Positions 1 to 55,532 are shown, counted from the first letter of the stretch. The stretch: 55,532 bases of DNA from a virus (IMGVR_UViG_3300045738_001117:1-55532); one strand, 5' to 3'. Notes: a model not told the origin generated them from the letters alone. Translations and numbers: made by a program.

Positions 1-176
1 CATATATTGTGTATATATACTCTTCTCCATAATCTCTTGTATTTGCAGCATGAAGATAAAAATCTCCCGCTCCTTGTTTAAAATGACTTATTACTTGAGC
101 AGCCAAACAACTCATTCCGTTAGCTAATGAGTCATCACTTCTACCCACAGGTAATCCATTTACAATATCCATACCT
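1..176. repeat. Terminal direct repeat, left copy (assembly overlap or terminal redundancy)
   Basis: Bases 1-176 match 55357-55532 at 175 of 176 positions; the only difference is C at 49 versus T at 55405. A gene reads in frame across the join, so the sequence closes into a circle of about 55,356 bp. This fits a circular assembly of a circularly permuted phage, or a short exact terminal repeat. The mismatch suggests sequence variation in the population or a sequencing error; sequence alone does not separate these. Confidence 0.95.
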
Positions 177-298
177 TGTAAAAACTCAAGTAAATCCACA
201 CCATGTCCTTCTGGATATCCATCCATTTGTCTATACATTACAACAATTTCTTCATCATTAAAATTATCAATGAATGTTGTTAGGCTTCTTGTCCCCAT
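1..298 (-). CDS. Conserved phage protein of unknown function, N-terminal part (gene spans the sequence ends)
   Basis: The gene starts at ATG 298-296, sharing TAATG with the stop of the upstream gene, and reads leftward off the end. It continues in frame at 55356 and stops at 55235, giving 139 residues when circularised. The N-terminus starts MGTRSL and continues with a patch MYRQMDGYPEGHG, a type of sequence I recognise from hypothetical proteins of many environmental phages. No catalytic motif was identified. It lies in the leftward early operon. Function is unknown. Confidence 0.85.
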   Translation of the reverse strand, partial: MGTRSLTTFIDNFNDEEIVVMYRQMDGYPEGHGVDLLEFLQGMDIVNGLPVGRSDDSLANGMSCLAAQVISHFKQGAGDFYLHAANTRDYGEEYIYTIY

Positions 299-600
299 TA
301 TTCTTCCCCCCTATATCCTATTGATGATATCATGCCTCCTGGTCCAGATTTCTTAGTAGTCTTTTTCTCAATGTATTTTTTATGTAATACATCATAGTTC
401 ATTATTAATTCTTCATATACATCTCTTGCTATGCCTGTGGCCTTTACAGCTTCAGAAGTAAACATATTATAATGTCCTTGTTCTCTTACTGCTTCGTAAG
501 CCATAAACTCTTTTTTTGATACTGATATTTCATTCATTTTTTCATTCCTTTCTTCTTTGTCCCAGTAAGTACAGTCCTCACAGCATTTATCTTCTAGCAT
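298..600 (-). CDS. Hypothetical early protein with N-terminal Cys motif
   Basis: 100 residues. The N-terminus has CCEDC followed by TYW, the kind of cysteine knuckle often seen in small phage proteins, so I keep the upstream start even though its ribosome site is weak. An internal ATG at codon 22 has a better GAAAGGA site and would remove the cysteines. It overlaps the upstream gene by 7 bases and the downstream gene by a TAATG junction, so it is translated within the leftward operon. Function unknown. Confidence 0.7.
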   Translation of the reverse strand: MLEDKCCEDCTYWDKEERNEKMNEISVSKKEFMAYEAVREQGHYNMFTSEAVKATGIARDVYEELIMNYDVLHKKYIEKKTTKKSGPGGMISSIGYRGEE

Positions 601-1274
601 ATTTCAAACCCACCGCTTTGCTTGCAAAACTCTGAAAAATCTACTACATTATCCCTATCAAATGGATATCTAGTAGCAAATGCTACTACTGTGCCTTTAC
701 CATGACAGCTATTGCATCCCTTCATCTCATTCGCCCACTTAAATGATACCTGTACAGGTATATTTAATCCGTGAACAAGCTCTTCATCTGTGTCTATTTG
801 CTCAAGAGTATCATGTGTTTTAAGCCATTCTTCCTTAGATTCCCATCCTTCCCAGCCTTTTCTTGTGCCAAGACCATCACATATTCGACATGGTTCCTTT
901 GGTGTTGATTTCATCTCTTTCTTATAGTCATTTTCATATTTAAGTAGGAACCCATCTTCAATTAATTCATTTAGTCTATTAGAAATTGCTATTGCTTTAT
1001 CTCCATCTATTATATGTCCGTCATTATATCCTCCACTTTCCATATCTTCATTGCTGAGAATGTCACCGCACGTATTACAAACAAATTCCCATAGTGGCCT
1101 CCACCACCAGACATTATTCCTGAAGTAACTACCAGGCACTTTGTTATCAAACTCATCTTTCATTTCAAAATACTCTTCTGTCTCTTTTTTACTAGGATTT
1201 AGGTCCCAATCTATTTCAGGTCTCTTTATGTTGTTGTTATTTATTGGTTCTAGTCCATGTAAGTCGAATCCCAT
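594..1274 (-). CDS. Conserved phage protein with DnaJ-like zinc-finger CxxCxGxG repeats
   Basis: 226 residues. Two Cys knuckles, CRICDGLGT and CNSCHGKGT, are in the C-terminal half and resemble the CxxCxGxG elements of DnaJ-type zinc fingers; a further CNTC pair lies near residue 67. A Trp-rich block (FRNNVWWWRPLW, about residues 51-62) is a hallmark I know from a widespread uncharacterised phage family. The finger suggests protein or nucleic-acid binding. It overlaps its upstream neighbour by 25 bases and its downstream neighbour by 7. Precise role unknown. Confidence 0.8.
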   Translation of the reverse strand: MGFDLHGLEPINNNNIKRPEIDWDLNPSKKETEEYFEMKDEFDNKVPGSYFRNNVWWWRPLWEFVCNTCGDILSNEDMESGGYNDGHIIDGDKAIAISNRLNELIEDGFLLKYENDYKKEMKSTPKEPCRICDGLGTRKGWEGWESKEEWLKTHDTLEQIDTDEELVHGLNIPVQVSFKWANEMKGCNSCHGKGTVVAFATRYPFDRDNVVDFSEFCKQSGGFEIC

Positions 1275-1453
1275 GTCAGCCCCCTTCTATTGTAGTGTCT
1301 TCTGAGTCGTGCTACTTCACTCTTTGCCATCCTTGTATCCTCAAAGAATATTCTAACTCCACTTGTAAGCTTAAAGCCATATTTCTTATTCTCTTTAATG
1401 GGATACAAAATCATATCACAGTAGTCTTTAACAAACTCATTTATGTTCATCAT
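1250..1453 (-). CDS. Hypothetical small early protein
   Basis: 67 residues, beginning MMNINEF; the C-terminal third is basic (RLRRHYNRRG), which could allow nucleic-acid contact. Its ends overlap both neighbours (17 and 25 bases), typical of translational coupling in this operon. No family recognised. Confidence 0.65.
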   Translation of the reverse strand: MMNINEFVKDYCDMILYPIKENKKYGFKLTSGVRIFFEDTRMAKSEVARLRRHYNRRGLTWDSTYMD

Positions 1454-1808
1454 CGTCCCCCTTATTTATTACAAGACCAATTTCATCAAGCATATCTTGC
1501 ACACTCTTATCAGCGGATAGTTTTGTAAACTCTTCTTTAGTTACTTCTTCACATCCTACCACTGGACACGAATCTAGAACTTCAACAATAGTCTCAACTA
1601 CTTCACGAATAGAGCTGTTTATATGTTTAAGTTCTTTGTCAAGACTATCGTCATCGTAGACGATGTCAAGTAACTCTGGCATGCTAAAATGTTTTATTGT
1701 CATTTTAGTAACTTTTTCAGTTGCCTCTATCAGATTTTCAGTTATGTTTTGCATTATTTGAATGCCAGCCATTAACTGTAGTATTTTTTGTAATATGTCT
1801 TCGTTCAT
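1437..1808 (-). CDS. Hypothetical acidic early protein
   Basis: 123 residues, mostly predicted helix, acidic, with a run of hydrophobic residues every third or fourth position suggesting a coiled-coil or helical bundle. The ribosome site AAGGAGAGG lies about 7 bases before the ATG. Its 5' leader holds the structured RNA at 1854-1935, so its expression may depend on that fold. No family recognised. Confidence 0.7.
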   Translation of the reverse strand: MNEDILQKILQLMAGIQIMQNITENLIEATEKVTKMTIKHFSMPELLDIVYDDDSLDKELKHINSSIREVVETIVEVLDSCPVVGCEEVTKEEFTKLSADKSVQDMLDEIGLVINKGDDDEHK

Positions 1809-1853
1809 TTGTGTCCTCTCCTTATATAAGATTACTATCCTCTAAAAATATTT

Positions 1854-1935
1854 GCACCCCCTGCTGTTTGGGCACCTTGTTTTAGCAGAGGACATATCTG
1901 TATGTTATTAACATACATTAACAAGCAAGGGGTGC
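1854..1935 (-). ncRNA. Structured leader RNA A, closed by an 11-bp helix
   Basis: In the leftward RNA GCACCCCUUGC (1935-1925) pairs with GCAGGGGGUGC (1864-1854): 11 pairs including one U.G that would be a mismatch in the opposite strand. Inside lies a 7-bp hairpin GUAUGUU/AACAUAC. Two alternative pairings, CUUGUU with AACAAG and CUGCU with AGCAG, compete with parts of the closing helix, so two folds are possible. It starts 14 bases after the stop of a 36-codon gene and ends about 45 bases before the next ATG. No known family was recognised. Confidence 0.6.
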
Positions 1936-1948
1936 TTAGTAAAACTAA

Positions 1949-2059
1949 TCAAAGCGCACTCTGCGCACCTGCCTTTTTAGCGTCTGCTTTAGCTTTTGTC
2001 CACTCATTCCACCAGTATCCACCAAAGAATCCAATCATTAGTCCAATTATTATATCCAT
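1949..2059 (-). CDS. Small membrane protein, 36 residues
   Basis: It begins MDIIIGLMIGFFGGYW, a single short hydrophobic segment, followed by a charged Ala/Lys-rich tail (TKAKADAKKAG). The site AGGAGAGGAG sits 5-10 bases before the ATG, a strong indication that the gene is real. It is one of several tiny single-pass proteins in the leftward block. Role unknown; early phage membrane peptides often affect host envelope or exclusion functions, but nothing here proves that. Confidence 0.65.
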   Translation of the reverse strand: MDIIIGLMIGFFGGYWWNEWTKAKADAKKAGAQSAL

Positions 2060-2093
2060 AGGTCTCCTCTCCTTTTAATATTGTTAGTCAATC

Positions 2094-2125
2094 TAATTGC
2101 TTTAGCCAAGTTAATTGCTTTAGCC
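2094..2125. repeat. Short direct repeat, 14 bp twice
   Basis: TAATTGCTTTAGCC occurs at 2094-2107 and again at 2112-2125, separated by 4 bases. It lies between structured RNA B and the next small gene; the second copy ends inside the RNA B closing helix. No function can be assigned. Confidence 0.6.
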
Positions 2126-2197
2126 CATTAAAAAGTATACCCTGTCTACCCTCCTCGAGCCGATGTTTTGCCAAAAGCTCCAACTTCTCAATGGGCT
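2122..2197 (-). ncRNA. Structured intergenic RNA B, closed by a 14-bp helix
   Basis: In leftward RNA AGCCCAUUGAGAAG (2197-2184) pairs with CUUUUUAAUGGGCU (2135-2122): 14 pairs, two of them G.U. On the other strand those two become mismatches, so the leftward transcript is the folding strand. Inside, GAGC pairs with GCUC around a hairpin UUUU-GGC-AAAA. The element starts 4 bases after the stop of a 24-codon gene. No known RNA family recognised. Confidence 0.6.
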
Positions 2198-2201
2198 TAA
2201 G

Positions 2202-2276
2202 CTATTTATCTAGCATTACTGCAATGAATATTAATATACACATTGCTGCAAGGACTATCAAGCCTACTTCTAACAT
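2202..2276 (-). CDS. Tiny single-pass membrane peptide, 24 residues
   Basis: The peptide is almost entirely one hydrophobic helix: MLEVGLIVLAAM followed by CILIFIAVML and a short DK end. Its ATG shares TAATG with the stop of the zinc-ribbon gene upstream, so translation is probably coupled. Supported by this overlap and by the clean membrane profile; too short for a family assignment. Confidence 0.5.
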   Translation of the reverse strand: MLEVGLIVLAAMCILIFIAVMLDK

Positions 2277-2455
2277 TAGAAGTTCCTCTCACCGATCTCA
2301 TAATTCTTATCGGCTTTACTATCTTCTGCTACTTTAATATACTCTTCATCTGTTACTGCACCACAATATATGCAATAACCTAAGTTTATATTGCTCATGA
2401 AGTATGATTTGCATATTAAGCACTCTCCAACACTCAGGTTTATATCTGTCATCAT
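2276..2455 (-). CDS. Small zinc-ribbon protein
   Basis: 59 residues with two knuckles, CLIC and CIYC, 17 residues apart, forming a likely zinc ribbon. I start at the ATG ATG pair at 2455 because AAAGGAGGAATA stands directly before it; a start further upstream would run into structured RNA C. The next gene begins at its stop codon. Zinc ribbons of this size bind nucleic acid or protein; the target is unknown. Confidence 0.7.
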   Translation of the reverse strand: MMTDINLSVGECLICKSYFMSNINLGYCIYCGAVTDEEYIKVAEDSKADKNYEIGERNF

Positions 2456-2481
2456 TATTCCTCCTTTATTAAAATAAAGTA

Positions 2482-2609
2482 TTGATTGAGCTGTTACATT
2501 GCTCGAGCAAGTGGTCATTTTTTAAAGAGGGTTTTCGACCCCAATAACATATGTGGTTATGTAGCACTGCTTTATCCACTGCTTAATCCCTTATTTTACA
2601 CTCAATCAA
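2482..2609 (-). ncRNA. Structured leader RNA C, about 128 nt
   Basis: The ends pair in leftward RNA: UUGAUUGAGU (2609-2600) with GCUCAAUCAA (2491-2482), nine Watson-Crick pairs plus a U.G. Inside lie three local hairpins: AUAAC/GUUAU, GGGU/ACCC around CGAAA, and UUGC/GCAA around UCGA. The sequence AAGCAGUG occurs twice near the 5' side. The element ends 26 bases before the start of the zinc-ribbon gene, so it is its 5' leader. No known family recognised. Confidence 0.6.
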
Positions 2610-2632
2610 AATTCTGTTGTTATTGTTAGTTC

Positions 2633-2767
2633 TTACCTTCTTAGTCCAAAGAATCTTAGTATTCTAAATATCCTTGACTCCATACAATAACTATGCCAAG
2701 CATCTAAAAATATACACGCCTTTATAGCTCCTTCACCTATTGTGGTTGGTTGCATGTAATCTTTCAT
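2633..2767 (-). CDS. Small basic hypothetical protein, 44 residues
   Basis: Starts MKDYMQPTTIGEG and ends in an arginine-rich tail (RILRFFGLRR). Its ATG overlaps the stop of the upstream gene as ATGA, typical of coupled translation here. The following spacer is structured RNA C. No family recognised. Confidence 0.6.
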   Translation of the reverse strand: MKDYMQPTTIGEGAIKACIFLDAWHSYCMESRIFRILRFFGLRR

Positions 2768-3018
2768 TTATATTCCTCCTCTTGTCTTTCTCGAGCTGCA
2801 GCAAATATTTCACTTAAAAGACCCCTGTCTTTCTCGTTTGGTCTTAAAAGTTTAGATATTCGCCTTTTACAGCTACGCCATAGTTCATCAACAGACATTG
2901 TATTATTCTTTTTAGTTTTACCAACACTCCAAGTGTTCTCAAGAAATGGAGATACTTCTTCAATGTCTTCAAATAACTCTTTTATTTTAGGATCAAGTTT
3001 ATCTGGTGTATTTGACAT
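2764..3018 (-). CDS. Hypothetical early protein
   Basis: 84 residues, charged, helical, with many Lys/Arg and Glu and no obvious motif. The ribosome site AAGGAGGA lies a few bases before the ATG at 3018. It overlaps the next gene by ATGA. Unknown function. Confidence 0.7.
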   Translation of the reverse strand: MSNTPDKLDPKIKELFEDIEEVSPFLENTWSVGKTKKNNTMSVDELWRSCKRRISKLLRPNEKDRGLLSEIFAAARERQEEEYK

Positions 3019-3033
3019 AATGTCCTCCTTAAG

Positions 3034-3267
3034 TTATTTTATATATCTGCGTCGTGATTCGTGTTTAACATAAATACCTTCTTCAAATGATAAAGTAATA
3101 ACAAGTGTTACTGTCTCTGGTAACATCCAATACTGTGTGTACCACTTTATTGGTTCTTTTATACCTATACCAATAACAAAGGGCTTAAAGAATGAATATA
3201 TAATGTCACAGTACCGCCCTCTTATATAAAATACTTTCCTTTTATACTTATTAGGATGCTTTATCAT
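3034..3267 (-). CDS. Hypothetical early protein
   Basis: 77 residues, basic at both ends (KYKRK and ESRRRY), with aromatic and hydrophobic segments in the middle (FFKPFVIGIGI) that may form a sheet or a membrane-associated helix. Its ATG is 8 bases after the upstream stop. No family recognised. Confidence 0.6.
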   Translation of the reverse strand: MIKHPNKYKRKVFYIRGRYCDIIYSFFKPFVIGIGIKEPIKWYTQYWMLPETVTLVITLSFEEGIYVKHESRRRYIK

Positions 3268-3274
3268 AAATGTA

Positions 3275-3448
3275 TCAATGCAACATCAATGTTTGTGCAT
3301 CTCGTTTAAATTCAACCTTACTATTGTCAGTATCATCGTGCTCAGTCTCACAATGGAATGACTCTTCGTAATGTTTTTCACCTATATATTCCAGTGTATC
3401 TGTACTTTCTTTCTTACTCTTTAACTCTTTATGTTCATCTAATCTCAT
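3275..3448 (-). CDS. Hypothetical charged early protein
   Basis: 57 residues beginning MRLDEHKELKSKK. I choose this internal ATG because AGAGAGG stands 9 bases before it, and because an upstream start would run into the palindrome at 3508-3521. Strongly charged and probably partly disordered. It is the first small gene leftward of the repeat-rich control region. Confidence 0.65.
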   Translation of the reverse strand: MRLDEHKELKSKKESTDTLEYIGEKHYEESFHCETEHDDTDNSKVEFKRDAQTLMLH

Positions 3449-3507
3449 TGTTATGTCCTCTCTGCTGTTGTTAATGCCCAAGTTTACTATGTTTATATAG
3501 TTATATC

Positions 3508-3521
3508 TTATCATATGATAA
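3508..3521. promoter_or_regulatory. 14-bp perfect palindrome in control region
   Basis: TTATCATATGATAA is fully self-complementary. It lies just upstream of the leftward gene starting at 3448 and next to three other repeat elements, so it may be an operator or part of an origin. No protein partner can be inferred. Confidence 0.5.
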
Positions 3522-3544
3522 TCATTACTCTTTATACTTACTTA

Positions 3545-3564
3545 TATGTACCTGTATGTACCTG
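3545..3564. repeat. Tandem 10-bp repeat (two copies)
   Basis: TATGTACCTG occurs twice back to back. One full helical turn per copy fits tandem binding of a regulatory or initiator protein, but that is inference. Confidence 0.6.
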
Positions 3565-3579
3565 TGTATAGTTATACTT

Positions 3580-3599
3580 ATACTCTCTAAAGAGAGTAT
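3580..3599. promoter_or_regulatory. Inverted repeat, 9-bp arms
   Basis: ATACTCTCT and AGAGAGTAT face each other across two bases. As DNA it is a compact operator-like dyad. As RNA it could form only a tight hairpin with a very short loop, so a protein-binding site is more likely than a terminator. Confidence 0.5.
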
Positions 3600-3607
3600 T
3601 ACTGCTA

Positions 3608-3645
3608 TATATAGTAATAAGGGCCCTATATAGTAATAAGGGCCC
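3608..3645. repeat. Tandem 19-bp repeat (two copies), candidate promoter or iteron
   Basis: TATATAGTAATAAGGGCCC occurs twice without a spacer. I noticed no other copy in the window. The sequence does not fit a clear sigma-70 promoter. Possible roles are promoters for a phage-encoded polymerase or iterons of a replication origin; the divergent position between the two gene blocks favours a control role. Confidence 0.6.
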
Positions 3646-3691
3646 CTATGTACTCGTGTTGCTAGCCATTCGTTATAATTTATAGAACTGA

Positions 3692-3721
3692 AAGTGAAAC
3701 GCTAAGAAAGCCGTTTCACTT
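3692..3721 (-). terminator. Hairpin at the end of the 66-codon gene
   Basis: AAGTGAAACG (3692-3701) and CGTTTCACTT (3712-3721) are perfect inverted repeats with a 10-base loop that contains the stop codon of the leftward gene. After the hairpin the leftward RNA reads UUUCAGUUCU, a weak U-tract. It could reduce read-through so that this gene is expressed more than those downstream. Confidence 0.4.
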
Positions 3722-3902
3722 GTGCTGCGTCGAGAGAAGCGAGCTTGGCCCCGAAGGACCCGTCGTTCTTCACGAAGTGGAGTGCATCACCGTTCACCGC
3801 TACGGTAAAGGTCTTAGTGACGGACTCGGTGGTCATTTCTCCCGTTTCCTTGTCTCTGAGGACGAGGGTTGTTGGAACCTCTATTTCAAACATTCTTATC
3901 AT
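3702..3902 (-). CDS. Small GC-rich early protein of unknown function
   Basis: 66 residues beginning MIRMFEIEVPTTLVL, rich in beta-forming residues, with a FTVAV stretch and ending DAAQVKRLS. A near-perfect AGGAGG stands before the start. It is the most upstream gene of the leftward block and probably among the first transcribed. Its codons are clearly richer in G and C than those of its neighbours (for example many CTC, GTC and ACC), suggesting recent acquisition or tuning for high expression. Function unknown. Confidence 0.75.
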   Translation of the reverse strand: MIRMFEIEVPTTLVLRDKETGEMTTESVTKTFTVAVNGDALHFVKNDGSFGAKLASLDAAQVKRLS

Positions 3903-4006
3903 TTGCTACCTCCTTTTTGGGTTTTCAACGAAAAAAGTGTTTTCGGAAAGTCTTCATGCTATTATGGGTGAGTATATTTGCTGCGCTTCAAAATCCTATA
4001 AAGTTC

Positions 4007-4035
4007 TTGACACACTTGGGCATTTAGTTTAAATT
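4007..4035 (+). promoter_or_regulatory. Sigma-70-like promoter for the rightward block
   Basis: A perfect -35 box TTGACA (4007-4012) is followed by a 17-base spacer and TAAATT (4030-4035), four of six -10 matches. The predicted start lies about 5 bases before the first rightward ATG at 4047, so the first transcript may be nearly leaderless. Confidence 0.6.
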
Positions 4036-4046
4036 CATAAGAGATT

Positions 4047-4271
4047 ATGAGTGCCGAAGAAATAAAGAGTTTATCAAAATTGCCTCTAGAATTGCAGGAG
4101 GAGTTTCTAAAAGAGATGAGTGAGAGTGGTAATGGGGACGACAACAGGGACGTAAATATAGAGATAGATGGAATTATTTATCTTGTGCCGATGGCAGTGT
4201 CACATTTAATAGATAGTTTAGTTTTTCAGATTGGGGAGATGTATGAGATTCGGCACGATAAAGGGAATTAG
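4047..4271 (+). CDS. Small hypothetical protein, first gene of the rightward block
   Basis: 74 residues. The N-terminal third is an amphipathic acidic helix, the rest contains IEIDGIIYLVP. The start at 4047 lies very close to the predicted promoter. An internal ATG at 4116 follows AGGAGGAG by about 12 bases and would give a 51-residue protein. It overlaps the next gene by 29 bases. No family recognised. Confidence 0.6.
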   Translation: MSAEEIKSLSKLPLELQEEFLKEMSESGNGDDNRDVNIEIDGIIYLVPMAVSHLIDSLVFQIGEMYEIRHDKGN

Positions 4272-5046
4272 TCACTATATATTTGATAACGATGATGAGC
4301 TTAGCAGTTACTTTGGCGGCAGTCCGCCGAATATAGTTAATGATTGGCGAAATGGTTCTGAGGGAGATTGGGTAAGGAGTGATGATGGATGTATAGTTCA
4401 GCTGTTGAAAGTATCAGATAAACTGCCCCATCCAGGAGACAGGAAGAACTACAAATGGAGCGGCGGGTGGATAAGGACGATAGTTGGGACATTTATTATA
4501 AGACGTAATACATTCATGGATACTGACTTTGATAAACATCCAGATAGGTATACATTCTCAGGTAAGAAAAAGACTCCTATCCAAAGAGTAGATGAACGTA
4601 AGAATATAACGAAACGTGAGCGTATGTTTGCGATGAATGTAGTTGTTGGCATGGGTCCAGTTAAAGCATACATGGATGCATTTGAGAGGGAACAGAATCC
4701 TCAGAGTGCTAGGAAGAAAGCAGTAGTACTATTAAAGCAGGAGCGGGTAATGAAAGAAATTGAGAAGTCTGTATTAGATGTAGCAAAAGAGCTTGGTATT
4801 GACCATGAGTATGTATTGAATAAGCTGAAGTGCTTAGCCGACAATACCCAAGATATGAATATAGTGTTACAAGCTACAAAAGAGTTAGGAAAAGCTGTCG
4901 GGACAATGGGCACTACAATTCGGCAGAAGGAGATGGGTATAATAGGGATGTTCTCAGGTTTTACGCCTCAAGAGTTAGAAGGAGCAAAGCGTGGTGACTT
5001 GGAGATATCCGACATAACAGGAGCAGTCCAAAATGGCAATAAGTAA
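4243..5046 (+). CDS. Terminase small subunit-like DNA-packaging protein (tentative)
   Basis: 267 residues from ATG 4243, chosen because GGGGAG precedes it; a TTG at 4231 is less likely. The C-terminal half resembles terminase small subunits: an RERMFAMNVV... helix, PVKAYMDAF, a run of Lys/Arg around ARKKAV, and VMKEIEKSV, the usual pattern of a helix-turn-helix recognising the packaging site. The N-terminal 100 residues are a separate domain containing GGWIRTIVGTF that I cannot identify. It lies at the head of the packaging genes, as small subunits often do. It would bind phage DNA and recruit the large subunit. The low similarity keeps confidence moderate. Confidence 0.6.
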   Translation: MRFGTIKGISHYIFDNDDELSSYFGGSPPNIVNDWRNGSEGDWVRSDDGCIVQLLKVSDKLPHPGDRKNYKWSGGWIRTIVGTFIIRRNTFMDTDFDKHPDRYTFSGKKKTPIQRVDERKNITKRERMFAMNVVVGMGPVKAYMDAFEREQNPQSARKKAVVLLKQERVMKEIEKSVLDVAKELGIDHEYVLNKLKCLADNTQDMNIVLQATKELGKAVGTMGTTIRQKEMGIIGMFSGFTPQELEGAKRGDLEISDITGAVQNGNK

Positions 5047-5992
5047 AGAAAGAGTCGAAGAGATACTTGGATATTATTTACTTCATGGTGAAGATATCAC
5101 TTGTGATAGTTATGGTATCAAACCACGTACACTGAGGCGTTATATACGGGAATCGAAGCAAAGGTTTAATATACCTGATATTGATAAGAGTGCAGCATTA
5201 CGAAGGATATCTGAGCAATACTCTCCAAAAGAACTCGAAGCTATCGCAAAAGGTGGAAGGGTATTACCAGGTCAGCCTAGTATACCAGTTGTTAATCTAA
5301 ATGGAGACAGAACAAGAATAGGTGTAATGGGAGATGTGCACTTTGGCAGTAAGTACTGTCTTTACGAGCTTGTTGATATTGCCTTTAGAGAGTTTGAAAA
5401 AGAAGGATGTGATATTGTCTGCCAGGTAGGTGACCTGACTGAAGGGATGTCTAACAGACCTGGGCATGTATATGAGCTTGATAGAATAGGTTACCACGAA
5501 CAGAAGAAAGTAGCTATTGAGTATATGAGTAGATGCCCTGCTCCTCTCTATATCATTGATGGCAACCATGATAGGTGGTTTATAAAGAGCAATGGTGCCC
5601 TAATTGTAAAAGATATATGTGATGCTATCGATCATGCTGAGTTTCTTGGACATGATGAAGGTAATCTTTCTCTAGGAGGTAATGCTACTCTTAGAATGTG
5701 GCATGGAGAAGATGGCAGTAGTTATGCAGTTAGTTACAGGATACAGAAGATAATAGAGTCTCTTACTGGTGGTCAGAAGCCGAATGTTATGTTGTTTGGT
5801 CATGTACACAAGAGTATGTATCTATTTGATAGACACATACATTGTTATAGTGCTGGGGCATTTCAGAGACAGACAGCTTGGATGAGAGGTAAAAGATTAT
5901 CATCTCATACAGGATTTTGGATAGTAGATGTTTATGTTAATGAGGGTGGAGTTGCCAAGACTACAGGGACTTGGTATCCTTTTTATATGTAA
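5033..5992 (+). CDS. HTH and calcineurin-like metallophosphoesterase
   Basis: 319 residues. Residues 17-43 form a helix-turn-helix with TLRRYIRES as recognition helix. Residues 95-319 hold the metallophosphoesterase signature: GDVHFG (100-105), GDLTE (133-137), GNHD (177-180) and a C-terminal GHVHKS. These residues bind two metals and hydrolyse phosphoesters. The combination suggests a sequence-guided nuclease or phosphatase acting on DNA. It overlaps the preceding gene by 14 bases, so it may act in packaging or DNA processing. Exact substrate unknown. Confidence 0.85.
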   Translation: MAISKERVEEILGYYLLHGEDITCDSYGIKPRTLRRYIRESKQRFNIPDIDKSAALRRISEQYSPKELEAIAKGGRVLPGQPSIPVVNLNGDRTRIGVMGDVHFGSKYCLYELVDIAFREFEKEGCDIVCQVGDLTEGMSNRPGHVYELDRIGYHEQKKVAIEYMSRCPAPLYIIDGNHDRWFIKSNGALIVKDICDAIDHAEFLGHDEGNLSLGGNATLRMWHGEDGSSYAVSYRIQKIIESLTGGQKPNVMLFGHVHKSMYLFDRHIHCYSAGAFQRQTAWMRGKRLSSHTGFWIVDVYVNEGGVAKTTGTWYPFYM

Positions 5993-6019
5993 AGGGAGAA
6001 GATAGGGGTTATAAGAATA

Positions 6020-6415
6020 ATGAATAAAAAAAACCTACTAATCTTATTAGTTTTGTTAGGGTGTGAATACACTACTATCTTAAATTCTGATGCAGAGGAA
6101 TTTCCTCTTTTTGAATTAGCTGGTACGTCTTACTGGCAATTACAACATGAAGGAGAGGGAGATGATAGAAATCCTATTGCCAGAATAATACTTCAAATGT
6201 ATGCTTATTACGATGGTGTTGTAGATGAGGTATGGTTTCATGGTAAAGTATTAGATGGAATTACTTATGAATTTATTTCCGAAGATAGTGTATATATCGG
6301 ACATTTTGTTGGAAGAGCTGATTCTACTTTTAGCATTTATAGACAGGATGGTTATGCAAATCGTCCAGAATACCCTAAATGGGCAATGTGGGTAACAAGC
6401 GAATCAAATGAATAA
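6020..6415 (+). CDS. Predicted lipoprotein
   Basis: 131 residues. The start MNKKNLLILLVLLGC is a classical lipoprotein signal: two lysines, a hydrophobic core and a lipobox with Cys15. The mature part is acidic, has no further membrane segment and ends in a Trp-rich region (KWAMWV). Exported lipoproteins in phages can block superinfection or act as outer-membrane spanins. Its place between packaging genes rather than among lysis genes favours the former, but this is inference. Confidence 0.75.
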   Translation: MNKKNLLILLVLLGCEYTTILNSDAEEFPLFELAGTSYWQLQHEGEGDDRNPIARIILQMYAYYDGVVDEVWFHGKVLDGITYEFISEDSVYIGHFVGRADSTFSIYRQDGYANRPEYPKWAMWVTSESNE

Positions 6416-6426
6416 AGAACCACCCA

Positions 6427-6657
6427 ATGGATAATGTAGCAGAAAAATTAGAGACTTATCTTAAACTAAGATATCCTCCTGTAAAAGGACTTCATCTTGA
6501 TGAAGCTATAAAAGAGTTGAAATATATCTCAAAAAAACTTGGTAGCTTTGGGTTAATACATATGACCTCAAGAGACACAGATGCTGTAAGACGGATACTT
6601 GCAATAATAGATGGTATAGAGGTACCTCAAAAGATAGCAGTAGATGGCGAAGCATAA
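6427..6657 (+). CDS. Hypothetical protein
   Basis: 76 residues, helical, with no recognised motif. It overlaps the next gene by 14 bases and lies in the row of small genes ahead of the large terminase. Confidence 0.65.
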   Translation: MDNVAEKLETYLKLRYPPVKGLHLDEAIKELKYISKKLGSFGLIHMTSRDTDAVRRILAIIDGIEVPQKIAVDGEA

Positions 6658-6841
6658 GAAATCAGTCACGAACCACGACATGAGGAGAGCTATACAAGAT
6701 ATGTACTCTCTGATATTGAATTTACAGCAAAGAATACTTAATATAGAGTACGCACTGTCTTCATATGTAGAGATGAAGAAAGATGCAAAGAAGTTTACAA
6801 AATTTTTAGATAAAAAGGCAGATGTAAAAGATGGCGAATAA
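6644..6841 (+). CDS. Hypothetical helical protein
   Basis: 65 residues, basic N-terminus (MAKHKKSV) followed by a long predicted helix rich in Leu and Gln that may form a coiled coil. It overlaps both neighbours by about 10-14 bases, suggesting coupled translation. No family recognised. Confidence 0.65.
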   Translation: MAKHKKSVTNHDMRRAIQDMYSLILNLQQRILNIEYALSSYVEMKKDAKKFTKFLDKKADVKDGE

Positions 6842-7619
6842 TAAAAAATTTAATATATTTGATATTATGGAAGAAGCAGCAGCTGGAATAGGCATTGATT
6901 TTTCTAACGTTGGTGAAAATATAGCTGGTATTTCTGTTGAACAGATTAGCAAACTTCCTTTAGAACAAAGGAAAATAGTTGTTTCAAAATTAGGTGAGAA
7001 GGCACCAGAATGGATGCTTAAAAAGCTTTTTGGTGAGAACTGGCTTGGGGCTAAGTTAATGGCTCGTTATATAGGTGGAAGTGGAGAAGATTATCATCTT
7101 GATATTTCAAAAAAAGATTGGAATAAATTAACAAATCTTGCAAAGACTCAAGCAAATAGAGTTGGAGGATGGACTCCAAGCACCAATCCTGACTTCCCAT
7201 CGGAAAAGGGATGGGAATATGTGAGCAATGTCCAAAGTACTCGCCTTGCTAGCCGTTCATGGGACATTGAATATGATGTCTCTATTCCAAGCGCGAGCAG
7301 AGACCTGTATAATGCATTAGGAGAAACTACAATACGAAGAAGGCCTGTTGGTAAAGGTAAATATGAGTACCAGATAGCAGGTGAGACTTTTGATTTTGTA
7401 GAGGGGAAGGAAGGTAAGGGGGGACAAAGATATGGCGCATTTTCTTCGAGAACCGTTTCCCCCAAAGGTGCTAAAATTATAAACACTTTGTTTCCTGAGT
7501 ATACTTATGCTTCACAAGAATTTCTTGGAGATAAGAGCAAAGCGGAAATTTGGAGCGAACAAAATATGGTAGAGTTCGGAACTCCATTTAAAGTTAAATC
7601 AAGATATATTGGTAAATGA
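6831..7619 (+). CDS. Hypothetical protein before terminase
   Basis: 262 residues. N-terminal region helical (FDIMEEAAAGIG), C-terminal region richer in aromatic residues and glycine. No catalytic motif seen. It shares ATGA with the terminase gene, so the two are translationally coupled, which hints at a packaging-related or virion role. Not recognised. Confidence 0.7.
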   Translation: MANNKKFNIFDIMEEAAAGIGIDFSNVGENIAGISVEQISKLPLEQRKIVVSKLGEKAPEWMLKKLFGENWLGAKLMARYIGGSGEDYHLDISKKDWNKLTNLAKTQANRVGGWTPSTNPDFPSEKGWEYVSNVQSTRLASRSWDIEYDVSIPSASRDLYNALGETTIRRRPVGKGKYEYQIAGETFDFVEGKEGKGGQRYGAFSSRTVSPKGAKIINTLFPEYTYASQEFLGDKSKAEIWSEQNMVEFGTPFKVKSRYIGK

Positions 7620-9181
7620 ATATAAATAAAGAGAATATATCTGAAGCTGAAGAAGCCCTAGAGATAGCGAGTAAAGACTTAATAGCGTTTGGCAAGTTAT
7701 TTCTCAAAGAAGATTTTATGCGCAGTGAGACACCATTCTTCCATTATGAAGTTGCAGATGCTATTGATGATAAGGAAATTAAGCAGCTAGCAGTTATTAT
7801 TCCAAGAGGCCATGGCAAAACTGTACTGACAAAAGCCTCGATTCTAAAAGATTTCTTATTTTGTCCTTCTGATGATTTCTTTTTCTATGCGTGGGTGTCA
7901 GCAACACAGAAACTGAGTGTTGGTAATATGGACTATATTAAACACCATATAGATTATAATGACAGAATTAAATACTTCTTTGGAGATATGAGAGGTAGAA
8001 AATGGACAGAAGAAGATGTAGAATTAAGGAATGGTTGCAAGCTTATAAGTAAGTCAAATGTTGCTGGTATTCGTGGTGGAGCAAAACTGCACAAGAGATA
8101 CGACTTGATAGTACTAGACGACTTTGAGCATGAAGCAAATACAATAACTAAAGATGCGAGGGAAAAAAATGCGAATCTTGTCACTGCTGTTGTTTATCCT
8201 GCTCTCGAGCCTCATACTGGTAGGCTTCGTGTTAATGGTACTCCTGTTCATTATGACAGCTTTATCAACAATCTTCTCACATCACATGCTAAGGCTGTTG
8301 ATGCTGGGGAAGAGTTTGCTTGGGAAGTTATCACCTACAAAGCAATAAAAGATAGCGGTGAAGTGTTGTGGCCGTCTTTCTTTGATAGAAAGAAGCTTGA
8401 AGAGAAGAAAAGGTTTTATAGAGACTCAGGGCAGTCTCAGAAGTTCTACCAAGAATACATGATGGAGGTGCAGAGTGAAGAAGACTCTGTATGGCGTAGG
8501 GACCATATTAAGTATTGGGATGGATATTATTCATATGAAGAAGGTGTAAATTATCTTATGATTGACGGTGAGAAGAAGCCTGTCAATATTTTCATAGGTT
8601 GCGACCCTGCCACTGATATTGATACTAAATATTCTGATTTTAGTGTGATCATGGTAATTGCAGTTGACTCAGATAATAACTGTTATGTTGTAGAATATGA
8701 GAGACATAGGTCAATTCCGACAATAGGTTCTAAAAACTTTAAAGGCGAACTACTTGGAAAGAAAGGAGTTGTAGACTATATCATAGAACTGTATCAGAAG
8801 TATCATTGCACCAGCGCAACAGTAGAAGATGTAGCTATGAATAGGTCTATTTTCCAAGCATTGAACGATGAAAGAAGACGGCTGAATAAGTTTGATGTAT
8901 CAGTTATTCCTCAAAAACCTGGTGGAAGTAATAAGAGAAATCGTATTTATAGTGGCTTATCAGGTAGATTTAGCATGGGAACGGTACATATTCGTAAAAA
9001 CCATTTTGATTTAGAGCACGAAGTTGTTACATTTGGGCCGAAAATGGCTCACGACGATACCATTGAGACGCTTTATTATGCCTGTCTGCACGCTTTTCCG
9101 CCTAATTTTATTAAAGATGCTGATAAAGGTGAATGGACTAAGGTAAAAAAGAGAAGAGCAAAAAACTGGATAATAGCGTGA
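7616..9181 (+). CDS. terL: Terminase large subunit
   Basis: 521 residues, the usual size. Walker A is PRGHGKT (63-69), Walker B LIVLDDFE (164-171). The nuclease domain begins at IGCDPATD with Asp330 and carries further acidic residues in VEDVAMNR and HDDTIE. The enzyme is the packaging motor: it cuts concatemeric DNA and pumps it through the portal using ATP. Start ATG at 7616 overlaps the previous stop. The downstream endolysin begins on its stop codon. Confidence 0.95.
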   Translation: MNINKENISEAEEALEIASKDLIAFGKLFLKEDFMRSETPFFHYEVADAIDDKEIKQLAVIIPRGHGKTVLTKASILKDFLFCPSDDFFFYAWVSATQKLSVGNMDYIKHHIDYNDRIKYFFGDMRGRKWTEEDVELRNGCKLISKSNVAGIRGGAKLHKRYDLIVLDDFEHEANTITKDAREKNANLVTAVVYPALEPHTGRLRVNGTPVHYDSFINNLLTSHAKAVDAGEEFAWEVITYKAIKDSGEVLWPSFFDRKKLEEKKRFYRDSGQSQKFYQEYMMEVQSEEDSVWRRDHIKYWDGYYSYEEGVNYLMIDGEKKPVNIFIGCDPATDIDTKYSDFSVIMVIAVDSDNNCYVVEYERHRSIPTIGSKNFKGELLGKKGVVDYIIELYQKYHCTSATVEDVAMNRSIFQALNDERRRLNKFDVSVIPQKPGGSNKRNRIYSGLSGRFSMGTVHIRKNHFDLEHEVVTFGPKMAHDDTIETLYYACLHAFPPNFIKDADKGEWTKVKKRRAKNWIIA

Positions 9182-9561
9182 TGCCTAGATTTGGCCGAAG
9201 ATCAAGAGAAAAATTAAAAGGAGTCAATACTAAACTTGTTAATGTTGCTAATGAGCTTATTAAGATTATGGACATTACAGTGATTGAGGGATTAAGGTCT
9301 AAAGAGAGGCAAGAAGGTTTAATTGCTCAGGGAAAAAGTAAAACAAGGTTTAGCAAACATATAGAAGGGAAAGCAATTGATATAGCTCCTTATCCAATAG
9401 ATTGGAATGATAGAGAGCGATTTCACTATATGGGAGGAATGGCTAGAGGAATTGGGCATGTTCTTGGTATCGATATACGATGGGGCGGAGATTGGGATTC
9501 CGACGGAGAGATTAAAGATAATTCGTTTGATGATCTTGTTCATATAGAATTAAAGGAATAA
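9181..9561 (+). CDS. Endolysin, peptidase M15 (D-Ala-D-Ala carboxypeptidase-like)
   Basis: 126 residues. Zinc ligands fit the M15 pattern: SKHIEGKAID gives His60 and Asp67, and DLVHIEL gives His121. Members such as the T5 endolysin cut peptide cross-links in peptidoglycan. There is no signal peptide, so a holin is needed; candidate holins lie at 26.6-27.4 kb. I prefer ATG 9181, sharing one base with the terminase stop, over GTG 9178. Confidence 0.9.
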   Translation: MPRFGRRSREKLKGVNTKLVNVANELIKIMDITVIEGLRSKERQEGLIAQGKSKTRFSKHIEGKAIDIAPYPIDWNDRERFHYMGGMARGIGHVLGIDIRWGGDWDSDGEIKDNSFDDLVHIELKE

Positions 9562-9562
9562 A

Positions 9563-9754
9563 ATGGCAAATAAAGATAACTTTGAAAAATTAACGGTTAA
9601 CAATGCACGCCTCTCAAGTAGGGGATTATATAATCCATTTCTTAAAATGGGTGGAAAAGGTTCTAATGGCAGCGTGTGGAAAGATATGGTGCGTGGATTT
9701 AAAACACCAATAAAGAAGGATGTAAATTTAAAATTCCTAAAGAAACTTCCGTAA
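9563..9754 (+). CDS. Small basic hypothetical protein
   Basis: 63 residues, basic and glycine-rich (KMGGKGSNG), ending in LKFLKKLP. Its stop and the portal start share TAATG. Probably a small virion or assembly factor; not recognised. Confidence 0.65.
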   Translation: MANKDNFEKLTVNNARLSSRGLYNPFLKMGGKGSNGSVWKDMVRGFKTPIKKDVNLKFLKKLP

Positions 9755-11988
9755 TGGCTAGAAGAAACAATAAAATTAAAGTAGATGAAATAAAACAGGC
9801 TTGGGATAGGGCTTACCAAGGCGAGCGCCGAAGGTGGCAGAATGACCAGCAGCAAGGATATGATTTTTCTGTTGGAGACCAGTTAACAAAAGATGAGATA
9901 TCTAGTCTTGAAGAAGCTGGCATGCCTACATTTACAATTAATAGAATTACTCCAGTTATTAGAATGATTAAGTATTTTGTTACTTCTAATAATCCTAGAT
10001 GGCAGGCTGTTGGGGTTGAAGGCTCTGATATAGATATTGCTGCAGTACATTCTGATCTTGCCGCATATTGCTGGGACCTTTCAGATGGCAAGTCTATTAT
10101 GTCTCAGGTAGTAGATGATGCATTAAGAAAGAGTGTTGGTTATTTTCATGTAGATATAGACCCTGACGCTGATAGAGGAATGGGAGAAGTTATATTTAAG
10201 AGTATTGATCCGTTTGATGTTTATGTTGATCCGATGAGTAGGGATTTCTTATTCAGGGACGCAGCTTATATTATGATTAAGAAAGACCTTCCAAGGGGAT
10301 ATTTACTAAAAATGTTTCCAGACAGCGCAAGGAAAATAAAGTCTGCTAGCGGTTCCCCAAATGTACAGTCTTTTTCACAGAGGGATATTGATGACTCAAG
10401 CATTATACAGCATTCTGATCTCTCTGGGGTTGCATATACATCTAAAGGCGAAGAAGACGATGTTCTTGATTACTATGAGATGTATTCAAGAGAAAGGATT
10501 CCATTCTATAACTTGTTTATACACGATGAAATGGGACCTCAAGAACTGGAGGCTATGAGAGAAGAAGTTCTAAAGCTAACAGATAATATGAGGAGTGAAG
10601 TTGCTGTCTCATTGGAAGAACAGAAGTTATCTATTAACACGGCACTTAATAATGGTGAAATTATTGAGTCAAGGGCTCAACTGGAAATAAAAAAAGTAGA
10701 GCAAGAATCTGAAGAAATCATTAAACAACAATCTGAAGCTATTGCTGCCGAAGTTAAAGAAAGGATGATGCAAATTTCTAATAAGATTGTAAGCGAAGTA
10801 GAATATAAAGTCTTAATAGAGTCATCAGAAATAAGAAAGAGAATAGTTGAGGCTGTTAGGTTCTATGATACAAGAATTTTGGTTAAGATAGTGGCTGGTG
10901 ACAAACTTTTAGTTGAGACATTTTTACCTAATTCACATTATCCTATTGTTCCAGTGCCTTATATGCACACTGGTACTCCATACCCAATAAGCGCTGTAAC
11001 CCCACTTATCGGCAAACAACAGGAAATTAATAAAGCTCATCAGATCATGATTCACAATGCTAACTTAGGTTCTAATCTTAGATGGCTATATGAAGAAGGT
11101 TCAATACCAGAGGAAGAATGGGAAAAGTATTCATCTTCTCCTGGGGCTCTTTTGAAGGTAAGGCAGGGTTTTCAGATGCCACAACCTGCTGTTCCTTTAC
11201 CTCTTAACCAGGCCTTTGCGTCAATAACTGAAAGCGGCAAACTTGATATTGAGTACTTATCTGGTGTTCCTAGGTTCCTACAGGGCGATGTAGATTCCAA
11301 ACAAGAAACATATAGAGGAATGCTTGCAATGGATGAGTACGGCACCAGGACCATTAAAGAATGGATAAATACAGTTTTAGACCCAGCATTAGGGCATCTA
11401 GGAAGAGTATTTAAAGAAACAGCGCAATCCCATTATACCGCATCTAAAGTATTTAGAGTTGTTCAGCCTGGAGCTGGGCATGAGTACACAGAGAGTGAAG
11501 TTGAAATTAATAAACTTATATATGATGATTATGGAAAATCAACTGGGAAGTTTCATGATTATGCTTCGGCTAGATTTGATGTAAGAGAAATTGGTGGTTC
11601 TACATCCCCAGTTAACAGGTGGGCACTACTTGATGAATACTTCAGATGGTTCCAAGCTGGGGTTATTGATGATATAGCATTCTTACAGGAGACTGACGTG
11701 AGAAACAAAGAAAAGATTATTGAGAGAAAGAGTGTTTATGCTCAAATGAATCAGCAGATTGCACAACTTGAAGAAGGACTAAAAGACAGAGACGGAACTA
11801 TTGAAACACTATCAAGACAAGTGGTGCAGTCTGGTATAAAGGACAGTATAAGAACTGCTGGGGCAGGTATTAGAGAAGAAACTTTAAAGAGCGAAGCTGA
11901 GCAAAAATATTTACGCAAAAGGATGCAAGTTGAAGGGGAGCGTATTAGAAATGAAATGAAACTTGAACAAAAAAAACAGGCACAATAA
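9754..11988 (+). CDS. Portal protein, P22-like
   Basis: 744 residues, close to the P22 portal (725). The start matches the family: EIKQAWDRAY, a Trp-rich segment, then FTINRI and a DPFDVYVDP block about residue 150. Residues about 265-360 are a long charged helical region, and the C-terminus (about 650-744) is Gln/Glu/Lys-rich coiled coil, like the barrel of P22-type portals. It forms the dodecameric DNA channel at the capsid vertex. Followed by scaffold and capsid genes, the usual order. Confidence 0.9.
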   Translation: MARRNNKIKVDEIKQAWDRAYQGERRRWQNDQQQGYDFSVGDQLTKDEISSLEEAGMPTFTINRITPVIRMIKYFVTSNNPRWQAVGVEGSDIDIAAVHSDLAAYCWDLSDGKSIMSQVVDDALRKSVGYFHVDIDPDADRGMGEVIFKSIDPFDVYVDPMSRDFLFRDAAYIMIKKDLPRGYLLKMFPDSARKIKSASGSPNVQSFSQRDIDDSSIIQHSDLSGVAYTSKGEEDDVLDYYEMYSRERIPFYNLFIHDEMGPQELEAMREEVLKLTDNMRSEVAVSLEEQKLSINTALNNGEIIESRAQLEIKKVEQESEEIIKQQSEAIAAEVKERMMQISNKIVSEVEYKVLIESSEIRKRIVEAVRFYDTRILVKIVAGDKLLVETFLPNSHYPIVPVPYMHTGTPYPISAVTPLIGKQQEINKAHQIMIHNANLGSNLRWLYEEGSIPEEEWEKYSSSPGALLKVRQGFQMPQPAVPLPLNQAFASITESGKLDIEYLSGVPRFLQGDVDSKQETYRGMLAMDEYGTRTIKEWINTVLDPALGHLGRVFKETAQSHYTASKVFRVVQPGAGHEYTESEVEINKLIYDDYGKSTGKFHDYASARFDVREIGGSTSPVNRWALLDEYFRWFQAGVIDDIAFLQETDVRNKEKIIERKSVYAQMNQQIAQLEEGLKDRDGTIETLSRQVVQSGIKDSIRTAGAGIREETLKSEAEQKYLRKRMQVEGERIRNEMKLEQKKQAQ

Positions 11989-11992
11989 CAGC

Positions 11993-12022
11993 TTGACAGT
12001 TATGCTAAGTGCACTGTAGATT
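11993..12022 (+). promoter_or_regulatory. Possible sigma-70-like promoter before scaffold and capsid
   Basis: TTGACA at 11993-11998, 18-base spacer, then TAGATT at 12017-12022. It is one of only two TTGACA boxes noted in intergenic DNA on this strand. An extra promoter here would raise scaffold and capsid expression. The weak -10 box lowers confidence. Confidence 0.4.
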
Positions 12023-12049
12023 ACGAACTGAGAAAAAGGAGGAAATAAA

Positions 12050-12931
12050 ATGGCTAAAAAATCAGATAACTTGTCAGCAGATATTATTGTAGACAACCCT
12101 GATGAAGCAGTTGATCCTAATAATAGTTATGATGAAGCTGATGGTGAGGACTTTTTTAGGAGTCTTGACGCATCTGTTAACAGCATGACACTCGAAGGTG
12201 GCGATGAGAGGCCACCAGCAGACCCAGAAGAAGGCTTAACTTCCATAAAAAGAGTGGAATCTGCCGATGAATCTGGCGAAGCTGAAACGCTCAAAAAGAG
12301 GTACAGTGATTCAAGTAGAGAAGCAAAACGCCTTAACAAGCAATTGCAAAATGTTGAGCCTTACCTTCCTATTTTAGACGCATTAAAGAATGACCCTAAC
12401 TTGCGTACTCATGTACGTGAGTATTACGAGAGCGGAAAAGACTCGCAAGCTAGCATCAAAGAGAAACTTAATCTTAGCGAGGATTTTGTGTTTGATGGTG
12501 ATGAGGCAGTATCTAACCCCACATCTGAATCAGCCAAAGTTCTGGAGGCTGCTATTGATTCTCGAGTTCAAGGTGTTCTTGGCAATTATGCAAAAGAACA
12601 ACAACAAGAGAGTCAGCAAGCGGCTAATGAGAACAGCTTTAGAACAAAGCACGAAATGGGTGAAGATGAGTGGGAAGGTTATATGGATTATGCCCGTTCT
12701 CATAAGTTGACATATGACGATATTCTGTACCTAAAAAATAGGGAGCGGCGCGATAATAATATCGCAAAGCAAGAAAGAAGTGAAATGTTCAACCAAATGA
12801 AAAATGCCCGCAGTCGACCAACTAGTGTTAGTACTACTAGGGGTCAGCAGGCAGAAGATTCTCCTGACGATGCAGTCTTTAACGCTATTAAAGGTATAGA
12901 TAGTAAATTAGAAGAAGCATTTAGCAGCTAG
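12050..12931 (+). CDS. Scaffolding protein (capsid assembly)
   Basis: 293 residues, very acidic N-terminal half (long runs with Asp and Glu), a helical centre (LKKRYSDSSREAKRLNKQL) and a C-terminus with scattered basic residues. This composition and the place between portal and major capsid protein are typical of phage scaffolds, which shape the procapsid and then leave. A strong AAAGGAGG precedes the ATG. Assignment rests on context and composition. Confidence 0.75.
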   Translation: MAKKSDNLSADIIVDNPDEAVDPNNSYDEADGEDFFRSLDASVNSMTLEGGDERPPADPEEGLTSIKRVESADESGEAETLKKRYSDSSREAKRLNKQLQNVEPYLPILDALKNDPNLRTHVREYYESGKDSQASIKEKLNLSEDFVFDGDEAVSNPTSESAKVLEAAIDSRVQGVLGNYAKEQQQESQQAANENSFRTKHEMGEDEWEGYMDYARSHKLTYDDILYLKNRERRDNNIAKQERSEMFNQMKNARSRPTSVSTTRGQQAEDSPDDAVFNAIKGIDSKLEEAFSS

Positions 12932-12963
12932 CGTAAGTGCTCTTAAAATAAGGAGAAGATAAA

Positions 12964-14523
12964 ATGGCTGATTTATTTAGCCTGGAGTCGACTGCTGATA
13001 TTTCTGCTGGAGGTTCTACTGGTTCTGCAAGGTATGGACAAGACCTTGATACTGGTGTTCTTCGCAGAAAATATAATTTTGGAGATAGAGTTTCAGAGTT
13101 AAATATAGCTCAAGACCCTTTCTTTAGGCTTGTATCTAAAATAGCTAAGAGCCCAACAGACGACCCAGAGTTTAAATTCACAGAAAGACGCCCGTCATTT
13201 CACAAGAGATATGTGTATGTTGTAGATTGGAAATCTACTTCATTTTCTGCTGGCGATTGCAGTTCTGCTGCTCAACAAAATGCTAATGCAACTGTTACTA
13301 GCACTTTAATTGATGGAACTGGAGATGTTCTTTATGTTCAGGTGGCTACAGATTATAAAGCATCTGGTAATATAAGTAATATCTCTGGTCAGAGTAGTGG
13401 CGCATTTAAAGTCGGTGCTTCTGGGACAACACCTGGTTTTCTTTTAGAAAATCAGTTGCTTAAAATCAACTTTCATAGCAATGCTGCAGCTGCTACAGCT
13501 GCTCTTGCATTTGTAGTTGAAGATTATATCATAGCAAGAGTAATGGAAGTTGTAGAAACTAGTACTACTGTTGCTGGTGTTGTTTTAAAACTGGAAGTTG
13601 TAAGACCTCTTTCCTCTTCATCCAATAACGAACTTTCTGGATGGGGTGGTGGAGCCGTAGCTGAAAAACCTGCTAGTGTGTATGATACTTACAATAAGGA
13701 AATCTCATCACAGTTGGAACCAGCCCGTGCATATGTTGTTGGCACTGCTCATGGTCAAGGAACTGGTTATCCTGAAACATGGAAAGACCAGCCTTTCTCA
13801 ACTGGTTATGGGCGTACACAAATTTGGAAAACTGCTATGGCAATGGATAACACAACTCGTGCTACCGTGCTAAAGTACGAACCAAATGAGTGGGCTCGTG
13901 TTTGGCGTGAAAAGTTAGTGGAACATAAATGGGATATTGAGCAATCAATAACTTTTGGTGCTCAGTACAAAGCAAGTTCAGAGTGGTATACTCAAGGTGC
14001 TGTTGATTTCATTTTAAGTTATGGTAATGTGTTCGCTTTAACGATAGCGAGTAAAACACAAGATGATTTCTTAGATGATATGTCAAAGTTCTTGGACCCA
14101 CGATACAATAATGCAAATGCAACATTGTTTTTTGTGGACACTGCTACTTACAACTGGTTGCATAAGTTAAGTGGATATTTCTCAAATAATCTTGAAATAT
14201 CACCTAACTTCCGTGCTGACATGGCTTTGACTGGCAAAAAGAAGGTCTTCGGTGTTGATATTACTACAATTAGTACACCTTACGGTGATATGAATATTTC
14301 TCGTAATATACACCTTGATGGTTCTTCAATTAAAATACTTGCTATTAACATGAAACATTGCAAATATCGACCATTGGTTGGTAATGGATTGAATCGTGAT
14401 ACAGCAATATATGTTGGAGTTCAGACCTTAGAGAATAGTGGTGTTGACCGTAGGGTTGACTTAATCCAAACCGAAGCTGGGATGGAATGGCAAATGCCTG
14501 AATCTCACGCTTACTGGGCATAA
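12964..14523 (+). CDS. Major capsid protein
   Basis: 519 residues, larger than a minimal HK97-fold protein, which suggests inserted domains. The N-terminus contains YGQDLDTGVLRRKYNFGD and ERRPSFHKRYVYV. The position right after the scaffold, a strong AAGGAGAAG ribosome site and the two decoration-like genes behind it support the call. The HK97 fold itself is inferred from the family, not visible as a motif. It may be related to SU10-type capsid proteins. Confidence 0.85.
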   Translation: MADLFSLESTADISAGGSTGSARYGQDLDTGVLRRKYNFGDRVSELNIAQDPFFRLVSKIAKSPTDDPEFKFTERRPSFHKRYVYVVDWKSTSFSAGDCSSAAQQNANATVTSTLIDGTGDVLYVQVATDYKASGNISNISGQSSGAFKVGASGTTPGFLLENQLLKINFHSNAAAATAALAFVVEDYIIARVMEVVETSTTVAGVVLKLEVVRPLSSSSNNELSGWGGGAVAEKPASVYDTYNKEISSQLEPARAYVVGTAHGQGTGYPETWKDQPFSTGYGRTQIWKTAMAMDNTTRATVLKYEPNEWARVWREKLVEHKWDIEQSITFGAQYKASSEWYTQGAVDFILSYGNVFALTIASKTQDDFLDDMSKFLDPRYNNANATLFFVDTATYNWLHKLSGYFSNNLEISPNFRADMALTGKKKVFGVDITTISTPYGDMNISRNIHLDGSSIKILAINMKHCKYRPLVGNGLNRDTAIYVGVQTLENSGVDRRVDLIQTEAGMEWQMPESHAYWA

Positions 14524-14535
14524 AGGGGGTATCTA

Positions 14536-14973
14536 ATGAGAAATCCTTTATATGGACAGAATAAATACGATGATAACGTTGGTTCAGTAATAAATCCAGG
14601 AGCCCCATCGACTGATGTAGGTACAGGTTCTCAGACACTAACTATATACGAGTTATTGTCTCAAGTTATAGAAGAAGACCCTGCAGGTGCAGCGACTTGG
14701 ACTCTTCCAACAGCTGCTTTAGCGGCTGGTGGAATAAGTGGCGTACAGGTAGGAGATTGTATTGATTTCTACATCATAAATAATGCTACAACTGGAGCTG
14801 ATGAAATAGTTACCATTGCTGTTGGTTCTGGTGGAACTGCTGTTGGCAATATGTTAGTTGCTGCTCCCAATGTGACTGAAGATCAGGAAAATGCTGGAAG
14901 TGCACATTTTAGAATTAGATTTACCAATGTCACTTCTAGTTCTGAAGCATATAGTGTTTACAGACTGGCATAA
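14536..14973 (+). CDS. Probable head decoration or virion protein
   Basis: 145 residues, almost entirely beta-forming, rich in Ala, Gly, Thr and Val, with few charged residues. AAAGGGGG precedes the start. It resembles small phage decoration proteins in composition and comes right after the capsid gene. Function inferred from this. Confidence 0.6.
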   Translation: MRNPLYGQNKYDDNVGSVINPGAPSTDVGTGSQTLTIYELLSQVIEEDPAGAATWTLPTAALAAGGISGVQVGDCIDFYIINNATTGADEIVTIAVGSGGTAVGNMLVAAPNVTEDQENAGSAHFRIRFTNVTSSSEAYSVYRLA

Positions 14974-14984
14974 GGAGGTAACTA

Positions 14985-15407
14985 ATGGCTGATGGTAGTG
15001 GAACTAATCAAAAAGCAAGAGCTAGTTATCAATCAGATGCGTATATCTTTACTATGGATAGTTCATCCGCTTCATCGCATATTTTAGGTATGCATGATAG
15101 TGGTAAGACTTATTTCATAGAAAGCACTGTGGCTAGAACAATTACTTTACCTGCTGTTAAAGCTGGTTTAAAGTTTAAGTTCATAATGAGTGACACTACA
15201 GCCGATAGTTCAATCGCAACTAGTGAAGGAACTGCATTGATTTATGGTGGCGCAGAATGTGGGGATGCTTATCTTACCCTTGCTGGCACTACTATTGTAT
15301 GTGAATTAGCAGGATCAGTAGGAGATTGGCTTGAATTAGTTTGTGATGGTACTTATTGGTATCTTAGTGGGCATGGAGCTCATGATGCTAGTTTTTCAGT
15401 ATCATAA
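14985..15407 (+). CDS. Probable decoration-like virion protein
   Basis: 140 residues, beta-rich, with TITLPAVKAGLKFKFIM and a C-terminal DGTYWYLSGHG. The pattern of a strand TITLP, a KFxF strand and a C-terminal W/Y strand recurs in phage surface proteins. It has the same overall layout as the gene before it and may be a second, diverged copy. A GGAGG site precedes the ATG. Confidence 0.6.
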   Translation: MADGSGTNQKARASYQSDAYIFTMDSSSASSHILGMHDSGKTYFIESTVARTITLPAVKAGLKFKFIMSDTTADSSIATSEGTALIYGGAECGDAYLTLAGTTIVCELAGSVGDWLELVCDGTYWYLSGHGAHDASFSVS

Positions 15408-15410
15408 TCC

Positions 15411-15447
15411 TAAAATCGTGAGGTAATAGCACGATATACGGATTTTA
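15411..15447 (+). other. Intergenic hairpin after decoration gene
   Basis: ATCGTG (15415-15420) pairs with CACGAT (15430-15435) around a 9-base loop. The flanking TAAAATC and GATTTTA (15441-15447) can extend the stem with an internal loop. It starts four bases after the upstream stop. It may protect the 3' end of the abundant capsid mRNA. Confidence 0.45.
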
Positions 15448-15479
15448 AATATAGGGAGGCTCGATACTTCCCTATATTT
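15447..15479 (+). other. Long hairpin ending two bases before a start codon
   Basis: AAATATAGGGA (15447-15457) pairs perfectly with TCCCTATATTT (15469-15479); in the rightward RNA a G.U and a G-C pair extend it to 13 pairs. The only good ribosome site for the next gene, GGGAGG, is inside the 5' arm, and the ATG follows at 15482. The fold would hide that site and lower translation. Confidence 0.55.
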
Positions 15480-15481
15480 CT

Positions 15482-17647
15482 ATGGCAACAACAAACATAG
15501 AACTAGACATTGAGAATATAACTGGGATAGGGTCTGGCAATGCAGACGCCCAGTTTATTAAAACTGCTCAAAAGTTTGTGGTATCAAGTATACCTAAAGA
15601 GTTAATGTTATGGGCGGGAACAACTACTTCGGTTGCTTCTCATGGTGGAGATTCTTCACCAACAGCTATAACAATACCACAACCAACTGATAATATTATA
15701 GATGTTCAAAGAAATGGATTTAGCGCTGAACAAGTGCCTGAATCAATGCAAGGATTTATTGCGAGTACTGCAAGTCTTCATTTAGCTACTGAAACATATC
15801 CTAAGTATTATATGCAAGCTGGTAATAAAATAATTGTAAAGCCCGACCCGAGTGATTCGGAAACGGCTCTTGTAAATTATGTAGATTTTTTAAAGGTAGA
15901 CGATGATTGCGATTTAAGAAGTGCAGTTATATATCATGCGTGTGCTAGTGAGTTTACAAAATTAGGAAGTGGTAAGATAACTGATTGGACTGATTTAGCT
16001 GCCCCTGTAGCGCCTTCATCCCCTGATTTTGGTAGTAATTTAACTATTGATGCTGTTGCCCCAGTTGCACCATCTGTTTCAGCTGCAAGTGTTACAATTA
16101 CAGGTACTGCGCCCACATATAGTTCTCCTGTGATTTCCTTAGGTGCAACTCCTACTATTTCAGATTTATCAATTTCTGTGTCTTTGCCAGTAACACCATC
16201 TTTAACATCAGTAACTTTTACTAGTATAGACTCAGATATTGATGCTAGTTCTCCTTTGTTTGTAACTGCGACTGTTTCTGCTGGTGACATTTATACTGGT
16301 AGTTCCCCAACATATATTAAACCACTTCTTTCTTCTCAGACAGCGTTTGCAGATTATTGGACATTAACTGATTTTGGGGACAGTGACCCAGGTTCAACTG
16401 TTGTTACTGCAGTGCCTCCTGATTCAATTGCGGATACTATATCTGATTTTTCACTGGATAGTGAATTTGATGATGCCATGTTAAATGCTAAGAACTTAAT
16501 AGATAACAATGCACCAGCAAGCGGCGATGATGCTTTTGATTGGATAAGTGAAGAAGACCCAGAGATGGTATCAGCTACATTACAAACTGCTTCTCAAGAA
16601 ATACAAAGAGCAAATGCAGCTTTACAAAAAAGTCTTCAAACATTTAATAGTGATTTACAAAAGTTTCAAGCAAGTGGAACTGGAAAGTTTAGCGCTGAGG
16701 TTTCTGCGTATCAAGCAGATGTTAACAAAGAAGTTCAGGAATACACTCAAAAGTTATCCCGTTATCAATTAGAATTAAATACGGTTTATACGGCTTGGTC
16801 AAAGACTGAATCTGATAATTTATCTAAGTATCAATCAGATATTCAAAATGAGTTAAATTCGTTTAATGAAAAGAATGCTGCGTTTCAGGCTCAGATACAG
16901 GAATCAATGCAAGAGATTCAAGTTGCCAATCAAGTTAATATTGCTAGAGCACAGGCTGATTTGCAGGTTTCTACTAGAAATGAAGATAGGAGTCAAGAGA
17001 GGCAACTGCAAAATGGTATTAATGATATGCAGGCAATTATAAATGATAATAACCGTATTATATCTATATTTCAGGCAGAAATTAGTCGGTACCAAGCAGA
17101 AGTTAGTACTGAAGTTCAGGAGTACCAACAAAATCTAGAAGGTGATTTGCGAGTATGGACATCTGAAAGACAAACTGATCTACAAAAATATAATTCAGAT
17201 ATACAAAATGCGCTGAATAGTTTTAATAAGGAAAACATAGAGTACCAAGCCCTACTCCAAAAAGATGTTACTGACGCACAATTAAGCGATGCTGATGAGT
17301 CTAAAAAGATACAGAAGTATTCAGCTGAGGTAAATGCATATCAGCAAGACGTAAGTAAAGAAGTACAAGATTTTTCTAATACCTTAAATAAAGAATTACA
17401 GGAATATCAAAGTAAAGTATCTCTTTATAATTCTAATTTGCAGAAGTACCAGGCAGAAGCTGCTGAAAAGACGCAAAAGATTTCTTCGTCATCTCAAAAT
17501 GCAGCTTATTATTCAAAAGAAGCTGAAAAGTATTATGGCTGGGCTAATTTAGAGATAAAGAGCTATATACAGAACAATAGTAAAATAATTAATCAAACAA
17601 TTGCTGCTCAGGCACAAGTCCAACAGCAGCAACAATACAGGAGATAA
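15482..17647 (+). CDS. Large virion protein with connector-like head and coiled-coil tail
   Basis: 721 residues. About residues 1-165 form a globular domain (VSSIPKELMLWA... AVIYHACASEF) resembling head-tail connector proteins. Residues 165-330 are Ser/Thr/Pro/Val-rich beta sequence. Residues 360-721 are a long coiled coil with internal repeats: SKYQSDIQNELNSFNEKN is echoed by QKYNSDIQNALNSFNKEN, and blocks such as EVQEY recur. It ends in a Gln run. Likely a fibrous neck or tail component. Translation may be limited by the hairpin before it. Confidence 0.6.
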   Translation: MATTNIELDIENITGIGSGNADAQFIKTAQKFVVSSIPKELMLWAGTTTSVASHGGDSSPTAITIPQPTDNIIDVQRNGFSAEQVPESMQGFIASTASLHLATETYPKYYMQAGNKIIVKPDPSDSETALVNYVDFLKVDDDCDLRSAVIYHACASEFTKLGSGKITDWTDLAAPVAPSSPDFGSNLTIDAVAPVAPSVSAASVTITGTAPTYSSPVISLGATPTISDLSISVSLPVTPSLTSVTFTSIDSDIDASSPLFVTATVSAGDIYTGSSPTYIKPLLSSQTAFADYWTLTDFGDSDPGSTVVTAVPPDSIADTISDFSLDSEFDDAMLNAKNLIDNNAPASGDDAFDWISEEDPEMVSATLQTASQEIQRANAALQKSLQTFNSDLQKFQASGTGKFSAEVSAYQADVNKEVQEYTQKLSRYQLELNTVYTAWSKTESDNLSKYQSDIQNELNSFNEKNAAFQAQIQESMQEIQVANQVNIARAQADLQVSTRNEDRSQERQLQNGINDMQAIINDNNRIISIFQAEISRYQAEVSTEVQEYQQNLEGDLRVWTSERQTDLQKYNSDIQNALNSFNKENIEYQALLQKDVTDAQLSDADESKKIQKYSAEVNAYQQDVSKEVQDFSNTLNKELQEYQSKVSLYNSNLQKYQAEAAEKTQKISSSSQNAAYYSKEAEKYYGWANLEIKSYIQNNSKIINQTIAAQAQVQQQQQYRR

Positions 17648-17650
17648 AAA

Positions 17651-18121
17651 ATGGCAAGTAGAGTAGATTTTGCAGTAAGCGCAACACCAGTATTTAGTCA
17701 TGCAGCTGGTGAAGGAGCTGCAGTGGATGCTATTGCTGCTGACGTAGGTAAAAGTTTAGGAGGCAGCGGTAGTGTAGCTCATACATGGGGAACAACAGTT
17801 GGATATGCTTCTGGGAGTCCAACACTTGTAGCTGCAGGTACTAATTATGCAGTAGGCCAAACAGCATTAACACTTGGAACCTTTACAACAGCTAATCTTA
17901 TTTTTATAAAGCATTCTGGGTTCTTATCTAATGGAACAACTGCATCAACTGTTGATGTAAAAATTACTATGGCAGCAACCATAGCAGACGCAACTACTGT
18001 AGCAGTATTAGGGCCAGGGGAAGCAATCGTTTTGCCTTATGGGTCAGATACTGTAACTCCAACACTTTGGGCTGCTGGTAATGGAGAAGCAGTCGGTGTG
18101 GAGGTTATGGGAGCTGTATAA
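17651..18121 (+). CDS. Probable virion structural protein
   Basis: 156 residues, Ala/Gly/Thr/Val-rich and beta-forming, with almost no charged residues. It starts three bases after the previous stop and is followed within two bases by an adaptor-like gene. Composition and context suggest a neck, tail or decoration protein. No family recognised. Confidence 0.6.
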   Translation: MASRVDFAVSATPVFSHAAGEGAAVDAIAADVGKSLGGSGSVAHTWGTTVGYASGSPTLVAAGTNYAVGQTALTLGTFTTANLIFIKHSGFLSNGTTASTVDVKITMAATIADATTVAVLGPGEAIVLPYGSDTVTPTLWAAGNGEAVGVEVMGAV

Positions 18122-18123
18122 TA

Positions 18124-18402
18124 ATGACAGTACAAGAAATAATGGAAAGAGCTGGTATTAAGGAAACTACGCTTGCAATAGCGTGGATGAAAGACGCATT
18201 CCATTTGCTTCAGTCAAATGTAAAAGAGCATACAAAGGTACAGAAGAGTAATATCATAGATGGAATACGCAAGTATCCATTCCCCGCTGATATGATAGCA
18301 TTAAAATCAATATCAGTTAAAGATACTACTGATAGTAAATATAAAAAGATTCGTAGGTTAATAGGTGAACCTACAGTAACAGAAGATACAGACCCAGAAT
18401 AG
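18124..18402 (+). CDS. Probable head-tail adaptor-like protein
   Basis: 92 residues. The segment IRKYPFPADMIALKSISV is like that found in small phage connector proteins (helices then YxLPxD and a strand describing a base residue). Such proteins bind below the portal. It is short compared with P22 gp4. Assignment tentative. Confidence 0.5.
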   Translation: MTVQEIMERAGIKETTLAIAWMKDAFHLLQSNVKEHTKVQKSNIIDGIRKYPFPADMIALKSISVKDTTDSKYKKIRRLIGEPTVTEDTDPE

Positions 18403-18415
18403 GAGAATAAGCAAT

Positions 18416-18577
18416 ATGCCAAGTCCAGAAGAATGTGCAAAGAAATTTACAGCTGGTTCAAAAAAATACAAAGAATGTGTTCTCTACAAAGGTAAATTTA
18501 AAAAGAAGAAAGATAGTAATCAGACTGGTGTTAAACCATCTGGAGAACCTAATAGAAGACAATATGGTGGATATTAA
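18416..18577 (+). CDS. Small basic Cys-containing protein, 53 residues
   Basis: Begins MPSPEECAKKFTAG and continues with KECVLYKG followed by a lysine run, then a Gly/Pro/Asn-rich tail ending QYGGY. AGGAGAA stands before the ATG and the next gene starts 4 bases after the stop, so it fits the operon. Similar tiny Lys-rich proteins are found among structural genes of environmental phages. Function unknown. Confidence 0.6.
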   Translation: MPSPEECAKKFTAGSKKYKECVLYKGKFKKKKDSNQTGVKPSGEPNRRQYGGY

Positions 18578-18580
18578 AGA

Positions 18581-18841
18581 ATGACACTTTCTGAGGTAAT
18601 GAAATTCCAGAAAGAGAAACCCAGTAATAAGATTAATATAGTTCTACATATGCCTGAAGTTTCTTCTATGGTTCGTCATTTAGATATGTTATATACAAAA
18701 TTGATTGGAAATAAGTCAGAAGGACAACAACAAAGTGACGATGGTAATTCTCTTGTAGAAATACTTGGACAACCATATTTGCAAACGAGAGCTTGGTTTA
18801 ATCCAGGTCAAGGCATAAAACAGTCGGTGGCGGTTGAATAA
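18581..18841 (+). CDS. Hypothetical protein in the neck or tail gene cluster
   Basis: 86 residues, helical N-terminal half (EVMKFQKEKPS), then LGQPYLQTRAWF and a short tail. Its stop and the next start share TAATG. No family recognised. Confidence 0.6.
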   Translation: MTLSEVMKFQKEKPSNKINIVLHMPEVSSMVRHLDMLYTKLIGNKSEGQQQSDDGNSLVEILGQPYLQTRAWFNPGQGIKQSVAVE

Positions 18842-19521
18842 TGAGTTATGATACACATAGAACGTGGCTTTATAGATTAGAAGGTAGGAATATCCATTTG
18901 TACCAGTATATAGATGGAGTCGCAACAGATACACTTGCGGGATATAGAATTAGGCTTCCTAGTGAGTATTATGGTAAACAGTTAATATATCCTAATGAAG
19001 ACATAACTAATGGTTTAAGGGTAGAATATACTGCATTAATAGAACCATTTGTAGGAGATGCATGGGAGGATTTAACTGGAACATCGAGCGGGACAGATAT
19101 ATCTTTTTCTACTACAGTTCTTACAGGAGCTGGTACAAATGATGGATTTGCAATCGGTGATAGAGTAAGAATCATAGGGTCTGCTAGTAATGATGGAGAT
19201 TATACATCAACTAATGAAGATGATAATACCCTTACATTCCCATCGGCTACATTTACAACTGAAACTGCTGGTGAAAGTATTACAGTATACCAAATACCTT
19301 TAGAAGATATTACTCCAGATGAAACAAACCATATAAATTTAAACAGATTGCTAAGCTTAGCAGTAGTAGACTACTTAAAAGCACAGATTTTAGAGTCTAA
19401 GGGTGATATTCAGATGAAAGAATATTATATGCGGGAGTTTTGGAAGAAAGTAGGCGACAATGAAAGTAATAAGAGAAAGATTTCAATGACATTTCCAACT
19501 TCTCCATTTGCAATTAGATAG
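18841..19521 (+). CDS. Virion protein with inserted beta domain
   Basis: 226 residues. Residues 1-75 and 160-226 look like one domain; the C-terminal part is helical (LLSLAVVDYLKAQILESKGD... MREFWKKV) as in phage connector proteins. Residues 80-155 are a Thr/Ser/Gly-rich insert with GDRVRIIGSASNDGDY, typical of small beta sandwiches on virion surfaces. Probably a neck or tail component. Confidence 0.55.
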   Translation: MSYDTHRTWLYRLEGRNIHLYQYIDGVATDTLAGYRIRLPSEYYGKQLIYPNEDITNGLRVEYTALIEPFVGDAWEDLTGTSSGTDISFSTTVLTGAGTNDGFAIGDRVRIIGSASNDGDYTSTNEDDNTLTFPSATFTTETAGESITVYQIPLEDITPDETNHINLNRLLSLAVVDYLKAQILESKGDIQMKEYYMREFWKKVGDNESNKRKISMTFPTSPFAIR

Positions 19522-19524
19522 GAC

Positions 19525-19911
19525 ATGGCAGATAGAATAATATATAAAAATCATTGTACACCACAGGAGAAACTAGCTTTTGCTGGTGGAGATAGATGGT
19601 ATTTAGATAGTGACTGTGGAAGAAAACTCACTGGTATTGCTGAGTCTAAATCTACATCTATTGGCACCCCAGTAACGGGAACCTTTTCAAGCACAATTAA
19701 TTTAACAAGTGTTAAGTTTGTCCATGTAAAAAATACTGATACATCAGGTAGTGATTATCTTCTTATAAACATAGATAGTATGGGTGCTGTTATTAGATTA
19801 AACTATGGTGAATCTTTTTCAAGTGATGTTGGAGCTACTGGTTCAGATACTACTACAGTTGCTATTACTGCAAGTGGAACTCCAGATTTTGAATATATAA
19901 AGGGAGCATAG
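19525..19911 (+). CDS. Probable virion protein
   Basis: 128 residues, beta-rich with a middle FVHVKNTDTSGSDYLLI. It shares a pattern with the following gene (both start with a short basic/polar segment and CTPQEKLAF or VIPQESLAL), so the two may be tandem duplicates. No family recognised. Confidence 0.55.
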   Translation: MADRIIYKNHCTPQEKLAFAGGDRWYLDSDCGRKLTGIAESKSTSIGTPVTGTFSSTINLTSVKFVHVKNTDTSGSDYLLINIDSMGAVIRLNYGESFSSDVGATGSDTTTVAITASGTPDFEYIKGA

Positions 19912-19913
19912 AT

Positions 19914-20441
19914 ATGCCAGACCCAGCAACAGCAAGAAGAGTTATATTTAGTACCTATGTAATTCCTCAGGAGAGCTTGGCTTTAGAGGAAAATACTTCG
20001 TCTGAATTAACAAAATATGCAATAGAAGGTGGGGCTGGGAGAGCATATGGTGGTAAGGGCACAGTTGACACTACAGCAGACCAGTGGGGAGAAGCATGGA
20101 CTTCTATGAACCATTTTCTGCAATATTGGCAGGATATGGGTAGTAATTGGGAGGATGAGGGAGTAGGATGGGATGGAACTCAAACTATAAGTGCTGAAAC
20201 TTATTTAAATGTAGACTCAGCTTCTTCCAGTAATCCAGTACTATTTTTATACATAAGAAACTTAGGAACTGCATCAGATCAAGGTTTAAAGGTTAGTTTA
20301 GATGACGATGCTTACGGAATATATATTCCTCCAAAGGGAAGTTTATCTTTAAGAGGTGACGGTACTAATCTTCAAATGGATAATGTGAAGGTAAATAAAG
20401 TCACAAGTAATACAACAATAGAGTTTATAATAGCAAAATAA
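19914..20441 (+). CDS. Probable virion protein, paralogue of the preceding gene
   Basis: 175 residues. N-terminal VIPQESLALEE parallels CTPQEKLAFAG of the preceding gene, and VLFLYIRNLGTASDQGLKV parallels its FVHVKNTDTSG strand. The Trp-rich centre (HFLQYWQDMGSNWEDEG) is unique. It precedes the first fibre gene. Confidence 0.55.
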   Translation: MPDPATARRVIFSTYVIPQESLALEENTSSELTKYAIEGGAGRAYGGKGTVDTTADQWGEAWTSMNHFLQYWQDMGSNWEDEGVGWDGTQTISAETYLNVDSASSSNPVLFLYIRNLGTASDQGLKVSLDDDAYGIYIPPKGSLSLRGDGTNLQMDNVKVNKVTSNTTIEFIIAK

Positions 20442-20463
20442 TGCATTAGTAGGGGATACTGAA

Positions 20464-21774
20464 ATGGCAACTTTAGCGGGAAGCACAATTGCTTCAACAT
20501 ACGACAGATTATTAGCACTTCCAAGCGGAGGGCTAAATGGTACTACTTTAGTAGCATTAACTGACGGGAATGCTAGTGGTACAATTAGTTTACAAGTAGC
20601 AACCACTAAAACAATGATAGAGGGTAGTGGAAATAAATTATTTTTCCATGATGAGGGTGATGAGCATATATCGGCTACAGGGGGGGTGCTAAGTATAGCT
20701 GGTGGTTCTGAAATAGATTTAACAGCTACAGCTATTGATATAAATGGAACTGTAGATATAAGTGGCACTTTAGCATTAAATGATGATGTTACAATAATAC
20801 AAAATAAGAAAATATATTTTGATTCTACTGATACGTACATTTATGCAAATACCGATAATCCAGAGGATTTAGTTATTGGGGCTGATGCTGATATTATACT
20901 GGAACCAGATGGTAGCATTGGCATTAAAGAGTCTTCCCCTCTTGCTACACTTCATATTAATTCAAGCGGTTTAGGAGATAATACTACTGCACTAAATTCA
21001 GGTGCTGATGATTTGTGTCTTGAAAGTGCTAGTGGAAACTGTGGTATGACTATTTATAGTGGAGGCACTACTAGTTTAGGACTTATTTATTTTGGTAGCG
21101 ATACTGCTACTAATGAGGGTAACATTATTTTTACTCATAGTGGCACTGCTGATAGCAGAAAATTTTCATTTGGGTTTAGTTCTTCTATTAAATTTAATTT
21201 CTTGGCTACCAGTAATCTTGGTATTGGGAGTGCTGCTGTTTTTGATAGTGGAGTAAGATGTATAGGTTTAAATAATGGGACAGACCCTGGCGGAGCAACT
21301 GCTAATACAGCATGCCTTCTTGCTTTAAGTGGAGAAATGAATTACACTGATGCTTCGGGTAATATTGCAACTCTTGATAGTCTTTCTGATGAAAGAGCAA
21401 AGGATAATATTGCTGTAATACCAGATGCACTTTCACGATTAGCAAATTTAAAGGGAGTTACCTTTAACTATGTTTCATATGAAGACAGTTCTCTTCCATT
21501 TAAAGACAGTATTGCAGATGATGTAAAGTTTGCTTCCCATGAAAAATATAGTGATAATAAAAGAGTTGGGGTTATAGCTCAGGATGTTGAGAGGGCTTAT
21601 GATGGACTTGATATTACAAATGCTGTTATGAATCTTGCAGTAGAATCAGCAGATAACGATGATCCAGAAATATACGGAGATATATTAAAAACAAGGGAGA
21701 GCACACTTATTCCTCTTCTTATAGAAGCAGTAAAAGAATTATCAGCTAAGGTAGACGTACTTGAAAGTGCATAG
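20464..21774 (+). CDS. Tail fibre or spike with S74 intramolecular chaperone
   Basis: 436 residues. N-terminal 300 residues are Ser/Thr/Gly-rich repeats of beta structure. The C-terminus is an S74 (endosialidase-type) chaperone: LSDERAKDN with the Ser308/Lys313 dyad, KRVGVIAQDVE, and a final helix ending ELSAKVDVLES. In this family the chaperone trimerises the fibre and then cuts itself off before the Ser-Asp. A second S74 fibre lies 0.8 kb downstream. Confidence 0.85.
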   Translation: MATLAGSTIASTYDRLLALPSGGLNGTTLVALTDGNASGTISLQVATTKTMIEGSGNKLFFHDEGDEHISATGGVLSIAGGSEIDLTATAIDINGTVDISGTLALNDDVTIIQNKKIYFDSTDTYIYANTDNPEDLVIGADADIILEPDGSIGIKESSPLATLHINSSGLGDNTTALNSGADDLCLESASGNCGMTIYSGGTTSLGLIYFGSDTATNEGNIIFTHSGTADSRKFSFGFSSSIKFNFLATSNLGIGSAAVFDSGVRCIGLNNGTDPGGATANTACLLALSGEMNYTDASGNIATLDSLSDERAKDNIAVIPDALSRLANLKGVTFNYVSYEDSSLPFKDSIADDVKFASHEKYSDNKRVGVIAQDVERAYDGLDITNAVMNLAVESADNDDPEIYGDILKTRESTLIPLLIEAVKELSAKVDVLESA

Positions 21775-21778
21775 TAAA

Positions 21779-22102
21779 ATGGGAAATTACAAAAGTATAA
21801 TTGCAGCTATTATCGGCATTGGGACAGTAGTCGGGACTGCTTTTACAGTTGATAGTAGATATGCTAAGTCAACTGATGTTGATTCTATATCAGCTTACAT
21901 TGCATCAGTAGATGATAGGCTTGACCTTAAGATACTTAAAGATCGTGCTGATGCTCTTCAGAGTAGGATGTGGAAGCTTGAAGATCGATATGGTATGGAT
22001 ATAATAAAAATGCCAGAAGGTGTACGAGAACAGTATCGGGAACTCAAGAAAGAATTTGACGAAATTATGGAAAAGATAAAAGGTAAGGTACCTAAAGGAT
22101 AA
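21779..22102 (+). CDS. Membrane-anchored coiled-coil protein, possible i-spanin
   Basis: 107 residues from ATG 21779; TTG or GTG starts a few codons upstream are possible. IIAAIIGIGTVVGTAFTV (about residues 6-23) is one membrane segment, followed by a charged helical part (RADALQSRMWKLEDRY, KKEFDEIMEKIKGK). That layout fits an inner-membrane spanin, but a virion-linked membrane protein is also possible. Confidence 0.55.
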   Translation: MGNYKSIIAAIIGIGTVVGTAFTVDSRYAKSTDVDSISAYIASVDDRLDLKILKDRADALQSRMWKLEDRYGMDIIKMPEGVREQYRELKKEFDEIMEKIKGKVPKG

Positions 22103-22203
22103 ATTTGTTGAATGACAAATAGAGGTGCTGTACATTAATAACTAACCAAGATGCCCATGAGACAGCCAAGCTCGGTAAGGCATCATAACTAAGGAGAAAA
22201 AAG
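22103..22203 (+). other. Intergenic region with two small hairpins
   Basis: ATTTGT and ACAAAT (just after the stop at 22102) face each other across 6 bases. Further on GATGCC and GGCATC pair across 23 bases, with a GAG/CUC stem inside. AAGGAG follows as the ribosome site of the next gene. The pattern of a structured spacer directly after a stop resembles others in this genome, but the helices are short. Confidence 0.35.
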
Positions 22204-22515
22204 ATGGCAAAAGGACTACAAAGCTGGAGTGTAAAAGAATCGGGAGCCCCCGTAACTTCGGCTGAAATCAAATCGGCAACATTCTCTGCCAGTGCATCAT
22301 ATTCATTTTCATCATCAACAAGAGCTATAATGGGAGTAACTGCCGCCACAGGTAGCGGTACTTTGACGCTTACACTCGCTGGAGGAGGCACTCTTGTAAT
22401 ACCAAACGCAGCTATTAATTCTGTATTTGCACCTGGGTCGATAGTCCCATTTGCTTGTGATTCATTTGTGTTCTCAGCAGAAGAAACAGCTTTTGCATTT
22501 GTTGGCTTATTTTAA
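22204..22515 (+). CDS. Small beta-rich virion-like protein
   Basis: 103 residues, beta-forming, with GVTAATGSGTLTLTLAGG and few charges. AAGGAGAAA precedes the start. Located between two fibre genes; probably a fibre-associated or decoration protein. No family recognised. Confidence 0.5.
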   Translation: MAKGLQSWSVKESGAPVTSAEIKSATFSASASYSFSSSTRAIMGVTAATGSGTLTLTLAGGGTLVIPNAAINSVFAPGSIVPFACDSFVFSAEETAFAFVGLF

Positions 22516-22533
22516 GGGTAGGGGGATAATACA

Positions 22534-25500
22534 ATGAGAAATTTAAGTAGGAGTGCTCCACTAACAGGTGGCGGCACAATATCAGGCGATTTAACTATAT
22601 CAGGTGACTTGTCGGTAGAAGGTGGAGGTTCTTTTACATATGATGAGATATTGACTGGTAATATGAATATAACTGGCGACCTTACTGTTTCTGGGGCAGA
22701 TTTAACTATTGTAGGTGCAACTTCAACAATTATAGCTGAGCAATCTGCTGGGGCTATAAGAGGAAATATTAAATTTATAACATCAGGTGGTGATGGTAGT
22801 ATTGCATTTGAAACAACAACTAATGGTGCTGGTGCAATAGCCGAAGCAATGAGGATTAATCACGATGGCAACGTCGGGATTGGAGCAACTCCAACAGTCG
22901 CTAAATTAGAAGTTCATGGTGGAACTCATAGTACCTCTTTATTAATAAAAGGTTCTGGTGGTGACACTGGTATAAAATTTGTAGATAGTGCTGGTAATAT
23001 AGATGGATATGTATATGCGTCTGGAGAAGATATAGGGCTTTTAGATATGGATGGTGATTGGGGGGTTAAAGTTGATAGTAATACTTCGGTAGATTTGCGT
23101 GTTGCTGGTTTAGTAAAAATGAAACTCGATGACAACTCCCGCATCTCGCTCTCGAATAATGATAGTGGAACTTCAAATACAATATTTGGAAAATTGGCTG
23201 GTGATGACTTGGCTGCTGGTGGTAATTATTCAGTCTTAATTGGAGAAAATGCTGGTCATACAAATAAATTAAGTGATAACAATATAGCTATCGGTTATGG
23301 TGCTATGGACTTGGCGTATATTGACGATACTGAAGATGCACTTGTCGCTGATAATATTTTTATTGGAAAAAATGCTGGTGGTGGAGATTGGGATTCTGCG
23401 GCTTCTCATTCAAATATAGCTATTGGTAGTGCTGCTCTTGCTGCGGCATTAGATGGGGCTTTAAATAATGTTGTTATCGGTAAGGAAGCGTCAGAGAGTC
23501 TAATTTCAGGTGATTATAATGTCGCAATAGGAAGTGCCTCTTTCAAGTCTTCACAAGGTGCAGATAAGTGTGTTTTTATTGGAGCGGATGCTGGTAAAGA
23601 CGGTAATGTTTCAAGTGATGGGCAAATAGGAATTGGGCATTCTGCATTGAAAAACCTCACATCTGGTGCTGGGAACGTGGCTGTGGGTTATCAAACTTTA
23701 GATGCCATTACTTCTGTTGGTTACTGCACAGCTATAGGACATCAAGCTCTATCTGCGGCTTGTGGAGCAGATAGCACTGCTGTTGGATACCAAGCATTAA
23801 TGGTTAATACTGCTGGAGATAATACGGCTATTGGTAAATCTGCTTTAGTTGATATGGTTGAAGGCTTTGACAATACTGCGGTAGGAAGCGGTGCAATGGG
23901 AGGAGCTTTAGATGCAACGGCAGATGCTTCAGAAGCAAATGTAGCTCTTGGTAAAAATGCTTTAGGAGGAGATTGGGTTACGGCTGTTTCAAACAACAAT
24001 ACTGCAATTGGTAGCTTTGCTATGGATGCCGCTATGGATGGGGCTGTGAATAACACTGCTGTTGGTCATAACTCATTAAGTGCATTAACTTCGGGCGACT
24101 CTAACACAGCTATCGGACATAATGCACTTCTTTCGTCTACTACAGCCATAGAGAATACAGCAATCGGGAATATAGCTGGTGATGCTTTAGTTGGTGGTGG
24201 TGGAAATACATTAGTGGGAGCAGGAACATTAACTACTTCAACGAGTGGTACTGATAATGTATGTATAGGGACAGATGCTGGAAGTGGTGCTGGAGATGTA
24301 GACGATACAGTAATTATTGGAAAAAGTGCCGCTGATGGAGCATTAACTTCTGACGCTGACGGTACAATTGCTATCGGAAAATCTGCTCTTGGAGCATTGA
24401 CATCTGGTGCAAAGAATGTCGCTATAGGCTATGATGCTCTTGGAGATTTAATTGAGGGAGACCATAATATAGCGATTGGTTATGATTCCATGAATGCTAT
24501 GGTAGGTGAAACTGGCGAAGGTAATGTTGGAAATAAAAATGTTGCTATAGGAACTGATGCAATGGGTTCTGTTAATGCGGGTGGACACGCAAGTTCTGCT
24601 TCAGATAGAAATATTGCAATCGGTTATGATGCTTTAAAGGGTGGGGCTTTGTCAGATGGTTCAGAAGGACATTTGGATGCCAATATTGCTATAGGAAATA
24701 ATGCCATGAACTCTACAGGTTCTAATTCTCAAACTGGTACAGTTGCTATCGGTGGTTCTGCACTCACAGCCCTCACATCTGGTGCTGGGAACGTGGCTAT
24801 AGGGTATACAGCAATGGATGAATTAACCACAGGAAATTATAATACAGCTTTGGGATATGCGGCACTTCATCAAATGGATTCTGGTGAGGAACACATGACT
24901 GCTGTTGGTTATCTGGCTGGTGATGCGGCTGATGGTAATACTACTTGTACGCTTATTGGTTCGCAAACAGACCCAAATACTACTGGTACGGACAATGAAA
25001 CAGTCATCGGATATAATGCAACTGGTGCTGGTGGTACTAACTCAGTAACACTTGGCAATGCTTCTGTTACCGCAGTGTATATGGCATCGGATAGTGGGGC
25101 TCATGTTTATGCTGGTGCTGGCACATTTGGTGGGAATACAAAAGTTACAACTTCAGATGCGGACACCACTTTTACGATAGAAACAACTTCAGGGTCAAGT
25201 ATCTTTCCAATTCTTGATTTTGTAAGTAGCCACTCCACTGTCGGTGCTAAAATTAGAAGCGATGGCGATGATGTTATAACTTTTGATAATTCACAAAATG
25301 TTGGGATTGGCGTATCACCGACTTATAGGTTAGATGTTCATGATGATACTACGGCTGGTGGCGGATATATGGCACGTTTTACCAATGATGGAGATAATGC
25401 AAATAGACTTGGTATTATCATTAAAGCTGGAGCTGACGATGCAAGTGGTACTACAAGGTATCTATTAGCACAGGATGGAGATGGGGGCACAGTTGGTTAT

Positions 25501-25905
25501 TTAGCTAATACATCTGGAACATTTGCATTAACGGATGGTTCTGATAGACGCATTAAAGACAATATACGAGATACTGAAATTGAAGGATTAAGTGCTGTCA
25601 ATTCAATGCAAGTCAGAGATTTTGAATGGAAGAAATCGGGAGATACTTGTATTGGCGGTCTTGTTGCACAGGAGTTAAAAGAAGTTTTCTCTCCAGCCGT
25701 AAGTGGCGAAGAGGATGATGTTGAAGAATATGAAGTTTCTCCATCAGTTGAAGCGTCAGAAGGCGTCGAAGCCGTTGATGCTGTAATGGGTGAAAGACCA
25801 AGGATGATGGGTGTGTCAAGAGATAGGCTTGTTCCAGTTTTGATAAAAGCAATACAAGAACTTTCAGCAAAAGTAGAAGCATTGAAAGAACAGTTAAAAG
25901 CATGA
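22534..25905 (+). CDS. Large tail fibre: YadA-like head repeats with S74 chaperone
   Basis: 1123 residues. Residues about 1-240 are a beta stalk. Residues about 248-835 contain some twenty 14- to 30-residue repeats of the YadA-head type, such as NIAIGYGAM, NVAIGSASF, NTAIGKSAL, NTALGYAAL, which fold as a trimeric left-handed beta-roll in bacterial adhesins. TNSVTLGNASV marks a neck. The C-terminus is an S74 chaperone with GSDRRIKDN (Ser1003/Lys1008) and a helical end. The fibre would be a trimer cut after folding, and binds the host surface. Confidence 0.88.
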   Translation: MRNLSRSAPLTGGGTISGDLTISGDLSVEGGGSFTYDEILTGNMNITGDLTVSGADLTIVGATSTIIAEQSAGAIRGNIKFITSGGDGSIAFETTTNGAGAIAEAMRINHDGNVGIGATPTVAKLEVHGGTHSTSLLIKGSGGDTGIKFVDSAGNIDGYVYASGEDIGLLDMDGDWGVKVDSNTSVDLRVAGLVKMKLDDNSRISLSNNDSGTSNTIFGKLAGDDLAAGGNYSVLIGENAGHTNKLSDNNIAIGYGAMDLAYIDDTEDALVADNIFIGKNAGGGDWDSAASHSNIAIGSAALAAALDGALNNVVIGKEASESLISGDYNVAIGSASFKSSQGADKCVFIGADAGKDGNVSSDGQIGIGHSALKNLTSGAGNVAVGYQTLDAITSVGYCTAIGHQALSAACGADSTAVGYQALMVNTAGDNTAIGKSALVDMVEGFDNTAVGSGAMGGALDATADASEANVALGKNALGGDWVTAVSNNNTAIGSFAMDAAMDGAVNNTAVGHNSLSALTSGDSNTAIGHNALLSSTTAIENTAIGNIAGDALVGGGGNTLVGAGTLTTSTSGTDNVCIGTDAGSGAGDVDDTVIIGKSAADGALTSDADGTIAIGKSALGALTSGAKNVAIGYDALGDLIEGDHNIAIGYDSMNAMVGETGEGNVGNKNVAIGTDAMGSVNAGGHASSASDRNIAIGYDALKGGALSDGSEGHLDANIAIGNNAMNSTGSNSQTGTVAIGGSALTALTSGAGNVAIGYTAMDELTTGNYNTALGYAALHQMDSGEEHMTAVGYLAGDAADGNTTCTLIGSQTDPNTTGTDNETVIGYNATGAGGTNSVTLGNASVTAVYMASDSGAHVYAGAGTFGGNTKVTTSDADTTFTIETTSGSSIFPILDFVSSHSTVGAKIRSDGDDVITFDNSQNVGIGVSPTYRLDVHDDTTAGGGYMARFTNDGDNANRLGIIIKAGADDASGTTRYLLAQDGDGGTVGYLANTSGTFALTDGSDRRIKDNIRDTEIEGLSAVNSMQVRDFEWKKSGDTCIGGLVAQELKEVFSPAVSGEEDDVEEYEVSPSVEASEGVEAVDAVMGERPRMMGVSRDRLVPVLIKAIQELSAKVEALKEQLKA

Positions 25906-26342
25906 TTATTAGAAGGTGCAGTCAGGGACATAGAGTACGATTACATCGTAATACTACTCCAGATGCGACAAGAGTAAAGACTTATCCAGATGGAGCAGTA
26001 GAGACTTTGACTTATCCTTCAGCGCAGTATGACTACTTTGTAGAAGTAGATGGTACTGTAGTTAAGCGTTCAGACAGCTTTGAAACAGTTGAAGAATACT
26101 TTGTGTCAGAATGTGCTAAGAAGCACGGTGACGGACATGGTAGGTTGTTGATTGGTAAGCATCATGTAATCAATGGTGTTGCTACAACACAAGCAGATTA
26201 TCCTACTGATGCAAATACTAAATCAGAGATAAAGGTTTTCTTTGATAACAGGAGTGTCGCTTACAGTGATAGTGATACTAAATCAGTGCTACTAAACAAT
26301 ATACGTATTGATACTAGTAGTACAAAACACATAAGGAGATAG
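25902..26342 (+). CDS. Hypothetical protein
   Basis: 146 residues beginning MIIRRCSQGHRVRL; mixed charge, several His and Tyr, with YFVEVDGTVV in the middle. Its ATG overlaps the fibre stop by ATGA, so it is coupled to the fibre gene. Could be a fibre assembly factor; not recognised. Confidence 0.6.
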   Translation: MIIRRCSQGHRVRLHRNTTPDATRVKTYPDGAVETLTYPSAQYDYFVEVDGTVVKRSDSFETVEEYFVSECAKKHGDGHGRLLIGKHHVINGVATTQADYPTDANTKSEIKVFFDNRSVAYSDSDTKSVLLNNIRIDTSSTKHIRR

Positions 26343-26346
26343 ACAA

Positions 26347-26568
26347 ATGGCTAAAAAGAAAAAAGACGAGCCTACAGTAAATATCGATGGGCAAGAGTAT
26401 AAAGTAGAAGACCTAAAACCTGAGCAGATTGATATGGTAAATCATGTATCAGACTTAGATAACAAGCTACGCAACGCACAGTTCAATGTAGCTCAGTTAC
26501 AGGGTGGAAGAGAACACTTCTTTACGATGCTTAAAGGAAGTTTAGACGTTGCCGAAGAAGCTGCTTAA
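26347..26568 (+). CDS. Small helical protein
   Basis: 73 residues, Lys-rich start (MAKKKKDEP), IDGQEYKVEDLKPEQ, then a long helix with heptads (VSDLDNKLRNAQFNVAQLQG). AAGGAG stands before the ATG. Seems to be a coiled-coil accessory protein. Similar short proteins with an 'INGKEYxxxDL' start are common in phages; function unknown. Confidence 0.6.
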   Translation: MAKKKKDEPTVNIDGQEYKVEDLKPEQIDMVNHVSDLDNKLRNAQFNVAQLQGGREHFFTMLKGSLDVAEEAA

Positions 26569-26570
26569 CA

Positions 26571-26759
26571 ATGAAGAATGAATCAATTATCGAAATCAAA
26601 GTTCAATCGCATCACTGCGGATGTGGGGGTGTCAACTGTAGGCGCGATACTTGTGCTAATGATGTTTCGCTACGGCGATATACGGTCAGCACTTCTTACC
26701 CTACTGATATTCGGTATATTCAAGAAGATGATGGTGGGACTAGTGAGGCAGTGGCTTAA
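26571..26759 (+). CDS. Cys-rich 62-residue reading frame (alternative to the overlapping membrane protein)
   Basis: Encodes a segment HHCGCGGVNCRRDTC suited to metal binding. Its stop and the next ATG share TAATG, the junction used throughout this genome, and its third codon positions are more AT-rich than those of the other frame. A second frame, 26578-26766, covers almost the same DNA and codes for a membrane protein. Which one is used, or both, cannot be settled here. Confidence 0.45.
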   Translation: MKNESIIEIKVQSHHCGCGGVNCRRDTCANDVSLRRYTVSTSYPTDIRYIQEDDGGTSEAVA

Positions 26760-26766
26760 TGGATAA
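26578..26766 (+). CDS. Possible small holin-like membrane protein (overprinted frame)
   Basis: 62 residues with two hydrophobic segments, VGVSTVGAILVLMMF and LLTLLIFGIFKKMMVGLV, separated by a short RYGDIRS turn, and a basic end: the plan of a class II holin. It lies directly before other small membrane genes. Against it: high GC at third positions, and an 8-base overlap with the next gene. The hydrophobicity could be a by-product of T-rich third positions in the other frame. Confidence 0.4.
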   Translation: MNQLSKSKFNRITADVGVSTVGAILVLMMFRYGDIRSALLTLLIFGIFKKMMVGLVRQWLNG

Positions 26767-27010
26767 GATATGGATAGAGTACGGATTCACAGGCCTTTCG
26801 GCTCTTATTCTTGGTGGTCTCATTACATTTCTAACAAAGACTCTTATGAGTAAGTTGAAAGTAATAGAGGACATTTGTGTAAAGCTAATAGACAGATGGA
26901 ATCGCAGTGATGAGACAAGAGACAGGCGCCACGAACAAATGATTCAAGAGATGAATGATATAACTGATGATATTAACTATATCAAAGGCAAGTTAAATAG
27001 TGGTAAATAA
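26759..27010 (+). CDS. Small membrane protein, holin candidate
   Basis: 83 residues. One N-terminal membrane segment, FTGLSALILGGLITFL, followed by a basic patch and a charged helical C-terminus (ETRDRRHEQMIQEMND). It belongs to a run of three or four tiny membrane genes at 26.6-27.4 kb that I read as the lysis cassette, although the endolysin itself is far upstream. Confidence 0.55.
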   Translation: MDKIWIEYGFTGLSALILGGLITFLTKTLMSKLKVIEDICVKLIDRWNRSDETRDRRHEQMIQEMNDITDDINYIKGKLNSGK

Positions 27011-27012
27011 AG

Positions 27013-27276
27013 ATGAATGGGAACGAAAGACAAGAATTACACACCATTTTGGAAGTTCTTGAGATACACAGTCAGGAACGACAAGTATTAAGTGATGACG
27101 TTAGGGAAATAAAGGTCTGCTTAATGGGTGACCCGAGTAAACATGATGACTTGGGATTGCAAGGTGAAGTTGCTAAGAACTCAGCTTTCCGTAAAGGAGC
27201 TTCAAAAGGTCTGTGGGCAATGTTTACAGGCTTTATTGGCTTGCTGTGGTTCTCAATTAAAAACACATTAAAATAG
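27013..27276 (+). CDS. XhlA-like membrane protein (tentative)
   Basis: 87 residues. N-terminal coiled coil (HTILEVLEIHSQERQVL), then a loop with GDPSKHDDLGL, and a C-terminal membrane segment WAMFTGFIGLLWFSI. This order is that of XhlA-type haemolysin/holin-associated proteins, which couple holin and lysin activity. Neighbours on both sides are also small membrane proteins. Confidence 0.5.
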   Translation: MNGNERQELHTILEVLEIHSQERQVLSDDVREIKVCLMGDPSKHDDLGLQGEVAKNSAFRKGASKGLWAMFTGFIGLLWFSIKNTLK

Positions 27277-27287
27277 GAGAAAACAAT

Positions 27288-27437
27288 ATGGAATTTATAT
27301 CAGACAACTGGGAGTGGGTAGCAATAGCTATCCTTGTTGTAGATAAGATGGTTGCAATGAGCCCGTCTAAAATGGATGACTTGCTTTGGTCGTCTATGAA
27401 GAAGATTCTATCGGGACTCAGATTAAAGAAGAAGTAG
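27288..27437 (+). CDS. Tiny single-pass membrane protein, 49 residues
   Basis: The core WEWVAIAILVVDKMVAMSP is one short membrane helix, followed by SKMDDLLWSSMKKIL and a basic end. I recognise this general plan from small genes beside phage holins. TAGGAGAAAAC precedes the ATG. The stop is followed at once by the pseudoknot-forming spacer at 27438. Confidence 0.65.
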   Translation: MEFISDNWEWVAIAILVVDKMVAMSPSKMDDLLWSSMKKILSGLRLKKK

Positions 27438-27512
27438 CAGGTGTGCTGCAGTATTATTCCTAATGCCGACACTTATTCCGTTGTTCGCAGTGCACCTGCC
27501 TGTCGGCGCATT
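27438..27512 (+). ncRNA. Intercistronic RNA with two interleaved helices (pseudoknot candidate)
   Basis: Helix A: CAGGUGUGCUGC (27438-27449) with GCAGUGCACCUG (27487-27498), 12 pairs of which two are wobbles valid only in the rightward RNA. Helix B: AAUGCCGACA (27462-27471) with UGUCGGCGCAUU (27501-27512), 10 pairs and a two-base bulge. The order A-B-A'-B' is that of a pseudoknot. The 2-base link between A' and B' is short, so a non-classical fold or a switch is possible. It starts one base after a stop codon and ends just before the GAGGAAAG site of the next gene. Confidence 0.65.
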
Positions 27513-27529
27513 ATGAAAGAGGAAAGAGC

Positions 27530-28036
27530 ATGCCACAAGATTTAGAAAAACGTATACACACATCTACTGGAAAACCTGTTTATCTTGCAAGTGGGAATTT
27601 AAGTTGGGAGGAAGACCTTCTTGATAAGAGAACAAAGAGATGGATGTCTTTAGGGTCTTTATCAGGAGTTCCAAAGTTTGAGACAAGTGTAATTCGCAAG
27701 AGAGCTCTTAATCTTATTACTCAAAACATAGACCACTTACCAGAGGATCGAGCAAGAGAGACATATGAACATTACCGAGAAGGGTTAAATAAGAGGTGGG
27801 AGAAGGATTTAACTGCTTATGAGAACCAGGTTATACGTCAATTTGGCAAAATACAAGGATTAAGAGTTGATGATCCAGACCCTAATGAAAGGCGTGTAGC
27901 ATTAAAGAAGGCGAGGGATATGGCAAAAGATGCGACGAGAATTTTAGAAGCAGGTGGAACTGAAAAAGATTTATCTAAAGCAGGGTATAAGATAATAGAA
28001 GATGCATTAATAAATAATATGAAAAATATGAGGTAA
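27530..28036 (+). CDS. Hypothetical charged protein
   Basis: 168 residues, beginning MPQDLEKRIHTSTG; mostly helical and highly charged (KRWEKDLTAYENQ). The GAGGAAAGAG ribosome site follows the pseudoknot RNA directly, so translation may respond to that fold. Position after lysis-like genes and before tail genes. No family recognised. Confidence 0.6.
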   Translation: MPQDLEKRIHTSTGKPVYLASGNLSWEEDLLDKRTKRWMSLGSLSGVPKFETSVIRKRALNLITQNIDHLPEDRARETYEHYREGLNKRWEKDLTAYENQVIRQFGKIQGLRVDDPDPNERRVALKKARDMAKDATRILEAGGTEKDLSKAGYKIIEDALINNMKNMR

Positions 28037-28037
28037 C

Positions 28038-28289
28038 ATGGCTAAAGTAACCAAGGCAGTTAGAGAAGCAAGGAAAAAGCCTGGTGGCTCTAATGTTGGT
28101 AAAAAGCGTAAAACCTCAGGTGCTAAAGAAGGCCCATTCTGTGGGCCATCAGGAGGAGCTCCTGCAGGGAGTTATCCAATAACGAATTGTAAGCAAGTAG
28201 CTGCAGCTAAATCATATGCAAGGCATGCTCCTAATCCAAGTGGTATTAAAGCATGTGCTTCAAGGATTGGCAAGAAACTTGGGTGTTAG
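28038..28289 (+). CDS. Small basic Cys-containing phage protein
   Basis: 83 residues, strongly basic N-terminus (KAVREARKKPGG... KKRKTSG), then GPFCGPSGGAPAGSYPITNCKQVAAAKSY and a CASRIGKKLGC end. I recognise this type, with the motif FCGPxGGAPxGxYP, as a small protein common in environmental phages; its function is unknown. Probably nucleic-acid or metal binding. Confidence 0.65.
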   Translation: MAKVTKAVREARKKPGGSNVGKKRKTSGAKEGPFCGPSGGAPAGSYPITNCKQVAAAKSYARHAPNPSGIKACASRIGKKLGC

Positions 28290-28315
28290 TAATAAAAAAT
28301 AAATGAGGTGATAAT

Positions 28316-28633
28316 ATGCCGTTAACAGAAGAATATTCAGATAAAGTTCATTCTGCGGTTCAGAGATTAAAAATAGAAGGTGGAATGACAAATGAAAACG
28401 TAACGAAAGCACAGAAGCTTCTACAATATTTTTATCCGAACCTTGAAATAGATGGAGATTATGGAAAAGAAACGATAAAAGCAGCTAGAGGTTTCTACAA
28501 AGATTATTATTGGACTGAGGAAAGAATGATTGAAGAAGTGAGGAAACGTGGTTTATTTTTGGGAGACGAGAAAAGTGCTATTGAATATGAAATGCGAAAG
28601 ATGATAGAATCTGGCAGGAAAGAGAAGAAATAA
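28316..28633 (+). CDS. Peptidoglycan-binding-like domain protein
   Basis: 105 residues. Residues about 25-55, VTKAQKLLQYFYPNLEIDGD followed by YGKETIKAARGFY, follow the PG_binding_1 pattern (xxAQxLL...L.IDGxYGxxT..A...F). The rest is charged helix. It could target a wall-degrading complex or a virion part to peptidoglycan. No catalytic domain seen. It shares TAATG with the next gene. Confidence 0.55.
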   Translation: MPLTEEYSDKVHSAVQRLKIEGGMTNENVTKAQKLLQYFYPNLEIDGDYGKETIKAARGFYKDYYWTEERMIEEVRKRGLFLGDEKSAIEYEMRKMIESGRKEKK

Positions 28634-28800
28634 TGAGAATAAGAACTGACTTATTCGGACATGATAAAGGCTTTGGAGATACTGTTGCAAGGGCTATTAG
28701 AACAGTATCAAGAAATAGAATTAAGGAATGTGGCGGATGCAAGGACAGGAAAGACAAATTAAACAAGATATTTCCCTACAGGGACGTAGAAGCACGGTAG
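28633..28800 (+). CDS. Small Cys-rich protein, 55 residues
   Basis: Begins MRIRTDLFGHDKGFGDT, ends KECGGCKDRKDKLNKIFPY and a short acidic tail. The CGGCxxRKxxLNxxFP ending is a pattern I know from small proteins of many environmental phages. Start and previous stop share TAATG. Its last 64-73 bases overlap the next possible frame, which is unusual. Confidence 0.65.
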   Translation: MRIRTDLFGHDKGFGDTVARAIRTVSRNRIKECGGCKDRKDKLNKIFPYRDVEAR

Positions 28801-28952
28801 TAAATATAGCAAGTAAGTTAGAGGGCGTCGAAGGTGGACTGAGGATGGATATGTTTGACCATGATGACACTAAAGACGCTCCTTGTATTTGCGATCTACC
28901 TGAACCTATGCAAGATATTATTTGGAATGACATAATTGCCGAGGAAAGTTAA
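28737..28952 (+). CDS. Hypothetical protein, start uncertain
   Basis: 71 residues if read from ATG 28737 (28728 is another choice). The C-terminal part, MDMFDHDDTKDAPCICDLPEP, is the most protein-like. An ATG at 28845 preceded by AAGGTGG would give a 35-residue peptide without overlapping the previous gene. It ends two bases before the GTG start of the nozzle-like gene. Confidence 0.45.
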   Translation: MQGQERQIKQDISLQGRRSTVVNIASKLEGVEGGLRMDMFDHDDTKDAPCICDLPEPMQDIIWNDIIAEES

Positions 28953-28954
28953 AA

Positions 28955-31126
28955 GTGCCTAAACAACTTTGGAAAATAGATCAGTTTCATGGAGGTCTAA
29001 ATAGTAGTTCAGACCCAAGAGATATTGCAGACAGTCAATTATCTACAGCGACTGATGTAATGGTAGATGAGTTAGGTAAGATTAGAACTATGGGAGGTAC
29101 TTCTGCACATGTTTCTGGTACACCAGAAGATGATCAGGCAACTGGATGGTATGGTACTCTTGTGCCAGGTTATGGATTATTTCAGTTTAGCCATGATAGA
29201 TTAGGAGCTGAAGACATGGGTAGTGCTGAGGTTGAAACTGGTGATGATTATCTTGCTCTATATGATGGGAATGATGGTCAAGTTTGGATATATAGTAAGG
29301 AACGAGATGTGTGGGACGATATAGATGGTACTGCTGATACTGGAGTTATTGATATAGGTTCATCATCTACTTCATCTGCTGAACTAGCATTTTATAACGT
29401 AGATGGCTCATTAAGAGTAAGTGATGGGAATTTTAATAATACAAATCAGTGGTATGGATATATTAAAAGGACGTTGTTTCCTAGTACAACTCCTACTGTC
29501 GCAAATGATGGGTGGTTTTCTGAAGTTCAAGGATTGACAGCCCCTCCTAGTGGAGATATTTTAACTAATGGTAACGATCCTCCTGCTGCTAATGGAGAAA
29601 TAGAATGTGCTTTTTTTGATGCAACTGGCACTGGTGGTACATGGGACGAAGTAAGTTATGATGGGGTAGCTTTGTATGTAACTTTTGTTTATGATGGTGA
29701 CGTAGGCGACCGCAGTGGACAGGAATCCTTGCCCTTTAAATTGAGTACTATTCATCCTACTATAGCTGCTGACAAGTTAATGAAGCTAGCAATTATCGCA
29801 GACCCACCATTTAATCCAAGAATTACTGGTGGCAGAATATATTGGTCTGAGGTGTTAGAGGTAGATGTAACTCCAGATTTAATTGATGGAACGAGATACT
29901 TGTTGGCTGAGTTTGATTTTAATAGGGGGTGCAGAGGCGCTGGAGAAGAAGATTGGAAGGCTTGGGGCGACGGCATTAGTGGTGACGTTGAAGCTCCAGA
30001 TGGTGAATATTTACGTTTTTTAACACCGCCTACCGCAGAAACATATGATTCTATTAATGGTTTTTCATCACAATGGGATTCTATTAGTTTTGATAATAGT
30101 GGAGATGGGTTTAAAACTGCTGTTGTTGTTAATAGAATGGTATATGCTGGCAATGTCAGGATGACAAATAAGGATGGTGTACAAACTACATTCGGCGATG
30201 CTATGATTAAGTCGATTCAGCATAAATTTGATACTTTTATTCCTAATAATATTGTTGAAGTAACTATTAGAGATGGTGATGAAATAGTAAAATTAGAGGA
30301 GTATGCAGATAGAATATTACAGTTTAAAAAACATAAAATGCACTTACTCAATATATCGCAAGAAATAGAGATTTTAGAAGATACTTTTATAAACAAAGGA
30401 GTATCGCATCCTGCTGCTACTTGTAAAACTGACTTTGGTATTGCATGGGTAAATAAACATGGAGTATATCTATATAACGGGGAAAAAGTTATTAATTTGC
30501 TTGAGAAAGGTGGTATGCAGATAATAAAGGAAAGTGACTGGGAAACATTTACCGCTAATGAGCCTATGATTGGTTATATACCAAAGAAAAGACAGCTAAT
30601 AATTGTAGATGATATCACCAGTGACGGTGATGGGTCTATATTTTTGTATGATCTGGTAACACAATCTTGGGTTAAAGGAGCTGCGGCTACATTTACTGTT
30701 GGTAGCAAGACAAATTTTATTACGGATTGGAATGGAGATTTAGTACATTCTCATACATCTGGAACTATGCTTAAGTGGGATGATGCTAGTGCTACATCAA
30801 CACTTGTTGACTTTAGGACAAAAGATATTGATTTTGGACAGCCATCACAAAGAAAGAAGATATATAAGATTTATGTTACACATAGGGGCAGTGCTAGTAA
30901 CATTCAAACAGCATATGCTGTAGATGGTAATGCGGGTACTTTTACTAATGCTGGTTCTGAATTACCAGCAACATCTCCTGTGACAGATTGGGTAACAACA
31001 GAAGTTGCTATTAGCGTTGCCAACTGTTATTCTTTGCAACTCAAGTTTTTTAGCAATGGAACTACACCAACAAACTTTGAAATAAATGATATATCAATAG
31101 TTTACAGATCGAAGCATATAAAGTAA
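28955..31126 (+). CDS. Tail nozzle or stabilisation protein (P22 gp10/T7 gp12-like, tentative)
   Basis: 723 residues from GTG 28955 with GAGGAAAG before it. The N-terminus, KIDQFHGGLNSSSDPRDIADSQ, fits the 'F.GGIN...DP.DI.DNE' opening of podovirus tail tube or stabilisation proteins, which form a beta-propeller nozzle. The rest is beta-rich with repeated DG and Trp residues. It follows the lysis-like genes and precedes ejection-type proteins. Assignment by N-terminal pattern and size. Confidence 0.55.
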   Translation: MPKQLWKIDQFHGGLNSSSDPRDIADSQLSTATDVMVDELGKIRTMGGTSAHVSGTPEDDQATGWYGTLVPGYGLFQFSHDRLGAEDMGSAEVETGDDYLALYDGNDGQVWIYSKERDVWDDIDGTADTGVIDIGSSSTSSAELAFYNVDGSLRVSDGNFNNTNQWYGYIKRTLFPSTTPTVANDGWFSEVQGLTAPPSGDILTNGNDPPAANGEIECAFFDATGTGGTWDEVSYDGVALYVTFVYDGDVGDRSGQESLPFKLSTIHPTIAADKLMKLAIIADPPFNPRITGGRIYWSEVLEVDVTPDLIDGTRYLLAEFDFNRGCRGAGEEDWKAWGDGISGDVEAPDGEYLRFLTPPTAETYDSINGFSSQWDSISFDNSGDGFKTAVVVNRMVYAGNVRMTNKDGVQTTFGDAMIKSIQHKFDTFIPNNIVEVTIRDGDEIVKLEEYADRILQFKKHKMHLLNISQEIEILEDTFINKGVSHPAATCKTDFGIAWVNKHGVYLYNGEKVINLLEKGGMQIIKESDWETFTANEPMIGYIPKKRQLIIVDDITSDGDGSIFLYDLVTQSWVKGAAATFTVGSKTNFITDWNGDLVHSHTSGTMLKWDDASATSTLVDFRTKDIDFGQPSQRKKIYKIYVTHRGSASNIQTAYAVDGNAGTFTNAGSELPATSPVTDWVTTEVAISVANCYSLQLKFFSNGTTPTNFEINDISIVYRSKHIK

Positions 31127-31130
31127 TATT

Positions 31131-31319
31131 ATGCCAAAAACAAGACAAGATAGACTTGGATTCCATAAAAAGCAGGAAAGACTGCAAGTTGGGATTGGGG
31201 TCCCAACTGCTTCGCAACTGGTACCTGGGGTTCCAGTAATAAGAAGTGTTAATGGGGAAGTTATAGAGTACATTGTATATAATGGAGTGTTATATAAAAC
31301 CGTGAAAACAAAAGCATAG
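31131..31319 (+). CDS. Small conserved virion-associated protein
   Basis: 62 residues. The pattern GVPTASQLVPGVPVIRSVNG followed by YIVYNGVLYKT is one I recognise from a short protein next to tail genes in many phages, with a strand-rich C-terminus. Function unknown; likely attaches to tail or fibre. Confidence 0.6.
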   Translation: MPKTRQDRLGFHKKQERLQVGIGVPTASQLVPGVPVIRSVNGEVIEYIVYNGVLYKTVKTKA

Positions 31320-31328
31320 GAAAATAAA

Positions 31329-32033
31329 ATGCCACGAGAACAAGCAAGTCCACAACAAATTGCATCACAAGTGTATGCTCCAACAGCTGCATATCAATCT
31401 GCAAAAAGAGAAGCCACTGGAAAATCATCTGAATTTTCTAAATTTCAAACAAGGGTACAAAAAGATATAGAAGAAAAAGCTGACAAGTTCTTATTTGGAC
31501 AAGATATAGGATCAATAATACTTGGAATAGGAGTTCCACTGATTTTAGGTTCGTTAACTGGTGGTACAGGCCTTGCGGCTTGGTGGAAGGCGGCAAACGT
31601 TTTTACTAAAGCTGCTGTAGCAGGGGCAGCAACTTATGCAGGTGGTAAGGTTGGTAGTGCAATATCGGCGAAGCCATTAAGTGCTGAGACTAAACCCTAT
31701 TATAAGGAAGAGAGAAAAGAGTTTAAGGCAGAATCCGAAAGGGGTTTAATAAAAAGCTCCCTTATGGCGGCTCTTTATCAAGGGATAAAAGCAAAATATC
31801 CCGCTTCTGCTGGAGGTGTACCAACTGTTGAGGTGGGAGAAGGCATTGTAGACGTAGGTAAGTCACGGCTTGCAGAGTGGGAAAGATTTGTATCCCAGGC
31901 GGGTAAAGGCGCTGGTGGAGGGGGGGGCTTTGGTGATATTTTTCCCGTGGAGGGGGGTGGTATAGATATAAAGGCATTTGATATCATAGGTAAAACCCTT
32001 AATACAACCTCATCAAGCATCAGATTCCCATAA
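31329..32033 (+). CDS. Putative internal virion (ejection) protein with membrane-active segment
   Basis: 234 residues. After a charged helical start, residues about 58-115 are hydrophobic and Ala/Gly-rich (IILGIGVPLILGSLTGG; AAVAGAATYAGGKVGSA), the composition of phage proteins that insert into the host membrane during DNA ejection. The C-terminal half is Gly-rich and flexible. It starts the group of ejection-type genes. Confidence 0.5.
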   Translation: MPREQASPQQIASQVYAPTAAYQSAKREATGKSSEFSKFQTRVQKDIEEKADKFLFGQDIGSIILGIGVPLILGSLTGGTGLAAWWKAANVFTKAAVAGAATYAGGKVGSAISAKPLSAETKPYYKEERKEFKAESERGLIKSSLMAALYQGIKAKYPASAGGVPTVEVGEGIVDVGKSRLAEWERFVSQAGKGAGGGGGFGDIFPVEGGGIDIKAFDIIGKTLNTTSSSIRFP

Positions 32034-32044
32034 GGATATTATAA

Positions 32045-32752
32045 ATGAATATAAATACAAAAGTAGTATTTGAGTGGAGTGACAAAAGACAGGAGTATGT
32101 AGAAATATACTCTGAAGGATATGAATATAGTGGCGATTTAATTCTTGCAACAGATTTTGATCAGATTGTTGAAGAATGCCTGGCCACAGGCGGGGGGAGT
32201 GTAGAGGAGTGTTCAGCTGAAGCCAATGCACAAGGTTATTTCCCATTGGGAGAAGACCCTGGGAGTGAGTGGCGTTCGGGGGGAGCATACCAGCAGCGCC
32301 AGGAGAGTGGCGAAGGTCAACCAAAATCTCTTGACCAATATTTAGAGGGTGGAATGACATTGGATGAAATAACGAAGCATTTTAAATTGAGGGCAAATGA
32401 GTCGCAATATTTTACTCCAATTCCATCGGATGTGGTTGAAGCTACAAAACCTGGATACTGGGACTCATATGAGCAATTACGTGAAGAAATGACTATTGAA
32501 CCAGCGCAGAGGCAATTTGAAACGGAGAGAGGTACACTTGCATTTAAACTTGGTAGAACAGGGCTTGCAAAGGTTGGGCAAGGAACCGAAATGCAGACAA
32601 CATTAAGGTCTGACTTTCAAACAAAAATGAAAGGGCTTCAATTTGACATTGCTTCTGATGTTGAACAAAAGAAGCTAAATGCAACAGAAAGATTAAATGC
32701 ATTAGTAAGACAAAATCAAGACCGTGCGTTGCAGTTAGACCAAATGGCTTAA
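32045..32752 (+). CDS. Hypothetical virion protein, helical C-terminus
   Basis: 235 residues. N-terminal third mixed beta, middle Gly/Ser/Glu-rich, C-terminal third long helix with many Gln and Lys (DVEQKKLNATERLNALVRQ). Similar helical ends occur in ejection proteins that sit in the portal channel. Next gene starts nine bases after its stop. Not recognised. Confidence 0.5.
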   Translation: MNINTKVVFEWSDKRQEYVEIYSEGYEYSGDLILATDFDQIVEECLATGGGSVEECSAEANAQGYFPLGEDPGSEWRSGGAYQQRQESGEGQPKSLDQYLEGGMTLDEITKHFKLRANESQYFTPIPSDVVEATKPGYWDSYEQLREEMTIEPAQRQFETERGTLAFKLGRTGLAKVGQGTEMQTTLRSDFQTKMKGLQFDIASDVEQKKLNATERLNALVRQNQDRALQLDQMA

Positions 32753-32761
32753 GGAGATAAA

Positions 32762-34621
32762 ATGCCACAACTTGATTTAACAACTGGATATAGAAAAACT
32801 GGTGGCGGGCAAATCCAAGAGTTTTTAAAAGTCCTTAGTACATTAGATTATTGGGAAAGGAAGACTTTAAGTGATACAAGGGCCGCTAATTTAAGTTATA
32901 TGGAAGAATCTGCAACGTATTTTCAGACATCTGATCCTGCTGCGAGGGATAGTATAATAGCAGAAATAACTACCTATAAAAATTCTACTGATAGAAGAGT
33001 ATCTCAAGCTGCAGAGTTTCTGCTACCTCGTCTTAAGCAAACTAATACAATCTTAGATTCAACAGAAGAAGTGTACACACAAGTAAAAAGTATCGAGTCA
33101 AAGCTCGAGGAGAAAGCGGATTATGTTAGAACATCTGACATGAAAAGTATTATAACGAGTGCCGTTAATGCACAAAAAGATCATGCGGCGGCTTTTTCTG
33201 GAAAAGAATATCGAGTAATGGACGAAATAATTAAATCTGAGGATGAATTAAACAAACTATCTAACTATCTTAGATATTTTGATTATGATAAGCAAATGGC
33301 TGGTATGCAGTACCATGAGGATTTGCCGCTTGGATATGTAGGTAGTATTACTACATTGCTTGATAGGTGGGACAGAGGTGAAATGACTGCTGGGGATTTT
33401 AATAAAATATTAGCACAAGAAAGAGAAGAAGGTGGTCTTGGAATAGCTACGCCAGGCGTTTGGAAGACACAAGAAGATATTATAGTTGAAGGATATGCTG
33501 AGGAAATGGGAAGAATTGATAATCAAGCTACGCAGATTATGAATAGTATAAGTCCTACAATAAATTCTATTGTTACGGCAGATTTCGATAGCGACGAAAG
33601 AAGTCTTTTTGGAGTAGGAACAGTACCAATAATAGCTCAAAACAGGGAAGGTGAATGGGATATAGGATTTTCTTCACTTGTTAGGAATGTATATGTGCTA
33701 ATGGGTGAATGGGGTGACGGTAATGTTAAGAATTTACTTGGCAAAAAAGAAGAAATATATCCACTAACAACAACAGATCAATTAGCAAGATTAAAAGAAC
33801 TATACGATGAAATAATAACAGAAGGCACTGATGTTGACTTAAAAAACTGGGCTCTTAGTAAAGGCCCTGAAAGAGTAGCAATGGCTACACAAACGCTTGG
33901 AGAGGTTATGGAGCTTAAAAAGCTCTTTGAGAAAAAAAATGAAACAGGTTTAAATGCAAGAAAAATTTCAAGCGAAGCAAAAAATCGTGCTATATTTAGG
34001 ATGCCAACAGCTGACGAGCCAACAATTAACCCTGATCTTCTTAGATTTCCTACTGGTCAAGCCGCATGGCTTGGCTCTTCTAACTGGCGCCCTGAATACA
34101 AAAACTTAGAAGAACTTAAAGAACATTATTTTGAGGGATATGATATATCAACAGGAGAAACTTATAAGCTTGTAGAAGCTGGATTAATAGATAAAAAAGT
34201 TTATGAAGATATGGCCGCTGAGGGAAAAGATATTCATGGATCACTTGCTGCCCTCGAAGAAGATGATGAATGGATTGAAGAGCCAAATTGGCTTACAAAA
34301 GTTGTTAGAGAAATTGCACCTATTAGATTGTGGAGGCAAAAGCAAAAAAGGGAAGAAGCATTTGTAAGAGCTGACATAGAAATAGCGAAAGAGGAAAAGA
34401 GAAGGGCGAAAGAAACTATAGAACTCATAGAGGAGGAGTCCTCAATGCAGTTTTTAAAAAATGAAAGAAAGAAGTTAGTTAAATATTCAAAAAACCTCAA
34501 TTGGGAGAAACTTGAGAAAATTGCTAACGCAATAGGCGTTGAACACAAGGGAGTTATAAGAAAGGACCTTATAAAAATTCTTTTTGATACTATTGATGCA
34601 AGAATTGAAGCTGGGGAATAG
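32762..34621 (+). CDS. Large helical virion or ejection protein
   Basis: 619 residues, acidic and helical throughout, with a heavily charged C-terminal quarter (AFVRADIEIAKEEKRRAKE). No catalytic motif. It lies immediately before the 2704-residue gene with an 8-base gap. Together with the next two genes it probably forms the internal cargo of the capsid, as with the cargo proteins of crAss-like phages. Inference from position and composition. Confidence 0.5.
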   Translation: MPQLDLTTGYRKTGGGQIQEFLKVLSTLDYWERKTLSDTRAANLSYMEESATYFQTSDPAARDSIIAEITTYKNSTDRRVSQAAEFLLPRLKQTNTILDSTEEVYTQVKSIESKLEEKADYVRTSDMKSIITSAVNAQKDHAAAFSGKEYRVMDEIIKSEDELNKLSNYLRYFDYDKQMAGMQYHEDLPLGYVGSITTLLDRWDRGEMTAGDFNKILAQEREEGGLGIATPGVWKTQEDIIVEGYAEEMGRIDNQATQIMNSISPTINSIVTADFDSDERSLFGVGTVPIIAQNREGEWDIGFSSLVRNVYVLMGEWGDGNVKNLLGKKEEIYPLTTTDQLARLKELYDEIITEGTDVDLKNWALSKGPERVAMATQTLGEVMELKKLFEKKNETGLNARKISSEAKNRAIFRMPTADEPTINPDLLRFPTGQAAWLGSSNWRPEYKNLEELKEHYFEGYDISTGETYKLVEAGLIDKKVYEDMAAEGKDIHGSLAALEEDDEWIEEPNWLTKVVREIAPIRLWRQKQKREEAFVRADIEIAKEEKRRAKETIELIEEESSMQFLKNERKKLVKYSKNLNWEKLEKIANAIGVEHKGVIRKDLIKILFDTIDARIEAGE

Positions 34622-34629
34622 TTGTCTAA

Positions 34630-37600
34630 ATGCCCTATTTAGATGACTATAAAACAGTCCCAGGATTAGCAGCTTATATTCGTAGAGGACAAGCAGTGCT
34701 AGCTGAAGAAGAAGGAATAACTCCTTTTCTTTTACATCCAAGATTACCAGACGAAGAAATTATAAGTACATACTTTTCAGCACATCCCGACCAGATTAAG
34801 AATCTTGATGAGAGAATAGGGAAAGAAGTATTTCCTCGAATATTCATGCTCCCAGGAGAAAGGTTGTATGAAGAGTATGGGCAAAAGTATGCGGCTGGAC
34901 TTTTTGAAGTATGGGGCAAGGGTTTAGCTGAGCATGCAGTTAATATGGTTGCCTATGTCCCAGGTCTCCTTGGTATTCATGGACCAAGGAAGTGGGCTCA
35001 AGAACAATCTAGGGAGTTGCACAGCTCTCCATCAATGCAGGCATACGCCGCATGGAGAGAAGACGAACCTGTGACATGGGATAATTTTATGCATATGGAT
35101 ATAGCCTTGAGGGGTCTTGGTGAAATGTTGCCATCAGTAACAATCATGGCTGCGTCATATTTTGGGGCTCTTGGTGCCTCTTCAAAAATAGCAGGACTTT
35201 CTGGTTTAAGTCCTCAAGCTGCCGCATTTACTACAATGGCTATTCTAGAAGGCTCTGGAGAATATATAGAAGCTATGGATATTCTGGTAAATGAGATGGG
35301 GATAGATGAAGATGAAGCATGGAAGACAGCTGCTCCCGCATCTATTGCGTATGGAATGGCAGCTGGTTATCTTGAGACAACCCCATTCTTCCACTTTTTA
35401 AAGAAATGGTCCCCTGATGCTGAGAAACATCTTCTTGGAGGATTGGTTAGGAAGTTTGTTAAAGGAAGATTTACACTTCCAATGTCTAGAAGAGCAGCTA
35501 GTGCAATAGATATGTCAATTCTTGAAGCTTCTACAGAATGGAGCCAAGGAACACTGCAAAATATAATTAACAAAGAAATACTTTTAGGTTATGCCACCTC
35601 AAATGAAGAAGCATTTACAAGGTTATGGCAAGAGTTTTCAGATGACCAGGAGATTTGGGAGCAAACATACGCTGGTGCGGTTGGTGGTCTTGCATTTGGT
35701 CTAATTGGTGGTGTTGGAGCTAAAAGAGGTGAGGCTCGTGCAAGAAGAAGGGCTCGAAGGGAAATAGTTGAAGAAGCAGCTGAAGCACCGATAGAGGTAC
35801 CACTACAAACTGGGGTTATCCAAACTGGTGAAAGAAAAGGCGAGAGTGTAGATATTGTTGGTGAGACTAAGAGTGGTAAATCATGGGTAATACAGTTTGC
35901 TGATGGCGGCGTAACAAATAAACTTAAAACAAGTGTCCTTATGGAAGAACCCACTGTTGCTGCAGCTGCTCCTGCTGCGGTAACCTCTAGAGAGTATTTA
36001 GAATCATTAATTATAGGAAGGCCACCTGTTATTATTGAAGAACCCCCTGCTGGTGAAGAGTACGATCTACAAAGACATATTAGAAGCACACAAGATTACA
36101 GTTCATTTGAAGAAAGACAATTAGACTTTTTTAAATATACCGAAGATACTAGCATCATAGATAGGTTAAGTGAAGAAGATAGAGATGTTTTATTAGGTAA
36201 TATAGGCAAATTCTTTGAAGAGCGTGAAGTAGTAAAGGGTGAGATAACTGATGAAAGAACAAGAAGTCTCATTGATATGTATGCAAAAGGAGATATATCT
36301 CTTAAAGAAAAAGCTGAAAGAATAACACCTGAAGAAGTTCTAATAGAAAAAGTAGTTACACCAACAACTGCAGAGGCTGAAACCTTCCTAGAACAAGCTA
36401 TGATGGAGTCTGAGATTGCGGCTCAAGTTGAAGCGGCTGGCTATACTCCTGGTAGTGAAGGGTTTGCTGAAGAACTAGCAACAAGAGTTGGGTCTGTTTC
36501 TGACGAAGAAGCAATACAAGATATATGGAGGGAGTCAGTTATAGCTGGTGTTGGTCAGCTCACTGGAGTACCCACTAAAACAGAATCTAAGGTTGAAGAT
36601 TTAAAAGTAGAATCTGTTTCTGATGAAGAAGTATCTAAGGCAGGGAAGGGATATAGTAAGGGTGATATAGTAAGAGTAAAACACGTAAAAGGCAAACCAA
36701 TTTCCAAATTATCTGGTAGAAATTATCAGATTGTATCCCGTGGAAATAACTCAGCTACTATTGCAGATATCCAGACAGGGAAATTACATCAGCATATTCC
36801 ATATGACTTAATATATAGGGTAAAAGCAGAAGCTCCTAGCGAGAAAAACATTAGTAAAATGTACGCAAATGACCTCAATAAGATATTAAATTCATCTGGA
36901 ATTGTTGAGAGTGCAGCAGAAGGAAGTGTAGAAAAAGAGATATATGAGTCTTTGCCTAAGACTGGAAAGGGTAAAGTATCATTTTCAGGGGCTGATAAGA
37001 AGATAGTTGCTAAAGCTGTCAGTGACTTTGTAAACAGACGCAAGCCTACAACCGAAGCACCACCATCTGAGGCATCAATAAGACAAAAAGAAGAGTTTAA
37101 TAAAAAAGTTCCCGCTATGTCAGTTGCTCGTTTAAAAGATATTTTAAAAGAACACGGAATTGAAAAGGCTGATAAATTAAATAAAGCACAATTAGTTAAA
37201 AAAGTACAAGCTCTCCCACCTGCTCCTACAGTCGAAGAAATATTTGATTTTGGTGAAGAAGCCCCAGCTGTTGCTCCTCCAGCAAAAGCAGTCACTGCAA
37301 AAGATGTACATGATGCAGCAATAAAAGCTAACTTGGAGCCCGATAGTAAAGAATTTATGGATATGTCTAAAGAAGTTGTTGATGAAAGACATATTGATAA
37401 TATGTCTAACGATCAAAGGAAACGGCTTATAGACTTTATTAAGCAAGAAGAAGCACCTGCAGTTGAAGCTCCTGCAGTAATACCTGATGATGTAACTAAG
37501 TCAGGTATTGAAATATACAAAAAGTTTATTACACAGCCTGATAAGATATATCAAAATTTTAAGTATATTATTTTGAATACTGGGAGGAAGTCATTTGGTT

Positions 37601-40600
37601 GGTTTTCTGCTTGGTACGGCCCTATAGATTACACATATACTGGAATAACTCATAAAACACAAGAGATGCCTAAAGAATTTTCTGATCTTGCAAGACAGAT
37701 TGAAGAAGCTACAGGAGTTGAAAGTGGATATTATAACAGTGCTTTAGTAAACCTTTTCCCTAAGGGTAAAGGTATAAGTGCACATGCTGATGATGAGAAC
37801 ATATTTGTTCGTGAAAATAATACTATTGGTAAGGTAGCTACTGTTAGTTTAGGTGGTTCGACTCAGATAACAATATCAGGTGCAACTGATGATGTAATTA
37901 CAGTAGACGCTGGTGATGTTTATGTAATGCCTGGTCAAGAATTTCAATTAAAGCATAAGCATGCAGTGGGTCCATCTAATCGGGAACGAATCAGTTTAAC
38001 ATTTAGACATATACCTAAGATTAGACTTGCAGTAGAGCCAGAGCCAGTTGAAGTAAAGAAGCCAGAAAGAACAAAGAGAGAAGAAAAAGGCGATGCTTTA
38101 ACTAAAGATGAAGTGGCTTCGATTGTTAATGATATTATTAAAAAGAAAGAAGGTGGTGAATACAGTGTAGAGATTGAAGTTGGCAAAGCTAAGAGATATA
38201 CAATAGAAGGCAATAGAAAATCGTATAAGAAAATAGTAAAACGCATTACTGACAAGATGCCATTTATAAAACCATTTGGAGAAAATTTTGAAACAGACAT
38301 TGTTGACAGAAGATTAGTCTTACATGACGAGAGTACTGGCACTGAATATATAATTAACTTGCCAGAAGCTGATCCTTCTACAGGAAAGAGGGTACTAGGA
38401 AGAGCATGGGGAACCTTAGTTGAATGGTCTAAAACTGGAAATCTTGATACTCCACCGCATGAGTTTTTCCATGTTTACTTTAATCTAAGAGAAGGCAGCC
38501 CAGAAAACAAACTGGCTGTAAAGATATTTGAAGCAGCTGCATATAAATGGACTAAGAATGTAAGAAAGATTAAGAAGGAGCTTACCCCACATGAAGCTGT
38601 TGGTGAGTATTTAGCTTATCATGTTGGTAAATACTATGTAGAGAGATTAACAGGTAGCCTTGCTAATAGAATAGGTTCATGGATAAAAGTATTCTGGTCA
38701 AAGTTAAAAGCTATGTTTGCAAAGTCTAAGCTTACATCACAAGACATATTTAATATTATAGCTAGTGGATTTTATTCAAAAAAGAAAGTAGAGCCGACTA
38801 GTAGCGAGCTTGATGACTTCAATATATCTACACACAAAGACAAAACAAATGCCGAATATGATGTAGAAGACGAAGATGGAAGTGAAGACGATTATAATGT
38901 GTGGGAAAGTTTAAGCGACCCTGATATTTCAAGCATAAAGAGATTAGAGCTGACTACTAGAACTATATTTGGCAAAAATCTGCTCAGTAAAGAGCTTGTA
39001 AATATACTTATGAAAGCAAGGGAAATTGAGGTGCGGAGAGACCCCACTAAGAGCTTTTCTGAAGCACATAATGAGTTTAGAGATTATGTTATTAATGCAA
39101 ACTTTGTTGATGAGTTAGATATAATAAGAAGGGAAGAGTTTTTAAAAGGTGCATCAGAAATAGCTGGTGAAGGTCGCAGTGTTATAGGTCTCAAGCGAAG
39201 AGATTTAAATAATTTACGGTTCTTGTATCAGTTTGCAAGCAGTACTATGCCAAGAGAAGGCAAAATAGAATTATGGGTTGAGAAAGACAGGCACGGAGGA
39301 ATAACATCTATTAAGAGACTCCCACCAGATATTGATCCTATCACTGGGAAGGCCCAGTCTAAGTTTGTAAACATGAGTTTCATAGACGATCTCCCTGGCA
39401 ACGTAGGTGCAAAGACTATTTTGTTGAAGTTCAGTAATATTGTTAGGGGTTTATGGTCATGGAAAGACAATGATGGTGTATCTCATACAAACTATATACC
39501 AGCCGCAGTTGAACAGACTGTAGATAGAAATGCGTTTCTTGATAAAAGACTTGGTGCAATGGACATAGCTCTAATAGGTCCCAAAGGACTTGATAAGTCA
39601 GCGTTTTTAATGACATTTGTTACTGAAGAAGACAAAAAAGAAGGCAAGAGCTTAGACGAATATCTAAGCAGAGAAGTTAATAGTAAAAATATATCAGTTG
39701 AAGATAAAGATGCATTTCTTGCTTATGCAAAAGAGAATGAAGAGTATAATCCGAATATAAATAGCCAGATAGTTGCCAAGCATAAATGGTGGAAAGCAGT
39801 CTTTGGAGATAAGTATCTTATTTGGCAAAGAGAAACTGTGACTACCACCGAAGATATGCTTAATAGAACAAGAATAGCACTGTCTGAGGGTATTATAGTA
39901 AGAGGTCTTGGGGAAGTTTCAACATTTATTGTTGACCCTGATAAAGTTAGAATTGAAATTCCAAGCAGAAAAGTAAAAGGTGAGATTAACAGTTATGAGT
40001 TAGGAGAGAAGTGGGATGGTGGAATGTATTGGTCTTCTGAACTCTCTTACAGGATTCAGGATAAATTAGGTAAGAAGCCGCTTAGAGGCGAGTTCAGTCT
40101 TTCAGAAGTTAAGCCTGCAATTTGGCATAAGACTGACAATGGTTTGTTAGCAATGAAAATGAACTGGTTCTTTCCAAGACCTGGGACACGACTGGTAGAT
40201 AAAGAAACTGGTGAGGAAGTTCTAAGAGTAATAGGCGAGCCTGGTGATATAAGAATTGTGCTTCCAGATGGTACTCTTGTAGATACGTTTGCAACAACAT
40301 TAGAAACTAAGAAGATGTGGGGAGACTTTGAGGGGAAGACTAATGAGGTTATTAATATACCTGAAAAGTCAATAAGGATTATCCAGACAACTGATCAAAA
40401 AGGAAAAGATACAGTGGCATTTCCATTTGGAGCTGTTGACTTAATGCTGTCTAATGATTTGCAAGCTGATAAAGAATTTGTTAAGGGATACGATGTAGCA
40501 ACAAAAGAGATGTTTAGAAGGGCAAATTCTGTAATCAGTCTACTGATAAACGGAAGAGCGCATCCTCAGAACTTTAAAAGACTGTTAGAAGATATCGGTA

Positions 40601-42744
40601 TTCTTAAAGATGTTGTTTCTACTATTGAAGAAGAAGCTCTCAAAGAGACACACGATTTTGCTATATTCCATCCACATTTTATGCAGAGGTTTGAGTCATC
40701 TATATTTAATTATGCGTTAAAGTCAGCTGCGTTTAGAGGAAGAGTAAAAGGCAAAGGAACATATATTGCACTTGCCCCAGACTTTGAAAACGAAATAGAT
40801 GATGGCGAGATAGGTTTTGGTGATAAGAATATGGAAGTCTTAAAGAATGCTCAGAAGAGAGTATTCACAGACGAAGAACACGAAGAATTTAGAATACTTC
40901 TAAGAGATAGAGCTACAAGGCCACAGGCAATGGAAATGCTTAGTGCAGCCCTTGAAAAGAATGATATTTATGTTATTAGGACTAGGAATCCTATTACAGA
41001 CATAGCAGCTTTTGGAATAAAAAAAGTAAGTGATATTGTTGCAGGTGCTGGAAATGTCGCAATGTTATCGAATAATGATGTTTTCGCTGTTATTCAAGGT
41101 GACTTTGATGGTGACCATCTATCTATTGATTTTATAACAGCTGAAGAAGCAAAGGCTTACTTAGCTATGCAAAACAGCAAAGCATATAAGGCAAGGCAGA
41201 AGCCAGTTGTAATGTCTTGGTTTGAACATCCTGCGGGAGTTGGGTTGCTGTCTGATCTAAATGCTGTACATGAAATTGGAGAAAGAGTATCTTTAGCACA
41301 GTATGCACAGGGCGTTATGACAAACTTAAAAGCTGTTCGTGAGGTATTGGCATACAAAAAGATATCTATTAAGGGTGAAGATGTAGCTGGTAAATCGGTG
41401 GTGTACTCAGTTGTCAATCCTTATGATGAAGTTATAATGGACTATGCTCCACTTGATGTTAGTAACAAGGACTTAAAGAAGAAAGAAAGACAGGCAATAT
41501 ACGATGAAATTATTGAGGCTAAAGGTCAAGTTGTAGATGTCAATGAAAACAATGTTAAGTTTGATGACATAAGCACAGAAAATAAATACTTTCTTAAGAC
41601 TAACTCAGCACATGAAGTTTCTATACTTACTCAGGCAGCTGTGGACAACCCTAAAGAGTTTCTATTATACCACTGGAAGTATAACGGCTATCCATTCCTA
41701 TGGAGTAGGGTGATTAAAAGAGATGATGGGCAAAGAATGGATATTAGTTTTCCTGAAACATCTGAAGTAGCTAATGATGATTATATTAGAGATGTGTGGC
41801 ACTGGATGGGTCAGGTATTTAAATATTCAGCAGCAAGGCGGGGAAGAGATAGAAAATTGAGACCACTGTTGCCAGAAGAAGTAGTTGGCTTTTCTGAAGA
41901 TATCATGGGCATGGCAGAAGCTTCGGAGGAAGAACTAAAAAACTACGTTGTTAAGAGAATGAAGGTGGCTGCTTGGCTGCAGAAAAAAAGCGATAAGGCA
42001 TTTGTGCATCAACTGCAAAATGACCACAAAGTGGACAAAATAAATATAAAGAACAATATTACTCCAACTGAAAAAATATTTGCAATGTATGCAGAGATTT
42101 ATGAAGAGACAATAGATGATGAAGCAACACCAACTGATGATGGTGTCGTTACAAGGATTCCAAAAGATTTAAGAGATCATGCTCATCATCTTGGTATCAG
42201 GCTGTTAACAAAGAACTTACCTAATGTCTTCAAAAAAGCTGGAGTTAAGATAGTATCAAGAGAAGAAAATATTAAAGCTGCTAAAGACGGAATTAAATGG
42301 GCTGACAGAGTTGGCTCGGACTTCTTAAATATATTTGCTGACCAACAATATAAGGATAAAAGAGGCAAGGTTCACAAAAAAGGAGCTGGTTTCTCATATA
42401 GGGCAAATTATTCAGACGCCCTGTCAGCGTTTATAGTAGATAATTTAGATAGTTTTAGAAATCTCTCAAAGCCTGCGCAAATGTATGCTTCTTGGTACTA
42501 TCTAAGGGGAATTTCTAAGGTTGATTATAGAGTAAAGTCGGCAGTAAAAACCATATCTAAGGTTGAAGCATTATTGCCTATGGAGCTAATGGACAAAGAT
42601 GTATTTATTGAGTATCTTGACAGTTGGGGGATGGCAGTTCAGGATGAAGATGCTGTTGCTAGTATCGTTGTAGAAAAAGAAATTGAGGACGAAGGCGTTA
42701 CAGTTGCAAGAGTCTTTAACAAAGTACAAGAGGAAATTTGTTAA
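34630..42744 (+). CDS. Giant polyvalent virion protein with RNA polymerase-like barrel, AlkB, zincin and SAP-like domains
   Basis: 2704 residues, 15 percent of the genome. Regions in order: about 95-370 hydrophobic stretches (AAFTTMAILE; GAVGGLAFGLIGGVGA), perhaps membrane-inserting; 676-731 an SH3-like patch (KGDIVRVKH); 830-860 a SAP-like helix pair; about 985-1127 an AlkB-type dioxygenase with His1052, Asp1054, His1111, Arg1120 and Arg1126; 1277-1281 HEFFH, a zincin motif; 1795-1846 DGG...S plus lysines, like the beta-type barrel of single-chain RNA polymerases; 2032-2165 a beta-prime-like double-psi barrel with GRVKGKG, Arg2119-x-Pro2121 and DFDGD (2158-2162), the magnesium-binding signature. 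I infer a virion-packaged transcriptase of the YonO/crAss type joined to protective domains. Injection with the DNA is likely but not shown. Confidence 0.75.
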   Translation: MPYLDDYKTVPGLAAYIRRGQAVLAEEEGITPFLLHPRLPDEEIISTYFSAHPDQIKNLDERIGKEVFPRIFMLPGERLYEEYGQKYAAGLFEVWGKGLAEHAVNMVAYVPGLLGIHGPRKWAQEQSRELHSSPSMQAYAAWREDEPVTWDNFMHMDIALRGLGEMLPSVTIMAASYFGALGASSKIAGLSGLSPQAAAFTTMAILEGSGEYIEAMDILVNEMGIDEDEAWKTAAPASIAYGMAAGYLETTPFFHFLKKWSPDAEKHLLGGLVRKFVKGRFTLPMSRRAASAIDMSILEASTEWSQGTLQNIINKEILLGYATSNEEAFTRLWQEFSDDQEIWEQTYAGAVGGLAFGLIGGVGAKRGEARARRRARREIVEEAAEAPIEVPLQTGVIQTGERKGESVDIVGETKSGKSWVIQFADGGVTNKLKTSVLMEEPTVAAAAPAAVTSREYLESLIIGRPPVIIEEPPAGEEYDLQRHIRSTQDYSSFEERQLDFFKYTEDTSIIDRLSEEDRDVLLGNIGKFFEEREVVKGEITDERTRSLIDMYAKGDISLKEKAERITPEEVLIEKVVTPTTAEAETFLEQAMMESEIAAQVEAAGYTPGSEGFAEELATRVGSVSDEEAIQDIWRESVIAGVGQLTGVPTKTESKVEDLKVESVSDEEVSKAGKGYSKGDIVRVKHVKGKPISKLSGRNYQIVSRGNNSATIADIQTGKLHQHIPYDLIYRVKAEAPSEKNISKMYANDLNKILNSSGIVESAAEGSVEKEIYESLPKTGKGKVSFSGADKKIVAKAVSDFVNRRKPTTEAPPSEASIRQKEEFNKKVPAMSVARLKDILKEHGIEKADKLNKAQLVKKVQALPPAPTVEEIFDFGEEAPAVAPPAKAVTAKDVHDAAIKANLEPDSKEFMDMSKEVVDERHIDNMSNDQRKRLIDFIKQEEAPAVEAPAVIPDDVTKSGIEIYKKFITQPDKIYQNFKYIILNTGRKSFGWFSAWYGPIDYTYTGITHKTQEMPKEFSDLARQIEEATGVESGYYNSALVNLFPKGKGISAHADDENIFVRENNTIGKVATVSLGGSTQITISGATDDVITVDAGDVYVMPGQEFQLKHKHAVGPSNRERISLTFRHIPKIRLAVEPEPVEVKKPERTKREEKGDALTKDEVASIVNDIIKKKEGGEYSVEIEVGKAKRYTIEGNRKSYKKIVKRITDKMPFIKPFGENFETDIVDRRLVLHDESTGTEYIINLPEADPSTGKRVLGRAWGTLVEWSKTGNLDTPPHEFFHVYFNLREGSPENKLAVKIFEAAAYKWTKNVRKIKKELTPHEAVGEYLAYHVGKYYVERLTGSLANRIGSWIKVFWSKLKAMFAKSKLTSQDIFNIIASGFYSKKKVEPTSSELDDFNISTHKDKTNAEYDVEDEDGSEDDYNVWESLSDPDISSIKRLELTTRTIFGKNLLSKELVNILMKAREIEVRRDPTKSFSEAHNEFRDYVINANFVDELDIIRREEFLKGASEIAGEGRSVIGLKRRDLNNLRFLYQFASSTMPREGKIELWVEKDRHGGITSIKRLPPDIDPITGKAQSKFVNMSFIDDLPGNVGAKTILLKFSNIVRGLWSWKDNDGVSHTNYIPAAVEQTVDRNAFLDKRLGAMDIALIGPKGLDKSAFLMTFVTEEDKKEGKSLDEYLSREVNSKNISVEDKDAFLAYAKENEEYNPNINSQIVAKHKWWKAVFGDKYLIWQRETVTTTEDMLNRTRIALSEGIIVRGLGEVSTFIVDPDKVRIEIPSRKVKGEINSYELGEKWDGGMYWSSELSYRIQDKLGKKPLRGEFSLSEVKPAIWHKTDNGLLAMKMNWFFPRPGTRLVDKETGEEVLRVIGEPGDIRIVLPDGTLVDTFATTLETKKMWGDFEGKTNEVINIPEKSIRIIQTTDQKGKDTVAFPFGAVDLMLSNDLQADKEFVKGYDVATKEMFRRANSVISLLINGRAHPQNFKRLLEDIGILKDVVSTIEEEALKETHDFAIFHPHFMQRFESSIFNYALKSAAFRGRVKGKGTYIALAPDFENEIDDGEIGFGDKNMEVLKNAQKRVFTDEEHEEFRILLRDRATRPQAMEMLSAALEKNDIYVIRTRNPITDIAAFGIKKVSDIVAGAGNVAMLSNNDVFAVIQGDFDGDHLSIDFITAEEAKAYLAMQNSKAYKARQKPVVMSWFEHPAGVGLLSDLNAVHEIGERVSLAQYAQGVMTNLKAVREVLAYKKISIKGEDVAGKSVVYSVVNPYDEVIMDYAPLDVSNKDLKKKERQAIYDEIIEAKGQVVDVNENNVKFDDISTENKYFLKTNSAHEVSILTQAAVDNPKEFLLYHWKYNGYPFLWSRVIKRDDGQRMDISFPETSEVANDDYIRDVWHWMGQVFKYSAARRGRDRKLRPLLPEEVVGFSEDIMGMAEASEEELKNYVVKRMKVAAWLQKKSDKAFVHQLQNDHKVDKINIKNNITPTEKIFAMYAEIYEETIDDEATPTDDGVVTRIPKDLRDHAHHLGIRLLTKNLPNVFKKAGVKIVSREENIKAAKDGIKWADRVGSDFLNIFADQQYKDKRGKVHKKGAGFSYRANYSDALSAFIVDNLDSFRNLSKPAQMYASWYYLRGISKVDYRVKSAVKTISKVEALLPMELMDKDVFIEYLDSWGMAVQDEDAVASIVVEKEIEDEGVTVARVFNKVQEEIC

Positions 42745-42745
42745 T

Positions 42746-45700
42746 ATGGCTAATATAAATTGCGAAGGCATAACAGCTGCAAGGCAAGCAAATAAAAAAC
42801 AGATAAGATACTACAGATCAAGAGTATCAGCAAAGATCGACCAGCTAATTGGGGCCCCAGCGCTTAGCCCAGCTATTAATTCTTTAAAGCCAAGAGATGC
42901 AAGCCTTGAGAGACAAAGATATAGAGCTCAAAAAAAGTTACACGACTATCTTGTGAGCACTCTCATGGAACTTGGTCAGATAAAAGGACACATTGTAGAA
43001 GATATCGATATTTTTGGTGACTTGTTACATATTCAATCGCATGAGAATAACGCAGCTCTGTATAATTTTTCAGAGACCCATTATGCAACTATTCTAGAGA
43101 GATTAGGCAAGACAAAACAGTGGTTGAGTAAAGTACCTGCTGAAAAACCTCTAACGCTATGGGAGCAGACGTTTGGAGAGATGTTGAGAATAATTCTTTC
43201 AAGAGACAAATTTGGAATTGCTGCAAAGTTCATGTTAAAGGTAAGAAGCTTTTCTGACAATAGCAGGTCTCTAGATATTGAATATATACGAACATTATCT
43301 ACAAAAGAGAAATCTATACACGATCTTATACGGGAAAAGGTTTCAAATAATATAAAAAACACAGATGATATTGGACACTTAATATTTGGTGGTCTTGAGG
43401 GATTTTTTACAAGAGACAAACGTGAAGTTGTTATTGTCGGAACCAGTATAGCCGATAATAGTTATTCTGTTTTTTATCTTGATAGCAATGGCAATAGAAT
43501 AGGCAAAACTCCAAAAGTTGTTAATAAATCAGAGATTTCTGTTATTGGTAAAAAAGATTTACCAGGCGAGAATAGGATAAGAAGTGCTATACAATTAGCT
43601 GCGCACAAATTCTATCGCAGGTTGCTAAATGGAAGAGTAAGGCATGTAGAGTTTGTGAGGACCCCCCATAATATTGAAGAAGAAGGGGATTTTAATGATG
43701 TGTGGAGGAAGTCACGTGATGGCATGTTTGTTGGCAGGGCTTTATCTGAAGCTGGAAAAGAAAAAGATACAAGAGAAAAACTAGGACTGCAGCCTGATGT
43801 TCATCCACAGCTACATACGGTTAAGTTTGGGGCGTGGGAGTTAACATATGTAATGGTGAAACAAGGTGAAGGGGTGCCAGGGCAAGATGAAGTATACAAA
43901 GCTTACTATACTAAAGCTAGAAGAGGTGACAAAGTAATAATGTTGTATAATCAAGGCGATGTTAAATTAACAGAATCAACAGCAAACCTCGGCCTTGGAA
44001 TTAGTAAAGAAATTCTATACAGAAAGGTGTTCTTAGAAGCAAACGATCATAAAATATTTCAAAAGCCGAGAGTTATTGGAGCAACTGTCGAAGGTGAGCC
44101 TATACTGTCGGAAGGTGGCAAGTTTCGTGCATACTATAATTTTTTTATAAATAAAGACTACGATAATATTCCTGAAGATATAGTTGATGAAATTCATGCT
44201 CAAATAACTGAGACGAGGGTTCTTAATAAGGATTTTTGGGAAAATCTTATAAAGAAAAGAATAGGGTATATGGAGCGTAGCATTAAAAAGGCGGTTGAAA
44301 GACCAGACGTAACAAGAGCTGAAGTGCTAGAGCTCGCTAGGAAAATAAGTGGTGTAGGAGGTGCAAGACACACAATAGATGTTCGTGGTGGTGAAGTAAC
44401 TATGTTAATGGGTGGACTGCAAAAACTAAAGCCAAAAAGGATAAACTTTGATCCTGTAAGATTTAAGGACGGTGTATATGAAGACACAGCAGACAGAGTA
44501 ATGGCTTCATACGAAAAAAAATTAATAAAGAACAACGAAAGCCTTGAAAAATGGGAAAGGGATTTGGCAAATAAAAAAGTTGCCGCAGATTTGTACAATA
44601 AGCATACTGCTGGAATACACAAAGAAAATGAGAGACTGGAAAATGATATTGAAGTATTAGAGAGAACTAGGGACATTATGCTTGATAAGGTAGTTGATGG
44701 CGAGGAAACTCCAGACCAAATGTCATATCTATTTAATCCTGTTCACTTGAGAACTACATCAGCAATGATGGACCATATGCAGAGGGAAGAGGATTTTGAA
44801 TCTCAAATAAAGTATTATGAAAGCACTGCAATGGCTCTAGTGATGGACGAGTTAAGAGCTGATTTGTTAGATGCTTTGATTGATATGAGAACTAATCCAT
44901 CTGTCCAAAATTTAATGATAGACTCAGTAAAAAAGGCGTTTGGTGATCCTACATACAGTGCTAAGTTTTTTGGGGCTGACATGGGATTTGAGAAACTAGC
45001 CAAGATTTTTAATAAACTTAATTTTGCTGGAAAAATGCGAGGAGAGGAAGACCCTTATCGTATATGGACGGCGGACAAAGTTCAGTTTTGGGGGATCATG
45101 CAAAATATGGGCTGGACTGCAAAGCACCTTGGTAAGTTCACCGCAACACAAAATAATTTACAGATACTTAACCCAATTATACTGCATGGATTGGGTACTT
45201 ATCGAACTGCAAAGGGGTTGCTTGACAATGATGTATGGAAAAAAAGAGTTGAAGATACTGGTGTCCTTGTTCTTCTAAATGCTCTTAATGAAATATTGCT
45301 GGGCAGGCGGGAAGGCGACCCGACGCTGAGAGACTATCCGCTTATAAAATATTCTAAAGCGGCAGCTACAATGGCGATGACAAAGAAAGCGTTTATGAAC
45401 ACACCTGACAAGGCAATTGATACGGTAATCATGAGGTCTGCTGCTCTTGGTGATTCAGCCGAAGAAGCACGCAGGCTAAAACAGTTGAAGAAAATATACT
45501 GGGAACTGGTAAATGGTGAGGATTTAGAAGGAAAGAACAAGTCACAGCAAATTCAAATTACTATGGCTAGACTTCAGAAACTTAAAAAGAAATGGTCTAA
45601 AAGGCATATGAGAGAAGCCGCAATGTTTACTTTATCGTGGTTCCCCTTTACTGGCGGCAAGGGGTTTTTCACATTTACAGGTGTTGAAGAAAGGCTAAGA

Positions 45701-46444
45701 GCAACTACTGCAATTATGGAGATGCTTGTAGCGAGAGACACAATGCTGGTTCCTATTGACGATGAAGCTGAATTTTATCGCCACCCGCTCGTTATCCAAA
45801 AGGCTAGATTTGGAGTATATTTAACTCAATTTGGGATGAGCCAGCAATATCTTGCTGGTTTTTTTGGTGGTTTTGGAAAATCTTTTGGACAATTTAAAAC
45901 ATATCCATACTTTGAAACACTGCAAGAGTTTAGATTAATGGAGAATTTCTTTAACTCTTTTGATGGTCAGTCTGCTATGGAAAACGTAGAAACACTTACA
46001 CGAAGAATAGGAGATGCAGCCTATGCAAGTTTTAAAAAGGAAAGTAGAAGTTCCAGCCAAAAAAAGCAAGATATACATTTGATGAGAATGTTTAGGCTTA
46101 TGATGATAAGAGGTGTAGCATCTTTCCTCTCTACTCTCCTTACTTTCAACCCGTATGCATGGGACCTGGTTAAGTCTATAAAGGGAATTGCATACGGAGG
46201 GAGCTGGAGTTTATTTTCATCTGCTTATTTTAGGGGAGCCGAGAGTCCAGCTCTTTCAATTTTAATAAGACTAATGATGCTTCCATTAATAATTGGTGCT
46301 GGTGACGATGACAAAGAAGAAAGAATACTAAGGGATTATTGGCGGCTCTTGCTTCCACCGCTAGTCACGTTCACGTGGGAAATTATTAATAAGATTAAAA
46401 AAGGTGAATCACCTGCCAGAGAGATTGTTGGTAATCCTTTCTAA
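42746..46444 (+). CDS. Large ejection-type virion protein
   Basis: 1232 residues from ATG 42746; GAGGAAA precedes it, and an upstream in-frame start would overlap the giant gene. The N-terminal half is charged and helical. The C-terminal 250 residues have hydrophobic helices (GVASFLSTLLTFNPYAW; ILIRLMMLPLIIGAG; LLLPPLVTFTWEII) similar to the ends of polyvalent phage proteins. Probably packaged beside the giant protein and able to contact the host membrane. Its last 36 bases overlap a small gene on the other strand. Confidence 0.6.
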   Translation: MANINCEGITAARQANKKQIRYYRSRVSAKIDQLIGAPALSPAINSLKPRDASLERQRYRAQKKLHDYLVSTLMELGQIKGHIVEDIDIFGDLLHIQSHENNAALYNFSETHYATILERLGKTKQWLSKVPAEKPLTLWEQTFGEMLRIILSRDKFGIAAKFMLKVRSFSDNSRSLDIEYIRTLSTKEKSIHDLIREKVSNNIKNTDDIGHLIFGGLEGFFTRDKREVVIVGTSIADNSYSVFYLDSNGNRIGKTPKVVNKSEISVIGKKDLPGENRIRSAIQLAAHKFYRRLLNGRVRHVEFVRTPHNIEEEGDFNDVWRKSRDGMFVGRALSEAGKEKDTREKLGLQPDVHPQLHTVKFGAWELTYVMVKQGEGVPGQDEVYKAYYTKARRGDKVIMLYNQGDVKLTESTANLGLGISKEILYRKVFLEANDHKIFQKPRVIGATVEGEPILSEGGKFRAYYNFFINKDYDNIPEDIVDEIHAQITETRVLNKDFWENLIKKRIGYMERSIKKAVERPDVTRAEVLELARKISGVGGARHTIDVRGGEVTMLMGGLQKLKPKRINFDPVRFKDGVYEDTADRVMASYEKKLIKNNESLEKWERDLANKKVAADLYNKHTAGIHKENERLENDIEVLERTRDIMLDKVVDGEETPDQMSYLFNPVHLRTTSAMMDHMQREEDFESQIKYYESTAMALVMDELRADLLDALIDMRTNPSVQNLMIDSVKKAFGDPTYSAKFFGADMGFEKLAKIFNKLNFAGKMRGEEDPYRIWTADKVQFWGIMQNMGWTAKHLGKFTATQNNLQILNPIILHGLGTYRTAKGLLDNDVWKKRVEDTGVLVLLNALNEILLGRREGDPTLRDYPLIKYSKAAATMAMTKKAFMNTPDKAIDTVIMRSAALGDSAEEARRLKQLKKIYWELVNGEDLEGKNKSQQIQITMARLQKLKKKWSKRHMREAAMFTLSWFPFTGGKGFFTFTGVEERLRATTAIMEMLVARDTMLVPIDDEAEFYRHPLVIQKARFGVYLTQFGMSQQYLAGFFGGFGKSFGQFKTYPYFETLQEFRLMENFFNSFDGQSAMENVETLTRRIGDAAYASFKKESRSSSQKKQDIHLMRMFRLMMIRGVASFLSTLLTFNPYAWDLVKSIKGIAYGGSWSLFSSAYFRGAESPALSILIRLMMLPLIIGAGDDDKEERILRDYWRLLLPPLVTFTWEIINKIKKGESPAREIVGNPF

Positions 46445-46513
46445 CATCCTAATTATTGCCTCTATCTGTCTTATTATATCTTTTACTTCTTTTTTGCTTA
46501 ACCCGTTTGCCAT
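46409..46513 (-). CDS. Tiny helical protein overlapping the opposite gene end
   Basis: 34 residues, MANGLSKKEVKDIIRQ followed by IEAIIRMLERI and a short end, one amphipathic helix. AGAGGAG stands 5 bases before the ATG, a strong site. The last 36 bases lie opposite the end of the 1232-residue gene, so the two blocks overlap tail to tail. It is the last gene of the leftward block. Confidence 0.55.
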   Translation of the reverse strand: MANGLSKKEVKDIIRQIEAIIRMLERITNNLSGR

Positions 46514-46722
46514 TTTCTCCTCTCTGCCATAAGTGTTGTCCTCATTTCCCAAATGCTAACCGTAACTGATATTGACCGTGAAATTGTAAACTCCAGTGAT
46601 ACGGGAAATAGATAGATACCAACTTGTTGTATAGTCCTTTCTTCTACATTAAACTTTACAGCTGATATTCCGAACATCTTATTTCCAATAGCAAATGAAT
46701 TTTTACTAGTTCCGTGTATCAT
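46498..46722 (-). CDS. Hypothetical small beta-rich protein
   Basis: 74 residues with a MFGISAVKFNVEER strand pattern and a basic end (AERRKWQ). AGAGGAG is placed 10 bases before the ATG inside the resolvase gene, whose 3' end it overlaps by 17 bases; its own end overlaps the next gene by 16. No family recognised. Confidence 0.6.
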   Translation of the reverse strand: MIHGTSKNSFAIGNKMFGISAVKFNVEERTIQQVGIYLFPVSLEFTISRSISVTVSIWEMRTTLMAERRKWQTG

Positions 46723-47194
46723 CTTTTCTTAGCTCCTCTCTTTTATAATTAGCAATTAGCAGTGCATCACAAGTCTTAAGTGTTGCTTTGTCGTTAATTT
46801 CTTTTGCTATCTCTTTAAGCTTCTTTTTTCTTTCTTGTTTATTTTTAGGTAATGGAGCATACATTTTCATCCATTTTTGAGGTGAAACCTTTTCATGTTC
46901 TATTTTTAAAGCTCCAAGTATACCAAGCCACATGCCATAGTTAGTACCAAACTTAAACGCAGAACTTCTTGCGTCAGTTGGGAAGCTCCAGACATGCTCT
47001 ATTACCGCTATAATATCTTTACCCCCAACAATTCCTTCATTCCTTATTGAGAACATTATGTCAGCCATATCTTCGGGGGAGTCTGGACAGTTATATAGCT
47101 TAGATAGGAGGTCTAGTTTATTAGAATTGCTTACAACTGCAACTCCCCCACTTTTACCAGGATCAATTGCTACTATTATCTTTATACTCTTCAT
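46706..47194 (-). CDS. RuvC-like Holliday junction resolvase
   Basis: 162 residues of RNase H-like fold. IIVAIDPGKSGG gives catalytic Asp11, IAVIEHVWS gives Glu65, and KTCDALLIA gives Asp142, the acidic residues of RuvC-type nucleases. The phage enzyme would resolve branched recombination or replication intermediates before packaging. It lies in the replication block together with helicase, ERF and exonuclease. Overlaps a small zinc-ribbon frame by 32 bases. Confidence 0.85.
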   Translation of the reverse strand: MKSIKIIVAIDPGKSGGVAVVSNSNKLDLLSKLYNCPDSPEDMADIMFSIRNEGIVGGKDIIAVIEHVWSFPTDARSSAFKFGTNYGMWLGILGALKIEHEKVSPQKWMKMYAPLPKNKQERKKKLKEIAKEINDKATLKTCDALLIANYKREELRKDDTRN

Positions 47195-47318
47195 TTAGCT
47201 CGTGTGTGTCCCACGATTCCCATTCGTCAAAACATTCATCACATATATTATCATTAGTTTCCTCCTCTGGCACAAGCACCCCACACAATAAGCACTCAAA
47301 AAGCTCTATAATTTTCAT
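47163..47318 (-). CDS. Small zinc-ribbon protein, 51 residues
   Basis: Cys pairs CLLC and CDEC flank 20 residues, a compact zinc ribbon, in an otherwise very acidic protein (ECFDEWESWDTHE). Its ATG overlaps the stop of a 28-codon membrane peptide as ATGA, which explains the lack of its own ribosome site. It overlaps the resolvase start by 32 bases. Function unknown. Confidence 0.55.
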   Translation of the reverse strand: MKIIELFECLLCGVLVPEEETNDNICDECFDEWESWDTHELNEEYKDNSSN

Positions 47319-47401
47319 TTAACAAGTAAGTATACTATTAACAATACTATCCAAATAATTATACTACTTTGTTTGGGTAATAAGTCTTTCCAATCAATCA
47401 T
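47315..47401 (-). CDS. Tiny membrane peptide, 28 residues
   Basis: MIDWKDLLPKQ followed by SSIIIWIVLLIVYLLVK, one clean membrane helix. No clear ribosome site, but it fills the gap after the helicase stop and is coupled by ATGA to the zinc-ribbon gene downstream. Supported by that arrangement only. Confidence 0.45.
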   Translation of the reverse strand: MIDWKDLLPKQSSIIIWIVLLIVYLLVK

Positions 47402-47415
47402 TTGTTACTACGAAC

Positions 47416-48711
47416 TTAATCATTCTTATCGAAAAATCTACACTTATTCCCGTCAAAACCTACGGGATAATTACCTATTTGACCATATCTGCTCTTTGCG
47501 GCTACTATCATACATTCATTCTCTTCATATTCAAATCTATCTACCGCCCACCCATAGAATACGAATAGTGCGGTCTCTGCAGTTTGTTCTATTACTCCAC
47601 TTTCAGCATAATCACTCATCTTAGGAATAGGATTATCTCTCTTTTCTATTTCTCTATTCAACTGACTGATTAAGAACGCCGTACAGTTTGCACTTTTGCA
47701 TGCCCACTTGTAGTCATACATTATTTTCTCTATCTCAAATCTTCTTGCTTCTTTGCCTTCTACATTGATTAGCTGAATATAATCATCTATAACTACGTCT
47801 GGTCTATGCTTCATAACTTCTCTTATAGACTCATCTAAACCCCTAATATCATCGTACATCATAAGATTCTTGTATTTTTCCTTTATTCTATCCTTTACAG
47901 TATCGACTTCTGCGAGTTCTTTGATAGTTAGAAGGTGTTTTCTTACTCTATCGTATACTAAGACCTCACTTTCTATAACTAATAGCTTTTTGAGCATTTC
48001 TACGTTACTCATTTCCCTGTTAAATAGCATTACTTTATAGTTCTGCTCCATTAAGCTTTTAATAATATTGAGCATTAATGTTGTCTTTCCATGGCCTGGT
48101 CTTCCTCCAAGCACTGTAACTTCTTTCCTTGTCATTCCTCCTGCTGGTGCATCTAATGCAGGTATTCCAAATGGGATTATATTTGATCCTTCTTTTAGAG
48201 CTTCAGCTGTCTCCTCTATTATTACACTGATCTCACGCATCTTAGTAGGCTGTAGTTCTCTTAACTCTTCTACCAGTCTACTATGTTTCTCTAATACCTT
48301 TGAGGTTTGATTATAATCACTATAACTCATTCTTAGAATATTACTGGCACTTGTAGCACATTCTCTTTGAACATGCTTTTCCCATACTATCTTTGCATAA
48401 TGTTCTAAGTTACCATCAGTAACTGTGTCTGAAACTAATCCTGTTAAGTAATATCCGTATTCACCCTTCCTACCGTGTTTCTCGTTACATCTGTTGACAA
48501 CTGTTACCATTTCAATTGGTTCTCTTTCTTTATACATATTAGACATAACCTTCCAAACATTTTGAGGCTTATCATAATAAAATGCTTTATTCTTTCTTAT
48601 CCATGATGCAGCCCTATCAAAAGCATCAAGACCTCCATATAAAATACAACCTATTAACGCTTCTTCAGCTTCTTCGCTAGATGGAAGAGTCTCCATTATT
48701 TTGTCTATCAT
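47416..48711 (-). CDS. dnaB: Replicative DNA helicase, DnaB-like
   Basis: 431 residues from ATG 48711, chosen for AAAGGGG before it; an upstream ATG at 48756 is less likely. N-terminal domain EEALIGCILY is typical of DnaB, Walker A is GGRPGHGKTT (202-211), Walker B VVIDDYIQL (306-314), with SQLNREIE and a C-terminal arginine finger region. It unwinds DNA 5'-3' at the fork, and recruits host primase and polymerase, as no phage versions were found. It overlaps the methylase gene by 35 bases. Confidence 0.92.
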   Translation of the reverse strand: MIDKIMETLPSSEEAEEALIGCILYGGLDAFDRAASWIRKNKAFYYDKPQNVWKVMSNMYKEREPIEMVTVVNRCNEKHGRKGEYGYYLTGLVSDTVTDGNLEHYAKIVWEKHVQRECATSASNILRMSYSDYNQTSKVLEKHSRLVEELRELQPTKMREISVIIEETAEALKEGSNIIPFGIPALDAPAGGMTRKEVTVLGGRPGHGKTTLMLNIIKSLMEQNYKVMLFNREMSNVEMLKKLLVIESEVLVYDRVRKHLLTIKELAEVDTVKDRIKEKYKNLMMYDDIRGLDESIREVMKHRPDVVIDDYIQLINVEGKEARRFEIEKIMYDYKWACKSANCTAFLISQLNREIEKRDNPIPKMSDYAESGVIEQTAETALFVFYGWAVDRFEYEENECMIVAAKSRYGQIGNYPVGFDGNKCRFFDKND

Positions 48712-49558
48712 TGTTGTCCCCTTTATCAAATATCTCTGTTTGAGATATTGGTTCATAGTTCATTATCACTAACTCGCTTATGGTTAATTTATTACTACCC
48801 CCTGCATATATTGTATTTACTGTCTTTATATTAAAGTCTTTATATAGTTCTCTTATTGTTTCTTTATCATCATAGCTCACCATAAACTTTCCACCATCAT
48901 TATTTATTTCCTTGCATTTCTCAGCAAGATCATTATGCATCTCAGTGGTAAAGTCATAGTAATAATAATCTCCTCGCTCACCTGCTACTACATATGGAGG
49001 GTCAAAGTACCACATATCGCCATCTTTTGGCTTATACCTTTTTATGAATGTTCTAAAGTCAAGATTTTCAATTAGAGAGCCATCTAAGTGTTCTCTTGAT
49101 TGTATTAGTTCTTCTTTAAGCAAGTGTTTCCAATCTTTCCTTGCTGTGTTTGGAGCCATATTTAAGTAGGGATTTTTATTAAATGAGTTACGAATCACAT
49201 AATAATATAAACATGCCCTCTCTATATCTGGAATAGTCATTTCTTTAGAACTCAATATTCTTTCCTGTGCTTCTTCAAATACTAATCTGGCTTTAGGCAT
49301 CCAGAATATAAACTCACACATCTCATCAAAATGATAAAGGACTACTGTATAGAGGTTTACTACGTCATTATCAATATCATTGAGAACACTTAGCTTTGCT
49401 TTCTTCTTTCTAAAGAACATGCTTAGACCACCAGCAAATACTTCTAGATACCTGTTATGTTTAGCAAGCATCGGGACCAGCTTTCTGCTGAGTTCAAACT
49501 TGCCTCCAAAGTATGGAATAACTACAGGGCAGTCTCTCCACACTAATGTCTCAATCAT
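48677..49558 (-). CDS. dam: D12-class adenine-N6 DNA methyltransferase (Dam-like)
   Basis: 293 residues. PYFGGK (15-20) and FAGG (41-44) form the SAM-binding start, DPPY (186-189) is the catalytic motif IV. The family methylates adenine, usually in GATC, and in phages guards DNA against restriction. AAGGGAG precedes the ATG. The C-terminal tail (after about residue 275) overlaps the helicase gene and may be dispensable. Confidence 0.9.
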   Translation of the reverse strand: MIETLVWRDCPVVIPYFGGKFELSRKLVPMLAKHNRYLEVFAGGLSMFFRKKKAKLSVLNDIDNDVVNLYTVVLYHFDEMCEFIFWMPKARLVFEEAQERILSSKEMTIPDIERACLYYYVIRNSFNKNPYLNMAPNTARKDWKHLLKEELIQSREHLDGSLIENLDFRTFIKRYKPKDGDMWYFDPPYVVAGERGDYYYYDFTTEMHNDLAEKCKEINNDGGKFMVSYDDKETIRELYKDFNIKTVNTIYAGGSNKLTISELVIMNYEPISQTEIFDKGDNNDRQNNGDSSI

Positions 49559-49570
49559 TTTATTTCTCCC

Positions 49571-49645
49571 TTAGATATGTTCACGACATTTACTACAAAT
49601 ATCTGTAAAAATAATCTTTGCTCCACAACACTTACTTATTTCCAT
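49571..49645 (-). CDS. Tiny Cys-rich peptide, 24 residues
   Basis: MEISKCCGAKIIFT followed by DICSKCREHI: CC and CSKC could bind one zinc. AGGGAGA stands before the ATG, and the gene sits between two others with short gaps. It resembles the minimal zinc-ribbon peptides (CCGAxxxx...CxxC) found in many phages. Confidence 0.55.
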   Translation of the reverse strand: MEISKCCGAKIIFTDICSKCREHI

Positions 49646-49646
49646 T

Positions 49647-49835
49647 TTATTCTCCCTCGCAGTCGCTACATATCTTTATATTTTCTTTTACCCCTCTAGC
49701 ACGAAGCATCTTTTCTTCTGACTCACTTAGTGGTACAGAGATCGTGTACAACTGATCTTCTCTATTATTTTCTATTTCATCATTGTTTCTACGCATTTCT
49801 TCTACTTTAGACATAGCATAATTACTTATCTTCAT
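49647..49835 (-). CDS. Hypothetical small protein
   Basis: 62 residues, charged and helical, ending in KICSDCEGE with a single CxxC. It overlaps the upstream gene by 14 bases. No family recognised. Confidence 0.6.
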   Translation of the reverse strand: MKISNYAMSKVEEMRRNNDEIENNREDQLYTISVPLSESEEKMLRARGVKENIKICSDCEGE

Positions 49836-50190
49836 TCTGATCTTTCTCCTTTATTAATGTAATTTTTTCGTGTGCTTCTCTTAATGTTTTTCTCATTGGA
49901 TACATTTCTTCAAGTGCTGATATAGCAACGTATGCATAGTTTAGTGATGCTACTGGATATCTAGATAATAAGTTTAATGCGTCTGTTGCAATCTTTAATT
50001 GTCTTTGGGATTCTTGATATCCTTTATCAGAGTACCCTTCATCCAAGTATTTATTTTTGTTATCTACTATTCTTGCATATGCACTATTACCAAGAGGATC
50101 GTTTTCACTATCACCAGCCATTATAAAGAACCATTCATCACTATGCATTACATCTTGGCTTTCTGGCCATTTTTTTACTTCAATTATCAT
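49822..50190 (-). CDS. Hypothetical early protein
   Basis: 122 residues, helical C-terminal half (MRKTLREAHEKITLIKEK). GGAGAAG precedes the start; ATG overlaps the upstream stop as ATGA. No family recognised. Confidence 0.65.
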   Translation of the reverse strand: MIIEVKKWPESQDVMHSDEWFFIMAGDSENDPLGNSAYARIVDNKNKYLDEGYSDKGYQESQRQLKIATDALNLLSRYPVASLNYAYVAISALEEMYPMRKTLREAHEKITLIKEKDQNEDK

Positions 50191-50423
50191 TTTACTTCTC
50201 CTTTATTATACTCATCTGCTGTAGTGGGCTCTCCATCAAGACTATTTTGACCTAAACACTGTGGGCAATTCTCTCTTTCTTTGCCATACGACGGGAAGTC
50301 TTCATAATAACTAAACCCAATCCTATTTGTATTCCTCTTGTCTATGTATACTACCTCCCACACACGAGTGCATATCATACATAGTTTTAGAATATTCTTG
50401 AAATATCTAGTTCTATCTTTCAT
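50187..50423 (-). CDS. Small Cys-containing protein
   Basis: 78 residues with CMIC near residue 15 and CPQC near residue 53, a possible zinc-binding pair in a basic protein. No ribosome site is visible before the ATG; the preceding spacer is entirely occupied by structured RNA D, ending 10 bases upstream. Confidence 0.6.
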   Translation of the reverse strand: MKDRTRYFKNILKLCMICTRVWEVVYIDKRNTNRIGFSYYEDFPSYGKERENCPQCLGQNSLDGEPTTADEYNKGEVK

Positions 50424-50432
50424 TTTTTAATA

Positions 50433-50570
50433 AATGTAGGGCGAACTCTGCGTTGGCAAACATTTTGGTTCATTAAGCTGTTCCAACCTCGTCGCACACC
50501 GAAGGTGTCATCACGGAGCATATAGCCCTGGATAGTGAGACTTTTATTATACGCTTCAGCACCCTACATT
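50433..50570 (-). ncRNA. Structured intergenic RNA D, about 138 nt
   Basis: Ends pair in leftward RNA: AAUGUAGGGUG (50570-50560) with CGCCCUACAUU (50443-50433), 11 pairs with one U.G that is a mismatch on the other strand. After an internal loop GCG/CGC continues the helix. A hairpin ACACC-UUC-GGUGU and a CAAA-AUG-UUUG hairpin lie inside. The RNA begins one base after the DUF932 stop and ends 10 bases before the next ATG, filling the gap. No known family recognised. Confidence 0.65.
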
Positions 50571-50571
50571 A

Positions 50572-51366
50572 TTACGCTTGTGCTACTTTAGCCATGCTCA
50601 TAACTTTAGGATATATTTTATCTTCAAGCTTATGAGTTGCTTCTGTCTTTCTATTTAGTAAATGAGTAGCTGTCCATGTAGCTGCGTTTAATAAGTCCCA
50701 ATAGTTATTAGGCTTATTAGCTATTATATGGTTAGTGATCTTTTCAATATGTTTGCTAGGAAACATCTCAATTATATCTTTAATGTGTTCCCCTTTAACT
50801 TTAGTACCAGTAAGAATAGGCATATCAGATGCAAATATCCTTGGAATATTATCAACTACTTGTTCTATAATATTTTCAAGATTACTTAAATCCGTTTCAT
50901 TCCATATAATATGCTTAAACTTCTTATGGTCCGAGATACGACCTATTGTCATACCATTTGAGCATACTAATCTGTAAGTACCTGCAAGCACTGATACTTG
51001 CATGCTTCCATCATAAGAATTATGAATAGATACTTGCGGATTAAGCACATCTCCATCACCAATATCAACTTCCTGATCTGGAAATTTATATGTCCACTTA
51101 GTTCTGGCTCCATTAGCAAATGTATTGGATTCAGTTAAGATTCCATTCCATTTCTTAATAGCTGGAAGAGATGCGTCAACTACTTCTTGATTAGTTACTA
51201 GTCTGTAATTGTTAGTCATACAGCTAACTATGCTATCCGTGTCTTCTCTTACTATGAACTTATAACCAGTATCTGTATGCCAGCTGACTGGTTGTTGGGA
51301 TTGATTACCTGTATCTATAAAAGTAGCAGGTACTTCTTTAACTGGAAACAGTGTATTCTCTATCAT
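50572..51366 (-). CDS. DUF932 family phage/plasmid protein
   Basis: 264 residues. Segments such as YRLVTNQEVVDA, VLAGTYRLVCSNGMTI and WDLLNAATWTATHLL match the conserved plan of the DUF932 family (also called phage/plasmid-like protein), widespread in phages and plasmids and usually near replication or recombination genes. Biochemical role unknown. AAGGGAGAAA precedes the start. Confidence 0.8.
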   Translation of the reverse strand: MIENTLFPVKEVPATFIDTGNQSQQPVSWHTDTGYKFIVREDTDSIVSCMTNNYRLVTNQEVVDASLPAIKKWNGILTESNTFANGARTKWTYKFPDQEVDIGDGDVLNPQVSIHNSYDGSMQVSVLAGTYRLVCSNGMTIGRISDHKKFKHIIWNETDLSNLENIIEQVVDNIPRIFASDMPILTGTKVKGEHIKDIIEMFPSKHIEKITNHIIANKPNNYWDLLNAATWTATHLLNRKTEATHKLEDKIYPKVMSMAKVAQA

Positions 51367-51538
51367 TGCTATTTCTCCCTTCTTGTTCTTTGTTGTACTC
51401 TCTTCTAAAGTGTAGAGTAGTAGTGTATACCTGCCCTATACTCCATTCTGGATGAACGAACTTAAAGTAATCGCTAAGTTCCCTTGTTATGTCTTCGCTT
51501 GTTCTTAGAATGTGATCTATTTCCGACATCCTTCCCAT
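51338..51538 (-). CDS. Hypothetical small protein
   Basis: 66 residues from the ATG with AGGAG 8 bases before it. Helical start (SEIDHILRTSEDITREL), polar C-terminus. It overlaps DUF932 by 29 bases and the upstream gene by 65 bases, a long overlap for this operon, so one boundary may be wrong. Confidence 0.55.
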   Translation of the reverse strand: MGRMSEIDHILRTSEDITRELSDYFKFVHPEWSIGQVYTTTLHFRREYNKEQEGRNSNDREYTVSS

Positions 51539-51782
51539 ACCTCTTACTCCTTATCTTTTGTACTTCTGTTCCTGATGCTATGTCTTTTTTACCAAGCCAG
51601 TACCGTTGATACCTCAGTATTTCTTCCTCATCATAGTGGTCTATATCAGGGACATCATAGAACAACACTTTTGCAGACATAGCACCTATATCCAGCACTA
51701 TTCCTTTCATCTCTGTAACCAGAGTTTTAAAACAGTCGCCTTTTTTAAGGTTCTTTAGTGTTGTGCAAATTAACTTCTTCAT
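51474..51782 (-). CDS. Hypothetical protein with basic tail
   Basis: 102 residues. The first 70 look like a small folded domain (KLICTTLKNLKKGDCFKTL; VLDIGAMSAKVLFYD), then a strongly basic tail (KRYGKDVGNRSHSKNKRRH) that may bind nucleic acid. Long overlap with the next gene, as noted there. Confidence 0.6.
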   Translation of the reverse strand: MKKLICTTLKNLKKGDCFKTLVTEMKGIVLDIGAMSAKVLFYDVPDIDHYDEEEILRYQRYWLGKKDIASGTEVQKIRSKRYGKDVGNRSHSKNKRRHNKGT

Positions 51783-51930
51783 ATCGTTTGAGCATCTCTT
51801 CTATTTCTGATGTTAGCTCCCCATAACTAGTTACCCATTCTCTTTCTTCGTCTGGCTTTTGGGTTTTATTAGCCATAATATACTTTAAAGAGAATAGTAT
51901 CTTTGATACTTCACTTATAGAGAGCTTCAT
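51745..51930 (-). CDS. Hypothetical helical protein
   Basis: 61 residues from ATG 51930, which has GAGGGAAG before it; an ATG at 51951 is the other option. Mostly helix (SISEVSKILFSLKYIM; LTSEIEEMLKRYEE). No family recognised. Confidence 0.6.
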   Translation of the reverse strand: MKLSISEVSKILFSLKYIMANKTQKPDEEREWVTSYGELTSEIEEMLKRYEEVNLHNTKEP

Positions 51931-51953
51931 TGTTATACTTCCCTCATCCATTA

Positions 51954-52121
51954 TTATTTGTCAGCCTCCCTTTGTGCTTCTAACATTAAGACATCAAAGT
52001 CATGTACTGTCATTACGCGCCCTTCTTCAAACCAGTTCATTACAATCTCCATAAGAAGCTGTAACCTCTGATAGTCTTCCTTCCAACCTGAACTTGCTTT
52101 TAAAATCTTGCTTTCCACCAT
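51954..52121 (-). CDS. Small helical protein, 55 residues
   Basis: Begins MVESKILKASSGWKEDY, continues as an amphipathic helix (RLQLLMEIVMNWFEE) and ends MLEAQREADK. It overlaps the upstream gene by 22 bases. The frame is open, has AT-rich codon ends and fills an otherwise empty space. No family recognised. Confidence 0.5.
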   Translation of the reverse strand: MVESKILKASSGWKEDYQRLQLLMEIVMNWFEEGRVMTVHDFDVLMLEAQREADK

Positions 52122-52273
52122 GTACCCCATTTATTAGTAAGTTCAAAGTTAATTTCTCCATCCCAAAGTGGTGCTTCTTTTTCTTTAGTTTCTCTTTTCT
52201 TTTTATAATACTCTCTCATATAAAGAGCATTCTTACTTGGGTTCGGTTTTCTTGGTCTGCCTCTTTTTGTCAT
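52100..52273 (-). CDS. Small basic protein with AT-hook-like motif
   Basis: 57 residues, starting MTKRGRPRKPNPSKN. RGRPRKP is an AT-hook core that binds the minor groove of AT-rich DNA; a basic helix (MREYYKKKRETKEKE) follows. AAGGAG stands 8 bases before the ATG. In phages such 'GRPRK' proteins often resemble the start of transposon or homing proteins; here it is complete and short. May be a DNA-binding regulator. Confidence 0.6.
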   Translation of the reverse strand: MTKRGRPRKPNPSKNALYMREYYKKKRETKEKEAPLWDGEINFELTNKWGTWWKARF

Positions 52274-52290
52274 TTTATTATCTCCTTGTG

Positions 52291-52533
52291 CTATTCTATT
52301 ATCAGTTCACAGATTTTAGGATTTTTTTCTACTGCTTTTGTTACATCCTTAATACATCTGTCACACATAAATATGCATGATTTTCCGTGTTCATTCTTTA
52401 TATGAACTTTTACACATTTAAACGTATGCATAAATCTCATATATTTGTTCTCTTCGTGTTGACATACATTACAAAAAGCACCGAATCCAGCATCTTCCTG
52501 TGTAACTGTTGTTACAGGTATTTGACCGTTCAT
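52291..52533 (-). CDS. Zinc-finger-like small protein
   Basis: 80 residues from ATG 52533 (GGAGG five bases before). Cys and His residues CNVCQHEE, KCVKVHIKNEH and CDRC suit one or two zinc sites. Possibly a DNA- or RNA-binding regulator. The leader is structured RNA E. Confidence 0.65.
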   Translation of the reverse strand: MNGQIPVTTVTQEDAGFGAFCNVCQHEENKYMRFMHTFKCVKVHIKNEHGKSCIFMCDRCIKDVTKAVEKNPKICELIIE

Positions 52534-52553
52534 AGTTTCCTCCATTCATTAAG

Positions 52554-52646
52554 TTTAGGGAGCTAGGGCTGCCTCCACCCGTTGCCAATCACGTACGAAC
52601 TACTTCTCTGTTTGTCTTTGTGGTTCGACACTTTTAGCCCCCTTAA
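52554..52646 (-). ncRNA. Structured intergenic RNA E, about 93 nt
   Basis: UUAAGGGGGCUA (52646-52635) pairs with UAGCUCCCUAAA (52565-52554): 11 of 12 positions, one as G.U that fits only the leftward RNA. Inside, CGAACCAC pairs with GUAGUUCG (7 of 8). The element ends about 20 bases before the zinc-finger gene. A tRNA was excluded because there is no T-loop. No known family recognised. Confidence 0.6.
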
Positions 52647-52660
52647 TTATTTTGTACATA

Positions 52661-52737
52661 AAAATGGGAAAGCAGCCATTGGGGTTAAGAGTGTCCCGAG
52701 AGGTAGGGAATAAGAAGGGGTAGCCACTTTCCCTTTT
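52661..52737 (-). ncRNA. Structured intergenic RNA F, about 77 nt
   Basis: In leftward RNA AAAAGGGAAAG (52737-52727) pairs with CUUUCCC-A-UUUU (one bulged base), and the helix goes on as UGGCUA with UGGCUG, three of six being G.U pairs: 17 pairs in all. The three wobbles would be mismatches on the other strand. Inside, UCCC pairs with GGGA. It starts 13 bases after a stop codon and lies in tandem with RNA E. Confidence 0.65.
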
Positions 52738-52750
52738 AGTCAATATTAAC

Positions 52751-53035
52751 TTAATCTTTATTGTCCTTTAAGTCAATGTTTAGTTTAAGTTGATTATCTT
52801 TTCTTGGATTCCAGTCAAAATCAACAAGGAAGTACTTACCTCCACCATACCTTCCATAAAATGTATTACTTTTGTCACTGTTTGTCCAAGCTGTTAGTAT
52901 GTCTTCATATGGAACAAACATCTCACCGTCTTTATACTTAATAACAAGTTGTTCCTTTTTCTCAATACAAGATTCAATTATTGGGCTGCGAACTGATACT
53001 TGTCCTCTAAATATCTTTTTTGATTTGTATATCAT
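52751..53035 (-). CDS. Hypothetical beta-rich early protein
   Basis: 94 residues from ATG 53035; AGAGGTG precedes it. Strand-rich, with YFLVDFDWNPRKDNQL near the end. Expression may be influenced by structured RNA G, which is its 5' leader. No family recognised. Confidence 0.65.
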   Translation of the reverse strand: MIYKSKKIFRGQVSVRSPIIESCIEKKEQLVIKYKDGEMFVPYEDILTAWTNSDKSNTFYGRYGGGKYFLVDFDWNPRKDNQLKLNIDLKDNKD

Positions 53036-53060
53036 GTTCACCTCTCTTCCACTCATAAAG

Positions 53061-53148
53061 ATAAGCGGCCTTTAAGCAAGAGCGCTGTTCGCTTTTCCAC
53101 ATCGTGCAATCAGGTACCAATAGATGATACTCCTTAAAGACCACTTAT
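53061..53148 (-). ncRNA. Structured leader RNA G, about 88 nt, 16-bp closing helix
   Basis: AUAAGUGGUCUUUAAG (53148-53133) pairs with CUUAAAGGCCGCUUAU (53076-53061): 16 pairs, two U.G valid only in the leftward RNA. Inside, AGCG/CGCU closes a 5-base loop and CAUC/GAUG forms a second arm, giving a three-way junction. It ends 26 bases before the next start, just upstream of the ribosome site, like a riboswitch or leader element. No known family recognised. Confidence 0.7.
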
Positions 53149-53173
53149 TCATTATTAGGATTAGTACTATGAA

Positions 53174-53476
53174 CTACTTTGTAGTAGTATTATTTGTATT
53201 AGTCTTGTTTGTGGTGGTAGTAGTATACTTATTCCTAAGAGTATTGAACTCATTTCTAAATTCAGTCATCTTCTTAGAGTACTCACCATCTTTACCAATG
53301 CCTGAAAAGTACAGCTGTGGCGTTACATTCGCACCATTAGCACTTTTCATCCATCTTTTAGTTGTAGTGTGTCTACTACTTGCGAGGCCTTCTTCCTGCA
53401 TAGTACTTAGAGCATCTTTACTTATGATGCCTTCATTGTGTAGCTTCTCAGCCTCATTCAGCGTTAGTCTTCCCAT
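53174..53476 (-). CDS. Hypothetical protein with Thr/Asn-rich tail
   Basis: 100 residues from ATG 53476 (AAGGAG 9 bases before). The N-terminus, LNEAEKLHNEGIISKDAL, looks like a short-helix SHOCT-like motif; the end is a low-complexity tract of Thr, Asn and Lys. It overlaps the next upstream gene by 23 bases. Function unknown. Confidence 0.6.
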   Translation of the reverse strand: MGRLTLNEAEKLHNEGIISKDALSTMQEEGLASSRHTTTKRWMKSANGANVTPQLYFSGIGKDGEYSKKMTEFRNEFNTLRNKYTTTTTNKTNTNNTTTK

Positions 53477-53744
53477 TCTCTGAGTCTCCTTTTTCTTCCA
53501 GTAAACCATCATGTGTGTCTATTGCATCACATTGTTCTAATGTAAATGAATGATAACTGGGGTTTATTGTGAGTTGATTTCTATTCAATGTTTCAAATAC
53601 CATAATTTGCTTACCATTGAACAGCTTTGATCCTTTATATACTATCTCCCTGAATGTCGTACCATCGTTAATCCCGACTGTATATATAGAACCAGGTGTG
53701 AATAAGTAATCTGAATATGATCTATCATTCGTGAAGTCTACCAT
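53454..53744 (-). CDS. Hypothetical small beta-rich protein
   Basis: 96 residues with a SIYTVGINDGTTFREIVY strand pattern and an acidic end. Overlaps the ERF gene by 7 bases. It may be an accessory to recombination by location; no family recognised. Confidence 0.6.
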   Translation of the reverse strand: MVDFTNDRSYSDYLFTPGSIYTVGINDGTTFREIVYKGSKLFNGKQIMVFETLNRNQLTINPSYHSFTLEQCDAIDTHDGLLEEKGDSENGKTNAE

Positions 53745-54169
53745 TCTTCGCCCCCTCCCTTGTTTTCTCTTTTAATCTCTGTGCTTGCATCTATATCCTC
53801 TTCACTTGCTATTCCTGCAAAGGATGCAAGACTATATCTGCGAAAGTATGTTATTGCACTACCAACCGACTGGTATGTATTCATTCCTTTATGCTCTGCT
53901 ATTGGAGATGAGACTGTATTGGCAATCCATTCTCCTGAGTTATGCATGTACATGGTTGTTAAACCTATACTACCTGCAGCCCCATCTGGCATTTGTATAA
54001 AAGATATACCATGTTTAGCAAGCAATGGTCTTAGGTACTGAACTAGCTTGTCAAACGATGTGTACTTATATCCATAGCCAGTACTGTCTTTGGAAATATC
54101 CTTAATCTCTTTTTGCAACGCCAGTTGCGCTGTTGCAAGAGACTTGATTGATTCTGACTTTTGTATCAT
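53738..54169 (-). CDS. erf: ERF family single-strand annealing protein
   Basis: 143 residues. The family signature is SVGSAITYFRRYSLASFAG (101-119) followed by EEDIDA; KYTSFDKLVQYLRPLL is the conserved first part. It is short because the variable C-terminus of P22 Erf is missing. ERF proteins anneal complementary strands during recombination and genome circularisation. It overlaps the exonuclease gene by ATGA, so they likely act together. Confidence 0.9.
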   Translation of the reverse strand: MIQKSESIKSLATAQLALQKEIKDISKDSTGYGYKYTSFDKLVQYLRPLLAKHGISFIQMPDGAAGSIGLTTMYMHNSGEWIANTVSSPIAEHKGMNTYQSVGSAITYFRRYSLASFAGIASEEDIDASTEIKRENKGGGEEW

Positions 54170-54912
54170 CCCTTCCTCTCCTTTATGTATGGACTATCGC
54201 ACATATGATTATATGCGCAATAGTTACATTCCCACTCTTGAAATGGAACTCCTTCAGTTTCAGCTGGGATTAACTCTCCTTTGATTGCTTCATTACAGTC
54301 TTTCCAATACTTAAGAGCTTTGCCAGCCCATTCAGGCTCCACTTCTACATTCTTCATACTGCTATTATCTTTATTATAGTAGTCTATATTTAAGAATACC
54401 TCTTCTACATCTTCTTTTTGTGCTATACCGAGAGCATACGTACCAAGCTGAAGATTATAGTTGATATTACTCTCATCCCTGTTCTCTTTTTTCCCAAACT
54501 TCTTACGCCAAGGATACGAGCCCATAGTTTTAAGATCACTTATATATGCAACACTATCTGATATTAAAACATTATCTAGCCTTCCCTTAACCCTAATATC
54601 AGGAATCTCAACTTCATACTCCGTGTGTATTGTATCACCTGATTTTGCATACTCTGAGTCTGGATCGTCCATAAATTGATTGATTGCCATTTCAAAGTCT
54701 TTATGTACTAAAGTTCCAAGCCTTAAAAGTCTCTTAACCCTCGAATCAAAAGGTTTTTCATCAGCCCTGTCTAATGCAAACTTCTGCTTTTTAAAACAAT
54801 TGCCTGCAGTAGAAGCACTGAACCAATAGCCTCTTTTTTTGCGAACTTCTTTTTCTTTAGCTATTTTATGGTCTAAATAGTTTTCATAAATAGCTTCTAT
54901 ATCAAAGTGCAC
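54166..54912 (-). CDS. Cas4-like PD-(D/E)XK exonuclease with Fe-S cluster
   Basis: 248 residues from GTG 54912. Catalytic residues of the RecB/Cas4 nuclease fold are visible: His70, Asp113, Asp126 and Lys128, and LQLGTY with Gln155. Four cysteines, Cys39 in GNCFKK and Cys229, 232 and 238 in CNYCAYNHMC, fit a 4Fe-4S cluster of the Cas4/AddB kind. The enzyme would trim DNA ends to yield single strands for the ERF protein encoded next. Confidence 0.88.
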   Translation of the reverse strand: MHFDIEAIYENYLDHKIAKEKEVRKKRGYWFSASTAGNCFKKQKFALDRADEKPFDSRVKRLLRLGTLVHKDFEMAINQFMDDPDSEYAKSGDTIHTEYEVEIPDIRVKGRLDNVLISDSVAYISDLKTMGSYPWRKKFGKKENRDESNINYNLQLGTYALGIAQKEDVEEVFLNIDYYNKDNSSMKNVEVEPEWAGKALKYWKDCNEAIKGELIPAETEGVPFQEWECNYCAYNHMCDSPYIKERKG

Positions 54913-54914
54913 AC

Positions 54915-55157
54915 CTACTTATCCCAAGGACCTGAGGTATCTGCGTCTTTACTTTTCTCACCATTTTCGACAACAGATATTTGCATGCTCAGATACTTAG
55001 CGCCTTTCTTTGACGTTGTTTTCCACATAGCGATACTATATTTACCTTGTTCGAGTATCTCTTCCAGCTCTATTGAGCCAGAGAAGTCTGGTGATTTATC
55101 GCTGGTTTTATCTTTTGGAAATGCATAACCCCTACCTACCTTTTTATATGTAGCCAT
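54915..55157 (-). CDS. DUF736-like protein, possible ssDNA-associated
   Basis: 80 residues. DFSGSIELEEILEQGKYSIAMWK followed by TSKKGAKYLSM matches the plan of DUF736-type phage and plasmid proteins (xxPDFxGxI...W...SKKGxxYLSI), small beta proteins placed with recombination genes. AAGGAG precedes the ATG. Two bases separate it from the exonuclease start. Confidence 0.65.
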   Translation of the reverse strand: MATYKKVGRGYAFPKDKTSDKSPDFSGSIELEEILEQGKYSIAMWKTTSKKGAKYLSMQISVVENGEKSKDADTSGPWDK

Positions 55158-55234
55158 GTTGGTTTTCTCCTTATTTAATCAGTTAATTAGATTGCTCTTA
55201 ACGCCTCTAAATTTAATAATATACAACCTTAGAA

Positions 55235-55532
55235 TCAAACAGTTTCTAACCAATCTTTCATTTCATCGACGGTGCCATCAAAGATATCTTTATTATCATA
55301 AACTTTATGTACTCTTACTTTTAACATATCATTAGTTTCTTCTATACAACGATGAACATATATTGTGTATATATACTCTTCTCCATAATCTCTTGTATTT
55401 GCAGTATGAAGATAAAAATCTCCCGCTCCTTGTTTAAAATGACTTATTACTTGAGCAGCCAAACAACTCATTCCGTTAGCTAATGAGTCATCACTTCTAC
55501 CCACAGGTAATCCATTTACAATATCCATACCT
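55235..55532 (-). CDS. Conserved phage protein of unknown function, C-terminal part (spans the ends)
   Basis: The same gene as the one starting at 298. Up to 55356 it encodes the C-terminal part, ending DGTVDEMKDWLETV at 55235. The rest duplicates the left end because of the 176-base overlap. The T at 55405 instead of C changes one codon: Thr here versus Ala in the left copy. Confidence 0.85.
   Translation of the reverse strand, partial: GMDIVNGLPVGRSDDSLANGMSCLAAQVISHFKQGAGDFYLHTANTRDYGEEYIYTIYVHRCIEETNDMLKVRVHKVYDNKDIFDGTVDEMKDWLETV
55357..55532. repeat. Terminal direct repeat, right copy
   Basis: See the left copy at 1-176. One difference, T at 55405 for C at 49. Confidence 0.95.

Follow-up and report, generated by a model that had tools for sequence, protein, structure and literature searches.

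RNA polymerases of the two-barrel type rank among the most ancient enzymes, and their one-chain versions in phages are few and too diverged for detection by sequence. In phage phi14:2 the polymerase gp077 (KC821624; structure 6VR4) is a single chain with two barrels in which R-I-P stands 39 residues before the triad motif D1361FDID, and after its gene comes another large structural gene, gp076 (1421 aa), the products of both being recorded as structural by MS/MS. Phage P23-45 provides the precedent for a giant virion protein that incorporates an RNA polymerase (RNAP) module: in gp96, the tape measure protein of this long-tailed phage, the module lies N-terminally and has no clamp; beside it, the same phage also has a non-virion two-barrel RNAP, gp64 (PMC10770324). 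The eukaryotic RNAi polymerases, QDE-1 among them, likewise hold both barrels in one chain, with DPBB1 and its invariant lysine preceding DPBB2 and its three aspartates (PMC1750930), but QDE-1 is a cellular RNA-silencing enzyme without a polyvalent fusion. YonO is a free protein of ~100 kDa (PMC5467207) and is set apart from the protein studied here by that description. Bacterial beta-prime contributes one barrel of a multisubunit enzyme; the protein studied here follows its motif order with G-R...YxALxP, R-x-P and DFDGD. The virion RNAP of N4 belongs to the T7-like single-subunit family. N4-like RNAP modules invariably come as fusions with a zincin, in polyvalent proteins that are giant and ejected, have exchangeable accessory domains and are encoded beside virion genes (PMC5512222).

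The window analysed here is a viral contig of 55,532 bases that encodes a DnaB helicase, a D12 methyltransferase, a terminase, a P22-type portal and an SU10-type capsid protein, and it appears to come from an uncultured short-tailed phage. A sequence-only reading had proposed that a 2704-residue protein of this phage contains a beta-prime-like barrel and had guessed at a crAss-type resemblance. By its predicted fold, the protein is an unannotated, database-invisible form of the already known phage single-chain virion two-barrel RNAPs.

The giant gene and its setting

The giant gene sits within the plus-strand structural block, between structural genes and the early block, and its product carries two further regions upstream of the polymerase:

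34630..42744, plus strand: giant polyvalent protein holding the predicted polymerase, 2704 aa (ORF; gene position common to relatives)
37621..38007, plus strand: AlkB-like 2OG-Fe(II) oxygenase domain, residues 998-1126 (Pfam PF13532, E 4.4e-12)
38458..38472, plus strand: HEFFH (HExxH) motif, residues 1277-1281 (motif and context)
42746..46444, plus strand: downstream partner of ~1232 aa with one hydrophobic segment near its C-terminus (conserved order, hydrophobicity)

All complete relatives seen keep the order of a polymerase gene followed by a same-strand gene of about 890-1310 aa, as phi14:2 does with its giant protein gene and second large structural gene; by this analogy the product of 42746..46444 is probably a second ejected protein. 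The window phage differs from phi14:2 in its SU10-type capsid protein and P22-type portal, and in placing the polymerase core in the C-terminal third of the chain, behind the AlkB and HExxH regions.

The HEFFH region is probably a zincin metallopeptidase domain, an assignment drawn from the HExxH motif and its context because no profile matched. The motif precedes the predicted catalytic triad by 881 residues in the window protein; 11 of the 20 family proteins have it at a distance of 865-1027 residues, and several of the others are truncated. Repair or modification of incoming nucleic acid, DNA or RNA, is a possible role of the AlkB-like domain; among three relatives scanned with Pfam none has a match to it, and two have other N-terminal modules. 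One relative's giant protein (L010:4082-12640, minus strand) starts with a RecD/UvrD-type helicase, cpYpsA and a NADAR-like segment (recognized by eye), followed by the polymerase core, and in another (L118:3-7592, plus strand) the polymerase is preceded by a GHKL ATPase domain (PF13589) and by a Rho_N-like stretch. Judged from these sequences, N-terminal enzyme modules seem to be exchanged among relatives, helicase plus YpsA in the former and GHKL ATPase in the latter.

With an AlkB-like domain, an HExxH motif (the zincin being read from the motif) and a polymerase in one chain, the giant protein has, by analogy, the layout of polyvalent ejected proteins. In its RNAP–zincin fusion, exchangeable accessory domains and position beside virion genes it resembles the N4-like virion RNAPs, but its polymerase belongs to the unrelated two-barrel superfamily. 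Because the two folds are unrelated, the shared giant architecture looks convergent.

Elsewhere in the window, if the genome is circularly permuted, the minus-strand blocks at the contig ends (1-3902 and 46498-55532) may belong to a single early region; the contig showed no terminal direct repeat. A plus-strand gene at 22534-25905 encodes a protein of 1123 aa that has many degenerate repeats of the NxAIGxxAL type, ends in a chaperone-like C-terminal part and looks like a repeat-built fibre.

Predicted core and its invariant residues

The evidence for a polymerase combines a structure prediction with an alignment of 20 sequences (the window protein and 19 homologues) over residues 1600-2490. 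The features concerned, all on the plus strand, are:

39427..42099, plus strand: predicted single-chain two-barrel RNA polymerase core, residues 1600-2490 (AF2 model, Foldseek)
40108..40389, plus strand: probable first barrel (DPBB-B, beta-like), residues ~1827-1920, with K1828, K1843 and K1894 (model strands; Lys 20/20)
40765..41136, plus strand: predicted second barrel (DPBB-A, beta-prime-like), residues ~2046-2169, six strands (AF2 model)
40984..40992, plus strand: R2119-N-P2121, corresponding to the RAP motif of beta-prime (both R and P kept in 20/20)
41101..41115, plus strand: D2158-F-D-G-D2162, predicted Mg2+-binding catalytic triad (D, D, G and D invariant, 20/20)
41302..41364, plus strand: conserved helices G2228...N2232...K2243, 3' of the triad (G and N 20/20; K 19/20)
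41611..41658, plus strand: HExxILxQAAVDNxKE segment, residues 2328-2343 (V2338 and D2339 19/19)

An AF2 model of this core, built from the 20 sequences without templates, reached a pLDDT of 80.9 and a pTM of 0.84. An earlier model from 5 sequences was poor (pLDDT 45.4), and its Foldseek matches, already beta-prime, were given no weight. For the later model, the best 50 Foldseek matches in the PDB are all two-barrel polymerases with no other fold among them. The best is the crAss-type virion RNAP of phi14:2 (6VR4; E 2.7e-7, probability 1.00), which bears out the resemblance guessed at earlier; QDE-1 comes second (E 4.7e-7), followed by many bacterial beta-prime chains. Aligned to the single chain of 6VR4, the 891-residue model spans 966 columns (gaps included) with a TM-score of 0.42 by query length; since such scores to known structures are modest, we claim no detailed superposition. 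Closer structural homologues are found in BFVD, where the best match, A0A516M7V2 (E 8e-40, TM 0.78), belongs to a set of unnamed proteins and the matches also include crAss-like large proteins and phi14:2 itself.

Within the model, the six strands of DPBB-A (model residues 447-450, 461-465, 515-520, 530-538, 544-546 and 564-570; protein numbering is +1599) carry R2119-x-P, and D2158FDGD lies in the loop before the last strand, a predicted layout that is that of the beta-prime barrel. Upstream of the triad, a beta-rich block holds the three lysines that are invariant in all 20 sequences, and from its strand order it is probably the beta-like barrel. Two-barrel enzymes use two lysines in the second barrel, as QDE-1 does with K743 and K767 (PMC1750930; see also PMC6355029); we take the ~1827-1920 block, which comes first along the chain, as the probable second barrel of the pair.

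The motifs named in the sequence-only reading all stand in the ORF at the residues given for them: FRGRVKGKGTYIALAP at residues 2035-2050, R2119 and P2121 supplied by RTRNP, and D2158, D2160 and D2162 held by GDFDGDH. The 39 residues it had counted from R2119 to D2158 were recovered as well and equal the spacing in both phi14:2 and P23-45 gp96 (R740-N-P to D779FDGD); counted on the sequences, the spacing in P23-45 gp64 is 38, and it falls between 38 and 40 in all 20 aligned sequences. The triad itself is exactly DFDGD in gp96, as in the window, whereas phi14:2 has DFDID where the homologues have DxDGD. Sixteen positions are invariant in the alignment, D1796, G1797, G1814, K1828, K1843, K1894, G1898 and L2108 in its upstream part and R2119, P2121, D2158, D2160, G2161, D2162, G2228 and N2232 in the rest, and the residue between the first two aspartates (Phe2159 in the window) varies among F, H, W, S and N. 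Invariant aspartates and R-x-P around a variable second residue are, at the level of sequence, what a catalytic metal site would be expected to show. We regard the conservation of R, P and the three aspartates in 20 of 20 sequences, the homologues being 19-34% identical to the window protein, as the decisive sequence test of whether the motif is real. By position, the G2228...N2232...K2243 helices would correspond to the bridge-helix or flap region, and the HExxILxQAAVDNxKE segment is probably the counterpart of the conserved helix after the active site.

The proposed beta-prime-like barrel is supported by the Foldseek fold, by the invariance of the Asp triad and R-x-P, and by a spacing shared with two phage virion RNAPs. 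The earlier reading had called for a structure prediction and had named an unrelated fold, or loss of the aspartates in close homologues, as what would count against it; modelling of residues 1600-2490 instead gave PDB neighbours that are all two-barrel polymerases and fill the top 50, and the three aspartates are kept in 20 of 20. The evidence goes beyond that claim in that the model predicts an entire core in one chain, some 890 residues long, including the beta-rich region with its three invariant lysines. A multisubunit beta-prime identity does not fit the model, both predicted barrels lying in one chain and the only DxDxD with a preceding R-x-P among window ORFs of at least 80 aa being that of the 2704-aa protein. 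A T7-like single-subunit fold does not fit either, as the top 50 are two-barrel enzymes and profile searches gave no T7-type RNAP match.

A family beyond the reach of sequence searches

Searches of Pfam, PHROGs and PDB sequences gave no match to the polymerase region, single-sequence searches found no relatives in viral contigs or (by tblastn) in named phages, the prokaryote genomes searched gave no relative, and a profile against PDB sequences matched no RNAP. The homologues were first reached by a DNA pattern scan for GDFDGDH in viral contigs and extended by alignment-based scans and whole-record searches, which yielded the 19 sequences in other viral contigs. Against gp64, gp077 and gp96, a motif profile gave E values of ~0.6-5, which are not significant, with the gp64 and gp077 alignments falling on the triad; the full profile likewise placed its best stretches in gp077 and gp96 on the triad, with scores below zero. 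As profiles provide no significant link to these three proteins, the link is structural and motif-based. The authors of the P23-45 study likewise report no sequence-profile link for most families of the superfamily (PMC10770324).

The family extends beyond the aligned set. Related terminases turned up in at least 582 contig stretches, and the long records among them that we examined have a giant gene at the same place, some within the aligned family. Triad variants occur at the same site elsewhere: QRDHDGDH (G005), GDYDADK (G019, G015 and further loci), ADFDLDK (G023) and GDFDVD (G020). The 20-sequence profile (A7) matches two DYDADK sister giant proteins (E 3.4e-7 and 3.6e-7) only over the stretch from R-x-P to the triad, and hhalign of the two subfamilies gave a low probability (9.9), yet aligned them at the motif. 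Unannotated sister giant proteins with an invariant RRNPRTRPND...EGDYDADK (L127:6068-14722 and L137:6490-15156, both plus strand, and L146-L173), about 30-75% identical to the query, probably form a second virion RNAP subfamily. In all, about 50 family members were seen, in two or more subfamilies. A different protein on a 107-kb contig (P0008; L002:3-2594, minus strand) has RSPxxDPGS...GDFDGDHFF and resembles the RdRP/QDE-1 motif layout; it probably represents another two-barrel, RdRP-like polymerase family and was left out of the family analysis.

A candidate virion polymerase and the alternatives

The fold, the invariant catalytic motifs, the one-chain architecture and the conserved gene order are supported by our results. 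We consider it very likely that residues ~1600-2490 form a single-chain two-barrel DNA-dependent RNAP within a giant protein that is packed, ejected and used to transcribe the first-entering genes. The virion role is favored because the gene order matches that of phi14:2, whose counterparts are recorded virion proteins, and packaging and ejection are the most likely fate of the giant protein by analogy of gene order and architecture. For the polymerase we infer RNA synthesis, a DNA template, packaging, timing, proteolytic release and promoter choice along the following lines. The giant protein would travel in the head of this short-tailed phage and enter the cell along with the DNA; there, the upstream HExxH protease domain might release the polymerase module; and this module would then transcribe the first-entering genes, probably the opposite-strand replication/recombination block at ~46.5-55.5 kb, allowing early transcription by a phage polymerase without host RNA polymerase. 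Upstream of the minus-strand genes we found no shared promoter-like motif, the shared words being only Shine-Dalgarno-like, and the minus-strand block has no more sigma-70-like sites than shuffled sequence (30 vs 37.5). An intergenic gap of that block holds a perfect tandem pair of the 19-mer TATATAGTAATAAGGGCCC (3608-3645), unique to the window and absent from seven related records, which is possibly an operator or promoter.

A true two-barrel RNAP could also be made late, together with the structural genes, and serve middle or late transcription in the infected cell. The location of the gene within the plus-strand structural block would suit such a role, for which gp64 of P23-45 offers a non-virion parallel, but the size of the protein, its HExxH motif, variable N-terminal modules and downstream partner gene are traits of ejected polyvalent proteins, and the phi14:2 counterpart in the same gene order is a structural protein; we therefore hold this reading to be improbable. 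Still less probable is a two-barrel polymerase of other specificity, such as a DNA polymerase, primase or RNA-templated enzyme with a part in genome entry or in replication. The fold also makes DNA, as in PolD (PMC6355029), and no DNA polymerase gene was recognized among the window ORFs scanned; against this, the 50 best fold matches are RNA polymerases, headed by phi14:2 and QDE-1 and without PolD, and the gene lies in the structural block rather than with DnaB and the recombination genes.

That DFDGD sits by chance on a loop of an unrelated fold is scarcely credible and is already contradicted by the confident model with its exclusively two-barrel PDB neighbors. DxDGD alone does arise in 4.7% of 20,000 shuffles of the 2704-aa protein, and no sequence family is recognized, but the combination with R-x-P 38-40 residues earlier arises in 0.025% of the same number of shuffles, triad and R-x-P are invariant in 20 diverged homologues, and their spacing is that of described RNAPs.

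The virion RNAP favored here adds to the superfamily a family that Pfam, PHROGs and PDB sequence searches do not see, in phages with head genes unlike those of crAss phages and P23-45, and its ~890-residue core is bounded well enough for expression and assay. With somewhat more confidence than doubt, we propose that a common, unrecognized clade of short-tailed phages, as counted by those terminase stretches, starts infection independently of the host enzyme with its own two-barrel RNAP, carried inside a giant protease-containing polyvalent protein, and that the graded triad series DFDGD, DHDGD, DWDGD, DYDADK, DFDLDK and DFDVD bridges beta-prime-like and crAss-like forms. These observations suggest that the packing of a polymerase for entry has a wider origin or distribution than has been recognized. 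They also suggest that the same giant architecture of a protease plus accessory domains may have been reached from two unrelated folds, the N4 type and the two-barrel type.
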